The notes below the pieces were generated by a model that did no database searches, was not told the DNA's origin, and was given only the letters and a program-made list of their open reading frames with translations. Shown piece by piece: positions 1-64,000 of a DNA stretch of 64,000 bases; within the stretch, counting starts at the first letter, position 1; each line of letters starts with the position of its first letter. The stretch covers positions 2,387,001 through 2,451,000 of the forward strand of contig NZ_ATXB01000001.1 of the NCBI RefSeq assembly GCF_000421465.1, written 5' to 3'. The position numbers were made by a program, and so were the translations under genes. Source of the DNA: Methylohalobius crimeensis 10Ki. Lineage in GTDB: Bacteria > Pseudomonadota > Gammaproteobacteria > Methylococcales > Methylothermaceae.

Positions 1-84
1 CAATCGGCCGACTATCCGGTCGAAATTTCTCCCGCCCTCCAACGCTTGACCGACGAAACCAACCGCAGATTAAATCTGGTTTGA
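1..84 (+). CDS. C-terminal end of a truncated unknown protein
   Basis: The frame is open from the first base to a TGA at 82-84 and gives the last 27 residues of a protein that begins outside the window. The tail has no recognisable motif (SADYPVEISPALQRL is typical of it). Its stop overlaps the TTG start of the yigZ-like gene (TTGA), which suggests translational coupling. The product cannot be named from this fragment. Confidence 0.5.
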   Translation, partial: QSADYPVEISPALQRLTDETNRRLNLV

Positions 85-656
85 GCGAATTCACCGTCGA
101 CCGTTCCTACTCAAGCGAGTACGTGATTAAACGCTCGCGCTTTATCGCGAGCGTGGCCCCTTGCGACGACACGGAAACCCTCGCGGATTTTCTGCAGCAA
201 CTGTACGCCGACTATCCCCAGGCCAGTCACATCACTTATGCCTGGCGGATCCAAACTGCGGAAGGACTGCGCGAACGCTGCTTCGACGCCGGGGAACCGT
301 CCGGAACCGCAGGGCGTCCAATATTGCAACACCTACAAGGAAAGCAATTGATTAACATCTCCCTGGCAGTCATCCGCTATTTCGGGGGGATCAAGTTGGG
401 CGCAGGCGGGCTCGCCCGCGCTTACGGTCAAGCCGCGCGTCAAGTGCTTGAAAGCGCCGTCATCCAACCCCATATTTTGTACCAAACCCTGGAAGTGACC
501 ATTGATTACGCGGATTATCATTCCCTGGAACAACGCTTGGCCCCCCTCGGAGCAAGCGTGGTGGACGCCGAATTCGGCGCCCGAGTAAACGCGGTCTTAC
601 GGGTTCCCGAGACCCAGGTCGAAGCAGTTGAACAATTACTCCGATCCCGGTATTAG
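81..656 (+). CDS. yigZ: YigZ/IMPACT family protein
   Basis: This 191-residue protein matches the YigZ/IMPACT family in length and motifs. The N-terminal half carries the family core (KRSRFIASVAP, then DAGEPSGTAGRPIL around residues 71-84). This is followed by VIRYFGGIKLGAGGLARAY near residues 96-115, the most conserved block. Family members have a ribosomal-protein-S5-like fold and are linked to translation control in eukaryotes; the bacterial role is poorly defined. The start is a TTG overlapping the upstream stop. The next gene begins four bases after the stop, so the two are probably cotranscribed. The family call is firm; the function is not. Confidence 0.9.
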   Translation: MSEFTVDRSYSSEYVIKRSRFIASVAPCDDTETLADFLQQLYADYPQASHITYAWRIQTAEGLRERCFDAGEPSGTAGRPILQHLQGKQLINISLAVIRYFGGIKLGAGGLARAYGQAARQVLESAVIQPHILYQTLEVTIDYADYHSLEQRLAPLGASVVDAEFGARVNAVLRVPETQVEAVEQLLRSRY

Positions 657-660
657 AACG

Positions 661-1689
661 TTGCAAAAAAACCTATTGAAGATCACTTACCTCACTCTCT
701 TTAGCTTGCTGGTGCTGCTGAATGCTTGCAGCACGCCCCGCCCTCCCTCGGCTGAAGTAGAACCCAGACTGACTTCCCGGCATTACATTACCGACGACCG
801 CAAGCCGCTACCCCTTCACTCCTGGCTGCCGAAGGGAAAACCCAATGCGGTGATCGTCGCCCTCCACGGATTCAACGATTACGGCCATTTCATCGACGAA
901 CCCGCGCGATTCTTCCGGGCCCACGGTATCGCCGTATACGCCTACGACCAACGCGGCTTCGGCGCCACATCAGGCCGGGGTCGATGGGCCGGTGTGGAAC
1001 AGTATGTGGATGACCTGATCGATTTCACCGGTGAGCTCAGCCGGCGCTATCCCGACGCGCCTTTATATGTCCTGGGAGAAAGCATGGGCGGGGCGGTGGC
1101 CATCCTCGCCGCCAATCGGGGCCTGCACGTCCATACCGACGGCCTGATTCTGGCCGCCCCGGCGGTCTGGGCACGCTGGACCATGCCCTGGTATCAGCGC
1201 AGCCTGTTGTGGGTGGCCAATGCCCTTGTTCCATGGATGACCTTGACCGGCGACGGATTGGGAATCCTGCCCTCGGACAATCTGGATATGCTGCGCGCCC
1301 TGAGCCGCGATCCGCTGGTGATCAAGGAAACCCGCATCGGCGCCATCGCCGGCTTGACCGATCTGATGGATCAAGCGATGACGGCGGGCTCCAAGCTGGA
1401 CACGCCCACCCTGTATCTCTATGGCGACAAGGATGAAATCATACCGCCGTCTCCGACACGCCGGTTCCTGCGTCGGGTCGATCCTGCCACCGTGCATCTT
1501 GCCTGGTATGAGAAAGGCTATCATATGCTGTTGCGGGATCTCGACGCCGAGCGTTATTGGCGCGATATCCTCGCCTGGATCGAGACACCCGACGCCCCTC
1601 TTCCATCGGGCGCCGATCGGCGGATCGAAACCCTGGTGGCCGAACGAGACGCGAACCGCTACGAGACGGCAACCATGCAACCCAACTGA
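661..1689 (+). CDS. Lipoprotein alpha/beta hydrolase (monoacylglycerol lipase-like)
   Basis: This is a serine hydrolase of the lysophospholipase/monoacylglycerol lipase group. The nucleophile elbow GESMGG is near residue 140. The acid residue lies in YGDKDEIIPP and the catalytic His in KGYHMLLRD. HGFNDYG near residue 70 supplies the oxyanion region. The N-terminus is a short hydrophobic signal ending in a lipobox (LLNAC), so an outer- or inner-membrane lipoprotein facing the periplasm is likely. I chose the TTG at 661 because it places the signal peptide at the N-terminus. A longer reading from TTG 628 would overlap yigZ and add a polar extension. The substrate is probably a lipid ester, inferred from the family only. 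Confidence 0.82.
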   Translation: MQKNLLKITYLTLFSLLVLLNACSTPRPPSAEVEPRLTSRHYITDDRKPLPLHSWLPKGKPNAVIVALHGFNDYGHFIDEPARFFRAHGIAVYAYDQRGFGATSGRGRWAGVEQYVDDLIDFTGELSRRYPDAPLYVLGESMGGAVAILAANRGLHVHTDGLILAAPAVWARWTMPWYQRSLLWVANALVPWMTLTGDGLGILPSDNLDMLRALSRDPLVIKETRIGAIAGLTDLMDQAMTAGSKLDTPTLYLYGDKDEIIPPSPTRRFLRRVDPATVHLAWYEKGYHMLLRDLDAERYWRDILAWIETPDAPLPSGADRRIETLVAERDANRYETATMQPN

Positions 1690-1699
1690 GGGCAATACC

Positions 1700-2107
1700 G
1701 TGCGCCGATCCGATCCGCTCGAACGGATGTGGCTTCAGGCCATCGAAATACTGGAAAGAGTCGAGCGCTGCAATCGGCTCCTGTTCAACATTCGGCGTTC
1801 GCACGGGCGGCTCCCTGCGTGGGAGCCGCCCGTGGATATCGTCGAAGGTTTCGATGATTTGCGCATCACGGCGGTCATTCCAGGTATCTCGCCGGAGATG
1901 GTGGAAGTGACCCTGGAAGGCGGGATGCTCAGGATTGCCGGGCAACGTCCGCCACCGGTGATGGCCGGCACCACCCGGGTTCACCGATTGGAAATCCCCT
2001 ACGGTCGTTTCGAACGCCGCATTCATTTGCCTCCGGGACATTACGAGCTGCTAGACTCCCGCTACCACTGCGGTTGCCTGGAACTTCGCTTTCGCAAACG
2101 AATTTGA
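1700..2107 (+). CDS. Small heat-shock protein (Hsp20/alpha-crystallin)
   Basis: This 135-residue protein has an alpha-crystallin domain over its last 85 residues: VDIVEGFDDLRITAVIPG, then VTLEGGMLRIAGQR, then YGRFERRIHLP. Hsp20 proteins are ATP-independent holdases that keep unfolding proteins soluble. The GTG start at 1700 is preceded by GAGG. The usual C-terminal IXI motif is replaced by ELRFRKRI. The stop is 17 bases before the lon start, so chaperone and protease probably form one proteostasis transcription unit. Family assignment is good; oligomeric behaviour cannot be judged. Confidence 0.85.
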   Translation: MRRSDPLERMWLQAIEILERVERCNRLLFNIRRSHGRLPAWEPPVDIVEGFDDLRITAVIPGISPEMVEVTLEGGMLRIAGQRPPPVMAGTTRVHRLEIPYGRFERRIHLPPGHYELLDSRYHCGCLELRFRKRI

Positions 2108-2124
2108 AACACATAGACACCGCC

Positions 2125-4506
2125 ATGACCGAAACACAACAGCCAACCCCAGAGAAGGAAACCGCGCTGCAGCTGCCCGAGCACACCGTTCCGATCATCC
2201 CGGTCCGCAATGTGGTGCTGTTTCCGGGCGTGATCATTCCCTTGAGCATCGGCCGCGACCGTTCCATCGCCGCCGCCCAACAAGCGCTCAAGTCGGAACA
2301 GCCGGTGGGTCTGCTGCTGCAGAAAGATCCCGGCATCGACAACCCGATGCCCAGCGATCTTTACACCGTTGGCGCCAGCGCCACCATCCTTCGCTATGTG
2401 ACCGGCCCGGACGACACTCACCACATCGTCTGTCAAGGGGAAGAGCGGTTCCGAATCAAGCAATATCTGGAGGGCTATCCCTTTCTGGTGGCGGAAATCG
2501 AGCCGATTTCGGAAGAAGAGGAAATCGGCGCCGAAATCGAGGCGCGCATACTGGAGCTCCGGAAACTGATCGGCGAAGCGCTGGAATTGATGCCGCAAGC
2601 TCCCTCCGAACTGGTCAACGCGGTCCAGCAGATCACCTCGCCGGCGATGCTGACGGACATGATCGCGGCATTCATCGACATCGAATCGGAGGAAAAACAA
2701 AAGCTTCTGGAAACCACCGATGTCACCGCCCGCCTCGATCGGCTTCTCGAGTATCTCACCGAACGCCTCGAGGTGCTGCGCCTGTCCAAGGAAATCAGCG
2801 AACGAACCCAAAAAACCATGGATGAGCGCCAACGGGAATTCCTGCTCCGCGAACAGCTCAAGACCATTCAAAAGGAGCTGGGCGAAGAAGAGGAGCAGGC
2901 GGAAGATATCGAGGAACTGCGCCAGGCCGTCGAAGAAGCCGGTATGTCCGACGAAGTGAAGGAACACACGCTCAAAGAACTCAAGCGGCTTGAGAGGATG
3001 CACGAATCCCAAGCCGAATACGGCATGCTGCGCACCTACCTGGAATGGCTGGTGGAAATGCCCTGGTCCCGGGAGACGGAAGAAAAACTGGATATCTCCG
3101 AGGCCCGCGAAACCCTGGACGCCGATCACCACGATTTGGACAAGGTTAAGCGCAGGATCTTGGAATATTTGGCGGTACGCAAGCTCAATCCCACCGGCAA
3201 GGGACCGATCATGTGCTTCGTCGGCCCCCCGGGAGTGGGGAAAACTTCATTGGGACAATCCATCGCCAAAGCCACCGGACGCAAGTTCACGCGCGTGGCC
3301 CTGGGCGGACTTCACGACGAGGCGGAAATCCGCGGTCACCGGCGCACCTACGTCGGCGCCATGCCCGGCAAGATCATCCAGGCGATCCGCAAGGCCGAAG
3401 CCCGCAACTGCGTGATGATGCTCGACGAGATCGACAAACTCGGCATGGGCGCGTTCCACGGCGATCCCTCCGCCGCGCTGCTGGAAGTCCTGGATCCGGA
3501 GCAAAATGTCAACTTCGCCGACAACTATCTGGGGGTGGCGTTCGATCTGAGCAAGGTGATGTTTATCTGCACCGCCAACGTGCTGGATACCATTCCGGGA
3601 CCGCTGCGCGACCGGATGGAAATCATCGAAATTCCCGGCTACACCGACACCGACAAACTCCAAATCGCGCGCCGTTATCTGGTCCGGCGCCAACTCGAGG
3701 CGTGCGGCCTCGACCCGGAGCAGTGCGAAATCGACGACGAGGCCCTGTTGTCCCTCATCCACCACTACACCCGGGAGGCGGGCGTACGTAACCTGGAGCG
3801 GGAAATCGGCGCGGTCTTCCGCTGGGCGGCGGTCCGAATCGCCGAGGGCAAGGCGGATAAAATCGCCCTCCATTCGGAGGATGTCAAAAAGATCCTCGGT
3901 CCGCCCCGCTACGAGAGCGAGGTAGCGATGCGGACGAGCATTCCCGGCGTGGCCACCGGTTTGGCTTGGACCTCGGTGGGCGGCGATATCCTGTTCCTCG
4001 AAGCCACCCGAACCCCGGGCAACGGTAAGCTGATCCTGACCGGCCACCTGGGCGACGTGATGAAGGAAAGCGCCCAGGCGGCCCTCACCTTGGCCAAGGC
4101 CCGCTGCGAACAATTGAATATCGATCCCAAGCTGTTCGCCGAAAGCGACGTCCATGTGCACGTCCCGGCCGGCGCCACCCCCAAGGACGGCCCCAGCGCC
4201 GGCGTGGCGATCTTCACGACCCTGGTGTCCCTGTTCACCAACAAACCGGTACGCCCGGACGTGGCCATGACCGGTGAAATCAGCCTGCGCGGCCTGGTGC
4301 TGCCGGTGGGGGGCATCAAGGAAAAAGTCCTCGCCGCCCTTCAGGCGGGCATCCAAACCGTCATGCTGCCGACCCGCAATCGCAAGGAGTGGGACGACAT
4401 CCCGGAAGAAGCGCGAAAAAAACTGCGCTTCGTGTGGCTGGAGAACGTGGACCAAGCCATTGAGGAAGCCATCGGCCCGACGGTTCTCCAAGGGCAACAA
4501 GCTTAG
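2125..4506 (+). CDS. lon: ATP-dependent protease Lon
   Basis: Lon degrades damaged and short-lived regulatory proteins in the cytoplasm. The 793-residue chain has the full LonA order. It starts with an N-terminal substrate domain ([19 protein letters not shown]) and a long coiled-coil region. An AAA+ module follows, with Walker [10 protein letters not shown] near residue 367 and Walker [12 protein letters not shown]. The C-terminal protease domain has catalytic Ser in KDGPSAG (about 691) and Lys in GGIKEK (about 732). The ATG at 2125 is preferred over an in-frame upstream TTG at 2074, which would overlap the hsp20 gene. Length matches the family and nothing is degenerate. A second, Lon-like protease lies at 38520-40910. 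Confidence 0.97.
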
Positions 4507-4527
4507 ACGCCTTCCTTGATGAGAGGC

Positions 4528-4533
4528 TATAAT
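4528..4533 (+). promoter_or_regulatory. Possible -10 element before the aldehyde dehydrogenase
   Basis: The 151-bp gap after lon holds a perfect TATAAT but no convincing -35 at the right distance (AGACGC lies there). The dehydrogenase probably has its own promoter in this gap. This hexamer is only a candidate, and a second weaker one (TAGAAT) is at 4605-4610. Confidence 0.25.
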
Positions 4534-4657
4534 CGTCAAGAAAACTCGAGAGACGGCAGGGAAGGCAAAGCAAGGACTTTCTAATAAATGACCGGCGTTG
4601 GGTTTAGAATAAACAATCCGGATGAGCACGACTCACATCGATCCGAGGAGGCAATTC

Positions 4658-6178
4658 ATGCTTTACGCAGCACCCGGCACCGAAGGCGCCAAAGTCAACT
4701 TCAACTCCCGTTATAACAATTACATCGGCGGGCACTGGATCGCCCCCGTCAATGGCCAGTATTTCGAGAACATCACCCCGGTCACCGGAACCCCTTTCTG
4801 CGAGGTGGCCAGATCCACCGCCGAGGATATCGAAAAAGCCCTGGATGCCGCCCACGCGGCCAAGGATGCCTGGGGAAAAACCTCGCCCGCAGGGCGCGCC
4901 GATCTCCTGCTCAAGATCGCCGATCGGATGGAACAGCAGCTGGAAATGTTGGCGGTGGCAGAGACCTGGGACAACGGCAAACCCATCCGCGAGACCTTGG
5001 CCGCCGACATTCCCCTGGCCGCCGACCACTTCCGCTATTTCGCCTCGGCGATCCGCACCCAAGAAAGCAGCGTCTGCGAAATCGACGCCGACACGATCGC
5101 CTACCACTTTCATGAACCCTTGGGCGTAGTAGGGCAGATCATCCCCTGGAATTTCCCCTTGTTGATGGCCTCGTGGAAACTGGCTCCCGCCCTGGCGGCA
5201 GGCAACTGCGTGGTTCTCAAGCCGGCCGAACAGACCCCGGCCTCCATTCTGGTATTGATGGAATTGATCGGCGACCTGATTCCGCCCGGGGTGGTCAACG
5301 TGGTCAACGGTTTCGGAGTCGAAGCGGGCAAGCCCCTGGCCCGCAGTTCGCGCATCGCCAAAGTCGCCTTCACCGGGGAAACCACCACCGGGCGGTTGAT
5401 CATGCAGTACGCCTCCCAGAACCTGATTCCGGTCACCCTGGAATTGGGCGGCAAGTCCCCCAACCTTTTCTTCGAGGACGTCACCGCGAAGCAGGATACC
5501 TTCGTCGACAAGGCCCTGGAAGGCTTCGCCTCGTTCGCCCTCAACCAAGGTGAAGTCTGCACCTGTCCGTCTCGGGCCTTGCTTCAGGCATCCATCTACG
5601 ACGATTTCATCCACCGCGCACTGGAACGGGTCAAAGCCATTCGCCAGGGCAACCCCCTGGACACCGAAACCATGATCGGCGCCCAAGCCTCCGCCGAGCA
5701 AATGGAAAAAATCCTTTCCTACATCGACATCGCCCGGCAGGAAGGGACGGAATGCCTGATCGGCGGGGAACGGGCCCAACTGCAAGGCGAGCTGGCAGGC
5801 GGTTATTACATTCAGCCGACCATATTCAAGGGCCACAATCAAATGCGCGTCTTCCAGGAGGAAATTTTCGGGCCGGTGCTGGCGGTGACCACCTTCCGCG
5901 ACGAGGAAGAAGCCCTGGAGATCGCCAACGACACCTTGTACGGCCTGGGCGCCGGCGTCTGGACCCGGGACATGAACACCGCCTATCGCATGGGCCGGGG
6001 CATCCAGGCCGGAAGGGTGTGGACCAACTGCTACCATCTGTACCCGGCCCACGCCGCCTTCGGCGGTTACAAACAATCCGGCATCGGGCGCGAAACCCAC
6101 AAAATGATGCTCGACCACTACCAGCAGACCAAAAACCTCTTGGTCAGCTACGATGCCAACCCCTTGGGGTTGTTTTGA
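4658..6178 (+). CDS. NAD-dependent aldehyde dehydrogenase (ExaC/AldB-like)
   Basis: This 506-residue enzyme of the ALDH superfamily would oxidise a short-chain aldehyde to the acid with NAD. The cofactor-binding region has the classic IIPWNFP. The general base Glu lies in LELGGKSPN (about 262). The catalytic Cys lies in NQGEVCTC (about 301). The length and the QSGIGRE end match ExaC/AldB acetaldehyde dehydrogenases. An AGGAGG box lies seven bases before ATG 4658, which decides the start over the upstream ATG at 4622. The downstream DUF779 gene overlaps its stop by one base (TGATG), a pairing often seen for this ALDH group. In a methanotroph the substrate could be acetaldehyde or formaldehyde-like; this is not resolved. 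Confidence 0.9.
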
Positions 6179-6582
6179 TGCCGGAAGCGGAAACGCCTCG
6201 GCGGGTGATCGCCACGGAGGCCGCCCTCTCCCTCATCGAAAAACTCAAGGCCAAACACGGCCCGTTGATGTTTCATCAGTCCGGCGGCTGCTGCGACGGG
6301 AGTTCTCCCATGTGTTACCCGGAAGGAGAATTCCTGGTGGGCGATCAGGACATCCTGCTGGGGGAAATCGGCGGCTGCCCTTTCTACATCGGCAAAGCCC
6401 AGTACGGCTACTGGAAGCATACCCAACTGATCATCGACGTGGTGCCAGGCCGCGGCGGGATGTTCTCCCTGGAAGGACCGGAAGGGGTTCGTTTTCATAC
6501 CCGCTCGCGGCTGTTCAACGACGAGGAGTGGAGACGGCTGGAAGCGGAACGCCATCAACAATTTAACTGGAATACGACTTAA
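6178..6582 (+). CDS. DUF779 family protein, ALDH partner
   Basis: This 134-residue protein has the DUF779 signature: FHQSGGCCDGSSPMCYP near residues 37-53, then IGGCPFYI. The clustered cysteines suggest metal or redox chemistry, but no activity is established for the family. Its ATG overlaps the TGA of the aldehyde dehydrogenase, so the two are translationally coupled. Genes of this family commonly follow ALDH genes of the ExaC/AldB type, so a role in maturation or regulation of that enzyme is a reasonable inference. The C-terminus (ERHQQFNWNTT) is polar with no membrane segment. Confidence 0.85.
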   Translation: MPEAETPRRVIATEAALSLIEKLKAKHGPLMFHQSGGCCDGSSPMCYPEGEFLVGDQDILLGEIGGCPFYIGKAQYGYWKHTQLIIDVVPGRGGMFSLEGPEGVRFHTRSRLFNDEEWRRLEAERHQQFNWNTT

Positions 6583-6594
6583 TTCTCCGACATT

Positions 6595-7800
6595 TCATTC
6601 TCTTTTCCGCAACACGCAAAACAAAGCCTTGGGAGGCTCATTGTCATCCGGGCGCCGGAAAGCCGAATCGCGCACGTCCAAGACTTCAAATCGGCCGCCG
6701 AATATCCGCTTAATGTCCTCGGGAGAATAACGTCCCGGCGGACCTTCCGGGCGGGTTTCAAGGTGGCTGAAACACTTGAGCAAGAGATATCCTCCTGGTT
6801 CGAGCAATTTATCCAGAGAGTCGAGGTAATCGGCGTGAGCCTCGGGCGGGAAAATATGGAAGATACCGCGATCCACGATCAGATCGAACATTTCATCGAG
6901 CCCGGTAGTGAGAATGTCGTCGCGGACGAAATGCACTCTTCCTCCTTCGCGGCTAGCCAATTCCGCCGCCCCTGTCAGCGCGGTGGCGGAAACGTCGGTG
7001 GCGACCACCTGAAAGCCGCGTTTGGCCAGGGCGACCGCTTGGGTGCCGGGACCGGTCCCCAAGTCCAACACCCGACCTCCCGTGACTTCCAATCGCTCCA
7101 ATGCGGCGGCGACATCCGGATCCAGTTCGGGGTGGTACCAGGGTAACGCCTCCGAAGGCGTTTCCTGATACCTGGCTTCCCAAGCGGCATGAGCGGGCGG
7201 CTCGAAGGACTGGCCGAAGCAACCCGCCCAGGCGACCTCTTCCAAGGGCTTGCGCTGACGCGGCGACAGTTCCCGGCCGCGCAATTCCTCGTCCTCCAAT
7301 ACCGACGGATCGCCCGGATACCCCAGGGCGGTCACGCTCATCAGGCTAAAATCCTCGGGAATTTCAAACTTGCCCCGCGCCGCTTCCGGATCGAAACCTC
7401 CCATCTGGTGGGTGACTAGCCCCAGGGCGGTCGCCTGCAGACAGAGCGCCATCATCGCCTGACCGGCATCGTACTGCCCCCAACGATTGGGCTGACCGTT
7501 GTGGCCGAATCGCCCCGAAGCACAGGCCAAGAGCAATACCGGCGCACGCTGCGCCCAGGCTTGATTGCCCGACGCGAGGCAGTCGAACAAGTCCTGCCAA
7601 GCCTCGTGATTGTGGTAACGATCCGCCACCAGAATACGCCAGGGCTGATCGTTGTAGCACGACGGCGCCCAGCGCGCGGCTTCCAAACATGCGGCCAACT
7701 TTTCCGTTTCCACCGCCCGGGCATCGAAAGCGCGCGTACTCCAGCGACTCGCCATCAATGGGTGGATGGGCGCCTGGACGTGTTGTCTTTCACAGCTCAT
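6595..7800 (-). CDS. Nitroreductase-SAM methyltransferase fusion
   Basis: This 401-residue protein joins two unrelated domains. Residues about 15-190 form a nitroreductase-family FMN domain (HPLMASRWSTRAFDARAV, then WAPSCYNDQPWRILVA). Residues about 225-400 form a class I S-adenosylmethionine methyltransferase with motif I VLDLGTGPGTQAVAL near 244-258 and an acidic strand end at VVATDVS. The FMN domain usually reduces nitro groups, quinones or ene bonds; the methyltransferase substrate is unknown. The ATG at 7800 has GGAGG five bases upstream, so it is preferred over the ATG at 7860. The gene follows the SMR exporter and DNA glycosylase genes on the same strand, which suggests a detoxification context. 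It converges with the DUF779 gene. Confidence 0.82.
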   Translation of the reverse strand: MSCERQHVQAPIHPLMASRWSTRAFDARAVETEKLAACLEAARWAPSCYNDQPWRILVADRYHNHEAWQDLFDCLASGNQAWAQRAPVLLLACASGRFGHNGQPNRWGQYDAGQAMMALCLQATALGLVTHQMGGFDPEAARGKFEIPEDFSLMSVTALGYPGDPSVLEDEELRGRELSPRQRKPLEEVAWAGCFGQSFEPPAHAAWEARYQETPSEALPWYHPELDPDVAAALERLEVTGGRVLDLGTGPGTQAVALAKRGFQVVATDVSATALTGAAELASREGGRVHFVRDDILTTGLDEMFDLIVDRGIFHIFPPEAHADYLDSLDKLLEPGGYLLLKCFSHLETRPEGPPGRYSPEDIKRIFGGRFEVLDVRDSAFRRPDDNEPPKALFCVLRKRE

Positions 7801-7896
7801 TTCGGCCTCCTTCGATAGAAGGTTAAACTCCCGATGCCCTTCATCGAACATCTTTTCCATCTGTCTCTCGCCCCGCTCGCCGGCCAGGCCGAATCG

Positions 7897-8214
7897 CTAC
7901 GCCCCCAGATAAAGCCCGATCACCCCGATCACGACCAAACTCATGGAAACCATTTTGATCCAAGAGATCGATTCCTGAAATATCACCACCCCCAACAACG
8001 CCACCAGCACCGTTCCCAAGCCGGCCCAAACGGCATAAGCGATGCCGATCTCCAGCCTCTTCAGCACCCATGCTAACACTGCGAAAGAAGCCAGATAAAA
8101 AATAACGGTCGAAACCGCAAACCAGGGTCGACTGAAGCCGTCGGACAACTTCATCGCCAGGGTACCGGAGACTTCCAGCAAGATCGCCAACAACAACATG
8201 AACCAAGCGAGCAT
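7897..8214 (-). CDS. Small multidrug resistance (SMR) family transporter
   Basis: This 105-residue protein has four predicted transmembrane helices and the hallmark membrane-embedded Glu in helix 1 (AILLEVSGT, Glu14). YAVWAGLGTV in helix 3 is also an SMR signature. SMR proteins work as antiparallel dimers that exchange protons for cationic drugs, quaternary ammonium compounds or guanidinium. The ATG at 8214 is preceded by AGGA. It lies 19 bases after the glycosylase stop and is probably cotranscribed with it. Whether it is EmrE-like or a guanidinium exporter cannot be told from sequence alone. Confidence 0.9.
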   Translation of the reverse strand: MLAWFMLLLAILLEVSGTLAMKLSDGFSRPWFAVSTVIFYLASFAVLAWVLKRLEIGIAYAVWAGLGTVLVALLGVVIFQESISWIKMVSMSLVVIGVIGLYLGA

Positions 8215-8233
8215 CGTTTCTATCCTGTTGCAC

Positions 8234-8851
8234 TCAATAACAAACCGGCACCGGGTCCAAATGGCGCCATAAGTACCAGGCGGCCACGGTGCGATAAGGA
8301 CGCCAGCGGTGGGAAAAGGCGTCCAGTGTCTGCTTGTCCATCGGCGCGCCGTCGAAATAGAGGCCGGCGACGGCCTTCTGCAAGCCGATGTCGGCGGGGG
8401 AAAAAATGTCCGGTTCGTGCAAATGGAAGATGGCGAACATCTCCACCGTCCAACGACCGATTCCCTTGATGCCGAGCAATTCCCGGCGGACTTCGTCGAA
8501 TTTTCGCCCTTCCCAGTAGGCATCATCGATGCGGTGCTCCTGGTAATATCCGGCCACCTGCTGCAAATAATCGGCCTTGGCGCGCGAAAGGCCGGCTCGC
8601 CGCAAGGATTCCAGAGGACAGGCCAGGATATTTTGTGGCGCGACCTCTTCCACCGCGGTTTCCAGGCGCTGCCAGACGGTGTCGGCGGCACGGATGGAAA
8701 TCTGCTGGCCGACGATGGCACGGACCAGGGTGTGAAAGGAATCGCCTCCCTGGACCAGGGGCTCGGGATAGCGTTGGATCAAATCGGCCATCACCGGATC
8801 TTGCCGGCTGAGATGACGTTGGGCCAAAGGCCAATAAATTGGACTGGTCAT
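8234..8851 (-). CDS. DNA-3-methyladenine glycosylase II (HhH-GPD)
   Basis: This 205-residue base-excision enzyme belongs to the AlkA-like HhH-GPD superfamily. IVGQQISIRAA (residues 46-56) begins the domain. The helix-hairpin-helix is LLGIKGIGRWT (126-135), and the catalytic Asp is D154 in SPADIGLQ. It would remove alkylated purines such as 3-methyladenine from DNA. It lacks the N-terminal domain of E. coli AlkA, as many short relatives do. The gene is divergent from valS across 85 bases. The neighbouring exporter and fusion reductase genes fit a stress-detoxification group. Confidence 0.9.
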   Translation of the reverse strand: MTSPIYWPLAQRHLSRQDPVMADLIQRYPEPLVQGGDSFHTLVRAIVGQQISIRAADTVWQRLETAVEEVAPQNILACPLESLRRAGLSRAKADYLQQVAGYYQEHRIDDAYWEGRKFDEVRRELLGIKGIGRWTVEMFAIFHLHEPDIFSPADIGLQKAVAGLYFDGAPMDKQTLDAFSHRWRPYRTVAAWYLWRHLDPVPVCY

Positions 8852-8936
8852 GGATTAAAGCGCTCTGAAACGTAACGCGGTAAAATTGAATGTTAAAATT
8901 TGACGATTTTACAAAACCAAAGTCGACCGCATCCTC

Positions 8937-11786
8937 ATGGAAAAAACCTACGATCCGCACAAAATCGAACAGCACTGGTACAAAACCTGGGAGGAGAAAG
9001 GCTATTTCGCGCCTTCCGGGAAAGGACAACCCTATTGCATCATGATTCCGCCGCCGAATGTCACCGGCAGCTTGCACATGGGCCATGCCTTCCAGGATAC
9101 GATCATGGACGGTCTGATACGTTATCACCGGATGCGGGGCGACAACACCCTTTGGCAGCCGGGCACCGACCATGCCGGCATCGCCACCCAGATGGTGGTG
9201 GAAAGGCTCCTGGAAAAGGAAGACAAGACCCGTCACGACCTGGGCCGACAACGATTCATCGAGCGGATCTGGGAATGGAAAGCCCACTCGGGCGGCACCA
9301 TCACCCGCCAACTGCGCCGGATCGGCGCGTCGGTGGATTGGTCGCGGGAACGTTTCACCATGGACGAGGGCCTGTCGCGGGCGGTACGCGAAGTGTTCGT
9401 GCGGCTTTACGAGGAAGGCCTGATCTATCGCGGCAAGCGGCTGGTCAACTGGGACCCGGTCCTCCACACCGCCGTCTCCGACCTGGAAGTGGTCGCCGAG
9501 GAGGAAAAGGGCCATCTGTGGCACATGCGCTATCCCCTCGCCGACGGCTCCGGCCACCTGGTGGTCGCCACCACCCGTCCGGAAACCATGCTCGGCGACG
9601 TGGCGGTGGCGGTCCACCCCGACGACGAACGTTACCGAGATTTGATCGGCAAGACCGTCCGGCTGCCTTTGGCGGATCGGGAAATTCCCATCATCACCGA
9701 CGAATACGTGGATCCTGAATTCGGCACCGGTTGCGTGAAGATTACCCCGGCCCACGACTTCAACGACTATGATGTGGGCAAGCGTCACCAACTGATACAA
9801 GTCAATATAATGACCCCCGATGGGAAAATCTCAGAAAAAGCGGATATTTTCGTAACGTCTCCTTTGGGCCCTGAAGGCGAATATATCCAAGGGAAAAAAA
9901 TCCCTTCGCCTCAAGTTTCATCGGATTGCATACCCAAGGCCTACCGCGGCCTAAACCGCTTCGAGGCTCGCCAACGGATCGTCGAAGACCTGAAACAACA
10001 AGGTCTGCTGGAAAAGATCGAGGACCACGTGCTCAAGGTGCCGCGCGGCGACCGTTCCGGGGCGGTGGTCGAACCGTATCTGACCGACCAGTGGTTCGTG
10101 AAGACCAAACCCTTGGCGAAACCGGCCATGCGGGCGGTGGAGGAAGGCAAAATCCGCTTCATTCCCGGAAACTGGGCCAAGACTTACTTTCAGTGGCTGG
10201 AGAACATCGAGGACTGGTGCATCAGCCGCCAGATCTGGTGGGGACACCGGATTCCGGCCTGGTACGACGAGGAAGGCAGTCTCTACGTGGGCCATTCGGA
10301 AGCCGAAGTCCGCGCCAAATATGATTTGGGCGACCGGTCTTTGCGCCAAGACGAGGACGTGCTGGACACCTGGTTCTCCTCGGCGCTGTGGCCCTTCTCC
10401 ACTTTGGGCTGGCCCGACGAAACCCCGGAATTGGCGAGTTTCTATCCCACCAGCGTGCTGGTGACCGGTTTCGACATCATCTTCTTCTGGGTCGCGCGGA
10501 TGGTGATGATGGGCCTCAAGTTCATGGGTGACGTCCCCTTCCGCGACGTCTATATCCACGGTCTGATCCGCGACGCCCACGGCCAAAAGATGTCCAAATC
10601 CAAGGGCAATGTGCTCGACCCCATCGACTTGATCGACGGCATCACCCTGGAAGACCTGGTCGAAAAACGCACCGCCGGCTTGATGCAACCGCAAATGGCC
10701 AAGAAGATCGAACAGCAGACCCGGCAGGAATTTCCCGAAGGCATTCCCTCCTACGGGACCGACGCCTTGCGTTTCACTTTCGCCGCCCTGGCCACCACCG
10801 GCCGCGATATCCGTTTCGATTTGGGCCGAATCGAGGGTTACCGCAATTTTTGCAACAAACTTTGGAACGCCGCCCGCTATGTGTTCATGAACACCGACGG
10901 CCGGGAATTGATCGTCACGGACGACGTAGTGCTGGAATACACGCCGGTGGACCGTTGGATCCGCTCCCGCCTGCAACGGGTCATCCAAACCGCCGCCGAC
11001 GCACTCGAGGGGTATCGATTCGATCTGGCCGCCGCCGCCATCTATGAATTCTTGTGGGACGAATACTGCGATTGGTATCTGGAGCTATCCAAAGTGTCCC
11101 TCCAAACCGGCACCGAAGCCCAGCAGTGCGCCACTCGCCGCACCCTGATCGAAGTTCTGGAGGCATTCCTGCGCCTGGCCCATCCGATCACCCCCTTCAT
11201 CACCGAGGAGATCTGGCAGACAGCGGCGCCCATCGCCGACGTCGATGGGGATACGATCATGCAACAACCTTTCCCCGAACCGGACGCGGAGGCGCTGGAT
11301 GACGCCGCGGAAAGCGAAATCGCTTGGCTCCAAGCATTCATCCTGGGGCTGCGGCGAATCCGCGGCGAGATGAACATTCCGCCGGGCAAATCCCTGCCGG
11401 TCTTGCTGCAACAAGGCATGGACCTCGACCGACAGCGTGTGGAGGCTTACCGCGCCTATTTGGAGCGCTTCGGGCGAATCGAATCGATCGACTGGCTGGG
11501 CGCCGACCAAACCCCGCCGGAATCGGCCATCGCCCTGGTGGGAGAACTTAAAATCTTGATTCCCATGGCGGGGCTAATCGACAAGGAGGCCGAACTCCAG
11601 CGCCTGACCAAGGAGATCGATAAACTCAACAAGGAACTTCCCCGGGTGGAGGGCAAACTGAACAATCCCAAATTTCTCGAGCGCGCTCCGGATGAGGTGG
11701 TCGCCAAGGAACGTCAAAAGCTGGAGGAAATGCAGGCTTCTCTATCCCGACTGGAGGAACAGCGGACCCGGATTCAGGCGCTTTAA
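8937..11786 (+). CDS. valS: Valyl-tRNA synthetase
   Basis: ValS charges tRNA-Val in the cytoplasm. The 949-residue chain is a class I synthetase with the HIGH-type motif HMGH in [12 protein letters not shown] (about residues 40-51). The CP1 editing domain follows (about 200-400, with [10 protein letters not shown]). The KMSKS loop is [10 protein letters not shown] near 550. The last 75 residues are a Lys/Glu-rich coiled coil ([12 protein letters not shown]), as expected for ValS. The start ATG at 8937 places the conserved [11 protein letters not shown] at residue 5. A strong terminator follows the stop, so this is probably a single-gene transcript. Confidence 0.98.
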
Positions 11787-11811
11787 CCCTCCTTTCTCGT
11801 CTTCTAAACTC

Positions 11812-11840
11812 GTGAAAGCCCGCTCAAAGCGGGCTTTCAC
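11812..11840 (+). terminator. Hairpin terminator after valS
   Basis: A near-perfect inverted repeat (GTGAAAGCCCGC, short loop, GCGGGCTTTCAC) starts 26 bases after the valS stop. The 3' T-run is weak, so it may act with other signals. It separates valS from the lipid-oxidation operon. Confidence 0.75.
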
Positions 11841-11873
11841 ACTAAAGATTCCAAGTTTTCCAAAAGCTTCCAG

Positions 11874-11909
11874 TATTTCTGATCCTATACCCCCAAACGA
11901 TCAGAAATA
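11874..11909. promoter_or_regulatory. 11-bp inverted repeat upstream of the GMC operon
   Basis: TATTTCTGATC at 11874-11884 is repeated exactly inverted as GATCAGAAATA at 11899-11909, with 14 bases between. It sits 158 bases upstream of the first operon gene in an AT-rich 226-bp gap with no gene. Several TTGATC hexamers nearby could be -35 elements (11910, 11977), but no -10 is convincing. The spacing fits a dimeric-regulator operator or a weak hairpin. Operator function is inferred. Confidence 0.4.
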
Positions 11910-12066
11910 TTGATCATCAGCCAATGTTCTGATTTAACAATCAAAACCATTTCTTTTCCCATTTTGTAAGAAATTTCGCATTGATCTTTTAACCCAAAGC
12001 GAGTAATCCTGCTATTGCGCATCGTGGTCGGACGATACGCCCAATAACAACTTTAAGTGGCGTCCG

Positions 12067-14088
12067 ATGAGCAATAGCCTCCTGAACCGACGTCAATTTC
12101 TCTTCAAGGCCGGCCTTGCCTGCACCGCCTTCCTTCATGCCTGCGGCTTGAAGCCATCGAAACCGACCGCTCCGGATTTTTCCTGTCGTCCGGGAAGAAC
12201 TGCCGCAGCCTCTCATGAGTACGATTACATCGTGGTGGGCTCCGGGGCAGGTGGCGGACCTCTGGCAGCCAACCTCGCCCGTCTCGGTCATCGGGTATTG
12301 CTCTTGGAAGCCGGTGGCGACGTGGACAATCCCCACTACCAAGTCCCCCTCTTCCACCCTCAGGCCACCGAGGATTCGGACATGCGTTGGGATTTTTTCG
12401 TCCGCCACTATGGAAACGAAACCCTCTCGCGGCGAGATCCCAAGTTCTACCAGGAACACGACGGCGTATTCTATCCCCGCAGCGGCACTCTGGGCGGATG
12501 TACCGCCCATAATGCATTGATCTTCATCGCCCCTCACGCCAGCGACTGGGATCGGATCGCCGAACTGACCGGCGACCCGTCCTGGCACAGTAGCGCCATG
12601 CGTCCATACTTCCGGCGTTTGGAACGCTGCGCTTATGTCACCCCCATATCCGGAAACCCCTCCGGACACGGCTTTCGCGGCTGGCTGCCGGTCGACCTGC
12701 CCGGCCGCGAGGTCATCCACCAAATTCTTTTCAGCGCGATCAAAGATAAGCAGTTGCGCGACGGAATCTTCAAGCCCGCCCTGCAGGCCATTCGACCCGA
12801 CCTGGATTCCCCGCTGGATTATCTCAAAGCCTTGCTTGCGGACCTGAAGAATCCAGAAACCGTCGATCCCAACGATCAACGCTACCGCCACACCCGTCCC
12901 ACGGAACTGAATCTGATGCCGCTGACCACCGTCGACGGCCGCCGTGCGGGGCCTCGGGAATACGTCCTGGCAGTGGCGCGGGCTTGTCCCGGGCATTTGA
13001 CCATCCAGACCCACAGCCTGGTCAGCCGGGTATTGTTCGATCGCAACCAGCGCGCCACCGGCGTCGAGGTGTGGCGGGGAAAAAAACTCTATCGCGCCGA
13101 CCGGAGTGCCGATTTTCGACGCGAACCGGATGAGATCGTTCAAATTGCTGCCCGCCGGGAGGTGATTCTCGCCGGAGGCGCCTTCAACACCCCTCAACTG
13201 CTCATGCTTTCGGGTGTCGGACCCGAAGCGGAACTGTCCCGCCATGGAATCCCGCTGCGGGCGGATTTGCCGGGGGTGGGACGCAACCTGCAGGATCGCT
13301 ACGAAATATCGGTAGTGACGGAAATGCGGGAAAACTTCGCCCTTCTCAAGGAAGCGGCCTTCACTCCGAACGACCTCCTCTATCGCAAATGGCAGAAGGG
13401 CGAAGGATTGTATACCACCAATGGCGCGCTGATCAGCTTTGCGCGGCGCTCGCAGCCGGAGTTGGCCGATCCGGATCTGTTCGTATTCGGCATGCCGGGA
13501 ATGTTCCGGGGATATTACCTCGGCTATTCCCGCGACGCCACCGCGCGCAAGGATTTGTTCAGTTGGGTCATTCTGAAGGCCCACACCCGTAACGACGCAG
13601 GCGGCGTCCGCCTCCGATCTCCGGACCCTCGCGATCCTCCCCAGGTCAATTTTCGCTTTTTCGAGGAAGGCAGCGATGCCGGCGGCGAAGATCTGGCCGC
13701 GGTCATCGAAGGCTTGCGTTTCGTGCGCACCATTACCGACGCAGGCCGAAAGCATATCCGGCGCGAACTAATGCCGGGGGAAACGGTACGAACACGCCCA
13801 CAAATCGAAGCGTTTCTCAAAGCCAATGCCTGGGGCCATCATGCATCGTGCAGCTGCCGAATGGGTCCGGTGGACGATCCGCTGGCGGTCGTGGACAGCC
13901 GCTTCCGGGTACGTGGGGTGAAAGCGCTGCGCATCGTGGATGCCTCGGTCTTCCCGCGCATTCCCGGATTTTTCATCGTCAGCGCCGTTTACATGATCGC
14001 GGAAAAGGCGACCGACACGATTCACGCCGACGCCCTGGCGGCACGCGGGCCGCCCCCTCAACTTTCCATCAGTGGAGAAACATCATGA
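12067..14088 (+). CDS. GMC-family FAD oxidoreductase, exported
   Basis: This 673-residue flavoprotein resembles choline dehydrogenase-type GMC enzymes, which oxidise alcohols and pass electrons to an acceptor. The FAD-binding fold begins at YDYIVVGSGAGGGPLAANLA (about 53-72). The GMC signature is SGTLGGCTAHNALI (about 139). The catalytic His region near residue 590 reads WGHHASCSCRMG. The N-terminus NRRQFLFKAGLACTAFLHAC has a twin-arginine pair followed by a hydrophobic stretch and a Cys. This fits Tat export, possibly as a lipoprotein. It opens an operon, and the next gene overlaps its stop (ATGA). The adjoining cytochromes make periplasmic electron transfer to c-haem plausible. Confidence 0.87.
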   Translation: MSNSLLNRRQFLFKAGLACTAFLHACGLKPSKPTAPDFSCRPGRTAAASHEYDYIVVGSGAGGGPLAANLARLGHRVLLLEAGGDVDNPHYQVPLFHPQATEDSDMRWDFFVRHYGNETLSRRDPKFYQEHDGVFYPRSGTLGGCTAHNALIFIAPHASDWDRIAELTGDPSWHSSAMRPYFRRLERCAYVTPISGNPSGHGFRGWLPVDLPGREVIHQILFSAIKDKQLRDGIFKPALQAIRPDLDSPLDYLKALLADLKNPETVDPNDQRYRHTRPTELNLMPLTTVDGRRAGPREYVLAVARACPGHLTIQTHSLVSRVLFDRNQRATGVEVWRGKKLYRADRSADFRREPDEIVQIAARREVILAGGAFNTPQLLMLSGVGPEAELSRHGIPLRADLPGVGRNLQDRYEISVVTEMRENFALLKEAAFTPNDLLYRKWQKGEGLYTTNGALISFARRSQPELADPDLFVFGMPGMFRGYYLGYSRDATARKDLFSWVILKAHTRNDAGGVRLRSPDPRDPPQVNFRFFEEGSDAGGEDLAAVIEGLRFVRTITDAGRKHIRRELMPGETVRTRPQIEAFLKANAWGHHASCSCRMGPVDDPLAVVDSRFRVRGVKALRIVDASVFPRIPGFFIVSAVYMIAEKATDTIHADALAARGPPPQLSISGETS

Positions 14089-16598
14089 ACAAACTGCGCC
14101 GTTGGCTTCTTACGCTCTTCCTCCTGCTTTTTCTCGGCGGCTGCGCCACAGTGGTGGACGAAGCCGAACAAGTCGACCGCGACGAGCAGTCTTTCCCGGG
14201 CGCCGACGAGGATTATTTCCATGACATGGACTACGGCATCACCAAGGATCCGCAAGCGGTCGCCGCCGCCCTGGCACCCTACCTTCCCGGAATCGCTCCG
14301 GCCGATGCGGTCGCGGCGGTGGTTCGCGGACGCAACAACTGGATCGTCTGGACCGGCGGCAACGACCGCCTGTGGGACGAGCTGAACCGCGCCAGCGTGG
14401 GCAACTTCGATCTGCTCAAGGTGGTCTCCAACCACCCCAGTCTCAAATTCAGCCGCGACAACCGTTGGTCTTATCTGGGTCTGGTGAACGAGCCTTGCTT
14501 CCATAAGGGTCCGGAGCCTCGCCAGGACCGGTTCGGGCTGTGGCTGGACGTGCGCGACTCGGACTGCCCGCCCGACCCCTTCGAAAACGCCCAAAAATAT
14601 CCCGGCGTGGCAATCGGCGCCCGCGGTAAAACCGTCCCGGTGGGTTCCTATTACGGCTATGCCACCGGCATCGTCGGCCTGCGCCTGTTTCCCAATCCGA
14701 ATTTCGACGAACAAGCGGCCGAGGAATGGGACCCGGAGCGCTACTACACCGACCCCAGTTACTACAACCGCAAAGATCTGGTCCGCCCCTATCGGGTCGG
14801 AATGTCGTGCGGATTCTGCCACGTGGGACCGAGCCCGGTGAATCCCCCCCGGGACTTCGAAAATCCCAAGTGGGAAAACCTCACCTCCAACCCCGGCGCC
14901 CAGTATTTCTGGTGGGATCGGATCGCTATCTGGCAGGCGGACCCTTCGGAGTTCACCTACCAGCTGTTCTACACTTCCCGTCCCGGCGCCTTGGATACGT
15001 CGTTCGTCTCCACCGACTACATCAACAATCCCCGCACCATGAACGCGGTCTACGACCTGGGGCCCCGGCTGGCGGTGGCGCTCAGGCTGGGCAAAGAAAA
15101 GCTCACCGACGGGGAACTGGACAACAAGCGCTTCAGCGATTATCCCTCGATTCCCGAAAACAGTCCGCTGCACCGCTTCTTTGAGGCACCGGATACGGTT
15201 TGGACGCCGATGGTGCTCAAGGACGGCGCCGATTCGGTGGGCGCCTTGGGCGCTTTGAACCGAGTCTACGTCAACATCGGCTTGTTCAGCGAAGAGTGGT
15301 TGCGCCACTTCAGGCCCTTTATCGGCGGCAAGCCCATCACTCCCTTCAAAATCGCCACAGCCGAGGAAAACTCGGCCTATTGGCGCGCCACCGAGATGCA
15401 AACGCCCGACGTGGCGCTGTTTTTCCTCGTCACCGCCCGCCCGGATTACCTCAAGGACGCTCCCGGCGGCAGCCGATATCTCCAGGACGATCCGGCGACG
15501 GTGAAGCGCGGCAAGGTCGTTTTCGCCGAAAACTGCGGCCGCTGCCACTCCAGCAAGCTGCCGGAAAAAACCTTCAGTTTCTTTCCCGACGACGGCTGCA
15601 ACGGCCCCAATTATCTGCAATGTTGGAACAACTATTGGAACTGGACCCGAACCGAGGAATTCAACAAGCAGATGCGAACCATCGTACTCAAGGAAGATTT
15701 TCTCGAAGACAATTACCTCTCCAGCGAACTGCGCATTCCGGTGACCTTGCTGGAAAGCAACGCCTGCAGCACTCTGGCCACCAACGCGATCCGGGACAAC
15801 ATCTGGCACGACTTCTCCTCCTCCTCGTACAAGTCCCTGCCTGCGGTGGGCGAAGTCATAGTCCACCACCCCACCACCGGTCGGCCTTATGCATTCCCCA
15901 TGCCGGCCGGTGGTCTGGGGTATCTTCGAGTACCTTCCCTGATCAGCCTTTGGTCCACCGCTCCTTACCTGCTGAACAATACGGTAGGGGAATTTTGCTG
16001 GAAGAAACCGGAAGGCCAAAACTACGCCCGCTCTCATAACTACGCGAACGATGCGGGCGACGAATACGTCTGCACCGGAACCACCGAAGATCGGATGAAA
16101 GCGTTCTATGACGGTATCGAAAAAATGCTGTGGCCGGAGAAACGCCAGGGCGATCGACAATACCTGACCCGCTCGGGCAAGCACCTGCCCGGCGTCATCG
16201 ACCGCACCACCGCCACCAGTTATCTGAGGGTGCCGCCTGGGTTCGTGCCCGAGTTCCTACGCGTCTTGCCCGACTTCCGGGACGGCATCGACCTGGGTCC
16301 CATCCCGCAAGGCACGCCGGTCAATCTAATCGCCAACTTGGACTTGGAGAACAAATCCGGAGTCATCCACCTGTTGCCAAAATTGGTCAAGGCGCTCAAG
16401 GCGTTGCCCAAAGATGCGGGCGACGAAGAAGCGCGCCAAGTATTTTCCCCGTTGGTGGATGAGATGCTGGCGTTCAACAAATGCCCCGATTTCGTGGTCA
16501 ACCGGGGCCATTACTTCGGCACCGATTATCTTCCCGGGGAAACCGGATTGAGCGATGCCGACAAACAGGCGCTGATCGCATTTCTGAAGCGCTTATGA
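14085..16598 (+). CDS. Dihaem c-type cytochrome lipoprotein, RoxA/OdsA-like (837 aa)
   Basis: The protein starts with a lipoprotein signal (LLLFLGGC, Cys20) and carries two c-haem sites, CGFCH at 242-246 and CGRCH at 484-488. Near the C-terminus it has WSTAPYLLNNTVG, close to the APYLHNGSVP motif of the two smaller dihaem proteins downstream. The distance between haem sites (about 240 residues) and that motif recall the RoxA rubber oxygenase and OdsA/OdsB fatty-acid dioxygenase/diol synthase family, but the protein is much longer. It could be an oxygenase or an electron-transfer partner of the GMC enzyme. Start ATG 14085 overlaps the previous stop. The family call is tentative; haem binding is well supported. 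Confidence 0.75.
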   Translation: MNKLRRWLLTLFLLLFLGGCATVVDEAEQVDRDEQSFPGADEDYFHDMDYGITKDPQAVAAALAPYLPGIAPADAVAAVVRGRNNWIVWTGGNDRLWDELNRASVGNFDLLKVVSNHPSLKFSRDNRWSYLGLVNEPCFHKGPEPRQDRFGLWLDVRDSDCPPDPFENAQKYPGVAIGARGKTVPVGSYYGYATGIVGLRLFPNPNFDEQAAEEWDPERYYTDPSYYNRKDLVRPYRVGMSCGFCHVGPSPVNPPRDFENPKWENLTSNPGAQYFWWDRIAIWQADPSEFTYQLFYTSRPGALDTSFVSTDYINNPRTMNAVYDLGPRLAVALRLGKEKLTDGELDNKRFSDYPSIPENSPLHRFFEAPDTVWTPMVLKDGADSVGALGALNRVYVNIGLFSEEWLRHFRPFIGGKPITPFKIATAEENSAYWRATEMQTPDVALFFLVTARPDYLKDAPGGSRYLQDDPATVKRGKVVFAENCGRCHSSKLPEKTFSFFPDDGCNGPNYLQCWNNYWNWTRTEEFNKQMRTIVLKEDFLEDNYLSSELRIPVTLLESNACSTLATNAIRDNIWHDFSSSSYKSLPAVGEVIVHHPTTGRPYAFPMPAGGLGYLRVPSLISLWSTAPYLLNNTVGEFCWKKPEGQNYARSHNYANDAGDEYVCTGTTEDRMKAFYDGIEKMLWPEKRQGDRQYLTRSGKHLPGVIDRTTATSYLRVPPGFVPEFLRVLPDFRDGIDLGPIPQGTPVNLIANLDLENKSGVIHLLPKLVKALKALPKDAGDEEARQVFSPLVDEMLAFNKCPDFVVNRGHYFGTDYLPGETGLSDADKQALIAFLKRL

Positions 16599-16611
16599 AC
16601 GAGGAGGGAAA

Positions 16612-17928
16612 ATGAAACGAATACCCACCATGGGATGGCTACCGGCTCTGGCCTTGCTGACCGGCTGTTCCCTGTACTCCCATACCAACGTTCAGGGAAC
16701 CACCGGGGAGCCTGCCGCAAGCAAAGCGAGCTTCCATATCGGCGAACCCCGCGGCCGATCGGAAAAAACTTTGATGATTTTGGCCTTGTCCGGAGGCGGC
16801 AGCCGCGCCGCTTATTGGTCGAGCGATGTGATGCTGGCCTTGGAAAAAGTGTTCGAGACCGAAGGCTGGAACCTCCTCCACGAAGTGGATGCCATCTCCT
16901 CGGTATCGGGCGGTTCGCTTCCGGCCGCTTACTACGCCATCAGCGCCGATAGCCCAACCGAAGCCGGGCGCTTGTCGTCGGGACGGGTCTGGGATCGCGC
17001 CACGGTGCGGGAACTGATGCGCAAGAATTACCGAGGCAAATGGATCGGTAACTGGTTCTGGCCCGTCAACGTCGCCCGCTATTGGTTCACCGCCTACGAT
17101 CGATCCGACATCATGGCCCAGACCCTGGCCGACAATCTCTATGATCAGTCGTTCATCGGCTGGGATTTGCGCTACCGGGATCTCAATCCGGAGCGGCCCA
17201 ACCTGATCATCAACGCCACCAACGGCACCGCCGATCACTTCGGTCTGCCTTTCACATTCACCTATGAACAGTTTCAAGCCATGGATTCCGATCTGGCCGA
17301 TTACGATATCGCTCGGGCGGTGATGGCTTCGGCCGCCTTCCCCGGGGCGTTCAACTACATGACCCTGAAAGACTACGGAAACGACCGCCATTATTTTCAT
17401 GTATTCGACGGGGGCAATTACGACAATTTGGGACTTTTCAGCGCCATGCAGGTATTGGCCAGCAACGCTCAACGATTCGACCGGGCGGTGGTGATTCTGA
17501 TCGATTCCTACACCCCCGGCGGAGGAATCGATCACCATGCGTACGACGGCCGCGGGACCCTGGATTTCGGCGTGGACCTGAATTTCCTGGATAGCTTCGA
17601 CACCCTGCTGTCGGTCAATCGGGCTCGGATTCTGGAAATTTTCTCCGCCTACCTGGATCGTACTTTCGGCGATCGCAGTGTGTTCTACCACTTGCGCTTC
17701 GACGAAGTGGGCGACGAGGGGCTGCGCCAGCAACTGCAAACCATCAAAACCGATTTCAAGATCGCGGCGGAAAACGCCGATGCCATCGATATTGCCACCG
17801 CCCAACTGATCGTGCCCGAAAACGCCTGTCTCCGGCAAATCATGCGTCTGATGGAAGATCAAGACAATCCCGATCACGCCACCATTTGCCGGTGGCGTTC
17901 CCCGCCTACCACCAGAGGTTCCCCATGA
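16612..17928 (+). CDS. Patatin-like phospholipase lipoprotein
   Basis: This 438-residue protein is a patatin-family serine acyl hydrolase. The oxyanion loop is LSGGGSRAA (about 59-67). The nucleophile Ser99 lies in SSVSGGS. The catalytic Asp266 is in FDGGNYDNLGL. The signal ends in a lipobox (ALLTGC, Cys19), so it should be membrane-anchored and extracytoplasmic. Patatins cleave acyl chains from phospholipids. The gene sits between two redox genes of one operon, and the next ATG overlaps its stop (ATGA). This suggests the released fatty acid is the substrate of the neighbouring oxidases, which is an inference. Confidence 0.87.
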   Translation: MKRIPTMGWLPALALLTGCSLYSHTNVQGTTGEPAASKASFHIGEPRGRSEKTLMILALSGGGSRAAYWSSDVMLALEKVFETEGWNLLHEVDAISSVSGGSLPAAYYAISADSPTEAGRLSSGRVWDRATVRELMRKNYRGKWIGNWFWPVNVARYWFTAYDRSDIMAQTLADNLYDQSFIGWDLRYRDLNPERPNLIINATNGTADHFGLPFTFTYEQFQAMDSDLADYDIARAVMASAAFPGAFNYMTLKDYGNDRHYFHVFDGGNYDNLGLFSAMQVLASNAQRFDRAVVILIDSYTPGGGIDHHAYDGRGTLDFGVDLNFLDSFDTLLSVNRARILEIFSAYLDRTFGDRSVFYHLRFDEVGDEGLRQQLQTIKTDFKIAAENADAIDIATAQLIVPENACLRQIMRLMEDQDNPDHATICRWRSPPTTRGSP

Positions 17929-19262
17929 ACAACGACAACACCGACCGCATTTTTCAACCGCTTCTGTTCCGCCATCTCACGGTCAAAAACCGCCTGTTCC
18001 GCTCCAGCATTTCCGGGCGCTGGGACAACTACGACGGCTCCGGCACCCACGCCCGCCTCAACTGGGAAGAAAAATTCGCCCGCGGCGGCGTGGGCGCGAT
18101 CATCACTTCCTTCGTCCCGGTTCACGTGCGCGGACGCATCCTGCCCAATTACGCCATGATCGACCACGACGACAAAATCCCGTTCTGGCGCGAGGCGGTG
18201 AAGCGGGTCCATACCCATGATTGCAAACTCATCATGCAGCTCAGCCATTCCGGCCGCCAGCGCGACGTGCCGGGAATCGAAAATCAGATGAACGTGGGCC
18301 TGTCGTCCACCGACAAGATGGACACCTTCCACGGCCTGCTCTGTCGAGCGATGACTCAAAAAGAGATCGCCGACGTCACCGGCTATTTCGTCGCCGGCGC
18401 TCGCCGCGCACGGGAAGCGGGACTAGATGGCATCGAGCTACACGCCTCCCACGGCTACCTGTTCACCCAGTTTCTGAGTTCGGGCATCAACGACCGCAAG
18501 GACGAATACGGCGGTTCCCTGGAGAACCGGGCCCGTTTCTTGATCGAGACCGTACGCGCCATCCGCAAGGAAGTGGGCGACGATTACCACCTCCAGGTGA
18601 AAATCAACGCGTTCGACGAAAACAACGCCCTTTACCCCTGGGAGAAAAAAGGGAACTCGGTGGAAGAATCCATTCAGCTCTGCCAGTGGCTGGAAAAAGA
18701 AAACGTCGATTGCCTTCACATCTCCGCCGGCAGTCTGTTCCCCCATCCCTTGGTTCCCCCAGGCGGCTTTCCCCTGGACGTGGCCAAGTGGACCTACGGA
18801 GCGATGATCTCCAGCGGGGTGCGGGGCTATTTCAATTACACCTTCTTCCACTATCGCTGCCTGCGTCCCTTGTTCGCCTGGCTCTGGAACCGAACCAAGA
18901 AACGTTATCCCATCGAGGGAGTCAGCTCCGAGGCCTGCGGCCTAATCAAGGCCAAGGTCAATGTGCCTGTCCTGAATACCGGGGGCTATCAGAACGGCGT
19001 CCTGATTCGCAAGGTGATCGAAGCTGGAATCTGCGACGGCGTGGCCATCGCCCGTCCCCTCATCGCCAACCCGGACCTTCCCCATATCCTGGCCGAAGGC
19101 AGGGACGAACCGGACAAACCTTGCTCTTTCTGCAACCGATGCCTGCTCAACGCCCCGGCCAATCCCCTCGGCTGCTATGACCTGCGTCGCTTCGACGGCG
19201 ATTACGACGCCATGATCGCCGACATCATGAGCGTATTCCATCCCCCCGCCTTTCCCGAATGA
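17925..19262 (+). CDS. NADH:flavin oxidoreductase (Old Yellow Enzyme-like) with Fe-S motif
   Basis: This 445-residue protein is a TIM-barrel FMN oxidoreductase. VKNRLFRSSISG opens the barrel. GIELHASHGYLFTQFLS and DEYGGSLENRARF are conserved substrate and FMN segments. Near the C-terminus CSFCNRCLLNAPANPLGC gives C-X2-C-X2-C-X10-C. This resembles the 4Fe-4S motif of 2,4-dienoyl-CoA reductases, though one residue shorter at two spacings. The second FAD/NADH domain of those enzymes is absent. No signal peptide is visible, so it is probably cytoplasmic, unlike most of its operon. Reduction of an activated C=C bond is the likely chemistry. I chose ATG 17925 because it overlaps the previous stop. 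Confidence 0.85.
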   Translation: MNNDNTDRIFQPLLFRHLTVKNRLFRSSISGRWDNYDGSGTHARLNWEEKFARGGVGAIITSFVPVHVRGRILPNYAMIDHDDKIPFWREAVKRVHTHDCKLIMQLSHSGRQRDVPGIENQMNVGLSSTDKMDTFHGLLCRAMTQKEIADVTGYFVAGARRAREAGLDGIELHASHGYLFTQFLSSGINDRKDEYGGSLENRARFLIETVRAIRKEVGDDYHLQVKINAFDENNALYPWEKKGNSVEESIQLCQWLEKENVDCLHISAGSLFPHPLVPPGGFPLDVAKWTYGAMISSGVRGYFNYTFFHYRCLRPLFAWLWNRTKKRYPIEGVSSEACGLIKAKVNVPVLNTGGYQNGVLIRKVIEAGICDGVAIARPLIANPDLPHILAEGRDEPDKPCSFCNRCLLNAPANPLGCYDLRRFDGDYDAMIADIMSVFHPPAFPE

Positions 19263-19279
19263 GCAGAGGAGAGACTGCC

Positions 19280-19447
19280 ATGTTTTGCAAAGCCGACCAA
19301 GTCAAAGTAACCGCCCGGGACCGGCTATTGACCGACCAAGTCTATGAAAGTCCGGTGGACATCCATCAATCCCGGTTTCGGACTCGCCTCCTCTGGGCCT
19401 TACTGGTCTTGCTCGCGGCGCTGATTGCGCTCGAACTGATCGATTGA
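19280..19447 (+). CDS. Small single-pass membrane protein
   Basis: This 55-residue protein has a polar N-terminal half (MFCKADQVKVTARDRLL) and one transmembrane helix near the C-terminus (LLWALLVLLAALIALELI). AGGAG precedes the ATG at 19280, which decides the start over an in-frame ATG at 19259. It lies between the flavin oxidoreductase and a dihaem cytochrome gene. I do not recognise it. A subunit or anchor for the following cytochrome is possible but unproven. Confidence 0.65.
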   Translation: MFCKADQVKVTARDRLLTDQVYESPVDIHQSRFRTRLLWALLVLLAALIALELID

Positions 19448-19466
19448 ACTTAAAAAGGCGATCGCC

Positions 19467-20969
19467 ATGAACGTTTTCAAATCCTGGTGGGATAAATGCA
19501 AACGGCATCCGGTACTCCTGATTATTGTGCTCGTGGTGGCGGTGTTTGCCGTTGCCTTAATCTATCGCTACAAGGTGGAACGACCGGTGGATTACTCAAA
19601 GATCGAAGAACATTTCAAATACGGCTCCATCGGAAGCGAACCCATGAGCGGGCTGCCCTATTGGATCTGGAAGGTCCTTCCGGTGATGTTCCCGGAAAAA
19701 ATACCCGGCGGCGGCGATTACCGCGCTTTCGGCTTTCTTTACGAGGAAGACCGGGATCTTCCCATCGGGGTATCCAAGCGGCGGGTGCAAGGTATCGACT
19801 TCGTCTGGCTCAATTGCGCCGTCTGCCACACCGGCACCGTACGCGAATCGCCGGATGCCCCCAGGAAGACCTATTTGGGCATGCCGGCCAACAACTTTAA
19901 GCTTTACGCCTTCGTGCAGTTTCTGCGCGATGCGGCTCTGGACAACCGTTTCAATACCGACAACGTCCTGGCCCGGATTGATTCCCTGGACGGCGATCTG
20001 GATTTGACCGAAACCATCGCTTATCGCTTTTTCGTCGTCGATCGGGTGAGGGGCTCCCTGATCGATCTTCGGCGTCAACTCGCCTTTCTGGATCAACAGC
20101 ATCCGTGGGGACCGGGGCGGGTGGATACCTTCAACCCCTACAAGGCCATTCAGTTCAATTTCCCCATGGATCGGGTACCTCGAGAGGAACTGATCGGACC
20201 GGCCGATTACCCCTCCATCTGGCATCAACGTCCGCGTCAGGGAATGCAATTGCACTGGGACGGCAATAATCCCTCGGTGGAAGAACGCAACAAAAGCGCC
20301 GCCTTGGGGGCCGGGGTAACTCCCGTGACCATCGACCTGGCGCGAATCGAGCGCATCGAGGACTGGCTCTGGGAACTCATGCCGCCGCCCTACCCCAAAC
20401 CCATCGACCGGACCAAAGCCGCCCAGGGGAAGATGCTGTATGAAAGATACTGCGCCGATTGTCACGGTCTAAAGGAAAAGGATACCTACGTGTTCGATAC
20501 GAAGCGCTTCAAACGCTTGGGCAAGGTGGAACCGCTGGCCGATATCGGTACCGATCCGGGCAGATTGAACTCCTATACCGAAGCCCTCGCCGCCGTTCAG
20601 AATACCCTCTACGCGGGCTATCCCTGGCGCTTCAAACATTTCCGCAAGACCAACGGTTACGCCAATATGCCGCTGGATGGCCTTTGGCTTCGGGCACCTT
20701 ACCTGCACAACGGCTCCGTACCCACTTTGCGCGACCTGTTGGAACCGGCATCCCGGCGTCCCCCGGTTTTCTACCGTGGCTACGACGTCTATGACTGGGA
20801 CAAGGTGGGATTCGTATCCAGGGTAGCGAAGGAAAACGGCCAGGCATTTTTCCGTTTCGATACCGGACAGGAAGGCAACTCCAACAGCGGCCACGAAGGC
20901 GAAGAATACGGCACCTATCTGGATCCCGCCGCCAAGGACGCCCTGGTTGAATACATGAAAACCTTTTGA
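19467..20969 (+). CDS. Membrane-anchored dihaem cytochrome, RoxA/OdsA-like (500 aa)
   Basis: An N-terminal transmembrane anchor (VLLIIVLVVAVFAVALIY) precedes a periplasmic domain with haem sites CAVCH (117-121) and CADCH (329-333), 212 residues apart. Other marks are FKYGSIGSE (50-58), WGPGRVDTFNP (214-224), LHWDGNN (262-268) and, near residue 405, LRAPYLHNGSVPTLRDLL. This architecture fits the dihaem family of latex oxygenase RoxA and the Pseudomonas oleate 10S-dioxygenase and diol synthase. A fatty-acid or other lipid oxygenase is therefore the leading idea; a simple electron carrier is the alternative. It shares its whole plan with the product of 21410-22867, so the two are probably ancient duplicates or a two-step pair. 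Confidence 0.8.
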   Translation: MNVFKSWWDKCKRHPVLLIIVLVVAVFAVALIYRYKVERPVDYSKIEEHFKYGSIGSEPMSGLPYWIWKVLPVMFPEKIPGGGDYRAFGFLYEEDRDLPIGVSKRRVQGIDFVWLNCAVCHTGTVRESPDAPRKTYLGMPANNFKLYAFVQFLRDAALDNRFNTDNVLARIDSLDGDLDLTETIAYRFFVVDRVRGSLIDLRRQLAFLDQQHPWGPGRVDTFNPYKAIQFNFPMDRVPREELIGPADYPSIWHQRPRQGMQLHWDGNNPSVEERNKSAALGAGVTPVTIDLARIERIEDWLWELMPPPYPKPIDRTKAAQGKMLYERYCADCHGLKEKDTYVFDTKRFKRLGKVEPLADIGTDPGRLNSYTEALAAVQNTLYAGYPWRFKHFRKTNGYANMPLDGLWLRAPYLHNGSVPTLRDLLEPASRRPPVFYRGYDVYDWDKVGFVSRVAKENGQAFFRFDTGQEGNSNSGHEGEEYGTYLDPAAKDALVEYMKTF

Positions 20970-20979
20970 GGAACCCGCC

Positions 20980-21399
20980 ATGACAACCTCCTATGAAATC
21001 TGGCATACCCGTCTGGTCCAAATCGGAATCGCCATCAATCTGCTGTTTGTCGTCGGTTTATGCTTCTTTCCACGGCAACTTCTGGATTTTCTGAGCATCC
21101 CGCTGGAGCATCTGATCTGGGCACGTGCTTCGGGAATGCTGCTGTTTATCATCAGCGTGTTTTATATCCCGCCTACTTGGGATCTGAAACGCTACCGAGC
21201 GGTGGCTTGGTTTGCGATTTTTCCCTCCCGTACCTTCGGGGCCACTTTCTTCACTATCGCAGTGTTCGTTTTCGGACACCCCAAGGGGTTTCTATCGATT
21301 GCCATCGTCGACGCTCTTATCGGACTGAGCACCTGTTACTGCCTCTGGCACGTCACTCAGGCCGAAGCCGCCTCCGGAAGTCCCGTGCCTTTGAAATAG
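20980..21399 (+). CDS. Four-helix membrane protein, unknown
   Basis: This 139-residue protein has about four hydrophobic helices (IGIAINLLFVVGLCFF, ASGMLLFIISVFYIP, FGATFFTIAVFVFG, GFLSIAIVDALIGLS) and a short polar tail. I see no catalytic motif. It lies ten bases after one dihaem cytochrome gene and ten bases before the next, so it is surely cotranscribed with both. A membrane partner, haem-delivery helper or quinone-linked subunit for the cytochromes is conceivable. No family could be assigned with confidence. Confidence 0.75.
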   Translation: MTTSYEIWHTRLVQIGIAINLLFVVGLCFFPRQLLDFLSIPLEHLIWARASGMLLFIISVFYIPPTWDLKRYRAVAWFAIFPSRTFGATFFTIAVFVFGHPKGFLSIAIVDALIGLSTCYCLWHVTQAEAASGSPVPLK

Positions 21400-21409
21400 G
21401 AGAAACACC

Positions 21410-22867
21410 ATGACCACACGTGGTAAAAAATTGACATGGCTGGCCGTCTTGTTGTTTTTAGCTGTGAGCGTCGGCATCACCGTCTGGGTTCAGTTGTTTC
21501 GGGAAGGATCCCAGGAACATCTTGCCGACGCCACGGCGGAAGAGTGGTTCAAGTACGGCTCCATCGGCAGTGAATCCAGTCAAGGCGTACCCTATTGGAT
21601 CTGGCTGGTGTTACCGAAAGTTTTTCCCGATTATATACCCGGTCCGGGTGGCTATACGTCATTCGGTTTCGTATGGGAACAAGGCCGGGAATTGCCGGTG
21701 GGGTTTTCCAAGAAAACCATCGGCTTCGAGCGCGTGGCTTTCAATTGCGCATTTTGTCACATTACCCGCTACCGCTTGCAACCCGATCAGCTACCGCATC
21801 ATGTGGCGGCGGGACCGGGCCATACTATTCGCGCTCAGGACTACGCCCGATTCCTGGCCCGGGCCGGCAACGACGACCGTTTCAACCCGGATACGCTGAT
21901 GCCGGAGATCGATCGCATCTACGACATGTCGTGGATCCAAACACTGTTCTATCGCTACTTCATCATTCCCGCCACCAAAAAAGCACTCGTCAAAAACGGC
22001 TGGCAACTGGCCTGGACCATTACTAAACCCGAATGGGGCCCGGGCCGCATCGATCCCTTCAACCCGATCAAGTTCGGCATCCTGCAGATGGGTATCGACA
22101 ACACGATCGGAAGTGCCGATATGGTCCCCATTTGGGACATGGCGGCGCGATCCGGTTTCGATCTGCATTGGGACGGTCTTAACACGGATTATCACGAAGT
22201 GGTTGTAAGTTCCGCTATCGGCGACGGAATGACCTATCAATCCATTCCGGAGGAAAATCTGGCCCGGATCGAGCAGTGGCTTCAAGAATTCCCTGCCCCC
22301 AAATCTCCCTTCAATACTGAGCAACCCCAAGGATCGCCATACCGCCTCGACCCCGACAAATTAGCGGCAGGCGAGAGCTTATTCATTGCGCATTGCGGAG
22401 AATGTCATTCCCGGCAGGGCAAGCATACCGGCAAAGTAATTCCGGTTAAAGAATTAGGCACCGATCGTCATCGGGTGGATATGTGGACCCAAGAAGCAGC
22501 CAATCGCTATAACGCCTACCAAAAGGAATACGACTGGGGAATGGAGCATTTTCGTAACGTAGACGGATACGTAGCCGTACTTTTAGATGGACTATGGTTG
22601 CGAGGCCCCTATTTGCATAATGGTTCTGTACCCACTGTCAGAGATTTGCTGAATGGGCCGGATCAGCGGCCTCAAGTTTTTTACCGCGGCCATGATCTAA
22701 TCGACCCGGTCAATCTGGGTTTCATCTCCCACGGCAGGGAAGCTCGACAAGCCGGTTTTCGTTTCGATACCCGAATCCCGGGTAATGGCAACCAGGGACA
22801 CACTTATGGCATCAATCTTTCGGCGATGGAAAAAGACGCCTTGCTGGAATTTCTCAAAACCTTATGA
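21410..22867 (+). CDS. Membrane-anchored dihaem cytochrome, RoxA/OdsA-like (485 aa)
   Basis: The protein has an N-terminal membrane anchor (LAVLLFLAVSVGITVWV) and haem sites CAFCH (113-117) and CGECH (329-333). The landmarks of the upstream 500-residue paralogue recur in order: FKYGSIGSE, PYWIWLVLP, WGPGRIDPFNP, LHWDGLN and LRGPYLHNGSVPTVRDLL. The second half of the gene looks less GC-rich than the first. It is the last gene of the operon and is followed by a strong hairpin terminator. By analogy with Pseudomonas OdsA/OdsB, two related dihaem enzymes in tandem could do consecutive steps on one acyl chain. That is an inference from architecture; I could not check distal-haem residues. Confidence 0.8.
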   Translation: MTTRGKKLTWLAVLLFLAVSVGITVWVQLFREGSQEHLADATAEEWFKYGSIGSESSQGVPYWIWLVLPKVFPDYIPGPGGYTSFGFVWEQGRELPVGFSKKTIGFERVAFNCAFCHITRYRLQPDQLPHHVAAGPGHTIRAQDYARFLARAGNDDRFNPDTLMPEIDRIYDMSWIQTLFYRYFIIPATKKALVKNGWQLAWTITKPEWGPGRIDPFNPIKFGILQMGIDNTIGSADMVPIWDMAARSGFDLHWDGLNTDYHEVVVSSAIGDGMTYQSIPEENLARIEQWLQEFPAPKSPFNTEQPQGSPYRLDPDKLAAGESLFIAHCGECHSRQGKHTGKVIPVKELGTDRHRVDMWTQEAANRYNAYQKEYDWGMEHFRNVDGYVAVLLDGLWLRGPYLHNGSVPTVRDLLNGPDQRPQVFYRGHDLIDPVNLGFISHGREARQAGFRFDTRIPGNGNQGHTYGINLSAMEKDALLEFLKTL

Positions 22868-22886
22868 ACTTTCCAGCGCCATTAAA

Positions 22887-22911
22887 AAAGCCCCCTCAAT
22901 GAGGGGGCTTT
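22887..22911. terminator. Bidirectional terminator between the cytochrome operon and pmoCAB
   Basis: The perfect inverted repeat AAAGCCCCCTC / GAGGGGGCTTT has a 3-base loop. Six T residues follow on the minus strand, so it is a canonical intrinsic terminator for pmoCAB. On the plus strand it lies 19 bases after the last cytochrome gene and would also stop that transcript. Confidence 0.9.
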
Positions 22912-22964
22912 GAATAGGTCAGTCGTTATTGTTGTTATATGTGACCGCAGTCGCGGTCCGGACC

Positions 22965-24206
22965 TTACATGAAGGTCGGGATCAGCGGTGCGTCGATGGT
23001 CACGATTTGACGGTTGCCGGCATCGTCGTAGAACATCAGCATGCCACCCATCCGGCTATCCGGATCGTAGATGATGTCTGACAGACGATACACTTCCCAG
23101 GCCGCGTCAGAGGCGGTGACGTTGATGGTCTTGGTTTCACCCGGACCGATCGCTCCGCCGTCGACGTTGAGGCCTTCTTCCGCCAGCAGGTCTTCCGGAT
23201 AGCCGCTGTCGTCTTCACACACTGCCGGGTTCATGAAGCGAACCGAGGCGGTGTTGAATTCGCACAGCTGAAGCGGACGATCGCTGTTGTTGGTCACGGT
23301 CAGAACCATCCGCATGGCGCGACCCGGCACGCGATAGGTGGCTTCGTCCACGCTCACCGACACTTGCGGTGCCGGCATTTCCAGCGCCTTGATACCCCGC
23401 ATGGTGCCCGCTTGCAGCGGAATGGTCACCGGGTATTTGCTTTGCGCGCTGCTGTAGCCGAAGATCACCAGCAGGATGGTGGCCGCACCGAACAGCATGC
23501 CGACCTTTTTGTCCAGCGGGGTGACCAGTTCGTCACCACGGCCCGCATTGACCATCAACAGGCGCGGAATGAAGACCGGGTTGCGCACGAAGTACAGGAT
23601 CCAGGCAACGCCCAAGGCATACCACAGAACGTGCCAGAACCAAACGTTGCCTTCGTTGTAGCCTTCCAGGTCCACGGTTTGCCCGGTCAGGGTGGTCACC
23701 GGGTTTTTGAAGTTGCTCATGGAGCCGTTGATGGTGACCCATTTACCCGGGCCGATGATCGGACCGCCGCCTTCGACGTTGACCATGGGGTGAACGTGCC
23801 ATTCCCCGGGACGACGTGCTTTCAGCACCACGCGGAAGCTGTAGGTGTCACCCAGGTGCAGTTCCACCGAACGCGGCACGAATTGGTCGCCGATGTAGGA
23901 TTCTTTACGAATCAACACCGGGCCCGGAATGCCGATGTTCAGGAAGGAGACGGACGGGGGATCCACCGAGTCCGGCCAGCCTTCGAAGATGTGGATCTTG
24001 CCCGAGATTTCCATCTCTTCGTTGATGTTGAGCATGTCCGTGGACCAGTTCAGGTCGAAGAAGTGAATGGTCCGCATCCGCAGGAAGGCTGCCTGGGATT
24101 TTTCACCGTGGGCCGAGGCCGTCGGGGTGTACATCATCGCCGCCGCCAGGGTCATCAACAGACCAACCAGCGACCAGCGCGCGATCCTGTCTCTTATCGT
24201 TTTCAT
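22965..24206 (-). CDS. pmoB: Particulate methane monooxygenase subunit B
   Basis: PmoB is the large subunit, with two periplasmic cupredoxin domains, of the membrane copper enzyme that oxidises methane to methanol. The 413-residue chain begins with a signal peptide ending TASA, so His33 becomes the mature N-terminus (HGEK). His137 and His139 lie in EWHVHPM; these three are the known CuB ligands, and the numbering equals that of Methylococcus capsulatus. Two transmembrane helices separate the cupredoxin domains (FWHVLWYALGVAWILYFV and LFGAATILLVIFGY). GAGGAGG precedes ATG 24206, so the ATG at 24221 is rejected. It is third in the pmoCAB operon, 52 bases after pmoA. Confidence 0.98.
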   Translation of the reverse strand: MKTIRDRIARWSLVGLLMTLAAAMMYTPTASAHGEKSQAAFLRMRTIHFFDLNWSTDMLNINEEMEISGKIHIFEGWPDSVDPPSVSFLNIGIPGPVLIRKESYIGDQFVPRSVELHLGDTYSFRVVLKARRPGEWHVHPMVNVEGGGPIIGPGKWVTINGSMSNFKNPVTTLTGQTVDLEGYNEGNVWFWHVLWYALGVAWILYFVRNPVFIPRLLMVNAGRGDELVTPLDKKVGMLFGAATILLVIFGYSSAQSKYPVTIPLQAGTMRGIKALEMPAPQVSVSVDEATYRVPGRAMRMVLTVTNNSDRPLQLCEFNTASVRFMNPAVCEDDSGYPEDLLAEEGLNVDGGAIGPGETKTINVTASDAAWEVYRLSDIIYDPDSRMGGMLMFYDDAGNRQIVTIDAPLIPTFM

Positions 24207-24258
24207 CGATTTCCTCCTCAATTGTTGTCTCGTGTGTCGTTCGTCAAACTATTCTTCA

Positions 24259-25002
24259 TCAGGTCTTCTTGACGAATTTCACAGTGCCGAACCAACGGCC
24301 CACAAAGTGCCACATGAAGTAGATCAGGATGGACATGAAGCCGGAGAAGAACGCGGATACCGGCGCCACGTCTTTACCGAAGGTACGCAGGGTGCCTTTT
24401 TCAACCATCCGGATGTATTCGGGCGTACCCGTACGGACGTAATGGTAGCCTTGGATGTCGGCCACGGACATCAGCATGCCGTTGTATTCCACAGGCACGT
24501 GCAGCGGTGCGATCACCGGCCAGTTGCCCGGGTACATCAACAGACCCCAGCCCAAGCCGCCAACCACGGCCGTGAACAGGAAGCTGCTGGACAGCATCAG
24601 GACCACGTCCAGGAAGATGGCCATGTGGACCGCCGCCGTCGGGAAGACGAAGTTGATCGGGAAGTAGGTCCATCCCCAGAAGTTGAAGTAGCGGTTGATC
24701 CATTCACCCAGCAGAATGCCCAGAATGGAAATGGTGGCCCCGAAAGGCAGGCGCAGACGTTCCCAAATCACCGCTTGCACCGCGGCCGGGAAGGTGATCA
24801 TGACGATCGGGTAGACGGTCACCCACAGACGACGGTCTTTCCAGTCGGACCAGAAGTCCCAGTCGCCCATGGTCAGCATGCCGTGAATGTGGTAGGAACC
24901 GGTCAATACGAAGAACAGGATAAACAGGCCCAGGTAGTCAACCGTCCTGGACACCTGCACTGCTTCGGCGTGTGACCGAACTGCAGACGTTGTAGTGCTC
25001 AT
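24259..25002 (-). CDS. pmoA: Particulate methane monooxygenase subunit A
   Basis: PmoA is an integral membrane subunit and the standard marker gene for methanotrophs. The 247 residues equal the length in Methylococcus capsulatus. Diagnostic blocks are present: GDWDFWSDWKDRRLWVT, LLGEWINRYFNFWGWTYF, and WPVIAPLHVPVEYNGMLMS. Several helices follow the hydrophobic pattern of PmoA rather than AmoA, and the NFWGWTY and HVPVEYNG segments favour methane over ammonia oxidation. GGAGG lies six bases before the ATG. N-terminal helix residues (YLGLFILFFVLTG) differ clearly from my memory of M. capsulatus PmoA, so a different genus is likely. Confidence 0.98.
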   Translation of the reverse strand: MSTTTSAVRSHAEAVQVSRTVDYLGLFILFFVLTGSYHIHGMLTMGDWDFWSDWKDRRLWVTVYPIVMITFPAAVQAVIWERLRLPFGATISILGILLGEWINRYFNFWGWTYFPINFVFPTAAVHMAIFLDVVLMLSSSFLFTAVVGGLGWGLLMYPGNWPVIAPLHVPVEYNGMLMSVADIQGYHYVRTGTPEYIRMVEKGTLRTFGKDVAPVSAFFSGFMSILIYFMWHFVGRWFGTVKFVKKT

Positions 25003-25070
25003 TACTTACCTCCAAGTCTCTTGTTGTTGCTCGTTCATTAATTGAACTCACGCCTTGTGGTTTCGCCTCC

Positions 25071-25089
25071 CTGGCAGGAGAGCCGCCAG
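25071..25089 (-). other. Short hairpin in the pmoC-pmoA gap
   Basis: The 142-bp gap between pmoC and pmoA contains no gene. It holds the small inverted repeat CTGGC/GCCAG with a GC-rich 9-base loop, followed by a T-poor stretch. It could slow mRNA decay or tune the subunit ratio, but the stem is only five base pairs. Confidence 0.3.
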
Positions 25090-25144
25090 CACCCCAGCGG
25101 CCCCCCAGGTCGCGCTTCCTATGGATTCTAACCTCGGCAGGCGA

Positions 25145-25951
25145 TTAGTCCGCCCAGGTGGCAGCGTCGCCGCTGCTGTATACGTCCGAACCGCACAGGT
25201 CGCTTCCAATCAGGTTGGCGAAGCTGGCGAACACTTGCAGCAGCAAGCCCAGAATCGACAGCGCCATCCAACCGAAGAACACGAAGCCATAGTGCAGCGG
25301 CGCCACGAACAGCTCTTCCATGAACCAGAAGGTGTGACCCCATTCGTTCAGACCCACGTTGGGAAGAATCATGAACGGTCCCACCACGGTGATCATATAA
25401 GCCACCGAAAAACCCTTCTTCTGGTAGTTGAAGTAGGGCAGACGGGTGTGCGCATAGATCATCGCCGCAAACCCGGTGATGATGTAGATCGGGTAGCTCA
25501 GGTAGAATTCGATGATGTGGCTCGGGGTGAAGTCGGTGTCCCGAACGATGGTTTGGTGCCAGGTGCCGTCCTGCTCGGTGAAGTAGCTCGCACCCCAGTA
25601 AATGGCCCAGGCATAAGCCACCAGCCAGATCAGGTGGGTGAAGTTGCGACGCAGTTCTTCACGCGGCGCCAAGGCGTCCAGGTTGCGGTCCCGGCTCTTC
25701 CACAGGTAGCCCCACAGCACCGAGGCCGTCACCACTTCCAGTACGATTTCGGTGTACAGGAAGTTCATCCAGTATTTTTCGAATTCCGGAGCGAACGAGT
25801 CCAGACCGGCCGACCAGCCATAAACCCCTTCGTACCAACGTACCCACGCGTAGAAAACCGTGTAAATGCCCAGCGCGAACGCCAGCCATTTCTTGTCCAG
25901 AAGCGGGGCATCTTGCGCTGCCGCGCCTACTGCTTGTGTCGTTGCAGCCAT
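25145..25951 (-). CDS. pmoC: Particulate methane monooxygenase subunit C
   Basis: PmoC is a membrane subunit now thought to hold the catalytic copper sites. The 268-residue chain keeps the CuC ligands Asp128, His132 and His145 (spacing D-X3-H-X12-H, as in D156/H160/H173 of M. capsulatus). It also keeps the CuD ligands Asn202, His206 and His220 (N-X3-H-X13-H in LNEWGHTFWF...APLHYGF). About six transmembrane helices are apparent. AAGGAGGT precedes the ATG by seven bases. It is the first gene of pmoCAB, behind a strong sigma70-type promoter. The N-terminus is slightly shorter than that of M. capsulatus. Confidence 0.98.
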   Translation of the reverse strand: MAATTQAVGAAAQDAPLLDKKWLAFALGIYTVFYAWVRWYEGVYGWSAGLDSFAPEFEKYWMNFLYTEIVLEVVTASVLWGYLWKSRDRNLDALAPREELRRNFTHLIWLVAYAWAIYWGASYFTEQDGTWHQTIVRDTDFTPSHIIEFYLSYPIYIITGFAAMIYAHTRLPYFNYQKKGFSVAYMITVVGPFMILPNVGLNEWGHTFWFMEELFVAPLHYGFVFFGWMALSILGLLLQVFASFANLIGSDLCGSDVYSSGDAATWAD

Positions 25952-26065
25952 TTGAGTTACCTCCTTATCAGTTCACTCAAAGTTTATTTTTAATCGCTCC
26001 TTCCTTAAAACCTTTCACCCCCCAGGTTAACCCAGAAGGCGACCTCCTTCCTTTCGGTAACGGGC

Positions 26066-26093
26066 AGTCTAGCATTCGGTTGAAAGTTGTCAA
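26066..26093 (-). promoter_or_regulatory. Sigma70-type promoter of pmoCAB
   Basis: On the minus strand TTGACA (26093-26088) and TAGACT (26071-26066) are separated by 16 bases. The -35 is perfect and the -10 has four consensus positions. The predicted transcript start near 26060 leaves a leader of about 110 bases before pmoC that includes two purine-rich GGAAGG runs. Copper control cannot be seen in the sequence. Confidence 0.75.
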
Positions 26094-26156
26094 GACTCGT
26101 TTCGAATCCGATCCATTCGGCGGAGCAAGCGCTCTTCGCAGCTTCCTGAAAACCCA

Positions 26157-26182
26157 AAACCCGGCTTCCGCAAGCCGGGTTT
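26157..26182 (-). terminator. Terminator of the signalling operon
   Basis: The perfect repeat AAACCCGGCTT / AAGCCGGGTTT with a four-base loop is followed on the minus strand by T-rich sequence. It lies 30 bases past the stop of the PhnD-like gene and insulates that operon from the pmo promoter. Confidence 0.85.
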
Positions 26183-26212
26183 AAAATCCGAAACGCTACA
26201 TCCTAGGGCCTT

Positions 26213-26971
26213 TTAGATCAACGAGCTATAGGTCAAGGTTTCCATCAGATCGATCATGAACTCGGTTTCCTCAGGCGCCACCTTCTCCCAAGCGGACAAA
26301 CCCAGTTGCTTCAGGATAGCCTGTCCTTTGGCATCATTCTCCATATCGAGCAATGCATCCCTCAGAGAACCGAGCCGGTCGTTCAATCGTGGACCGGCCA
26401 TCAACGAGTGGTGAATCACCTGGATATCACTTCGCACTAATGGGTGCAGCTGATCACGCACCGGGCGGCTCAGCTCATGGAAAGCTCGGTCCAGAAAAAT
26501 GCCCGCATCACAGGCGCCTTGAAGTAATTGTTTGGCCACCAGCACATAATTGCCGGCAACCTTCAGCTCGATGTCCTCCGCCACCAAGCCGGAGGGTTCA
26601 AGCATGACCATACCAATTAAATGGACGTCGGGATCGTCGGTACTGGCAACCCTGACGCCTTTCGGCAAATCCTCCACCGCCTGTAGATCGCTGGTTTCTG
26701 GCACGGCGACCACCACTTCATCGGGACGGTTGCGGGGTTTTACCACTGAGGTAAAATCTTTATCCCGCACCAACATAGCGGCGTCGTACGGATTAGCATA
26801 GATGAGGTCGATACGATCCGCCTCGATCGCCCGATGAAGGGATTGGAAGTCGTTCATCAACTCGAAATGAAAGGGGCAACCCAAAGTTCTTTGCAGCCAA
26901 GTATTAAAGACGAACCACCCGGCCAGATAATCCGGACTAAAATCGGGGCTGACGGTGAACGTATTCGTCAT
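26213..26971 (-). CDS. PhnD-like substrate-binding domain protein without signal peptide
   Basis: This 252-residue protein resembles the periplasmic-binding domain of PhnD-type phosphonate/phosphate-binding proteins. DFQSLHRAIEADRIDLIYANPYDAAML near residues 42-68 matches the family's ligand-loop region, and LVAKQLLQGACDAGIFLDRAF near 147-167 matches its second half. No signal peptide is present; the protein starts MTNTFTVSPDFSPDYL, so it is probably cytoplasmic. Its ATG overlaps the stop of the Aer-like PAS gene (ATGA), and no ABC permease or ATPase gene is nearby. I infer a ligand-sensing rather than transport role. It is last in the operon. Confidence 0.72.
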   Translation of the reverse strand: MTNTFTVSPDFSPDYLAGWFVFNTWLQRTLGCPFHFELMNDFQSLHRAIEADRIDLIYANPYDAAMLVRDKDFTSVVKPRNRPDEVVVAVPETSDLQAVEDLPKGVRVASTDDPDVHLIGMVMLEPSGLVAEDIELKVAGNYVLVAKQLLQGACDAGIFLDRAFHELSRPVRDQLHPLVRSDIQVIHHSLMAGPRLNDRLGSLRDALLDMENDAKGQAILKQLGLSAWEKVAPEETEFMIDLMETLTYSSLI

Positions 26972-27483
26972 CCACGAGTCTCCTTATTTTCTTGCTCCCG
27001 CATTCGAGCATAGAGGGCGATGCATTCTTCTACCCTGCGCCGACTGGGTTTTCGTCTTACCGAGGTATACCCAACGGCTCTCCCGGCGCGAACGTTGGGG
27101 ATCACGGTCGCCTTTACCCAGTAGTAGCGCCCATCTTTGCGAAGATTTTTCACATGGCCTTGCCAAATCTCGCCTGCCTGAACCGTATCCCAGAGTTCCT
27201 GGAATGCCGCCTTGGGCATGTCCGGATGACGCAGAATGGAGTGCGGTGCGCCAATCAGCTCTTCCTTGGTATAACCCGACATATCCACGAAGGATCGGTT
27301 GGCGTGGGTAATGACACCTTCGAGATCGGTGCACGAGACGATTAATCGACCGTCCGGATAGGGCACTTCCTCTTTCGTTACCAGTACCCGCCGAGACCCG
27401 ATGCCATGGAGTTGCAACACTTCGGTTCGATAATCTCCTTGGACGTCGGCAGGTTCCATATCCTTAAACATCGTTTTTCTCAT
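26968..27483 (-). CDS. Stand-alone Aer-like PAS domain protein
   Basis: This 171-residue protein is almost entirely one PAS domain of the aerotaxis-receptor type: VSCTDLEGVITHANRSF, then MSGYTKEELIGAPHSILRHPDMP, then YYWVKATVIPN and VGYTSVRRKPS. In Aer this domain binds FAD and reports redox state. Here there is no transmembrane, HAMP or chemoreceptor signalling domain, so output must pass through a partner. The next gene overlaps by four bases and encodes the PhnD-like protein. The start is uncertain: ATG 27483 has no clear ribosome site, and ATG 27471 (preceded by GAGAAA) is an alternative. Confidence 0.82.
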   Translation of the reverse strand: MRKTMFKDMEPADVQGDYRTEVLQLHGIGSRRVLVTKEEVPYPDGRLIVSCTDLEGVITHANRSFVDMSGYTKEELIGAPHSILRHPDMPKAAFQELWDTVQAGEIWQGHVKNLRKDGRYYWVKATVIPNVRAGRAVGYTSVRRKPSRRRVEECIALYARMREQENKETRG

Positions 27484-27585
27484 AGATAGTGGGACGCGAT
27501 TCTTGCTGCGCTTTGCTCACTTTTACATCGAATTCGGTTTTGCAAAGGAAATGATACGGAAATCCTCATCGAGCGCTTTTACCCC

Positions 27586-27948
27586 TCAGATCAATTCGGC
27601 AATGCTTTCCGCCGAACGTTTGACGTCCAAGAAAATCAAACCGAGCTTTGCCTGGGATTTGGCCAACACGGTCAAAACCGCCTCTTTTCCGGCATGGGTC
27701 ATGAGCACATAGCCTTGCTTTCCCTTGATCAATACCTGCTCCAATTCCCCTCTGGCCAATTCCTGGGCGGTGCGGTCTCCGAGCGACAGCATCGCCGCAC
27801 TCATGGCCCCCACTCGGTCCTCGTCCATTCCTTGGGGCAAAACCGCGGCCATCATCAAACCATCGGTGGAAACCACCCCCGACGCTTCGATATCCGCGGA
27901 GGTGCCGTTCAATTCGGTCAAAATGGATGAAAGCATATCAGCGCGCAT
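27586..27948 (-). CDS. Roadblock/LC7 domain protein (MglB-like)
   Basis: This 120-residue protein has the Roadblock/LC7 pattern: an N-terminal helix (MLSSILTELNGT), IEASGVVSTDGLMMAAVLP, a second helix with RVGAMSAAMLSLGDRTAQEL, then VLIKGKQGYVLMTHAG and VLTVLAKSQAKLGLIFLDV. Such proteins dimerise and act as regulators or GTPase-activating partners of small Ras-like GTPases; MglB/MglA of Myxococcus is the best-known bacterial pair. A small GTPase gene lies about 650 bases upstream in the same operon. The pair probably forms a switch that the other operon products feed into or read out. Confidence 0.85.
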   Translation of the reverse strand: MRADMLSSILTELNGTSADIEASGVVSTDGLMMAAVLPQGMDEDRVGAMSAAMLSLGDRTAQELARGELEQVLIKGKQGYVLMTHAGKEAVLTVLAKSQAKLGLIFLDVKRSAESIAELI

Positions 27949-27973
27949 AAATTATCTCCTTTAAAAAACTGCT

Positions 27974-28624
27974 TCAGATAAGCACCGATGAAGGGGCATA
28001 CCTGGTCATCAGTGTCCAGACCAAGTGGACGAAATTGGGATGATTGAAATGGGGAATTCCGGTCATGAGCAATGCGAAGCGGTATTTACCCACCTGCAAG
28101 GGCCAGATCCCCAGGCGGCTGCAACCTGAGGCATCCACCACGCCCCAAGCCTGGGAAGCCAGATTCAGGTTATTCAACAGCAACCCTTTATGGCGGTCCT
28201 GCAAACTCAATACATCGGCACTCAAGGCCGCCAATTCCTCGGCGGTTTCATGAGGAAAACCGTTGGAAGCCAAATAAAAGCCCTGCGGGTCGGCCAACAG
28301 GGACTTGCCTTTTTCCGTCAAATCAGCAAGCAACTCCGGCAGAATATCTTCCAATGGTTGATTTAATACGGATAAGGGGGCATTGAGTCCTTGCAACCAA
28401 TACAGAGATTGAATCCTACGCAACAACGATAGCGTTTGTTCAAGGGACTCCCCTTCTTTGATTTGCTCCAAAAAATCTTGGGTCAAGCGAGGGGTTTCCG
28501 TGCAACCCAATAGATTGCACAGGAATCTTCGCGGAGAAGTATTTTCCGCCTCGGAAACCGCGTAATAGGCTCCTGCCGGAGTCGGCCACAGAAATACATC
28601 CTCACGCAGTCGAGATTTCGCCAT
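27974..28624 (-). CDS. Hypothetical protein between GTPase and Roadblock genes
   Basis: This 216-residue protein has no motif I can name. It is rich in Leu, with a central amphipathic stretch (FLEQIKEGESLEQTLSLLRRI). The C-terminal half (GFYLASNGFPHETAEELAALSADVLSLQDRH, continuing AWGVVDASGCSRLGIWPL) weakly recalls a Roadblock-like beta-meander. The start lies inside the end of the GTPase gene: ATG 28624, with AAGG three bases before, overlaps it by 23 bases, and ATG 28627 is an alternative. Overlap and position suggest it works with the GTPase, perhaps as a divergent Roadblock partner. That is speculative. Confidence 0.65.
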   Translation of the reverse strand: MAKSRLREDVFLWPTPAGAYYAVSEAENTSPRRFLCNLLGCTETPRLTQDFLEQIKEGESLEQTLSLLRRIQSLYWLQGLNAPLSVLNQPLEDILPELLADLTEKGKSLLADPQGFYLASNGFPHETAEELAALSADVLSLQDRHKGLLLNNLNLASQAWGVVDASGCSRLGIWPLQVGKYRFALLMTGIPHFNHPNFVHLVWTLMTRYAPSSVLI

Positions 28625-29171
28625 CATCCTTATCCATCTTGAGACCGGGATCCAATGTGAACAGCAACGATTGCACCAGCAAAGACATATCGGTTCGGGA
28701 GCGAGCATCCACCTCAAATAAGGGGATTCCCTCCAATCCTTGTTTTCCCAAGGCCTGATGATAGGTTTCCAGGAGCGGTTCGGGCTTGCGATCCATTTGG
28801 GTCACCCCGACCGCCACCGCCGTCGAATCGACCAAAGAACGGAAACGCTGCAGAAAAAAACGGAGATCCTGAAAAGGGTCGGGGCGGTTATTGTTGATCA
28901 ACAAAATCAAGCCGATCCCGCCGCTGGATAAAATATCCCACATGAAATCGAATCGTTCCTGACCCGGGGTTCCGTACAGATGCAACTTTTCTCCTTTATC
29001 CAATCGCATCACCCCGTAATCGAGCGCTACCGTTGTATCAGGCTTACGTTGCCTAGTCATGTCTCGAGCCACTTCGTCGGTCTTAACCGGCGGCTCGTCA
29101 CTGAGGGTGGTGATGGCGGTCGTTTTTCCCGCACCTACAGGTCCCGTGAATATGAGCTTGTACTGCCCCAC
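28602..29171 (-). CDS. Small Ras-like GTPase
   Basis: This 189-residue P-loop GTPase has G1 TGPVGAGKTT (9-18), a Thr-rich switch I region (KPDTTVALDYG), G3 LYGTPGQERFDFMW near 65-78, and G4 GVTQMD in place of NKXD. The G3 and the TQMD form resemble bacterial GTPases that pair with Roadblock proteins. These act as molecular switches in polarity, motility or signalling. The Roadblock gene is two genes downstream in the same operon. The C-terminal tail MDKDDGEISTA overlaps the next gene's start. GTP specificity is likely but the divergent G4 leaves some doubt. Confidence 0.85.
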   Translation of the reverse strand: MGQYKLIFTGPVGAGKTTAITTLSDEPPVKTDEVARDMTRQRKPDTTVALDYGVMRLDKGEKLHLYGTPGQERFDFMWDILSSGGIGLILLINNNRPDPFQDLRFFLQRFRSLVDSTAVAVGVTQMDRKPEPLLETYHQALGKQGLEGIPLFEVDARSRTDMSLLVQSLLFTLDPGLKMDKDDGEISTA

Positions 29172-29177
29172 CGTTCC

Positions 29178-30266
29178 TTATCCTTTTCCAAGTCGTTGTA
29201 AGATTCGTTGTAACAATCCCGCATGCCGGACGAGCGCCGCGGATTCCTTTTGAACAGGGCCGGGTTCCCTTAGCCGCTCGATTAAATTCAAAGCGGCAGC
29301 GGCGCTGACTAGACCAAATACCGTATTGGGGGCCACACCGAGCATTTTCGCCGCCCGCAGCGGCGACACAGACTGCTGCACCAGGAGCGCGCTAATCCGA
29401 ACCGAATCGGGCGGACCGGCACAGCGGGTCAAATTGGGCCAGTGCTTCATGCGAACCGGAGAGGAAGGTTGAAATGCCTCCGGTAAACGGCCGCCTGAGT
29501 TCCACCACGCCACCTTCCACAAAAAAGCGTCCATGGGCCGCAAGGGTTCTGGAAAATCCCGAAGATCCACCACCGGCTCCGGATGGATCCCGATAGAAGA
29601 GGCCGTCGCCTTATCGCCGTGCAGAGCAGCAAACACCTTTAAGGGCACTCGACAAAAGGCGTGCAATTTCTTGTCGTCGACGCTGATCCAGACTTTCCGC
29701 GTTTTCGGAAAAATGAAAATCGGCTCCCACCCCGTTTCCACTCTAACCGCGATACCTGTCAGGCTGGATTGGCGATAAGCCCTGGTCAACAAGCCTTGTA
29801 AATAGTCGGCCGGCTTGTAATGCGTACCATCGGATTCTCCCGCCCAACCGTAGCGGATATAGGAAGGATCCGCTCGATGCTTTTCTCCCACGCCGGCCGC
29901 CGCCTGAGACAACTGTTCGTCCGCCTCCTCTTTTACGACCAATTTGGTCGGATTCCGCTCCGTGCGTACTTTCTCCAAAGACTGGATCAAATCATTCGCC
30001 TGTAACGGTTTTTTTACCCGAATGACTTTCTCTGCCTTTAGATCGCGGAGGGACAAAGCAATCACCTGCCGATCCGGATATTGCCGACGCAAATCCTGCA
30101 ACAGGGACTTTCCTTCATAGGCATCCAAATCGATGATGCAAACATCCGCCAGCGAGGGCTCGACTAAAATACCTGCCCCGTAATACTTTCGGATAAATGC
30201 GCGAATGATATCGGGAAATTTACCAGCAGACCCCAGTACCGCGATTTTCAAGCGTTCCGCAGCCAT
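29178..30266 (-). CDS. Unknown protein with receiver-like N-terminus
   Basis: The 362 residues start with LKIAVLGSAGKFPDIIRAF, then ADVCIIDLDAYEGKSLLQDL, YPDRQVIALS and VIRVKKPL. This order resembles a CheY receiver fold (Asp-bearing strand, Ser/Thr strand, Lys-Pro), so it may be a degenerate response-regulator domain over residues 6-95. The middle (about 130-270) is unrecognised. The C-terminus (VSPLRAAKMLGVAPNTVFGLVSAAAALNLIERLRE) looks like a helical or winged-helix region. It is six bases upstream of the GTPase gene. A regulator of the GTPase switch is the natural guess; nothing confirms it. Confidence 0.6.
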   Translation of the reverse strand: MAAERLKIAVLGSAGKFPDIIRAFIRKYYGAGILVEPSLADVCIIDLDAYEGKSLLQDLRRQYPDRQVIALSLRDLKAEKVIRVKKPLQANDLIQSLEKVRTERNPTKLVVKEEADEQLSQAAAGVGEKHRADPSYIRYGWAGESDGTHYKPADYLQGLLTRAYRQSSLTGIAVRVETGWEPIFIFPKTRKVWISVDDKKLHAFCRVPLKVFAALHGDKATASSIGIHPEPVVDLRDFPEPLRPMDAFLWKVAWWNSGGRLPEAFQPSSPVRMKHWPNLTRCAGPPDSVRISALLVQQSVSPLRAAKMLGVAPNTVFGLVSAAAALNLIERLREPGPVQKESAALVRHAGLLQRILQRLGKG

Positions 30267-30272
30267 GTCGAA

Positions 30273-30980
30273 TTAAACACGCTTCCGTTCGAACCATGGG
30301 ACGGATGCCTCCCAGGCTTCATCCAGATGGCCGTTGTCTTTGAGCCAGCGGTAACCTTGCCAGAATCCTTCCGTATCCCGGCTCGCTCGATACAGTTCCA
30401 GCAAATTCCGACGCACCACCTCGCTTTCCGGTTGAATCTGCAACTGTGCGCTCAATATCTCCTGAGCTTGTTCCAGTTGCCCCACTTCCAGGCATAACCT
30501 TGCCGCTGCGACCGGATCCACAGATTCCGATATCTCCTCAGTGGATGGGATCAAGCTTGTTTGACTCGCCTGCATACCGTCATGCAGCACCGAAGCGGGA
30601 GAAAACGGCAACTGCCGGACCGCTAATTCCCCTCTCAGACATTGTTCCAATAAGGAAACGCGGGCTTCAGGCATGCGCGCGCTCGATTCCCGCAACATCC
30701 GCTTGCGTAATCCCCGCCCTTTCTCCCCGAGCATCCAAAACAAATCCACCAACGCGCCAAACAGTGTTTCCGGATCCTGATTCAATGCAACCCGAATGCG
30801 GCATACATGCAAGGCCAACAGATTCGGACACCGACGGATTTGCCGCGTCAAAAAATCATAAACGGATTCCGAATCCACGTGCCCAGGCACATGTAAATGA
30901 AGGAACGGCTCGAGAAAGAAAATCCCTTCCCATAAGGGGGAGTATCGAGCCATTGTCGTCAAATCGGAAGATGCCACCAC
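30273..30980 (-). CDS. Unknown protein with TPR-like C-terminus
   Basis: This 235-residue soluble protein is the first gene of the signalling operon. The N-terminal half (LWEGIFFLEPFLHLHVPGHVD, CPNLLALHVCRIRVAL) is unrecognised. Residues about 155-220 form paired helices (AAARLCLEVGQLEQAQEILSAQL, then EVVRRNLLELYRASRD) like a tetratricopeptide repeat, followed by an aromatic tail. Such repeats bind protein partners. The GTG at 30980 is preceded by AAGAAGG; GTG 30977 is an equal alternative. The gene probably begins the transcript that ends at the terminator near 26157. Confidence 0.6.
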   Translation of the reverse strand: MVASSDLTTMARYSPLWEGIFFLEPFLHLHVPGHVDSESVYDFLTRQIRRCPNLLALHVCRIRVALNQDPETLFGALVDLFWMLGEKGRGLRKRMLRESSARMPEARVSLLEQCLRGELAVRQLPFSPASVLHDGMQASQTSLIPSTEEISESVDPVAAARLCLEVGQLEQAQEILSAQLQIQPESEVVRRNLLELYRASRDTEGFWQGYRWLKDNGHLDEAWEASVPWFERKRV

Positions 30981-31044
30981 GTACCTTCTTAGTTAAATGG
31001 ACTTGCTATCTAAAAAGGTATACCAAGGAGAAGGATAGCGACAT

Positions 31045-31069
31045 AAAAAAGGCGGTCTTTTTGACCGCC
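31045..31069 (-). terminator. Terminator after the DUF4389 gene
   Basis: The seven-base stem GGCGGTC / GACCGCC with a TTTTT loop is followed on the minus strand by six T residues. It lies 33 bases past the DUF4389 stop and should end the lysA-dapF-xerC-DUF2333 transcript. On the other side it insulates the signalling operon. Confidence 0.85.
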
Positions 31070-31101
31070 GTCACAAAAATGAAAAAATCCGATTTTCTAC
31101 G

Positions 31102-31419
31102 TCAACGCCGCATCGAGGACGGAAGCTTGCCCAAACCTTCCAGCTCGGCGAAAGGAAAAGGCATTTGGTCCGTGTTGAAAGTCAAGAACAACAGGATTTG
31201 GTAAAGATAGACCCCCAAGGTCGCCCCCAATTGGCGGGCATGAGGGTTATCGCGGCCGGTCAGCAGCTTGCTGGCCACCTGGAAAATGACCACCGCCCAT
31301 AAAATGACCCGGACAAATCCCAGGATAAAAGCAAAGACGGCCATGAAAAAAATCCGCTGCCAAGTATTGACTTCCTTGAGATGACGTCGAATTTCAGAGT
31401 CGATGGGTGAGGTATGCAT
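31102..31419 (-). CDS. DUF4389 membrane protein
   Basis: This 105-residue protein has two hydrophobic helices (IFFMAVFAFILGFVRVILWAVVIFQVAS) and then the conserved DUF4389 core LLTGRDNPHARQLG and YLYQILLFLTFNTDQMPFPF. The family is found in Gammaproteobacteria and has no established function. The gene lies 13 bases after the DUF2333 gene, so the two membrane proteins are cotranscribed. It ends the operon. Confidence 0.88.
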   Translation of the reverse strand: MHTSPIDSEIRRHLKEVNTWQRIFFMAVFAFILGFVRVILWAVVIFQVASKLLTGRDNPHARQLGATLGVYLYQILLFLTFNTDQMPFPFAELEGLGKLPSSMRR

Positions 31420-31432
31420 ATTTTAGACTCGA

Positions 31433-32473
31433 TCAGATATTCAGCAAGGCACGCAAATCGATCAAAGCGGCGTTCGCGTGGGCGATGTAGGTCGCCTGGG
31501 TCAGCGAGTAGTTGGCGAAAACCCCGAAACCGCTACCGTTCAGAACGACCGGACTCAGCAGCGGGGACTGCGTCGCTTCCAACTCACGGATGATTTGATG
31601 CACGGGGGTTTCCGCGGCCTTAAGCCTCAAAATCTCATGAAAATCCTCCTCGATCGCCCGCATGACATGCAAAAGCGCCCAACAATAGCCTCTGGCCTCG
31701 TAGAAGTGATCGTCCACCTCGAGCCAAGGCGTCTGTTCCATCGGGGTGAAAGCGACGGAAGGCTTGCCCCGGATGATTAGCGCCGACTCCTCATGAACCT
31801 TACTACTGGCGCTGAGCCTTTGGGTGTAGCTGCCGAGTCGTTTCCCCAAAATATCGATATACTGGTTCAAGTTATCGGCACGGGGATAGAACGGCGCCCG
31901 TCCCTGCTGAAGACGTCCCAGATAACGGCGGAAGGCGGAGATACCGTTCTGATATTGACCCTCGGTGGTGGGCAAAATCCAGGAACCGGTTTCGAAATAG
32001 TAATAAGGTTCCCCGAACCCCAGGTCCTTATCCTCGGCGGATTGGGATTGGGCCCGGGAAAACTGGTTGCGCAGCGCGGTGGCCAAGTCCCGAGACGCGA
32101 TCACCACGCCATATTCCCAATTGGGCATGTTATCCAGAAAAATGCTCGGCGGCATCACGTCATTGGACAAATAACCGCCCGCCTTCGTCATCAAAAAATC
32201 CATGTTGTGGATCAATACCGAAGTGGTTCGGACACCTTGTCTCAATTCTTTCGGTTCGGCCACTCCGGTTTCTTCCAGCGCCACCTCGGTTATATCGTAT
32301 TCCGACGGATATAAGGCCTGATAACTCCAATACCAACCGATCGCGAACAGCGCCACTACAATAGCGCCGGCAATTCCGGAAAAGGTCCAAATTCTGCGCT
32401 TTTGCCGGACCTCCTCCGCAGCTTCTTCATTCGGCGGAGCCTCGGACTCTGTCGATACGTGGGGGGAAACCAT
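31433..32473 (-). CDS. DUF2333 family membrane-anchored protein
   Basis: This 346-residue protein has an acidic N-terminal tail, one transmembrane helix (GIAGAIVVALFAIGWYW, about 32-48) and a large periplasmic domain. The family landmark is KAGGYLSNDVMPP then LDNMPNWEYGVV, followed by FSRAQSQSAEDKDL. C-terminal helices (YCWALLHVMRAIEEDF) complete the pattern. No activity is known. It lies 53 bases after xerC and 13 before the DUF4389 gene. The conserved pairing of these two unknown proteins suggests an envelope function. Confidence 0.87.
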   Translation of the reverse strand: MVSPHVSTESEAPPNEEAAEEVRQKRRIWTFSGIAGAIVVALFAIGWYWSYQALYPSEYDITEVALEETGVAEPKELRQGVRTTSVLIHNMDFLMTKAGGYLSNDVMPPSIFLDNMPNWEYGVVIASRDLATALRNQFSRAQSQSAEDKDLGFGEPYYYFETGSWILPTTEGQYQNGISAFRRYLGRLQQGRAPFYPRADNLNQYIDILGKRLGSYTQRLSASSKVHEESALIIRGKPSVAFTPMEQTPWLEVDDHFYEARGYCWALLHVMRAIEEDFHEILRLKAAETPVHQIIRELEATQSPLLSPVVLNGSGFGVFANYSLTQATYIAHANAALIDLRALLNI

Positions 32474-32526
32474 CTTTCAATCCTCAAATAGGCGTAATTG
32501 ACAATAGCTTAACAAATTTAGCCGGT

Positions 32527-33432
32527 TCATTTTCGCCGTTTCGCCCGCGGATGAGCCTGATCGTAGACCTTGGCCAGATGCTGAAAATCCAAATGGGTAT
32601 AGATCTGAGTCGTGGCGATATCGGCATGGCCCAGCAATTCCTGCACCGCCCGCAAATCTCCGCTGGCCTCGAGCAGATGACTGGCAAAGGAATGCCGAAG
32701 CAAGTGCGGAAAGAGCGGACGATCGAAACCCAAACGGCGCCCCCACTCACTCAAGCGCAATTGCACGCCGCGCCCGGTCATCCGCTTACCGCGCCGATTC
32801 ACGAACAAGGCGTTTTCATCCATGGCGACCCACGAGGCACGGCCCTTCAACCAAGCCTCGATTGCTTCTCGAGCCAGCCGGCCGACGGGCAAAATCCGAT
32901 CCTTGCCACCCTTGCCGCCGCGCACTCTCAGCATCGCTTCGCTCAAATCCAAATCCGTCACATCCAGGGCCACCAGTTCTCCAAGACGCAGACCGGAAGA
33001 GTAGAAAAGCTCCCACATCGCCCGATCACGAATTTCAAATACCGACTTCGGCGCCTCGTTCAACAAGGCACCGGCTTCATCCACACTCAAAGTCTCGGGC
33101 AGAGAACGAAGCGACTTGGGAGGCCTGACCCGGCGGGCGGGATTATCCTCTGCCAGTCGGTGCTTGAGGAGATAATCGAATAAACTGCGCAACGCGGACA
33201 ATTCCCGCTGCAGGGTCCGGGCGGAGATTCCTTCCCGACGACGTTCTCCCACATACTGACGGATCGTGCCTTCGTCCAGTCCGTCCCAGCGATCGATGCC
33301 AACCCGGCGGCAATGGGCAATCCACCTTTGTAAATCGCGACGATAGGCGATCAAAGTGTGAGACGACACCCGCCGTTCGTATTTAAGCGCTGTCAAGTAG
33401 CCCTCCAGGACGCCTTCCAGCGTACTACCCAT
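32527..33432 (-). CDS. xerC: Tyrosine recombinase XerC
   Basis: XerC, with XerD, resolves chromosome dimers at dif during division. The 301-residue protein keeps the catalytic set: Arg149 (SGLRLGEL), a Lys in GGKGGKDR (about 174-177), His243 and Arg246 (HLLRHSFASH), His269 (LGHADI) and the nucleophile Tyr278 (TQIYTH). The N-terminal SAM-like domain is complete. The start overlaps the end of the DUF484 gene by eight bases. The order lysA-dapF-DUF484-xerC is the standard gammaproteobacterial arrangement, so this is the housekeeping XerC and not an integrase. Confidence 0.96.
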   Translation of the reverse strand: MGSTLEGVLEGYLTALKYERRVSSHTLIAYRRDLQRWIAHCRRVGIDRWDGLDEGTIRQYVGERRREGISARTLQRELSALRSLFDYLLKHRLAEDNPARRVRPPKSLRSLPETLSVDEAGALLNEAPKSVFEIRDRAMWELFYSSGLRLGELVALDVTDLDLSEAMLRVRGGKGGKDRILPVGRLAREAIEAWLKGRASWVAMDENALFVNRRGKRMTGRGVQLRLSEWGRRLGFDRPLFPHLLRHSFASHLLEASGDLRAVQELLGHADIATTQIYTHLDFQHLAKVYDQAHPRAKRRK

Positions 33433-34132
33433 CGCTTGCCTCCGCTTGCAGCAAGTTTTCCAGCCGCGCCCCCACCAACTCGCCGAGGCGGGCCAGAAAG
33501 ACTTTCCCCAAGCCGGGATAAAAGCGCTGACGATCCCGACTGCCGATCGCCAGGACCCCGATCAAATCGGGTTGACGCAAAGGCACCAAGGCGCAGGAAC
33601 CGATTCCGTCCGCCTCGCTGGAAAACAAGAACTCCAGTTGGCTGGATGCCGGGGAACCGATATAGGGTTCCCGGGTTTCCAATACGTCCTGGAACAAATC
33701 GGCGTGATAGGCAGGAACGAACACATCGGCCCGCGCGGAAGTTTTGCAGGGCTGAAAAAACCGCAAAACCACCCGCTCGACTCCGAAATGATTCCACAAT
33801 CCTTCTTCGATTCCCGCCACCCCCTCGGCCACCGTCTCGGCCTGCAAAAGGACCAAGGTCAGTCGGTGCATTCCCTCCAGCAGTCGATCGTTATCCCGCG
33901 CGATCTGCACCAAGTTGTCGAGCTGTCGCTCCAGACTGCGATTGGTTTGGCGCAGCAAGGCGACCTGGTATTCCAACAAAGATACCGCCTCTCCGCATTC
34001 ATGCGGAATGGTCAGCCGGGACAACAATTCCGGGTGATGCACGAAAAAAACCGGATTGGCCGCCAAATAAGCCGCCACCTGCTCCTCGGTTACCGCCGGT
34101 TCCGGCGTCACCGGACATGACTTTTGTCTCAC
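33425..34132 (-). CDS. DUF484 (GAF-like) family protein
   Basis: This 235-residue cytoplasmic protein begins with the DUF484 signature (VAAYLAANPVFFVHHPELLSRL). A coiled-coil stretch follows (LEYQVALLRQTNRSLERQLDNL), then a GAF-like domain (VERVVLRFFQPC to GSCALVPLRQPDLIGVLAIGS). The family's function is unknown, but the gene nearly always lies between dapF and xerC. The GTG at 34132 overlaps the dapF stop (GTGA) and is my choice; GTG 34111 is an alternative giving a protein seven residues shorter. Confidence 0.88.
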   Translation of the reverse strand: MRQKSCPVTPEPAVTEEQVAAYLAANPVFFVHHPELLSRLTIPHECGEAVSLLEYQVALLRQTNRSLERQLDNLVQIARDNDRLLEGMHRLTLVLLQAETVAEGVAGIEEGLWNHFGVERVVLRFFQPCKTSARADVFVPAYHADLFQDVLETREPYIGSPASSQLEFLFSSEADGIGSCALVPLRQPDLIGVLAIGSRDRQRFYPGLGKVFLARLGELVGARLENLLQAEASDG

Positions 34133-34959
34133 AAATCTATTTCTCCCTCGAATACGCATTCCGCCGGCCCGGTCATGACGACCGGAGCTCCGCGCCCGGA
34201 CCATTCGATCTTCAATTCCCCGCCCGGCAAAGCGACCGTCACCGGCGAACGCAACCTCCCCTGCTCAATACCCACCACCGCCGCCGCACACGCCCCGCTG
34301 CCGCAGGCCAGGGTTTCTCCCACCCCGCGCTCGAACACCCGCAGGCGGATATGCCGGGAATCGACGATTTGCATGAACCCCACATTGACCCGCTCGGGAA
34401 ACAGTCGGTGGGACGCCAACTCTGACCCCACTTCGTTCACCGGCGCGGCGGCGACGTCGGGCACCGTGATCACCGCATGGGGGTTGCCCATGGATACGGC
34501 ACCGAACCGCCGGTCGACGCCGTCGATCTCTACCTGGTACTCTGACATTTCCCCATGCACCGCCAAGGGAAGCGCCTCCGGCGCGAACCGGGGAACCCCC
34601 ATTTCCACGCGCACTTGATTGGCTTCCACCAGTTCAAGATCCATCCGACCGGCGGCGGTAACCACCCGAATACGATCCCGATCGATCAATCCCTTGGCGC
34701 GCACGAAACGGGCGAAACAGCGCGCGCCGTTGCCGCATTGGGCCACCTCGCCGCCGTCGGCATTGAAGATTCGATAGCGGAAATCGACGGTGGCGTCGGG
34801 CGGCGGCTCCACCAGCAACACTTGATCGCAGCCCACCCCGAAGTGGCGATCGGCCAAGCGGCGGATCTGCACCGCGTTCAGAGTCACGGATTGGGTGACC
34901 GCGTCGATCACGACAAAGTCGTTACCCAATCCTTGCATCTTGGTGAATCGCAATTTCAC
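34129..34959 (-). CDS. dapF: Diaminopimelate epimerase
   Basis: DapF interconverts LL- and meso-diaminopimelate, the precursor of lysine and of peptidoglycan cross-links. The 276-residue protein has the two catalytic cysteines: Cys75 in QCGNGARC and the second in LACGSGACAA (about 219). FTKMQGLGNDFVVID at the N-terminus is diagnostic. The GTG start at 34959 overlaps the lysA stop (GTGA). It sits between lysA and DUF484, so lysine and cell-wall precursor synthesis are cotranscribed here. Confidence 0.97.
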   Translation of the reverse strand: MKLRFTKMQGLGNDFVVIDAVTQSVTLNAVQIRRLADRHFGVGCDQVLLVEPPPDATVDFRYRIFNADGGEVAQCGNGARCFARFVRAKGLIDRDRIRVVTAAGRMDLELVEANQVRVEMGVPRFAPEALPLAVHGEMSEYQVEIDGVDRRFGAVSMGNPHAVITVPDVAAAPVNEVGSELASHRLFPERVNVGFMQIVDSRHIRLRVFERGVGETLACGSGACAAAVVGIEQGRLRSPVTVALPGGELKIEWSGRGAPVVMTGPAECVFEGEIDL

Positions 34960-36203
34960 GCCAGTACCTGTTCTCCGAGCCACAGATCCGCCAAGGTTTC
35001 CCGGCGGCGGACCACATGCACCCGCTCTCCGTCCACCATGATCTCCGGCGGCCGCGGACGGGAATTGTAATTGGAACTCATGGTAAACCCATAGGCCCCT
35101 GCCGACCGCACTGCGAGCAAATCTCCCGGCGCCAAAGCCAAACGCCGCTCGCGCCCCAGAAAATCCCCGGTTTCGCACACCGGCCCGACCACGTCGTATA
35201 GCCGCTCCGGCGCATCGGTACGGGGACGAATCGGGACGATCTCCTGCCAGGCCTGATACAAGGCAGGCCGAAGCAGATCGTTCATGGCCCCGTCGACGAT
35301 GGCGAACCACTTGGCGGGGGTGGGCTTCAGATATTCCACCCGCGTCGCCAAAATCCCGGCGTTACCGGCGATGGCTCGCCCCGGCTCCAACCAGATTTCA
35401 TGGGATCGACCGGCCAATTTTTCAAGAATCGCGGTCACGTATTCGTCTGGCCGGGGCGGTGTTTCTTCTCGGTAGGGAATCCCCAAGCCCCCGCCCAAGT
35501 CCAGGTGGCGCAAGAAAATTCCCGCCTGTTCCAGGCGGTCCACCAAGGTCAGCACCCGCGCCACCGCATCTAGAAACGGGGTGATTTCGGTCAATTGGGA
35601 ACCGATATGGCAATCCAAGCCCACCACTTCCAGATGGGGCATTTCCGCCGCGCGCCGATATTCGGCCAGGGCCGTCTCCACGTCGATTCCGAACTTGTTT
35701 TCCTTCAGCCCGGTGGCGATGTAAGGGTGGGTTTTGGCGTCCACATCCGGATTGACCCGCAAGGATACCGGCGCCTTGACGCCCAGCTGGCCGGCGATCC
35801 GGTTGAGACGGTCCAGTTCCTCCGGCACTTCCACATTGAAGCAGCGGATACCCACCTCTAAGGCGCGGCGAAGCTCGTCCTCGCGCTTGCCCACGCCGGA
35901 AAAGACAATTTTGCCCGCCTCCCCGCCGGACTCGAGCACCCGCTCCAACTCTCCCACCGAAACGATGTCAAAGCCGGAGCCCAAGCGGGCCAGCAGGCCC
36001 AGCACCGCCAGATTGGAATTGGCCTTGACCGCGTAGCAGATCAGATGGGGATAATCGCCGAAGGCGCGATCGAAAGCGCGCCAGTGACGTTCCAAGGTGG
36101 CGCGGGAATAAATATAGGCCGGCGTGCCGTATTCGGCGACGATCTCCGCCACGGGCACGTCTTCGGCATACAATTGTCCTTCGCGGTAGTAAAAATGATC
36201 CAT
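34956..36203 (-). CDS. lysA: Diaminopimelate decarboxylase
   Basis: LysA decarboxylates meso-diaminopimelate to lysine using pyridoxal phosphate. The 415-residue protein has the PLP Lys60 in YAVKANSN, HIGSQ near residue 200, the phosphate-binding DLGGGLG, and the second-subunit Cys in VGPVCETGDFLG. The start ATG at 36203 directly abuts the stop of the lptM gene. Together with dapF this completes the last two steps of the lysine pathway. Confidence 0.97.
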   Translation of the reverse strand: MDHFYYREGQLYAEDVPVAEIVAEYGTPAYIYSRATLERHWRAFDRAFGDYPHLICYAVKANSNLAVLGLLARLGSGFDIVSVGELERVLESGGEAGKIVFSGVGKREDELRRALEVGIRCFNVEVPEELDRLNRIAGQLGVKAPVSLRVNPDVDAKTHPYIATGLKENKFGIDVETALAEYRRAAEMPHLEVVGLDCHIGSQLTEITPFLDAVARVLTLVDRLEQAGIFLRHLDLGGGLGIPYREETPPRPDEYVTAILEKLAGRSHEIWLEPGRAIAGNAGILATRVEYLKPTPAKWFAIVDGAMNDLLRPALYQAWQEIVPIRPRTDAPERLYDVVGPVCETGDFLGRERRLALAPGDLLAVRSAGAYGFTMSSNYNSRPRPPEIMVDGERVHVVRRRETLADLWLGEQVLA

Positions 36204-36314
36204 TCAGCGTTTTTCCTTTTCCTGGGTTTGCTCCGGCTCCGGCAGATAGAGATCTCCTTTCTGACCGCAGCCTGTCAATTGAACCGCCGAAATCAGGAGA
36301 AGTAACAGAGCCAA
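36204..36314 (-). CDS. lptM: LptM-like small lipoprotein
   Basis: This 36-residue lipoprotein precursor has a hydrophobic signal (LALLLLLISAVQLTGC) and a short mature part CGQKGDLYLPEPEQ. That mature part is the hallmark of LptM (YifL), which associates with the LptD/LptE lipopolysaccharide translocon. The gene is typically found just before lysA, as here, with no gap. The start is uncertain: TTG 36314 puts the signal peptide at the N-terminus, but I see no ribosome site. The palindromic element 40 bases upstream may have disturbed the original start region. Confidence 0.82.
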   Translation of the reverse strand: MALLLLLISAVQLTGCGQKGDLYLPEPEQTQEKEKR

Positions 36315-36353
36315 GTGGGTAAAAGATGGTTCGCAAAACCCATCTCGTGGGGT

Positions 36354-36493
36354 GCGGGGACCGGGAGCTTGACCGGAGGGCGTTCGCGCCCCCCCCTCCC
36401 TTGCCCTCCCCCCAATGGGGGGAGGGTTGGGTGGGGGGAAAGCCCCCAAGGAAGGGTTCACGGCGTCCCGAAGGTCAAGCTCCCGGTCCCCGC
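36354..36493. repeat. 140-bp palindromic element with 21-bp terminal inverted repeats
   Basis: A perfect 21-base arm (36354-36374, GCGGGGACCGGGAGCTTGAC plus one C) recurs inverted at 36473-36493. The interior holds a second hairpin, CCCTCCCCCC (36404-36413) against GGGGGGAGGG (36417-36426), and a G/C-run-rich sequence unlike the neighbouring genes. There is no coding capacity of note. It looks like a MITE- or REP-type dispersed element placed between the TRAP genes and lptM. The remaining bases of the 36315-36541 gap show no gene. Confidence 0.75.
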
Positions 36494-36541
36494 TTCGCAT
36501 AGAAATGATGAAGAATTTTACTTGAATGATTTTAGACATAC

Positions 36542-37924
36542 TCACTCCCCGTAAATCTGTTGCGGCAACCAGGTGGCCAAGGTCGGCCAAACGGCCAATA
36601 TCCCCAGCATCAGCACCTGGATGGCGATGTACGGCATGACGCCCCGGTAAATGGCACCGGTGCCCACTTCCGCCGGCGCCACGCCTCGCAGATAAAACAA
36701 GGCAAAACCGAACGGCGGGGTCAAAAAAGAAGTTTGCAGGTTCAGGGCGATCATCACCCCCAGCCAGACCGGGTCCAAGCCCATGGTCAAAAGCACCGGT
36801 CCCACGATGGGCACCACCACGAAGGTGATCTCGATAAAATCCAGCACAAAACCGAGGGCGAACATCACCCCCATCACGATCACCATCGCCCCGAATGCAC
36901 CGCCGGGAAGATCCGACAGCCACGCCACCACCATCTCGTCGCCGTAAAAGCCGCGAAACACGAGGGAAAACAGCGCCGCGCCGATCAGGATCAAAAACAC
37001 CATACTGCTCACCCGAGCGGTATTTCGCATCACTTCGCGCAGGCGGGCAAAATCCAATTGGCGGCGCAGCCCCGCCAGCATCAGCGCACCGGCGGCACCC
37101 ACCGACGCCGCCTCGGTGGGGGTGGCCAAGCCTCCCAGGATGGAGCCCAACACCGCCACAATCAGCAAAAGGGGCGGCAACAAGCCCTTCAGCACCCGTC
37201 CGAACAGATGCCCCTCGCGTTTGTTTTCCGGATTCTTCACCGGCATCCAGTCGGGCTTCACCCAGGCCAATGCCAATAAAAACAACAAATAAAACGCCAC
37301 CAATCCCAAGCCGGGAAAAAGGGCGCCGGCGAACAGATCCCCCACCGATACGGTTTTAGGGGTGAATACGCCCATCTCCAATTGCGCCTGGCTATAAGCC
37401 GAACCGATCACGTCCCCCAAAAGCACCAGCACGATGGAAGGTGGAATGATTTGCCCCAGCGTCCCGGAGGCGCAGATGGTTCCGCACGCCAAAGCGGGAT
37501 GGTAACCGCGCTTGAGCATGGTGGGAAGGGAAAGCAAGCCCATGGTCACCACGGTCGCCCCCACGATCCCGGTGCTGGCGGCCATCAACATCCCCACCAG
37601 GGTGACGGTCACCCCCAAGCCGCCGCGCAGGAAGCCGAACAATTCGGCCATGGTGTCGAGCAAATCCTCGGCGATCCGGGCCCGCTCCAGCACCACCCCC
37701 ATGAACACGAACAACGGCACCGCCATCAGGGTTTGGTTGATCATGATGCCGTATAGCCGATTGGGAAGCGCCTCCAGAAACGCCGCGTCGAACAAATCCA
37801 ATTGCAGCCCCAGGCCGGCGAAAGCCAAAGCCGTTCCACCCAAGGCCATCGCCACCGGATAGCCGGTCAAAAGCACCAGGAAAACGGCGGCAAACATGCC
37901 CACCGCCATGGTCGATTCGGTCAA
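36542..37924 (-). CDS. TRAP transporter large permease (DctM family)
   Basis: This 460-residue integral membrane protein has the DctM pattern of about 12 helices. Signature segments include PLFVFMGVVLERARIAEDLLD, LGQIIPPSIVLVLLGD and LLTMGLDPVWLGVMIALNLQTSFLTPPFGFALFYL. The last segment is typical of the mannitol/chloroaromatic-type (TakP-like) subgroup, which often carries 2-oxoacids. It uses an ion gradient to import a substrate delivered by a periplasmic DctP protein. Its start overlaps the end of the small permease gene by four bases. No DctP gene lies in the window, so the substrate cannot be inferred from context. Confidence 0.93.
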   Translation of the reverse strand: MTESTMAVGMFAAVFLVLLTGYPVAMALGGTALAFAGLGLQLDLFDAAFLEALPNRLYGIMINQTLMAVPLFVFMGVVLERARIAEDLLDTMAELFGFLRGGLGVTVTLVGMLMAASTGIVGATVVTMGLLSLPTMLKRGYHPALACGTICASGTLGQIIPPSIVLVLLGDVIGSAYSQAQLEMGVFTPKTVSVGDLFAGALFPGLGLVAFYLLFLLALAWVKPDWMPVKNPENKREGHLFGRVLKGLLPPLLLIVAVLGSILGGLATPTEAASVGAAGALMLAGLRRQLDFARLREVMRNTARVSSMVFLILIGAALFSLVFRGFYGDEMVVAWLSDLPGGAFGAMVIVMGVMFALGFVLDFIEITFVVVPIVGPVLLTMGLDPVWLGVMIALNLQTSFLTPPFGFALFYLRGVAPAEVGTGAIYRGVMPYIAIQVLMLGILAVWPTLATWLPQQIYGE

Positions 37925-38460
37925 GATCGTTCCCCTTTCAACGGTCGATCCAGGATAATCAACAGCGCCCTACCGCTCTGGGCGACGCCTTGCAGCAGGA
38001 AGATCGCGGCAAATCCCAGGATGACGCTCTTGAGCAGAAAGACCGCCGGCAAACCGCCGGCTTCGCGGGATGCTTCTCGAATCGCCCAGGAAGCCGCCAC
38101 ATAGTCCCACGCACTCCAGAAGATAAAGACGCATACCGGAACCAACAGCAACCAGGCGCCGAGAAAATCCACCCACGCCCGTCCTTTCGCGCCCATCCGC
38201 TGATAGAGAATATCCACCCGCACATGGGCGTCGTGTTTCAGGGTGTATCCCGCACCCAGCAAAAACAACACCGCATGCATATAGACCACCGATTCCTGCA
38301 GCGCGATCCAGCCCAGATCGAAGCCGTAACGCAGGATGACCACCAGGAAGGTTACCATCACCATTCCCAAGGCCAACCAAGCCACCGCGCGCCCGAGCCA
38401 TTCGTTCAACCCATCGACGGTTCGAACGAAACCGGCGATAATGGCACAAAAAATCCCCAT
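37921..38460 (-). CDS. TRAP transporter small permease (DctQ family)
   Basis: This 179-residue protein has four membrane helices (AWLALGMVMVTFLVVILRYGF, SVVYMHAVLFLLGAGYTL, LGAWLLLVPVCVFIFWSAW and SVILGFAAIFLLQGVAQ). The DctQ motif DAHVRVDILYQRM follows helix 2. It partners the large permease encoded immediately downstream. ATG 38460 is preferred to an in-frame TTG at 38481, which would add a seven-residue polar extension. The gene is divergent from the Lon-like protease across about 60 bases. Confidence 0.9.
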   Translation of the reverse strand: MGIFCAIIAGFVRTVDGLNEWLGRAVAWLALGMVMVTFLVVILRYGFDLGWIALQESVVYMHAVLFLLGAGYTLKHDAHVRVDILYQRMGAKGRAWVDFLGAWLLLVPVCVFIFWSAWDYVAASWAIREASREAGGLPAVFLLKSVILGFAAIFLLQGVAQSGRALLIILDRPLKGERS

Positions 38461-38519
38461 GTCCGTATTATTTCCCAACAAATCTTATTTATTATACAAG
38501 GAAAGGGAAATCCCGCTCT

Positions 38520-40910
38520 ATGACCCGATCTCGCCGTCACCCCCCGCTCTCTCCGGATGATCTGCTGCTCGAGTCGCAAGCAGGCCTGGATTTTCGAACC
38601 ACCGCCGAACTGGCCCCTTTCACCGGAGTACTCGGACAAGCCCGGGCCGAGCAGGCGCTCCGCTTCGCCATCGCCATGCAGCACCCCAGCTATCACACCT
38701 TTGTGATGGGAGAATCCCGAACCGGTCGCCTGACCCTTGCCACCAATCTGCTGGAAGAAGATGCCCGCAAGCGTCCCGCTCCCGACGATTGGATCTACCT
38801 CAACCATCCGGACGAACCGCGCCGGCCCGTCGCCGTGGCCTTGCCAACCGGTCGCAGCCAGGCTTTCGCCGCCGACATGGAGGCTTTCATCGACAAACTC
38901 CTGGACACCTTTCCGGCGGTGTTCGAAAGCCCCTCCTATCAGCGCCGCAAACACCGCATCGAGCGCGAATTCAATCAACGCCATGAACACGCTTTCAATC
39001 AACTGGAGCGCCAGGCCCTGGAACGAAGTATCGCCGTTTTCCACGATGGCGATTCGATCACCTTTACGCCGCTGAAGGAAGGCACGCCGCTGGACGAGAC
39101 CCAATTCACCCAGCTTTCCGAAGCCGACCGGGACACCTTCAACCGCACCGTCACCGAACTGGAAGATTACCTCGCCGATCTGCTCGCCGAACTCCCCCAA
39201 TGGAAGCGGGAGATGGCGGAAAAACAGCGGCACCTGGATCGTACCACTGTCCGCCAAGCCATCGCCCCGCTACTTGAGCCATTGGAGGCAAAATACCGCC
39301 AGGTCGAGGGATTGGCGGATTTTTTCAAGCGCCTGCGCGCCGACCTGGAACTCACGATACAGGAAAAACTGTGCTCCGAAGGGACCGACGAAACGACTCG
39401 ACGCAAGCGTTTACAGGAAAACTACGCCCCCAATGTATTCGTCAGCCACACCGCCGAGGCGGGCGTACCGGTCATCCACGCACCCCATCCCAGCTACACC
39501 AATCTATTCGGGCACATCGAATATACCGCCGAACAAGGCATCATCGAAACGAATTACCACAAAATCTATCCCGGCTCGCTGCATTTGGCCAATGGCGGCT
39601 ATTTGATTCTGGAGGCCGACAAGCTGTTCGCCGAACCCTTGTCCTGGACCACTCTCAAACACACCCTGAAACGCGGCCAACTGACCATTGAACGCCCCTC
39701 CAACGAACCGGCGACCCTGCTGCCGGCGACCCTCAACCCCGAGCCCATCCCCCTCGATGTGAAAGTGATCCTGGTCGGCGATCGCGGTCATTATCTGCTT
39801 CTCCAGGAAGTGGACCCGGAATTCAACGATATTTTCAAAATCCTGGCCGATTTCGATGACGATCTGGCGCGCACCTCGGAGATGCTGTCTTTGTTGGCCC
39901 GCTTCCTGGCTCATCAGACTCAAGTCAATCGCACCGCCGCCCTCACCTCCCGGGCGGTCCTGCATCTGGCCAATCATAGTTCGCGCCTGGCGGAATCGCG
40001 CCACAAGCTGTCGGCCCGCTTCGGCGAACTCATCGACCTGCTGCGCGAGGCCGAATGGTGGCGCGCGCAAGAGCATGCCCCTCACATCGAAGCTTCCCAC
40101 GTAAATCAAGCTTTGGCGGCCAAGGATCAGCGGGAAGGTCGTTTGGCCCAAGTCAGCCTGGAAGAAATCATCGACGGCACCATCCTGATCGCCACCGGCG
40201 GCAAGGCGACCGGCAAAATCAACGCCTTGACCGTCTTCGAAACCGGTACGCGCAGCTTCGGCGCGCCGGCCCGAATCACCGCCACCGTCTATCCCGGCTC
40301 CAAGGGAGTGGTGGACATCGAGCGCGAGGTGAACCTGGGTCAACCGATCCACTCCAAGGGCGTGATGATTCTCTCCGGCTATTTGGGATACAAATACGCC
40401 CAACAATTCCCGCTTGCGGTTTCCGCGCACATCGCCCTGGAGCAGTCCTACGGTTACGTCGACGGCGACAGCGCCGCCCTGGCCGAAGTCAGCGCGCTCA
40501 TCTCGGCCCTCACCCACTTGCCGATCCAGCAGTGTTTCGCGGTCACCGGCTCGGTCAATCAGTACGGCGAAGTTCAGGCGGTCGGCGGCGTGAACGAGAA
40601 AATAGAAGGTTTCTTCCAGCTCTGCCGGGCAAGAGGATTGGACGGCACCCACGGCGTCATTTTCCCGGCGCCCAACTGTGACGAACTGGTGCTCGAGGAA
40701 GAAGTCATTCAAGCGGTGACAGCCGGGCAATTCAACTTGTATCCGGTCAGCCACGTGGATCAGGCGCTGGAACTCCTCATGGATCAACCTGCCGGAACAC
40801 CGGGCGCGGAGGGCAAATACCGCCCGGATACCATCAACGGCAAAGCGGTGGCCCGCTTGAAAGAGATCGCGGAAATGTATGAACCCGAAGACGGCGGCGC
40901 CGATACGTAA
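38520..40910 (+). CDS. Lon-like ATP-dependent protease (AAA_32/LonB type)
   Basis: This 796-residue protein belongs to the Lon-related group that lacks LonA's N-domain. The N-terminal part holds a degenerate P-loop, MGESRTGRLT (about 62-71), where the usual Lys is Arg, and a long helical insertion (about 110-300). LANGGYLILEADKLF resembles a Walker B/AAA segment. The C-terminal protease domain keeps the catalytic Ser in DGDSAALAE and Lys in GGVNEKIEGF. ATP use is therefore in doubt, but peptidase activity looks intact. The gene's TAA stop lies exactly at the left end of the island's inverted repeat, so it is the last chromosomal gene before the island. Confidence 0.88.
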   Translation: MTRSRRHPPLSPDDLLLESQAGLDFRTTAELAPFTGVLGQARAEQALRFAIAMQHPSYHTFVMGESRTGRLTLATNLLEEDARKRPAPDDWIYLNHPDEPRRPVAVALPTGRSQAFAADMEAFIDKLLDTFPAVFESPSYQRRKHRIEREFNQRHEHAFNQLERQALERSIAVFHDGDSITFTPLKEGTPLDETQFTQLSEADRDTFNRTVTELEDYLADLLAELPQWKREMAEKQRHLDRTTVRQAIAPLLEPLEAKYRQVEGLADFFKRLRADLELTIQEKLCSEGTDETTRRKRLQENYAPNVFVSHTAEAGVPVIHAPHPSYTNLFGHIEYTAEQGIIETNYHKIYPGSLHLANGGYLILEADKLFAEPLSWTTLKHTLKRGQLTIERPSNEPATLLPATLNPEPIPLDVKVILVGDRGHYLLLQEVDPEFNDIFKILADFDDDLARTSEMLSLLARFLAHQTQVNRTAALTSRAVLHLANHSSRLAESRHKLSARFGELIDLLREAEWWRAQEHAPHIEASHVNQALAAKDQREGRLAQVSLEEIIDGTILIATGGKATGKINALTVFETGTRSFGAPARITATVYPGSKGVVDIEREVNLGQPIHSKGVMILSGYLGYKYAQQFPLAVSAHIALEQSYGYVDGDSAALAEVSALISALTHLPIQQCFAVTGSVNQYGEVQAVGGVNEKIEGFFQLCRARGLDGTHGVIFPAPNCDELVLEEEVIQAVTAGQFNLYPVSHVDQALELLMDQPAGTPGAEGKYRPDTINGKAVARLKEIAEMYEPEDGGADT

Positions 40911-41071
40911 GCTCGACTTTCTCCATGGGCAGCATGGTGAAACAAACATTAAAGAAGTGGGAGTTTTTTACATGTCGATTTCAAATCGCGACAATGGAAA
41001 ATTCCCGTTTAAAACACCAGGCATTATTTTTCAGTGCGTTACACTTGCCTGTTAATGGAAAAAGTCGAGCT
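40910..41071. repeat. Left boundary repeat of the defence island
   Basis: Bases 40910-40971 match, as an imperfect inverted repeat, bases 51935-51999 at the other end of the island. Shared blocks are AGCTCGACTTT, CCAT, GTGAAACAA, TTAAA and TGGGAGTTTTT. A third copy of the end motif lies inverted at 41055-41071 (AGCTCGACTTTTTCCAT on the minus strand), so the left end itself is a large inverted arrangement. No transposase or integrase gene accompanies it. The 172-bp gap between the Lon-like gene and the helicase gene is otherwise non-coding. Confidence 0.75.
40973..40993. promoter_or_regulatory. Palindrome upstream of the helicase gene
   Basis: TGTCGATTTCAAATCGCGACA is an interrupted palindrome (outer TGTC/GACA, inner GATTT/AAATC) 90 bases upstream of the island's first gene. 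It could be a repressor or autoregulator site for the defence operon. No -10/-35 pair is clear beside it. Confidence 0.35.
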
Positions 41072-41082
41072 AAGGGGGCAAA

Positions 41083-44625
<3,543 letters not shown>

Positions 44626-44634
44626 GGATTTTCA

Positions 44635-47412
44635 ATGGCCACCAAAGCACCAAAGAAACTCATTGAAGTCGCACTGCCGCTCGACGACATAAACGAGTCG
44701 TCTGGAAAAGAGAAGTCCGTCAGACACGGCCACCCTTCCACTATCCACCCATGGTGGGCATCACGATCTCTGGCGGCAGCGAGAGCAATACTTTTCGCTC
44801 AATTGGTCAACGACCCAGGTGGCGAAAGGGGCTGGTACAAAGGAAAAACTAAAGCACAAGCTGATGCGGAGAGGGAACGCCTATTTGACATTATTCGAGC
44901 ACTTGTCAAATGGGAAAACTCCAACAATGAGTCTGTGATCAATGCCGCCAGACAGGAAATTGAAAAAAGTTGGCGCGAAACACAACAAATTTATGGCTTA
45001 GACGCATCAACCTCTTTGAAGTTTATAGACCCCTTCAACGGGCGTGGATACCTGCCGCTTGAAGCACAGCGACTTGGGTTAGAAACTTATAGCTCCGATC
45101 TCAACCCTATTGCGGTAATCAACGGAAAGGCGTTGATCGAAATACCTCGCAATTTCTATAACCAGGTTCCCGTTGGCCCGGCCGAATTTTCCTCGAATAA
45201 CACTGACACATTATTAGATTGGGAGGGGTGTACCGGCCTTGCCGAGGACATTAGAAGATATGCAGCATACATAGGAGCAATTTGCGAACAAGAACTAAGC
45301 CATTTATTCCCTAAAGCTGAATTGCCACGCGAATTCGGTGGAGGCAAAGCCACAGTACTTGCATGGTTGTGGGCACGGACTGTACCGAGCCCTAGCCCAG
45401 CTGCGAATGGCATCAACGTGCCATTAGTTAGCAGCTTCGCCATATCAAATGTTACCGGGCGAGAAGCGTGGGTTGAGCCAGTAATAACTGAAGACGGCTA
45501 TGAATTTATAGTTCATAACGAAAAAATCCCCGCCCATGCAAAGAAGGGTACTAAAAAAGGACGAGGCTCTTTTTCCTGCATCCTGACCGACAGCCCTATA
45601 CCCCTCTCATACATAAAGGAAATGGGCAAGGCAGGACGCATGGGAAGCAAACTATTAGCTATGCTCGTTGAGAAAGACGGTGCTAGATTCTTTTTATCAC
45701 CATCACCCGATCATGAGAAAGTAGCGCTTGAGTTCGTACCCGGGTGGAAACCATCGGAAAAACTTTCCACACACCCCCAGTATATGGGACCACCTCGCTA
45801 TGGCATGGAGACATTCGGTGATATCTATACCGGCAGACAGATCGCTGTCATGGACAAGCTTTCCTCACTTTTGCCAAATGTTTATGACCACGCAATAAAT
45901 TCAGGTGCATCAAAAGAATACGCAAAGGCGATATGCACGTACCTTGGTATGGCGATAAGCCGAAGCGCGGACTACTGGAGCACGCTCGCCACTTGGATGC
46001 CTAGAGGAACTGTGGGACACGTATTCGCGACACACGTGATCCCAATGACTTGGGACTATCCAGAAGCCAATCCGTTTTCCTCTTTTCATTGCTCGTGGGC
46101 AACCAACGCAGATTGGGCGGCCAAAGTCGTCGAAAGGACTTACAAGGAGATGTCGAATGGGTTTGTCACTCAATGCGATGCCAGAGCTGCCGACTACAAG
46201 GAAAAAGTTGTCTCAACAGATCCACCGTATTACGACAACGTACCATATGCCGATATATCGGATTATTTTTACGTCTGGCAAAGGCGCGCATTGAAGCCGT
46301 TTTACCCTGAGCTATTTGGCTCCATTCAAACGCCAAAATCAGATGAACTAGTTGCAGATGTAAAACGTTGGGGCGACTCAGCAAATGAATATTTCATGAG
46401 CGGCATGACTCAGGTCATGGCGAAGATTGCGAATGAATCATCCCCCTACTTTCCTGTAACAATCTATTACGCTTTTAAACAGTCCGAAAGCACTGACGTT
46501 AAAACCATATCTCGCGGCTGGGAAGCTTTCTTGGATGCAGTCATTTCTGCTGGCTTTCAGATAACAGGCACTTGGCCAATCAGAACAGAAAGAGGCGCGC
46601 GAAGCAGAGCACGAGATTCTAACGCACTAGCATCCAGCATTGTTCTTGTCTGCCGAAGGCGAGGTGATGGAGCCAACACCATTTCACGGCGTGACTTCCA
46701 GCGTGAGTTACGAGAAGAAATGCCTGACGCGCTCGAAACCATGATCGGGGGTGAAAGTGGTCAAACCCCCATCGCGCCTGTAGATTTGGCCCAGTCAGCT
46801 ATAGGCCCCGGCATGGCCATTTTCTCGAAGTACGAAGCGGTGCTGAACCAGGACGGCTCCAAAATGAGCGTGCATGACGCCCTGGTGCTGATCAACCGTG
46901 CCATCACCGAATACCTGAGCCCCGAGTCCGGCAGTTTCGATGCCGACACCCAGTTCTGTGCCAGCTGGTTCGACCAATACGGTTGGAGCGCCGGCCCCTT
47001 CGGCGAGGCGGATACCCTCTCCCGGGCCAAGGGCACCAGCGTGGACGGCGTGCGTGAAGCCGGTGTGGTGGAATCCGGTGGCGGCAAGGTGCGCCTGCTC
47101 AAATGGAGCGAGTACGAAGCGGATTGGGACCCCACTCGCGACCAACGAACGCCCATCTGGGAAGCCTGCTACCAGATGATCCGCCGTCTCAATAATCAGG
47201 GCGAATCCGCCGCCGGTGAGTTGCTGGCCCAGATGCCGGAGAAAGGCGAATCCATCCGCCAGCTCGCCTATCACCTCTACACCCTGTGCGAGCGCAAGAA
47301 GTGGGCCGAGGAAGCCCGCGCCTACAACGAACTGATCGGCTCCTGGCACGCCATCGTCGCTGCTTCCCACGAGATCGGCCATGCCGGCTCACAGATGGAA
47401 TTTGAGATATGA
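44635..47412 (+). CDS. DUF1156 adenine-specific DNA methyltransferase
   Basis: This 925-residue protein matches the COG1743/DUF1156 DNA methylases. The N-terminus (IEVALPLDDIN, then KSVRHGHPSTIHPWWASRSLAAARA) is the DUF1156 signature. SAM-binding motif I is FIDPFNGRGYLPLEAQRLG (about 129-147), and the catalytic motif is TDPPYYDNVPYADISDYFY (about 527-545). It would methylate host adenines so the system spares self DNA. Bases 44.8 to about 46.79 kb are visibly AT-richer than the flanking genes, and the last 600 bases are GC-rich again. This looks like a recombined specificity region. The gene is nine bases after the helicase stop. Confidence 0.9.
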   Translation: MATKAPKKLIEVALPLDDINESSGKEKSVRHGHPSTIHPWWASRSLAAARAILFAQLVNDPGGERGWYKGKTKAQADAERERLFDIIRALVKWENSNNESVINAARQEIEKSWRETQQIYGLDASTSLKFIDPFNGRGYLPLEAQRLGLETYSSDLNPIAVINGKALIEIPRNFYNQVPVGPAEFSSNNTDTLLDWEGCTGLAEDIRRYAAYIGAICEQELSHLFPKAELPREFGGGKATVLAWLWARTVPSPSPAANGINVPLVSSFAISNVTGREAWVEPVITEDGYEFIVHNEKIPAHAKKGTKKGRGSFSCILTDSPIPLSYIKEMGKAGRMGSKLLAMLVEKDGARFFLSPSPDHEKVALEFVPGWKPSEKLSTHPQYMGPPRYGMETFGDIYTGRQIAVMDKLSSLLPNVYDHAINSGASKEYAKAICTYLGMAISRSADYWSTLATWMPRGTVGHVFATHVIPMTWDYPEANPFSSFHCSWATNADWAAKVVERTYKEMSNGFVTQCDARAADYKEKVVSTDPPYYDNVPYADISDYFYVWQRRALKPFYPELFGSIQTPKSDELVADVKRWGDSANEYFMSGMTQVMAKIANESSPYFPVTIYYAFKQSESTDVKTISRGWEAFLDAVISAGFQITGTWPIRTERGARSRARDSNALASSIVLVCRRRGDGANTISRRDFQRELREEMPDALETMIGGESGQTPIAPVDLAQSAIGPGMAIFSKYEAVLNQDGSKMSVHDALVLINRAITEYLSPESGSFDADTQFCASWFDQYGWSAGPFGEADTLSRAKGTSVDGVREAGVVESGGGKVRLLKWSEYEADWDPTRDQRTPIWEACYQMIRRLNNQGESAAGELLAQMPEKGESIRQLAYHLYTLCERKKWAEEARAYNELIGSWHAIVAASHEIGHAGSQMEFEI

Positions 47413-47422
47413 GGAGTCACTG

Positions 47423-48538
47423 ATGCTGAGCAATCTGAATCTGACCAACTTCACTGTATTCAAGAAGGCAAATCTTCGCTTCTCGGAAGGCCTGAATGTC
47501 ATTGTGGGGGAGAATGGAACGGGAAAGACCCATTTGCTCAAGTTGGGCTATTTGATCTCGACCATCTGGGAGACACAGGTCAAAGATCGCAGCAGTTTTA
47601 TAAGCAAGGAGTCCATTGAACGGCACGTCTCGGAGCGGCTGTTGCATATTTTCAAGCCTGAAAGGATCGGTAACCTTACCACTGGCGGCTCAAGAAAAGG
47701 GACGTCTGTGAACGGAACTGTGACAGGTTCGATTCCAACGGTGACGATCAGGATGCCACATGAACCCCCTATGCCGCCAATGGACGATGAGATTACCTGG
47801 GCCTTTCAATTCTCCGATCGCGCTGAAACCAAAGTAAGCATTGACCAGCTACCTGAAAGGTTAACCTCAAACGCCATCTATGGACGCTCAGTGTATCTTC
47901 CCAGCAAAGAGATGATCTCTTTTTTCGAAGGGTTTATCTCACTGTATGAAACCCGTGAATTGTCGTTTGATGAAACATTCAGGGATTTGGCCGTTAAGCT
48001 CTCTTCGCCACGCCTCAAGGAGAGGCCAGAGTTCATTGGAAAACTGCTTGAAAGATTAGGGAATGCAATAGGGGGAGATGTGATACTCGAAGGTGGTCGA
48101 TTTTATACGGTTTATACGGTTAGAGGCAAGAAGAGGCAGCGCCGCGAAATCACGCTTCTTGCAGAAGGCTTACGCAAGTTGGCGACTATTATGCAATTAT
48201 TGGACAACGGCAGCCTGCAGCCCGGTGGAACACTGTTCTGGGATGAACCAGAAACGAATTTGAATCCGAGGCTTATCAAGTTGGTCGCTGAAGCACTCTT
48301 CCTTCTCTGTTGCCATGGAATCCAGGTGATTTTAGCGACGCACAGCCTTTTTTTGCTCCGAGAATTGGAGATTTTATCTGGCAAGGAAGAATTCCAAAAT
48401 GTAGGGCAGCGTTATTTCGCGCTGAAGACAACTTCTGGAGGTGTGATTATTTCGCAAGGTGGTACACCCGAAGATATTGATCCACTGATCTTGCTGGATG
48501 AATCACTCGAGCAGTCTGATCGGTTTCTGGCTATTTAA
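47423..48538 (+). CDS. RecF/OLD-like AAA ATPase in the defence island
   Basis: This 371-residue ABC-type ATPase has Walker A VGENGTGKTHLL (about 28-39), a signature-like LLAEGLRKLA (about 250), Walker B TLFWDEPETNLNP (about 268-280), and the H-loop VILATHSLFLLREL. The fold matches the AAA_21/OLD-RecF group without the long coiled coil of SMC proteins. No TOPRIM or nuclease domain is attached, so activity probably requires the small nuclease-like protein encoded next. GAGGAG lies before ATG 47423, which is preferred over the ATG at 47381 inside the previous gene. Codon use is AT-richer than the flanking helicase and DUF499 genes. Confidence 0.85.
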   Translation: MLSNLNLTNFTVFKKANLRFSEGLNVIVGENGTGKTHLLKLGYLISTIWETQVKDRSSFISKESIERHVSERLLHIFKPERIGNLTTGGSRKGTSVNGTVTGSIPTVTIRMPHEPPMPPMDDEITWAFQFSDRAETKVSIDQLPERLTSNAIYGRSVYLPSKEMISFFEGFISLYETRELSFDETFRDLAVKLSSPRLKERPEFIGKLLERLGNAIGGDVILEGGRFYTVYTVRGKKRQRREITLLAEGLRKLATIMQLLDNGSLQPGGTLFWDEPETNLNPRLIKLVAEALFLLCCHGIQVILATHSLFLLRELEILSGKEEFQNVGQRYFALKTTSGGVIISQGGTPEDIDPLILLDESLEQSDRFLAI

Positions 48539-48562
48539 TCATCCATGGAAGGAGGGAATGTC

Positions 48563-49075
48563 GTGAACGATTTTACAGAAGGTGGATTGACCTTTTCATT
48601 TGCGAATGGGTGTTGTGACGCCACGGCATTTGACAAGTGGTCATTTATTCGGAACCAGTTTCAAAGCATATGCGGCGGCAGCAAAGCCGTTGACTTTCTC
48701 TGCATAGACAATGACGTACTGTGGATCATAGAAGTCAAGGACTATCGGCGTCCGGGCTCGAAGAAGCCGAGCAATCTATCACTGGATGTTGCAAAAAAGG
48801 TACGAGATAGCATTGCTGGGTTGGTGGCAGCACAATGCAATGCGACCGATCAAGATGAGAAAAAGTTTGCACGGAAGGCATTGCGGGCAACCCAGCTTAG
48901 AGTGGTATTACATGTTGAGCAGCCTTGCAAGGCATCAAAGCTATTTCCAAAGGCAGTCGATCCAAGCGATTTAAAAAGCAAACTCAAAAAATTGCTTAAG
49001 GCAATTGATCCACATCCTGAAATAGTTGATCAAAACAATCTTAAGCAGAATATGAACTGGACCGTTACAGGATAA
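48563..49075 (+). CDS. Small PD-(D/E)XK-like putative nuclease
   Basis: This 170-residue protein has a possible restriction-nuclease core: Asp44 in AVDFLCID, followed by the strand [11 protein letters not shown] with Glu57-X-Lys59. The rest is Lys-rich and helical ([15 protein letters not shown]). GGAGG lies seven bases before the GTG at 48563, so it is preferred over an ATG at 48545. It lies between the ATPase and DUF499 genes, and its DNA is AT-rich like the ATPase gene. ATPase-plus-nuclease pairs are common effectors in phage defence; here that is an inference from one motif. I know no named family for it. Confidence 0.65.
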
Positions 49076-49079
49076 AACT

Positions 49080-51938
49080 ATGAGTCTAAAGCCTTGGCGC
49101 GAGATTGCCCGCCCCCACCAAGACGTTCTGGAAGGCTCCTTCAAACAGTCGGAATTCGCGGCCGATATCACCCAGGTGGCGGGTGGCACCGCGCCGGCCG
49201 AATATCAGGATGCGGAGCAATTCTTTGCCCGCACCTTCATCACCGAAGGGATGCGCCTGCTCTTGATCTCGGTGGCGCAACGCCTGGCGGGCCAGGGCGG
49301 CGATCCGGTCATCCAACTGCAAACCGCCTTCGGTGGCGGCAAGACGCATACGCTGCTGGCGGTTTATCACCTGGCGAGCCGCGAAGTCGGCACCGACCGA
49401 CTGATGGGCGTGCCGCCGGTACTGGACGAGGCCGGCATTCACGATCTGCCCCGCGCCAAGATCGCGGTGATCGACGGCATCAAGCTGTCGCCCAGCCAGC
49501 CCCGCCAATACGGCAACACCTACGTTAATACCTTGTGGGGGGAACTCGCCTACCAGCTGCTCGGCGAGCCGGGCTATGAGATGGTGGCCGGCAGCGATGC
49601 CGACGGCACCTCGCCCGGCAAAGAGGTTTTGACCGCGCTGATTCGCCAGGCGGCGCCGTGCGTGATCCTGATGGATGAGCTGGTGGCCTTTATCCGCCAA
49701 CTGGAGCTGGGCAAGCAGTACAAGGCCGGCACTTTCGACAGCAATATCAGCTTTATTCAGGGCCTGACCGAAGCCATGAAGGCGATACCCAACGCCATCC
49801 TGCTGGCCTCTCTGCCTGAATCCGAGCTGGAGGCGGGCGGCACCATGGGTCAGCGCGCGCTGAACTCCCTGGAGAAATACTTCGCCCGGGTGGAGTCCGT
49901 CTGGAAGCCGGTGGGCACCGAGGAAGCGTTCGAGATCGTGCGCCGGCGGCTGTTCGAGAACCCCGGCGAGCGCGCCCAGGTGGAAGGCATCAGCCGGCAG
50001 TTTTCCGACTTCTACCGGCAGCACGCCGACAAGTTCCCCGTAGAGACCCAGTCCAACGAATACTTCGAGCGCCTGTGCCGCTCCTACCCCATCCACCCGG
50101 AGATCTTCGACCGGCTCTACGAGGACTGGTCCACGCTGGAGAAATTCCAGCGCACCCGCGGCGTGCTCCAATACATGGCCATCGTCATCCACCGGCTGTG
50201 GAACTCGGATAACAAGGACGCGCTGATCATGCCCGGCTCCCTGCCGCTGGAAGACAGCAATGTGCGCCACAAGAGTATCCACTACCTGCCCCAGGGCTGG
50301 GAGCCGGTGATCGAGCGCGAAGTGGACGGCCCCCACTCGGTCCCTTATGAAATCGACGGCCACCATACCCTGTTCGGCGGCGTGCAGGCCGCGCGCCGCA
50401 CCGCCCGCACCATTTTTCTGGGCAGTGCGCCCTCCACCCGGGAGCAGATGATCCGGGGTATCCAGACCGAGCGCATCCTGCTCGGCTCGGTCCAGCCCGG
50501 CCAGACCATCGGTGTGTTCGAGGATGTGTTGAAGCGCCTGCGCGATCGCTTGCATTATCTCTATGCCGAGCAGGACCGCTACTGGCTGGATACCAAGCCC
50601 AACCTGCGCCGGGAAATGGAAAGCCGCAAGCAGAACATTAGCGAGCGCGACGAGCTGCTGCCGCTGCTGAAAAATCGCGTGACGCGCGCCTTTGGCCGCA
50701 ACCACCGGTTCGGCGGCATTCATGTATTCACCCCGTCGGGGGACGTTCCCGACGACTACGGTTCCGGTCCACGCCTGGTGGTGCTGCCGACCAATGCCGC
50801 CTACAGCCGCGCCGAGATCAATCCGGCTTTTATGGAGGCGGAAAAGCTATTGCATCATCGAGGCGACCAGCCCCGGCAGAAACGGAACCGGTTGATCTTT
50901 CTGGCACCGGATTTTGATGTGGTGAGCCGGCTGAAGGAACAAGGCCGCATTTATCTGGCTTGGCAATCCATCGTCACCGATATCGAAAATGGCACACTGA
51001 ACCAGGATCTCTCACATCTCAACCAGGCCAAGCGCCATCGAGACAGGGCGGAACAGTCCCTGACGCAGTTGATTCGGGAAACCTACAAGTGGCTGATCGC
51101 GCCGATCGAAGATTTCGTCAAAGGCAAACCAACCCTGAACTGGGAGGTGGTCTCCGTATCACCCACGATTCCCAGCCTGGTACAAACCATCGAAAATACG
51201 CTGCGCGAAGAAGAATGGGTCATCTATGAGTGGTCTCCTATCCACCTGCGCAACGTGCTCAAGCAGTGGTATTTGAAGGACGGGGTGACAGAAGTCAGCG
51301 CGCTGAAAGTCTGGCAAGACACCTGCCACTACCTGTACCTGCCGCGGCTGGTGAATGATCATGTCTTCCGCGACGCCCTTTCTAAAGGCGTTGAAAGCGA
51401 GGATTACTTTGGTTTTGCTTCCGGCAAGGAAGGCGACCGTTACCTCGGCTTTAGCTTTGGCCACAGTGCCAGCGTCACCCTGGATGAATCGTCGTTGCTG
51501 ATTGATCGTGAAGCAGCCGTAGCCTACGTCGAGCGCATCCGTCAAGCCGCACAACCATCACCGCAACCGACCCAACCCGGTGAAGCGGGCGGCGCGGCAA
51601 CCTCAGGCGCGACAGGCAAAGCAGGCACCACGCCACCCCCGACACCAGGTGAAATGGGACAACCGGATTCAGGAAGCACCGCTGCCGTTAAAAAGCAGTT
51701 CTACGGCACCATCGCCGTGGACCCGGTAAAAGCGAAGATGGATTTTGCCACGATCATGGAGGAAGTGGTTCAGCATTTCACCGCCAAGCTGGGGGTCGAC
51801 GTGACGATATCAGTCGAAATCGAAGCCAAGAGCCGCGACGGATTTGATGAGGCACTGCAGCGGACTGTGAAGGAGAACTGCAACGTGTTGCGATTCAGCA
51901 ACGCTGAGTTCGAGGGAGGTGGTGAAACCGGTACGTAA
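49080..51938 (+). CDS. DUF499 ATPase, defence system
   Basis: This 952-residue protein matches COG1483/DUF499. [26 protein letters not shown] opens the family domain. Walker A is [19 protein letters not shown] (about 82-100). [15 protein letters not shown] acts as Walker B near 200. The region about 840-880 is a Pro/Gly/Ala/Thr-rich linker ([18 protein letters not shown]), then a C-terminal domain. DUF499 proteins occur beside DUF1156 methylases and SNF2 helicases in predicted anti-phage cassettes; their mechanism is undefined. Codon use is GC-rich. Its stop codon lies at the inner end of the right inverted repeat, so it closes the island. Confidence 0.9.
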
Positions 51939-51999
51939 AAACTCCCATTTCCCTTTTAAGTGCTTGTTTCACTATATCCCCGATGGGAAAAGTCGAGCT
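51935..51999. repeat. Right boundary repeat of the defence island
   Basis: Read on the minus strand, it begins AGCTCGACTTTTCCCAT and runs through GTGAAACAA, CTTAAAA and TGGGAGTTTTTAC, the same order as the left copy. The inner end overlaps the DUF499 stop codon. It directly precedes the chromosomal LEA14-like gene, so the boundary is sharp. Confidence 0.75.
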
Positions 52000-52011
52000 A
52001 ATAACCCATGA

Positions 52012-52017
52012 TATAAT
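52012..52017 (+). promoter_or_regulatory. Possible -10 element for the LEA14-like gene
   Basis: A perfect TATAAT lies 31 bases before the ATG at 52048, just outside the island's right repeat. The matching -35 (AAAGTC) is poor and would lie inside the repeat, so island insertion may have changed this promoter. Confidence 0.3.
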
Positions 52018-52047
52018 AAGACATTTAACAACGCCGGAATCACTTCC

Positions 52048-52554
52048 ATGCGCGCCCTATCGATGTTCGGCCTTTGCGGCTTCCTGCTATTTTGGTTGAC
52101 CGGCTGCGCCAATCTCTCCACCTTCGAACAACCCAGGGTTTCGGTGGTCGACGTTCGATTACGCGGCGGCAAGCTCCTGGCCCAGGATTTTTTGGTCACC
52201 CTCCGAGTCGACAATCCCAACGCCTACGGCTTCGACATCAACGGCGTGGTCGCCGACGTGCTTCTCAACGACCAACCCCTGGCCCGCGGTTTGGCCGAAC
52301 ATGAAATCCGCGTGCCCGCTTACGGCCGACAGGATGTGGACGTGATCGCCACGGTCCAAACCCTGGGATTACTGAAACAGATCGTGGAATTGGGCACCCG
52401 CCGACCGATCGATTATCAAGTGAGAGGTCATCTCAGCCTGGGCCGAGGATGGACTCGGGATATCCGCGTCCCTTTCGAAGAACAAGGCACCTTGGATTTT
52501 TGGCGTTTCATCGGCGAACAGGCCGTCCCCCGGCCATTGGAGGACGATTACTGA
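52048..52554 (+). CDS. LEA14-like lipoprotein
   Basis: This 168-residue protein has a lipoprotein signal (FLLFWLTGC, Cys20). It is followed by a late-embryogenesis-abundant type 2 beta domain: VVDVRLRGGKLLAQDFLVTLRVDNPNAYGFDINGVVADVLLND, then a second strand set ending WTRDIRVPFEEQGTLDFW. LEA2 domains adopt a fibronectin-like fold, and bacterial lipoproteins of this kind have no settled role, though stress and envelope functions are suspected. Its stop is one base before the radical SAM start. It is the first chromosomal gene to the right of the defence island. Confidence 0.85.
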   Translation: MRALSMFGLCGFLLFWLTGCANLSTFEQPRVSVVDVRLRGGKLLAQDFLVTLRVDNPNAYGFDINGVVADVLLNDQPLARGLAEHEIRVPAYGRQDVDVIATVQTLGLLKQIVELGTRRPIDYQVRGHLSLGRGWTRDIRVPFEEQGTLDFWRFIGEQAVPRPLEDDY

Positions 52555-52555
52555 C

Positions 52556-53410
52556 GTGACCCGAACCCTGACCGTCACCGATCACCGCCGCGACAGCGCC
52601 GGCCTGACCTACGTCTACCCGGTGGTCTCCCGCCGCGCGGGCGGAATCTCGGTGGGGATCAATTTCAATCCCAACAACGCCTGCAACTGGCGTTGCCTCT
52701 ACTGCCAGGTACCCGATTTACAGCGCGGCACCGCCCCGCCGCTGGATAAAGCTCGATTACAACGGGAATTGCGCGGCCTTCTGGAATCGATCCTGGACGG
52801 CACTTTCTATCAACGCTTCCAGGTTCCTCCCGATCATCGAACCCTCAAGGACATCTCCATTTCGGGAAACGGCGAGCCCACCACCCTGGCGGAATTCGAC
52901 CAGGCCATCGCCGCCATCGAGCAAACCTTGGCCGAAATCCCCCTGCCCCCGCAAATCGGCAAGGTCATCATCAGCAACGGCAGCCTCATTCAGCGACCGG
53001 AAGTACAGCGGGGTCTGGCCCGTTGGAACAAGCTGGGGGGAGAGCTGTGGTTCAAGGTCGACAGCGCCACCGCCGAAGGCATTCGGCGGAGCAACGGCGC
53101 CGCCATCACCCCGGAGCGGGTCCTGGCCAATCTGGAAACCGCCGCCCGGCTCTGTCCGATTTGGATTCAGACCTGCCTGTTCATGCTCGACGGCGAGTCC
53201 CCTTCCCAAGAAGAACAACACGCCTATCTGGATTTTCTCGCCACCACCACAGCGCGGCATATTCCACTCCGCGGCGTGCTGCTTTACGGACTGGCCCGAC
53301 CTTCCATGCAACCGGAGGCGGAGCGCTTGGCCCCCCTGCCCGCATCCTGGATGGAAGAGTTCGCGGAAAAAATTCGGACACTGGGGCTTAAGGTCAAACT
53401 CACGCCTTAA
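52556..53410 (+). CDS. Radical SAM family protein
   Basis: This 284-residue protein has the radical S-adenosylmethionine cluster motif C-X3-C-X2-C in NACNWRCLYCQ (about residues 42-52). It is followed by SISGNGEPTTL near residue 101, the SAM-binding GGE-like segment. NPNNACNWRCLYC and the following Cys-less body resemble the small wyosine-type or MoaA-like radical SAM group. No auxiliary cluster is visible. The start is GTG 52556, just after the LEA14-like stop. The substrate is unknown; tRNA or protein modification would be typical. Confidence 0.85.
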   Translation: MTRTLTVTDHRRDSAGLTYVYPVVSRRAGGISVGINFNPNNACNWRCLYCQVPDLQRGTAPPLDKARLQRELRGLLESILDGTFYQRFQVPPDHRTLKDISISGNGEPTTLAEFDQAIAAIEQTLAEIPLPPQIGKVIISNGSLIQRPEVQRGLARWNKLGGELWFKVDSATAEGIRRSNGAAITPERVLANLETAARLCPIWIQTCLFMLDGESPSQEEQHAYLDFLATTTARHIPLRGVLLYGLARPSMQPEAERLAPLPASWMEEFAEKIRTLGLKVKLTP

Positions 53411-53481
53411 CCTTATCGATTTTATGGAATTGTTTGATTAAACTGGACATTCGTTCAAACCGGGGCAAGAGGTTCGCATCC

Positions 53482-54426
53482 ATGGATTACCGCGTCTTTA
53501 TTCACACCAACCACAAGCAATGGCTGGGGGCGGTGGTGTCCGCCTACAGCATGAAGCGCAATTCCCTCCACGCCGACCGGTTCGAAGTGGAGATCATCCA
53601 TCACGAGGATTATCCCTTCCTGCATGCCAAGGAGGGACAATGGTATTTGCGCGACGGCCAGCGGCGTCAGTGGCTCAACGACGACCTGCAATCGTTCACC
53701 CCGCTCCGCTTCATGCCGCCGGAATTGATGCATTATCAAGGCCGGGCGGTGGTGGTCGACCCCGACGTGTTCGCCGTGGGAGACGTCTGGGAACTCCTTT
53801 CTAAGGAGATGGGCGGCGCCGGCCTGATGTGCCGTCCGCGGACCGGCAAGAAAGGCAAGGAAGGCTGCCTGGCCAGCAGCGTCATGCTCTTGGACTGCGC
53901 CAAGTTGACCCATTGGAAGGTGGAGGAAACCTTTCAGCAACTATTCGACTTCCAGGTCGATTACATGGACTGGATCTGTCTCAAGCGGGAGCCGCGGGAT
54001 CTCATCGAGCTGTTCGAAAACGAATGGAACGATTTCGACAAGCTCACGCCGCAAACCAAAATGCTCCACACCACCAAGCGCAAGACCCAACCGTGGAAAT
54101 CCGGACTCCCGGTGGATTTTCGCCCGGCGGAAAAGAAAAACCTGTGGGGCTTGATCCTACGCGCCCGCCGTCATTTGTTTGGCGAATACGCGCTGCTGGG
54201 CCGCTACCGGACCCATCCGGACCCCAACCAGGAACGCTACTTCTTCGGGCTGGTGAAAGAGTGCCTGGAAAAGGGCTTGGTGAGCGCAGAGCAAGTCCGC
54301 GCCGAGATGGCGAAAAATCACGTCCGCCACGACGCCTTCGAGGTGATGGAGCGAATCGAGCCTTTGGCGCCCCCGCCGGGGCATCCCCTGGGCTGGGAAT
54401 TGCCGGCGCAGCAGAAGGCCGCATAG
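53482..54426 (+). CDS. GT8-like putative glycosyltransferase
   Basis: This 314-residue protein starts DYRVFIHTNHKQWLGAVVSAYSMKRNS, the pattern of a nucleotide-sugar transferase fold. RAVVVDPDVFAVGDV (about 88-102) contains a DXD-like motif that would bind metal and nucleotide sugar. CLASSVMLLDCAKLTHWKVE and DWICLKREP later fit glycosyltransferase family 8-like proteins. No signal or membrane segment is seen, so it is cytoplasmic. An AGAGG box lies nine bases before ATG 53482, which is preferred over ATG 53434. Acceptor and donor are unknown. A hairpin follows the gene. Confidence 0.65.
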   Translation: MDYRVFIHTNHKQWLGAVVSAYSMKRNSLHADRFEVEIIHHEDYPFLHAKEGQWYLRDGQRRQWLNDDLQSFTPLRFMPPELMHYQGRAVVVDPDVFAVGDVWELLSKEMGGAGLMCRPRTGKKGKEGCLASSVMLLDCAKLTHWKVEETFQQLFDFQVDYMDWICLKREPRDLIELFENEWNDFDKLTPQTKMLHTTKRKTQPWKSGLPVDFRPAEKKNLWGLILRARRHLFGEYALLGRYRTHPDPNQERYFFGLVKECLEKGLVSAEQVRAEMAKNHVRHDAFEVMERIEPLAPPPGHPLGWELPAQQKAA

Positions 54427-54437
54427 ATCGGGCATCC

Positions 54438-54468
54438 GCACAAATCGGCAAAAACCGCCGATTTGTGC
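54438..54468 (+). terminator. Hairpin after the GT8-like gene
   Basis: GCACAAATCGGC and GCCGATTTGTGC form a perfect 12-bp stem with a seven-base loop, 11 bases past the stop. The following CTCTTTCC is only weakly T-rich. It is probably the terminator of the 52048-54426 unit. Confidence 0.7.
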
Positions 54469-54541
54469 CTCTTTCCGTGACAGTTCCTTCGACGCATGGA
54501 TAAACTGACCGCTCGAAGGACTCCACTAGGCTGCACTTTCT

Positions 54542-57466
54542 ATGTCAGCTAATGCACCGCCCGCCTTGACTGAACTCGATCGGACCCTCGAGGGCGATGT
54601 GCTGGGCGATCCGTTGTCCCGCATGCTCTACGCCACCGATGCCTCGCCCTATCAGCAACTGCCCCGGGCGATCGCCAGGCCGCGCGGCCGAAATGACTGC
54701 ATCGCCGTCATGCAATTCGCCGCCCGCCAGCGACTCCCCTTGATTCCGCGAGCGGCGGGCACCAGTCTGGCCGGCCAATGCGTGGGCGAAGGTCTGGTGG
54801 TCGATTGCAGCCGCTATATGAACCAAATTCTGGAAGTGGACGGTGCCCGTCGGCGGGTGCGGGTACAGCCGGGGGTGATCCGGGACGATCTCAACGAAAA
54901 ACTGCGGCCTCAAGGACTGATGTTCGCTCCCGACCCCTCCACCTCCAACCGCTGCACGGTCGGCGGCATGCTGGGCAACAATGCCTCGGGCATCCACGGC
55001 TTGCGCTATGGCACCACGCGCGAGCATGTCCATTCGGTGGAAGCAGTGTTGAGCGACGGCAGCGTGGCCCGGTTCGGTCCCTTGAGGCCGGAAGCATTGG
55101 AGGAGAAGCTTCGGCTAGAAAACTTAGAGGGCCAAATTTATCGCACCGTTTACCACCTGATAGAAGCGCACCGCGATTTGATCCTCCTGCGCTTCCCCCG
55201 TCCCGACCATATCCCCCGAAATGCGGGCTATGCCTTGGATGTGCTGGCGAGCGGGCAGCCTTGGGTGCCACAGGGTCCGGCCTTCAACCTGGCCAGGCTC
55301 CTGTGTGGCAGCGAGGGCGGCTTGGCCCTGGTAACCGAAATTGAATTGAATCTGGTCCCCTTGCCCACCTCCCGGAAACTGCTATGCATCCACTTCGAGG
55401 AGGTCGACCGGGCTTTGAAAGCCGTCGCTCCCGTCCTGTCCCACGGGCCGGCGGCCCTGGAACTGGTGGATCGGCATATCCTGGCCTTGACCCAGAACAA
55501 CCTGGAACAGCGGCGCAACCGGTTTTGGCTGCAAGGCGATCCGGGCGCGGTCCTGCTGGCCGAATTCACTGGCCAATCGGATCAGGATTTGGACGACCAA
55601 TTGACCGGCGTGCTCACGGAACTGCGCGGGCCGCACATGGGCTATGCCCATGTGGTACTGGACCCGCCCGAAATGGAACAAGCCTGGACCTTGCGCAAAG
55701 CCGGGTTGGGGCTCCTGATGGGCATCCCCGGCCGGAAAAAGGCGGTGACCGGCATCGAGGATACCGCGGTGGCGGTCGCCGATCTGCCCGCCTATGTCCG
55801 GGACATGCAAAATCTGATGGCCCGCCACGGGACGGAATGCGTGATTTATGGCCCGGTGGGCCGGGGGATGATCCACTTTCGCCCCCAACTGGACCTGGCG
55901 AGCGAACAACAGAAATTCACCCAAATTTTGGAAGAGGTGGCCGATCTGGTCATCCGCTACCGCGGAACCCTTTCCGCCAAACACGGCGACGGCCGTTTGC
56001 GGGCGCCTTTTCTGGAACGCCTGATGGGCCGGGAAATAATCAAGCTGTTACAAGCGGTCAAGCAGGTGTTCGATCCCCATGACCTGCTGAATCCCCATGC
56101 CTCCCTCGACAACCGGCGACTGACCGAGCACTTGCGGCTTGCCGGCCACAGGCAACCGGTTTCCACCCATTTCGACTGGCGCCGGCAGGGAGGCTTCGAG
56201 ACCGCCACCTCCCAATGCAACGGCGCGGGGGTTTGCTTGAAAACCGCCGGCCACGGCACCATGTGTCCTTCTTACATGGCCACGCGCGAGGAAAAGCACG
56301 GCACCCGCGGCCGGGCTAATATCTTCCGGCAGGTGATGGCCAACCCCGCCGGATGGGCCGGCGAGGATGCCGGTTTATTGCGCGAAGCCCTCGATCTGTG
56401 CCTGTCGTGCAAGGGCTGCAAGGCGGAATGTCCCGCCAATGTGGACATGGCCCGCATGAAAGCCGAATTCCTGCAGCATTATCACGACCGGTTCGGTTTG
56501 CCCCGGCGGGCTCGGCTGGTGGGGAATCTCGACCGCCTCATCGGAACCGCCGGCCGTTTCCCCCGACTGAGCAACGTATTGTCCGCTCCGGGCCGGATCA
56601 AATCGCTGCTGGGATTTCACCCCCAACGCCCCCTGCCGCCCTTGGCCCCACAGCGCTTCAGCCATCAGCTGAGGCAGCGCCCTGCCGATACCGGGCAGGG
56701 GGAAACGGTCGTCTTGTTCAACGACCTCTTCACCGAATATTACGAACCGCACATCGGTATCGCGGCTCTGGAAGTGTTAAACCGGCTGGGTTGCCGGGTT
56801 CGAATCACTCCTTGCCTGGAATCCGGGCGCATCCAGATCAGCCAAGGAATGCTGCGACAAGCCCGAGAGCGATTGACTTCAGCGGTGGAGCAGCTTTATC
56901 CCCATGCGGCGGCGGGCCGTTTCATCGTCGGTCTCGAACCGTCCGAGGTTTTGACTTTCCGAGACGAAGCCGTCGACTTGCTCGCCGACGGTAAGCTGAG
57001 ACAAAAGGCTCGCCGGATCGCCGAGCAAATCCTTCTGTTCGAAGAATTCATCGCGAAGAAGGCGGCATCCTCGGCACGCTCCCTATTTTCCCCATTGGGA
57101 AAGGAAGTGTTGGTGCACGGCCACTGCCACGAAAAAGCCCTGGTGGGCATGGAACCGCTACTGGCAACGCTTTCCGTCATCCCCGACACCCGCATCGAGG
57201 CGATTCCTTCCGGCTGCTGCGGCATGGCGGGGATTTTCGGATACGAAAAAGAACATTACGAGATTTCTCTTGCAATCGCCGAACTCGTCCTGCTGCCGGC
57301 GATCCGGCAAGCGGATCCGGACAGCCTGGTAGTGGCACCGGGCACCAGCTGTCGACGGCAGATTCTCGACTGCCTGGGCGTGCGCGCCTACCATCCGGCG
57401 GAAGTGTTGCACCTGGCGTTAGAAGATGACACGATCCCACCCCCAATCATAGAATACGAAAAATGA
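54542..57466 (+). CDS. FAD/Fe-S oxidoreductase (YdiJ-like, D-2-hydroxyacid dehydrogenase fusion)
   Basis: This 974-residue protein fuses a GlcD-type FAD domain with a GlcF-type Fe-S domain. The FAD domain has PRAAGTSLAGQCVGEGLVVD (about 69-88), TVGGMLGNNASGIHGLRYG (about 139-157) and GSEGGLALVTEIEL. After residue 560 come CNGAGVCLKTAGHGTMCPSY and CLSCKGCKAECPAN; the second is a classic C-X2-C-X2-C-X3-CP cluster site, while the first is spaced unusually. Two CCG-type domains follow (HGHCHEKALVG, PSGCCGMAGIFG). Relatives oxidise D-lactate or D-2-hydroxyglutarate and feed electrons to the respiratory chain. Its stop overlaps the cinA start. Confidence 0.88.
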   Translation: MSANAPPALTELDRTLEGDVLGDPLSRMLYATDASPYQQLPRAIARPRGRNDCIAVMQFAARQRLPLIPRAAGTSLAGQCVGEGLVVDCSRYMNQILEVDGARRRVRVQPGVIRDDLNEKLRPQGLMFAPDPSTSNRCTVGGMLGNNASGIHGLRYGTTREHVHSVEAVLSDGSVARFGPLRPEALEEKLRLENLEGQIYRTVYHLIEAHRDLILLRFPRPDHIPRNAGYALDVLASGQPWVPQGPAFNLARLLCGSEGGLALVTEIELNLVPLPTSRKLLCIHFEEVDRALKAVAPVLSHGPAALELVDRHILALTQNNLEQRRNRFWLQGDPGAVLLAEFTGQSDQDLDDQLTGVLTELRGPHMGYAHVVLDPPEMEQAWTLRKAGLGLLMGIPGRKKAVTGIEDTAVAVADLPAYVRDMQNLMARHGTECVIYGPVGRGMIHFRPQLDLASEQQKFTQILEEVADLVIRYRGTLSAKHGDGRLRAPFLERLMGREIIKLLQAVKQVFDPHDLLNPHASLDNRRLTEHLRLAGHRQPVSTHFDWRRQGGFETATSQCNGAGVCLKTAGHGTMCPSYMATREEKHGTRGRANIFRQVMANPAGWAGEDAGLLREALDLCLSCKGCKAECPANVDMARMKAEFLQHYHDRFGLPRRARLVGNLDRLIGTAGRFPRLSNVLSAPGRIKSLLGFHPQRPLPPLAPQRFSHQLRQRPADTGQGETVVLFNDLFTEYYEPHIGIAALEVLNRLGCRVRITPCLESGRIQISQGMLRQARERLTSAVEQLYPHAAAGRFIVGLEPSEVLTFRDEAVDLLADGKLRQKARRIAEQILLFEEFIAKKAASSARSLFSPLGKEVLVHGHCHEKALVGMEPLLATLSVIPDTRIEAIPSGCCGMAGIFGYEKEHYEISLAIAELVLLPAIRQADPDSLVVAPGTSCRRQILDCLGVRAYHPAEVLHLALEDDTIPPPIIEYEK

Positions 57467-58725
57467 AAAAAGATCCCACCCCGGCCAGCACCGAAGTCAT
57501 CTGTGTCGGCACCGAATTGTTGCTGGGCGACATTCGTAACAGCAACGCCCATTTTTTGGCCCGGCAATTGGCGCTGCTGGGTATTCCCCACTATTACCAA
57601 ACCGTGGTCGGGGACAATCCCGAGCGGATCAAGCAGGTGATTTCCATCGCCTGCGAGCGTTCCAATTTGCTCGTCTTTACCGGCGGTCTCGGTCCGACTC
57701 CGGACGATCTGACCACGGAAACCTTGGCCGACTTTTTCGGGGCGCCGCTGGAGTTTCGCCCCGAAATTTGGGCGGACATCCAGGAGAAATACGCCCATTC
57801 CCATCGTTCTCTGCCGGAGAGCAACCGCAAGCAGGCCCTGCTTCCCCGCGGCGCCGAGATGTTGCCCAACCCCATCGGCAGCGCCCCGGGGATGATCTGG
57901 CAGCCTCGTTCCGGATTGACTTTGCTGACCTTTCCCGGCGTACCCGGCGAAATGCAGCGGATGTGGACCGAAACCGCCGCGCCTTATCTGATAAGCCGGG
58001 GCTGGGGGCGAACCACCATCGTCAGCCGAACGTTACGCTTCTGGGGAATCGGCGAGTCGGCGTTGGCGGAAAAGGTCGCCTCTTTTCTGGAACTCGAAAA
58101 CCCGACCGTAGCACCCTACGGCGGCAAGGGCGAAGTCCGACTCAGAATCAGCGCCGGCGCTGCCACCCGGGAGGCGGCCTTGGCCTTGATCGAGCCGGTG
58201 GAAACGAGCTTGCGGGCAGTGGCGGGACCGGACTGCTACGGCAGCGACGACGATTCCCTGGCATCCGTGGCGGGAGCCCGGCTGCGGTCGCAAGGTCAAT
58301 CCCTTGCCGTCGCCGAATCCTGCCACGGCGGAGACCTGGGTCGGATGATCGCTCAGGAACCGGAAAGCGCCGATTACTTCCGCGGCGGCGTGATCGCCTG
58401 CGACCCGGCTTTGATGATCGCTCTGATGGGTGTCGAGCCGGAGATTCTGGAGCGGTTTGGAGAGGCCAGTCCGCAAGTCGCCGAGCAAATGGCTCGGGGG
58501 GTCAAACGGCGATTTCAGTCGGACTGGGGCCTGAGCGTTACCGGAACCGCGGACCTAATCTACATCGGCCTGGTCACCCCCGACGGCCAAACCCGAATCC
58601 ATAGCCACCGCTTCGCCACCTACCGCGGTCGGGAGTGGATCCGGCACCTCAGCGCCTGCTCCGCCCTGGATCGCTTGCGACGCATCCTGTCGCATGGAGA
58701 CGTGCCGGACGATTTTCACTCCTAG
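57463..58725 (+). CDS. cinA: CinA-like protein with degenerate deamidase domain
   Basis: The 420-residue protein has both CinA domains. Residues 1-170 are the MoCF-like half (VGTELLLGDIRNSNAHFLARQL, TGGLGPTPDDLTTETLADFF, FPGVPGEM), associated with ADP-ribose pyrophosphatase activity. Residues about 265-410 correspond to the PncC-type nicotinamide-mononucleotide deamidase half. There AESCTGG is changed to AESCHGG. The loop normally reading roughly TGIAGPGGGTPEKPVGTVYIA is reduced to TGTADLIYIG, so the deamidase is probably inactive. ATG 57463 overlaps the previous stop (ATGA). Confidence 0.85.
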   Translation: MKKDPTPASTEVICVGTELLLGDIRNSNAHFLARQLALLGIPHYYQTVVGDNPERIKQVISIACERSNLLVFTGGLGPTPDDLTTETLADFFGAPLEFRPEIWADIQEKYAHSHRSLPESNRKQALLPRGAEMLPNPIGSAPGMIWQPRSGLTLLTFPGVPGEMQRMWTETAAPYLISRGWGRTTIVSRTLRFWGIGESALAEKVASFLELENPTVAPYGGKGEVRLRISAGAATREAALALIEPVETSLRAVAGPDCYGSDDDSLASVAGARLRSQGQSLAVAESCHGGDLGRMIAQEPESADYFRGGVIACDPALMIALMGVEPEILERFGEASPQVAEQMARGVKRRFQSDWGLSVTGTADLIYIGLVTPDGQTRIHSHRFATYRGREWIRHLSACSALDRLRRILSHGDVPDDFHS

Positions 58726-58745
58726 GTTCGCAATCGGCCTACTGA

Positions 58746-59342
58746 CTATTGCTGCTGCTGTTGCATCATTTGTTGCATGCGGCTTTGCTGCAGTTGCTGC
58801 ATAATCTGCTGCAATTGGCTTACCAGATTTTTAGTGTCGGGGTTTTGCTCTTGCATGGCGTCCATCAAGGCCGATTGGAACGCCTGCTGTTGCTTTTGCA
58901 CGGTCTCATCCTGCATCGCTTTTTGCTGGGCCTGCACCAATGCTTGGCGGGTTTGCTGAAACTCCCGAGCCAACTCTTCGCGCTGGGCTTGCTCCACTCC
59001 CGTTTGCTGGGCTTTTTTCTTCAATTCCTTCAGCCGTGCGACATCGTTTTCCAGCGACACGCCTTCCGCCTCTATGGTTTTCTGGATCAACTGCTGGAGA
59101 TCGGCGCCTTGCTTTTTCAATTCCGGCTTGGCTTCCAATGCTTTTTGCTGAATGTCTTGCAATTGCGCCTGCAGGGATTGCGCTTTTTGTTGCAGCGACA
59201 TTTGCGCCGAAGCCGCATCCATCGCGGATTGTCCACCGCCGGATGACATGGGATCGGTTTCGGCGGCCGCCAAAGTGAAGCTCATCGTCAATCCCAGGGA
59301 AACGATGACCGGCTTCAGAGCTTTACGAGGGAAATCGAACAT
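58746..59342 (-). CDS. Secreted Gln-rich coiled-coil protein
   Basis: The 198 residues begin with a signal peptide (ALKPVIVSLGLTMSFTLAAA, cleavage before ETDP). The mature part is almost wholly helical and rich in Gln, Lys and Glu: QQKAQSLQAQLQDIQQKALE, LKELKKKAQQTGVEQAQREEL, and a tail of Met and Gln (QMMQQQQQ at the very end). This points to a long coiled coil in the periplasm or outside. I do not recognise a family. ATG 59342 is preferred over ATG 59378 because it puts the signal at the N-terminus and follows AGGA. A strong -35-like TTGACA is upstream. Confidence 0.7.
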   Translation of the reverse strand: MFDFPRKALKPVIVSLGLTMSFTLAAAETDPMSSGGGQSAMDAASAQMSLQQKAQSLQAQLQDIQQKALEAKPELKKQGADLQQLIQKTIEAEGVSLENDVARLKELKKKAQQTGVEQAQREELAREFQQTRQALVQAQQKAMQDETVQKQQQAFQSALMDAMQEQNPDTKNLVSQLQQIMQQLQQSRMQQMMQQQQQ

Positions 59343-59401
59343 ATGGGTAATCCTGTTTATATAAATAAAGTTTTTCACCGTAACAAATACAGCGGTACGG
59401 C

Positions 59402-59407
59402 TGTCAA
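59402..59407 (-). promoter_or_regulatory. Possible -35 of the Gln-rich protein gene
   Basis: A perfect TTGACA on the minus strand lies 60 bases upstream of the ATG at 59342. The region 16-17 bases downstream of it (TGTTAC/GTTACG) is a weak -10. Direction and position fit the Gln-rich gene. Confidence 0.35.
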
Positions 59408-59417
59408 GGGGACCCTA

Positions 59418-60566
59418 TTATTTTGAAATGGTTTCCTGCATTCCTTCTTGAACGGACTTTTTTAGCATGGTTCTCACTTGCTCCACCGTGCGCGCCAACT
59501 CATCCGCCAAGGGAGGCGGTCCCGCTACGAAGGGCTCTCCCAGCCATACCGCTCGCCCGACTGCAATCGCATCCTGCAGAATCCGGCGAATATCGCGTCG
59601 TAGCCGCCGCGGCGCCAGAATGAGGCCGATCGCACTACGCCAAGCCTTCAGCCGCTCCCGATCCCACCAGTGCCGCCCCGGCGGGAGGGGGGATTCGGCT
59701 CGCATCGCCCATCGTCCGGCGCCGAATGGAAAAATATGGACCGGCTTGCCGGTAAAGCACGCCTCGGCGAGCATGGACATGCTCTCGCCCGTGACGATAA
59801 CCTCCTCCGCCAAGGCGAGATACCCCAAATAAGGATTGTCCGGATCGCTCGGCCGCCAGCGATGGATCTCGGCCGGCACATCGATTCGCTCGGCCAGAGC
59901 CTCCATCGCCTCGGCCGAAGTTCTGGCACTGCCGGTCACGAGTAGAGAGGCGCCTTTTTCCCGCGCCAGCACGCTGGCCTGCCGAGCCAGTTCCGACGCT
60001 GCGCGCGCATCGAAAACATAAGGTCCGCTGCTGCCCCCCACCAGGAGGGCGATATAAGGCCCGGGCGCGGTGATCTTCGATCTCCAATCGGCCGCCGCCG
60101 ACCGCAGTTTTTCGCCCGTCAGACGATGAAGCGGAAAGGGGATGTAGTAGACGTTAGACAAACGAGGCAATTGATATTGGGGCGTGGTCACGATTAAATC
60201 GAAATAACGAAGTGGCGCCCACGGCCGGCCCAGATGGACGATTCGCACGGTTCGGCCGGTTTCGGCGGCCTGCTTTCGAATCCAGAGCGCCACCGGCTCG
60301 TTGCGACGCCCGGCGGTCAGGATCAGATCCGGCCAAGGCGGATCGAGGGCATCGCTTTGCTTGCGCCGGATTCCCGCCAAAGTCGCGCCCCAGCGACCGA
60401 CCAGCAACTCATATGCGCGATAGTGCATGCGTTTGACGGTATAGGGCCAAGCGAGTGCGTCGGCCAAGGCGAGAAGCTGCTGGTTGTCCCCTGCTTTGTG
60501 GCCGCACAACAGCCAAACCCGTGAAAGAGAGTCGGATCGGTTATAATTTTCGACTGCTTTGGTCAT
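59418..60566 (-). CDS. ELM1/GtrOC1-family putative glycosyltransferase
   Basis: This 382-residue protein matches the bacterial family related to plant ELM1. VWLLCGHKAGDNQQLLALADALAW starts it. DLILTAGRRNEPVALWI and RIVHLGRPWAPLRYFDLIVTTPQY follow, then YIALLVGGSSGPYVFD and EEVIVTGESMSMLAEACFTGKPVHIFPF. The last block resembles the donor-binding half of GT-B glycosyltransferases. Plant ELM1 acts in mitochondrial fission; bacterial function is undetermined, and cell-surface sugar transfer is usually suggested. Its start is 12 bases from the start of the divergent substrate-binding gene, so the promoters overlap the coding ends. Confidence 0.82.
   Translation of the reverse strand: MTKAVENYNRSDSLSRVWLLCGHKAGDNQQLLALADALAWPYTVKRMHYRAYELLVGRWGATLAGIRRKQSDALDPPWPDLILTAGRRNEPVALWIRKQAAETGRTVRIVHLGRPWAPLRYFDLIVTTPQYQLPRLSNVYYIPFPLHRLTGEKLRSAAADWRSKITAPGPYIALLVGGSSGPYVFDARAASELARQASVLAREKGASLLVTGSARTSAEAMEALAERIDVPAEIHRWRPSDPDNPYLGYLALAEEVIVTGESMSMLAEACFTGKPVHIFPFGAGRWAMRAESPLPPGRHWWDRERLKAWRSAIGLILAPRRLRRDIRRILQDAIAVGRAVWLGEPFVAGPPPLADELARTVEQVRTMLKKSVQEGMQETISK
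60542..60547 (+). promoter_or_regulatory. Possible -10 of the PQQ-linked ABC operon
   Basis: A perfect TATAAT lies 30 bases before the ATG at 60578, inside the start of the divergent ELM1-like gene. No good -35 (CCGTGA) is present. It is the only candidate for the four-gene operon that follows. Confidence 0.35.
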
Positions 60567-60577
60567 GATTTAAGGTT

Positions 60578-61741
60578 ATGTGGATTCGATTGTCCGTTTT
60601 GGCGCTATTTTTCTGGCTGTCTCCGGTGGGGGCGGAAGAAACGCTTTTCATCGCCTATCTCGGCCAGGAACGCGAGGATCTGAGGCCGATCGCCACCAAC
60701 TTGGATCCACTCCACCAAGACGCCGGCCTTCGCGGGGCGGAACTGGGCATCGCCGACAACAACACCACCGGCCGCTTCGTCGGCCAGAATTTCCGTTTAT
60801 TAGAAGCCGTGGTGGGACCAGACGAAGACCCGGCAAGGGCTTTCTATTTCTTGCTCCGGGAAGGCTACCGCCATATCCTCGTCAACCTGCCGGCGGAAAA
60901 ACTCCTCGCCCTGGCGGACATGCCGGGTGCGGAAGATATTTTATTGTACAACGTCGGCGCCTACGACGATCGCCTGCGCAACGACGATTGCCGCGCCAAC
61001 CTCCTGCATACCCTCCCCAGTTACGCCATGCGCGCCGATGCCCTGGGGCAATATCTGAAAAAGCGGCGCTGGACCGACTGGTTTCTGGTTTCCGGCCAGC
61101 AGCCCCGGGACGCGGGTTTCGCCGCCGCCCTCAAACGCAGCGCCGAGCGGCTGGGAATCGACATCGTCGCCGAAAAGCCCTGGACCCATACCTTCGACGC
61201 CCGGCGCACCGCCGAATCGTTGGTTCCGGTCTTCACCCAGGGAGTGAACTACGATATCCTGCTGCTGGCCGATGAGGCGGACCTGTTCGGCGATTATTTT
61301 CCCTACCGCACCTGGCTGCCGCGGCCGGTGGCCGGTAGCCACGGCTTGATCGCCACCGCCTGGCATCCGGCCCACGAGCGCTGGGGCGCGGAGCAACTGC
61401 AAAACCGCTTTCGGGACAAGACCGGACGCTGGATGGAATCGGAAGATTACGCCGGCTGGCTGGCGGTTCGCGCCGTCGGCGAAGCCGCCACCCGAACCCA
61501 AAGCACCGAGTTCAATGCAATCCGTGAGTATCTATTAAGCGACCGCTTGGCCCTGGCCGGCTTCAAGGGCAGACCGTTGTCGTTTCGCCCCTGGAACGGT
61601 CAAATGCGCCAACCGATTCTGCTGACCGGGCCGCACGCGGTGGTGACGGTGGCGCCTTTGAAGGAGTTCTTACACCCGGTCAACGAACTGGACGCGCTGG
61701 GATACGACGAGCGCGAATCCAACTGTCATTTAAGGAGATGA
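60578..61741 (+). CDS. PQQ-associated ABC transporter substrate-binding protein
   Basis: This 387-residue protein has a signal peptide (LSVLALFFWLSPVGAEE) and a periplasmic-binding fold resembling branched-chain amino-acid receptors: FIAYLGQEREDLRPIATN, GAELGIADNNTTGRFVGQNF, then KKRRWTDWFLVSGQQPRDAGFAAALKRS. It matches the group encoded with PQQ-dependent alcohol dehydrogenase systems (TIGR03863). Beta-propeller, ATPase and permease genes follow, completing the usual set. It probably senses or presents a small periplasmic compound for the transporter. The ligand is unknown. Confidence 0.87.
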   Translation: MWIRLSVLALFFWLSPVGAEETLFIAYLGQEREDLRPIATNLDPLHQDAGLRGAELGIADNNTTGRFVGQNFRLLEAVVGPDEDPARAFYFLLREGYRHILVNLPAEKLLALADMPGAEDILLYNVGAYDDRLRNDDCRANLLHTLPSYAMRADALGQYLKKRRWTDWFLVSGQQPRDAGFAAALKRSAERLGIDIVAEKPWTHTFDARRTAESLVPVFTQGVNYDILLLADEADLFGDYFPYRTWLPRPVAGSHGLIATAWHPAHERWGAEQLQNRFRDKTGRWMESEDYAGWLAVRAVGEAATRTQSTEFNAIREYLLSDRLALAGFKGRPLSFRPWNGQMRQPILLTGPHAVVTVAPLKEFLHPVNELDALGYDERESNCHLRR

Positions 61742-61743
61742 TT

Positions 61744-62796
61744 ATGGGTAAGCTTGAGTCCGCCGACATTCGAGGATCGATAGCCGCTGAAGACGGCCCT
61801 GAACACGCTGTATATGTATACATTTCCCTGCACGACGATCTTCGCTGGTGGCTGCTCGTACTGAGCCTCCTGATTGCTTGCCCGAGTTATGCCGATACCG
61901 TCCTGGTCACTTTGGAGAAGGACAACGCCCTGGCGGTGGTGGACGACGATGCGATGGAACTGACCCGTACGGTCAAGATCGGCCGCCGCCCTCGCGACAT
62001 CAAGCTCAGCCCCGATTACCGGAAACTGTACGTGGCCGCCAGCGACGACGACACCATCCAGGTTCTGGACGGCGACACCTATAAGATCATCGGCGATCTT
62101 CCCTCGGGAGACGATCCGGAGACCTTCGCCATCGACCCGAAGGGCGAGCGCATGTACGTCTCCAACGAGGACGACAACCAGGTGACGGTGATCGATCTGG
62201 CGAGCGGGGAGGTGGTCAAAACCATCCCGGTGGGGGTGGAGCCGGAAGGCATCGCGGTGAGTCCCGACGGCCGATGGGTAGTGAGCACCTCGGAAACTAC
62301 CAACATGGCCCACTGGATCGATACCCAAACCTTGGAGATCGCCCACAACACGCTGGTGGACCCCCGCCCACGGGCGGCCACCTTCACCGCCGACAGCAAA
62401 CAACTCTGGGTAACTTCGGAAATCGGCAGCACCTTGACCGTCATCGACGCCTCCAGCCAACAGGAAGTCAAAAAGCTCCACTTCAAGATCCCCGGGGTCA
62501 CCCAGGAGCTGATCCAGCCGGTAGGCGTGGTGGTGGATTCCCGGCGTCGCTACGGCTACGTCGCCCTGGGTCCGGCCAACCGGGTGGCGGTGGTCGACGC
62601 CCAAAAACTGGAAGTGGTCAAGTATCTTTTGACCGGCCAACGGGTTTGGCACCTGGCCTTCGCCGACGACGGCAAACGCCTCTACACCACCAACGGCACC
62701 AGCCACGACGTGACCGTGATCGACACCGCCCGGCTCAAGCCGATCAAATCCATCCCGGTGGGCCATTACCCCTGGGGGGTCGCGGTCAAGCCATGA
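61744..62796 (+). CDS. PQQ-associated YVTN beta-propeller protein
   Basis: The 350 residues form a seven-bladed YVTN-type propeller after a hydrophobic signal (LRWWLLVLSLLIACPSYA, cleaved before DTVLV). Repeats such as RRPRDIKLSPDYRKLYVAASDDDTIQVLDGDTYK and AIDPKGERMYVSNEDDNQVTVIDLAS recur every 40-45 residues. It matches the propeller encoded with PQQ-dependent catabolism genes (TIGR03866). ATG 61744 has AAGGAG six bases before it and is preferred over ATG 61738. The signal is preceded by an unusual hydrophilic extension of about 40 residues. The stop overlaps the ATPase start (ATGA). Confidence 0.85.
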   Translation: MGKLESADIRGSIAAEDGPEHAVYVYISLHDDLRWWLLVLSLLIACPSYADTVLVTLEKDNALAVVDDDAMELTRTVKIGRRPRDIKLSPDYRKLYVAASDDDTIQVLDGDTYKIIGDLPSGDDPETFAIDPKGERMYVSNEDDNQVTVIDLASGEVVKTIPVGVEPEGIAVSPDGRWVVSTSETTNMAHWIDTQTLEIAHNTLVDPRPRAATFTADSKQLWVTSEIGSTLTVIDASSQQEVKKLHFKIPGVTQELIQPVGVVVDSRRRYGYVALGPANRVAVVDAQKLEVVKYLLTGQRVWHLAFADDGKRLYTTNGTSHDVTVIDTARLKPIKSIPVGHYPWGVAVKP

Positions 62797-63533
62797 ACGC
62801 CCCCCTGGAAATCGAAAACGTCGGCTTCGCCTATGGCAAGAAGCCGACTTTGGACGAGATTGCCTTCACCGTTCCCGAGGGCCGTTGTACGCTCCTCTTG
62901 GGACCCAACGGCGCGGGAAAAACCACCCTGTTCAATCTGATCACCCGTCTCTTCGACAGCCCCACCGGCCGCATCCGCATCGCCGGTTTCGACAACCGCA
63001 AACACCCCCGCCGGGCGCTGGCGCGAATGGGGGTGGTGTTCCAGCAACCGACCCTGGATCTGGATCTGAGCGTGCTGCAGAACCTGCGCTATCACGCCGC
63101 CCTGCACGGCCTCGGTGGGCGTGAAGCCCGCGACCGGATCGAAACCGAACTGGAACGCTTCGGATTGCGCGAATACCGCAAGTCCAAAATCCGCAGTCTG
63201 AGCGGCGGCTACCGGCGGCGGGTGGAAATCGCCCGCGCCCTGCTCCACCGTCCCACCTTGCTGCTCCTGGACGAACCCACGGTGGGCCTCGACATTCCCA
63301 GCCGCCAGGCGCTGGTCCGGCACCTTCATCAACTGGCCCGGGAGCAAACCATCGGCGTTTTATGGGCCACCCATCTGCTGGACGAGGTCGCGCCCACCGA
63401 CGAATTGATCGTCCTCCATAAAGGGAAGGTCCGCGCCACCGGCGTGGTCGCCGAAGTCATCCGCCAAACCCAAGTGGAAACCCTGACTGAAGCCTTCCAG
63501 ATGCTGACCGAGGAGAAAGCCGCATGGGCCTGA
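62793..63533 (+). CDS. PQQ-associated ABC transporter ATP-binding protein
   Basis: This 246-residue ATPase has Walker A LLLGPNGAGKTTLFNLI (about 34-50), Q-loop VFQQPTLDLD, signature LSGGYRRRVEIARALL (about 136-151), Walker B LLLLDEPTVGLD and H-loop LWATHLLDEV. It belongs to the ABC-2/DrrA-type export ATPases and the PQQ-linked subgroup (TIGR03864). It pairs with the permease whose start lies inside its last codons. Export of a compound linked to alcohol oxidation is the usual view of this cluster, but the substrate is undefined. Confidence 0.92.
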   Translation: MNAPLEIENVGFAYGKKPTLDEIAFTVPEGRCTLLLGPNGAGKTTLFNLITRLFDSPTGRIRIAGFDNRKHPRRALARMGVVFQQPTLDLDLSVLQNLRYHAALHGLGGREARDRIETELERFGLREYRKSKIRSLSGGYRRRVEIARALLHRPTLLLLDEPTVGLDIPSRQALVRHLHQLAREQTIGVLWATHLLDEVAPTDELIVLHKGKVRATGVVAEVIRQTQVETLTEAFQMLTEEKAAWA

Positions 63534-64000
63534 TGCATTATTTGCGTGCCACCCGGGCCATCAGCGCCCGCGAATTGCTCCGTTTCGTCCATCAACGGGG
63601 ACGTTTCGTCGCCGCCCTGGTGAGACCGCTGGTGTGGCTGTTCATCTTCGCCGCCGGTTTCCGCTCCACCCTGGGCATCGCGGTCATCCCGCCCTACGAG
63701 ACCTATATTCTCTACGAGGAATACATTACCCCCGGGCTGACCGGGATGATCCTCCTGTTCAACGGCATGCAGAGCTCCCTGTCGATGGTATACGACCGGG
63801 AAATGGGCAGCATGCGGATGCTTCTGGTGGCCCCCCTGCCCCGTTGGTATCTGCTGGTCTCCAAATTGTTGGCGAGCACCCTGGTTTCGATTGTGCAGGC
63901 CTATGTATTTCTGGGCATCGCCTGGCTTTACCAAATCCAGCCGCCGCCCACGGGGTATCTGGCCGTGTTCCCGGCGCTAATCCTGGGCGGCATGATGCTG
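63524..64000 (+). CDS. ABC-2 type permease, PQQ-linked operon (truncated by window)
   Basis: The frame from ATG 63524 is open to the end of the window and gives the first 159 residues. It begins MGLMHYLRATRAISARELLRF. Membrane segments follow (LVRPLVWLFIFAAGF, TPGLTGMILLFNGMQSSLS, LVSIVQAYVFLGIAWLY and PALILGGMML). MVYDREMGSMRMLLVAPLPRWYLLVSKLLAS is the conserved ABC-2 permease loop. It matches the alcohol-associated export permeases (PedC-like). Its start overlaps the ATPase gene by ten bases. The C-terminal half lies outside the window. Confidence 0.9.
   Translation, partial: MGLMHYLRATRAISARELLRFVHQRGRFVAALVRPLVWLFIFAAGFRSTLGIAVIPPYETYILYEEYITPGLTGMILLFNGMQSSLSMVYDREMGSMRMLLVAPLPRWYLLVSKLLASTLVSIVQAYVFLGIAWLYQIQPPPTGYLAVFPALILGGMML

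Follow-up and report, generated by a model that had tools for sequence, protein, structure and literature searches.

A histidine-less branch of dihaem proteins in the bCCP/MauG/RoxA superfamily, usually paired with GMC oxidoreductases

The stretch of DNA which we have analysed, called here the window, comprises 64,000 nucleotides of Methylohalobius crimeensis 10Ki. It contains the gene of an exported dihaem lipoprotein (Table 1), which is a member of the bCCP/MauG/RoxA superfamily by its profile match, its fold and a maximum likelihood (ML) tree. Within this superfamily the protein belongs to a branch of its own, which lacks the signature histidine and is usually paired with a GMC oxidoreductase; the branch, the pairing and the loss of the histidine are well supported by sequence, tree and gene order. 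The branch is large and widespread, it is not rare: relatives of the gene are encoded in 377 genome stretches. As for its function, we infer with a confidence a little short of even that the protein is the exported part, on the periplasmic side, of an oxidative lipid (oxylipin-like) module. Relatives in the superfamily activate O2 or peroxide by haem. To our knowledge, outside the bCCPs a reaction is known for few of its dihaem members: MauG, RoxA/RoxB and PA2077/PA2078. The branch is large, it is without a residue common to its sisters and it has a partner gene at hand, so that its chemistry is directly testable.

Table 1. Location of the features discussed in the text (positions in the window, except for the last row)
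Feature	Position	Strand	Basis or remarks
GMC oxidoreductase, 673 aa, twin-arginine leader and lipobox (Cys26)	12067..14088	+	PF05199 E 3.2e-28, PF00732 E 2.6e-19; leader read from sequence
ATGA overlap, GMC stop / dihaem start (translational coupling)	14085..14088	+	four bases shared
Exported dihaem lipoprotein gene, 837 aa	14085..16598	+	ATG 14085, stop 16598; homologues found
Signal peptide with lipobox LGGC (Cys20) of the dihaem protein	14085..14144	+	read from sequence
Haem 1 motif CGFCH, residues 242-246	14808..14822	+	Cys/Cys/His in 63/63 rows
Block VLKDGADSVGALGALNRVYVNIGLFSEEWLRHFRP, residues 377-411	15213..15317	+	strongly conserved, 63 rows; alignments of both sides
Haem 2 motif CGRCH, residues 484-488	15534..15548	+	Cys/Cys/His in 63/63 rows
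MauG/RoxA signature APYLLNN, Leu630 (15972-15974) replacing histidine	15960..15980	+	80 loci
GH, residues 808-809	16506..16511	+	63/63 rows; paralogue alignment; RoxA aligned with paralogues
Patatin-like lipase with lipobox leader	16612..17928	+	PF01734 E 1.5e-17; leader read from sequence
FMN ene-reductase (old yellow enzyme family, OYE)	17925..19262	+	PF00724 E 2.4e-57; ATGA overlap with patatin gene
rox1, 500-aa His-bearing RoxA-side dihaem paralogue	19467..20969	+	NF040606 199 bits, cut-off 150; tree
Small 139-aa hydrophobic protein, conserved in cassette	20980..21399	+	comparison of loci
rox2, 485-aa His-bearing RoxA-side dihaem paralogue	21410..22867	+	NF040606 160 bits, cut-off 150; tree
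402-aa catalase-fold family (A5), representative	L070:8540-9748		low-confidence model

A first-pass annotation, made from the letters of the window, had proposed a lipoprotein of this length with two haem motifs, and both points stand: the leader contains the lipobox LFLGGC and there are exactly two CxxCH motifs. A chance or wrong-strand reading frame is ruled out by the orthologues and by the matches in plasmids and genome stretches. A frame-shifted or fused gene was also set aside, since relatives at 80–81% identity are full-length frames of 839 and 845 amino acids. Orthologues at 81% identity are found in two genomes of the same genus; among the best 80 of the 377 stretches the nearest named relative is a Methylothermaceae MAG (L017, 80% identity). 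By a rough rule, 77 of 78 relatives have a leader and 40 have a lipobox.

The same annotation had stressed the length of the protein. Its N-terminal excess is found (haem 1 is preceded by 241 residues, in rox1 and rox2 by 116 and 112, from motif positions), but the distance between the haem motifs, given as far more than in the paralogues, is 237 residues against 207 and 211, an excess of only 26–30. An extension of 349 residues after haem 2 had been overlooked; the paralogues have 167 and 152. Most of the surplus sequence is therefore N- and C-terminal. Length is not diagnostic by itself, because the NCBIfam model of RoxC already has 812 positions. A long rubber oxygenase of the RoxC type was set aside: the NCBIfam models of RoxA, RoxB and RoxC give no row for the dihaem protein at E 1. 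A PSD1/PSCyt domain in the extensions, which the annotation had named as a finding that would speak against its proposal, was set aside as well, with no such Pfam row in the dihaem protein and one PSD4 row (E 0.11) in one of the 30 members scanned.

These 30 members are 29 of the 77 stop-free open reading frames of relatives and the window protein itself, which lies under every Pfam and NCBIfam cut-off. Its best curated match is NF040606 (24.6 bits, E 1.3e-5, cut-off 150); PF00034 gives 20.0 bits (cut-off 21.3) and PF13442 20.2 bits (cut-off 27). NF040606 matches all 30 with E values of 0.01 or lower; PF03150 (CCP_MauG) gives no row at E 1 in any of them. A family profile of 806 positions was built from 63 rows, 62 of the 77 frames and the window protein. 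It matches a profile of ten other dihaem sequences (99.5%, E 6e-23) over residues 237–634, a span which includes both haem sites and the signature. The ten sequences are rox1, rox2 and their relatives together with a 540-aa protein (L006), found in the tree on the side of the dihaem protein. In a search of PDB sequences, with the protein and with the profile, the matches were small cytochromes c and products of chance, and no E value was below 0.02.

The AlphaFold model of the protein is good (pLDDT 85.8, pTM 0.88), and the predicted fold is related to MauG and RoxA. Foldseek by itself is weak and finds RoxA alone (E 0.015, prob 0.54, TM 0.27/0.32). VIA-align, run on the 30 chains ranked highest by Foldseek, gives MauG with Z 7.9 over 268 residues, RoxA with Z 7.3 over 403 and the MauG-like 6e1c with Z 7.3; the next row has only Z 3.1. 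The Z scores of this model are middling, yet all three top rows belong to one superfamily and are clear of the rest. On the N-terminal haem of RoxA a pair of Phe residues keeps the O2 in place (PMC6797691); the region of the dihaem protein in which a counterpart of this hydrophobic distal pocket (F301/F317) would be expected aligns only without confidence.

The haem sites are strictly conserved. All 77 stop-free frames have exactly two CxxCH, a trait of the superfamily (two haem sites in one chain), and CxxCH, GH809, W405 and C138/C161 are fixed in 63 of 63 rows. Four other cysteines are nearly fixed in the same rows: C561 and C800 (61 rows each), C505 and C513 (59 each). The pair GH 808–809 matches the GH found near the C-terminus of RoxA. 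As had been noted, the segment WSTAPYLLNNTVG, residues 623–635, aligns with APYLHNGSVP of the paralogues, and YGSIG and LHWDG are both absent; the place of the LHWDG-type block of RoxA/Ods-side proteins is occupied by VLKDGADSVGALGALNRVYVNIGLFSEEWLRHFRP. What had been missed is the signature histidine: APYLHN of the paralogues has become APYLLN. The signature P-x-x-H-N-(G/N) is not present as such, with Leu630 at the position of the histidine, which is retained in sister proteins. At the 80 nearest loci (best 80 of 377) this residue is leucine in 69, glutamine in 8, valine in 3 and histidine in none; 78 loci were counted and L061 and L071 were added from the listing. The members on rhizobial plasmids L011, L013 and L016 also lack the histidine. 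A Mesorhizobium (L014) and a Rhizobium (L015) protein retain it, and both fall outside the histidine-less clade.

The ML tree, with 59 chosen rows and 485 columns, has two sides separated by a 100/100 split. One side, of 23 rows, is marked by P(Y/F)LHNG and comprises rox1, rox2, an Ods-like tandem pair, a RoxA-like protein and proteins of the NF040606 type. The other side (100/100) numbers 36 rows and is marked by an NN signature; the histidine is present in 16 of them and absent in 20, and these 20 form a single nested clade, again with 100/100. Most simply, and as a reading of the tree rather than a formal count, the histidine would have been lost once. The idea of a new branch of the family is supported by a related fold, the profile match with the paralogues and a separate 100/100 clade. 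The phylogeny suggested in the first-pass annotation, done here with RoxA-like and Ods-like rows, places the protein on its own branch but off the RoxA/Ods side. RoxA is represented by one protein (L151), which sits on a long branch flagged as unsure by the tree program and scores 284 bits with NF050033 on one stretch and 181 on another; no genome had a match over the RoxA cut-off in the sets searched (0/398, 0/3, 0/90 and 0/298). The tandem pair L150, on the side opposite to the dihaem protein, is called Ods-like by spacing alone, as its haem and histidine spacings agree within one residue. The program also flags a long branch for L101 and an odd composition for L119 and L121. The own genome has a further dihaem gene (L099/L101, contig C2 near 721,000), an open frame of 640 amino acids with PFLHNG, which groups with L119 and L151 and with no member of the cassette described below.

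The best 80 of the 377 stretches were fetched for comparison; they are not a random sample, close kin are included and counts on them are not independent. Their titles name Pseudomonadota, Acidobacteriota, Nitrospirota, Myxococcota and Cyanobacteriota, and many are MAGs. Among kin genomes 6 of 61 match, the own genome included; G045 owes its match solely to a distant relative of 540 amino acids. In a sample across phyla 5 of 398 genomes have a match at 1e-30; in G102 and G138 it is a histidine-bearing protein. Plasmid records match in 21 cases out of 72,556, 18 at 46–48% identity and 3 at 34–35%. The cassette is carried by large rhizobial plasmids (L011, L012, L013 and L016), of which pRL11 is typed as conjugative, a possible route of transfer.

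The GMC gene had been described as directly coupled to the dihaem gene. This is seen in the window as an ATGA overlap, and a GMC gene adjoins the dihaem gene or lies within about 1.5 kb of it at 70 of the 80 loci (tblastn, E 1e-20). At 67 loci it is the next gene downstream, on the same strand and within about 320 bases; at three it is upstream and divergent. At L077 and L095 the divergent GMC gene is about 1.5 kb off, with a catalase-fold gene between. Six of the ten loci without GMC break off no more than about 210 bases from the dihaem gene (L018, L024, L040, L055, L061 and L071), and L055 shows a GMC fragment; the stretch of L017 is without the upstream side, where the genus carries GMC. 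The gene is truly absent at three of the 80 loci, with long flanks searched (L022, L092 and L096). Since the own genome has three GMC_oxred_C places in 3.5 Mb, such adjacency is not expected by chance. GMC genes also stand beside histidine-bearing sisters (L014, L015, L153 and L157). Next to six members of the same side that are more remote (L154–L156 and L158–L160; upstream of L160 less than 0.8 kb was available) none was found, so that the pairing seems to be older than the loss of the histidine. The GMC partner in Mesorhizobium (L014:10915-15603) is annotated with about 1562 amino acids, against 673 in the window, and may be a fusion. Among the matches listed in a search of open-licence PMC papers we found no work on the dihaem–GMC pair.

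By a rough rule, no Tat-like leader is seen in 54 of the 70 GMC partners, and 16 look Tat-exported, as does the GMC protein of the window; the 16 are 10 by rule and 6 by eye, in rows without a located FAD motif (L038, L039, L041, L042, L043 and L091). Since the dihaem proteins have a leader in 77 of 78 cases, the two partners are often seemingly in different compartments. A direct contact between them is possible in the window species, though not across the branch as a rule; it is safer to assume that they share a pathway. This bears on a rival explanation, in which the histidine-less protein would be the electron-accepting cytochrome of a GMC dehydrogenase: the two haems would take up electrons from the FAD and pass them to the respiratory chain, and the ancestral oxygenase chemistry would have been lost with the histidine. 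We regard such a relay as unlikely, though a serious possibility. It is consistent with the GMC pairing at 70 of 80 loci, with the invariance of both CxxCH and the C-terminal GH in 63 rows while the histidine is gone, and with the ATGA overlap in the window, where both proteins are predicted lipoproteins; however, the 54 partners without a visible Tat-like leader would have no contact with an exported cytochrome unless they are co-exported, the profile, with 806 positions of which many are invariant, is much for a mere relay, and the GMC pairing is present in the histidine-bearing sisters too.

The dihaem gene is part of a cassette of seven genes (Table 1). The patatin gene starts 13 bases past it, rox1 lies 204 bases beyond the ene-reductase gene, and rox1, the gene of the small protein and rox2 are 10 bases apart. 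The GMC, dihaem and patatin proteins all have predicted lipobox leaders, as judged by eye. Another species of the genus (L163) has the whole cassette as well. On the rhizobial plasmids L011, L012, L013 and L016 the order is OYE-rox1-small-rox2-dihaem-GMC; after GMC there is a patatin gene in pRL11, none annotated in L012, an 806-aa hypothetical gene in L013, and L016 is unannotated. Much of the cassette is also found in a cyanobacterial MAG (L058) and in a Myxococcaceae assembly (L054). Convergent to it, on the minus strand at 22965–25951, there are genes which we take from their translations to be pmoB, pmoA and pmoC-like, which makes a methane oxidiser the probable host. Upstream of the GMC gene, at 8937–11786, there is presumably a valyl-tRNA synthetase-like gene, also recognised from its translation.

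Other neighbours recur at the 80 loci. Patatin-like proteins are found at at least 24 loci, the catalase-fold family at at least 15, a 434-aa family at at least 14, DUF4331 at at least 13, a DyP-like peroxidase at at least 12, a 156-aa family at at least 10, an alpha/beta hydrolase at at least 5 and OYE at at least 4. These are lower bounds, because the picker of open reading frames drops genes that lie under longer false frames; it finds 60 GMC genes against 70 by tblastn. Two of the assignments rest on representatives below the cut-off: the DyP-like peroxidase has 59.4 bits with TIGR01413 (E 3.5e-16, cut-off 100.5) and the commonest patatin group has 25.3 bits (cut-off 27.7). A second, histidine-bearing dihaem gene is present at 11 of the 80 loci. 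Sisters of this kind, open frames of 730–819 amino acids, lie near the histidine-less gene in L077 and L087 (plus strand, from about 12.4 kb), in L062 (minus, from 8707) and in L065 (minus, from 18608); they are possible enzyme pairs.

The catalase-fold family, of 402 amino acids, is often found in one run with the DyP-like peroxidase and the 434-aa and 156-aa families. None of the 10 members scanned has a Pfam match, and there is no NCBIfam match in what was scanned. In a profile search of the PDB the top two rows are the coral allene oxide synthase-lipoxygenase (E 0.063 and 0.27), non-significant alone. The model is poor (pLDDT 53.9), yet in Foldseek as in VIA all 50 rows shown are catalase-fold proteins. 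Foldseek ranks coral allene oxide synthase first (E 5.9e-8); in VIA this enzyme has Z 12.2, level with other catalases, the top row having 13.1. The catalase fold also carries out chemistry unrelated to lipids; chanoclavine synthase is second in Foldseek. In all 10 rows the distal histidine of catalase is presumably replaced by Asn, from an alignment by eye with catalase. The family is found in 38 of 374 genomes (1e-10), against 5 of 398 for the dihaem gene, so it is a frequent but non-exclusive neighbour. In the Pseudomonas genome of L037, a dihaem gene of the NF040606 type is followed by a stretch of the catalase-fold family in two pieces, with 35 and 30% identity (L152, G805).

The loss of the histidine, while the haem sites are otherwise fixed, points to an altered chemistry, which could be either an electron relay from the GMC enzyme or the conversion of an oxidised lipid in the manner of PA2078. 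PA2077 requires both haems and PA2078 converts the hydroperoxide apparently without them (PMC4496055). The patatin, DyP-like and catalase-fold neighbours argue for lipids; against such a reading, each of the three is found at less than one third of the loci, and OYE at 4 of 80, all as lower bounds. Its chief difficulty is the apparent difference in location between most GMC partners and the dihaem protein. In the oxidative lipid module which we tentatively prefer, the exported, membrane-anchored dihaem protein would work on the periplasmic side. The patatin would release acyl chains; rox1 and rox2, or elsewhere other histidine-bearing relatives or peroxidases, would oxygenate them or handle lipid peroxides. 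The histidine-less protein and the GMC enzyme would carry out two linked oxidations of one intermediate. The GMC enzyme would oxidise an alcohol to a carbonyl, and the enone so formed would be reduced by the ene-reductase. In the window species the predicted lipoprotein leaders of the dihaem, GMC and patatin proteins would also allow a direct electron transfer. The substrate, the reaction of the histidine-less protein and the order of the steps are those that we infer. If the lipid reading is true, an unrecognised way to oxidised lipids is common to methane oxidisers, ammonia oxidisers, rhizobia and others. A bolder version of it, rather doubtful at present, is that bacteria of several phyla have an octadecanoid-like pathway independent of lipoxygenase, made up of patatin, dihaem oxygenases, the histidine-less protein with GMC, and either an ene-reductase (compare the OPR step of plants) or a catalase-fold enzyme similar to allene oxide synthase. 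The histidine-less protein would then convert hydroperoxides or oxylipins without the ancestral haem chemistry.

It is improbable that the protein is a haem oxygenase of the RoxA/OdsA type, adding O2 to an isoprenoid or a fatty acid with a dispensable histidine. Its superfamily fold, profile match, export leader and patatin neighbours would fit such an enzyme, but the histidine is missing at 80 of 80 loci, its clade is apart from the RoxA/Ods side behind a long separating branch, the LHWDG-type block is replaced and no NCBIfam row of RoxA, RoxB or RoxC is found. A MauG-like maturation enzyme, oxidising residues of a partner (perhaps GMC) for a cofactor or cross-link, has very little chance of being right: MauG is the top structural row, though two rows at Z 7.3 tie with its 7.9, and the pairing with GMC is frequent, but the signature histidine of MauG is missing, the compartments apparently do not match, and the partner is a flavoenzyme, a GMC type for which we know of no need of a MauG-type installed cofactor.

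Among known systems, MauG and the bCCPs (PF03150) have a two-haem fold core in common with the dihaem protein, which has lost their histidine. A sequence network of PF03150 proteins is presented in PMC6405878; as none of the 30 members has a PF03150 row, a network of this kind would, by inference, not contain the branch. The di-heme-cytochrome C peroxidase model NF040606 is passed by rox1 and rox2, and the dihaem protein has 24.6 bits of the 150 required. OdsA/OdsB (PA2077/PA2078), the oleate diol synthase or FadCcp, are likewise dihaem CCP-like and extracytoplasmic. In PMC4496055 they appear as relatives in the superfamily which act on fatty acids and as a pair with differing roles; they carry PYFHNGSVP, with the histidine (its Table 1), against APYLLNNTVG in the dihaem protein. 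From the rubber oxygenase RoxA (PDB 4b2n, NF050033) the protein differs by the absence of the signature histidine and of an LHWDG-type block, by its N- and C-terminal extensions, its GMC partner and a clade apart from the RoxA-like protein, with no row in the RoxA, RoxB or RoxC models. It shares with RoxA two c-type haems, export, the C-terminal GH and a distant similarity of fold (Z 7.3, 403 residues).
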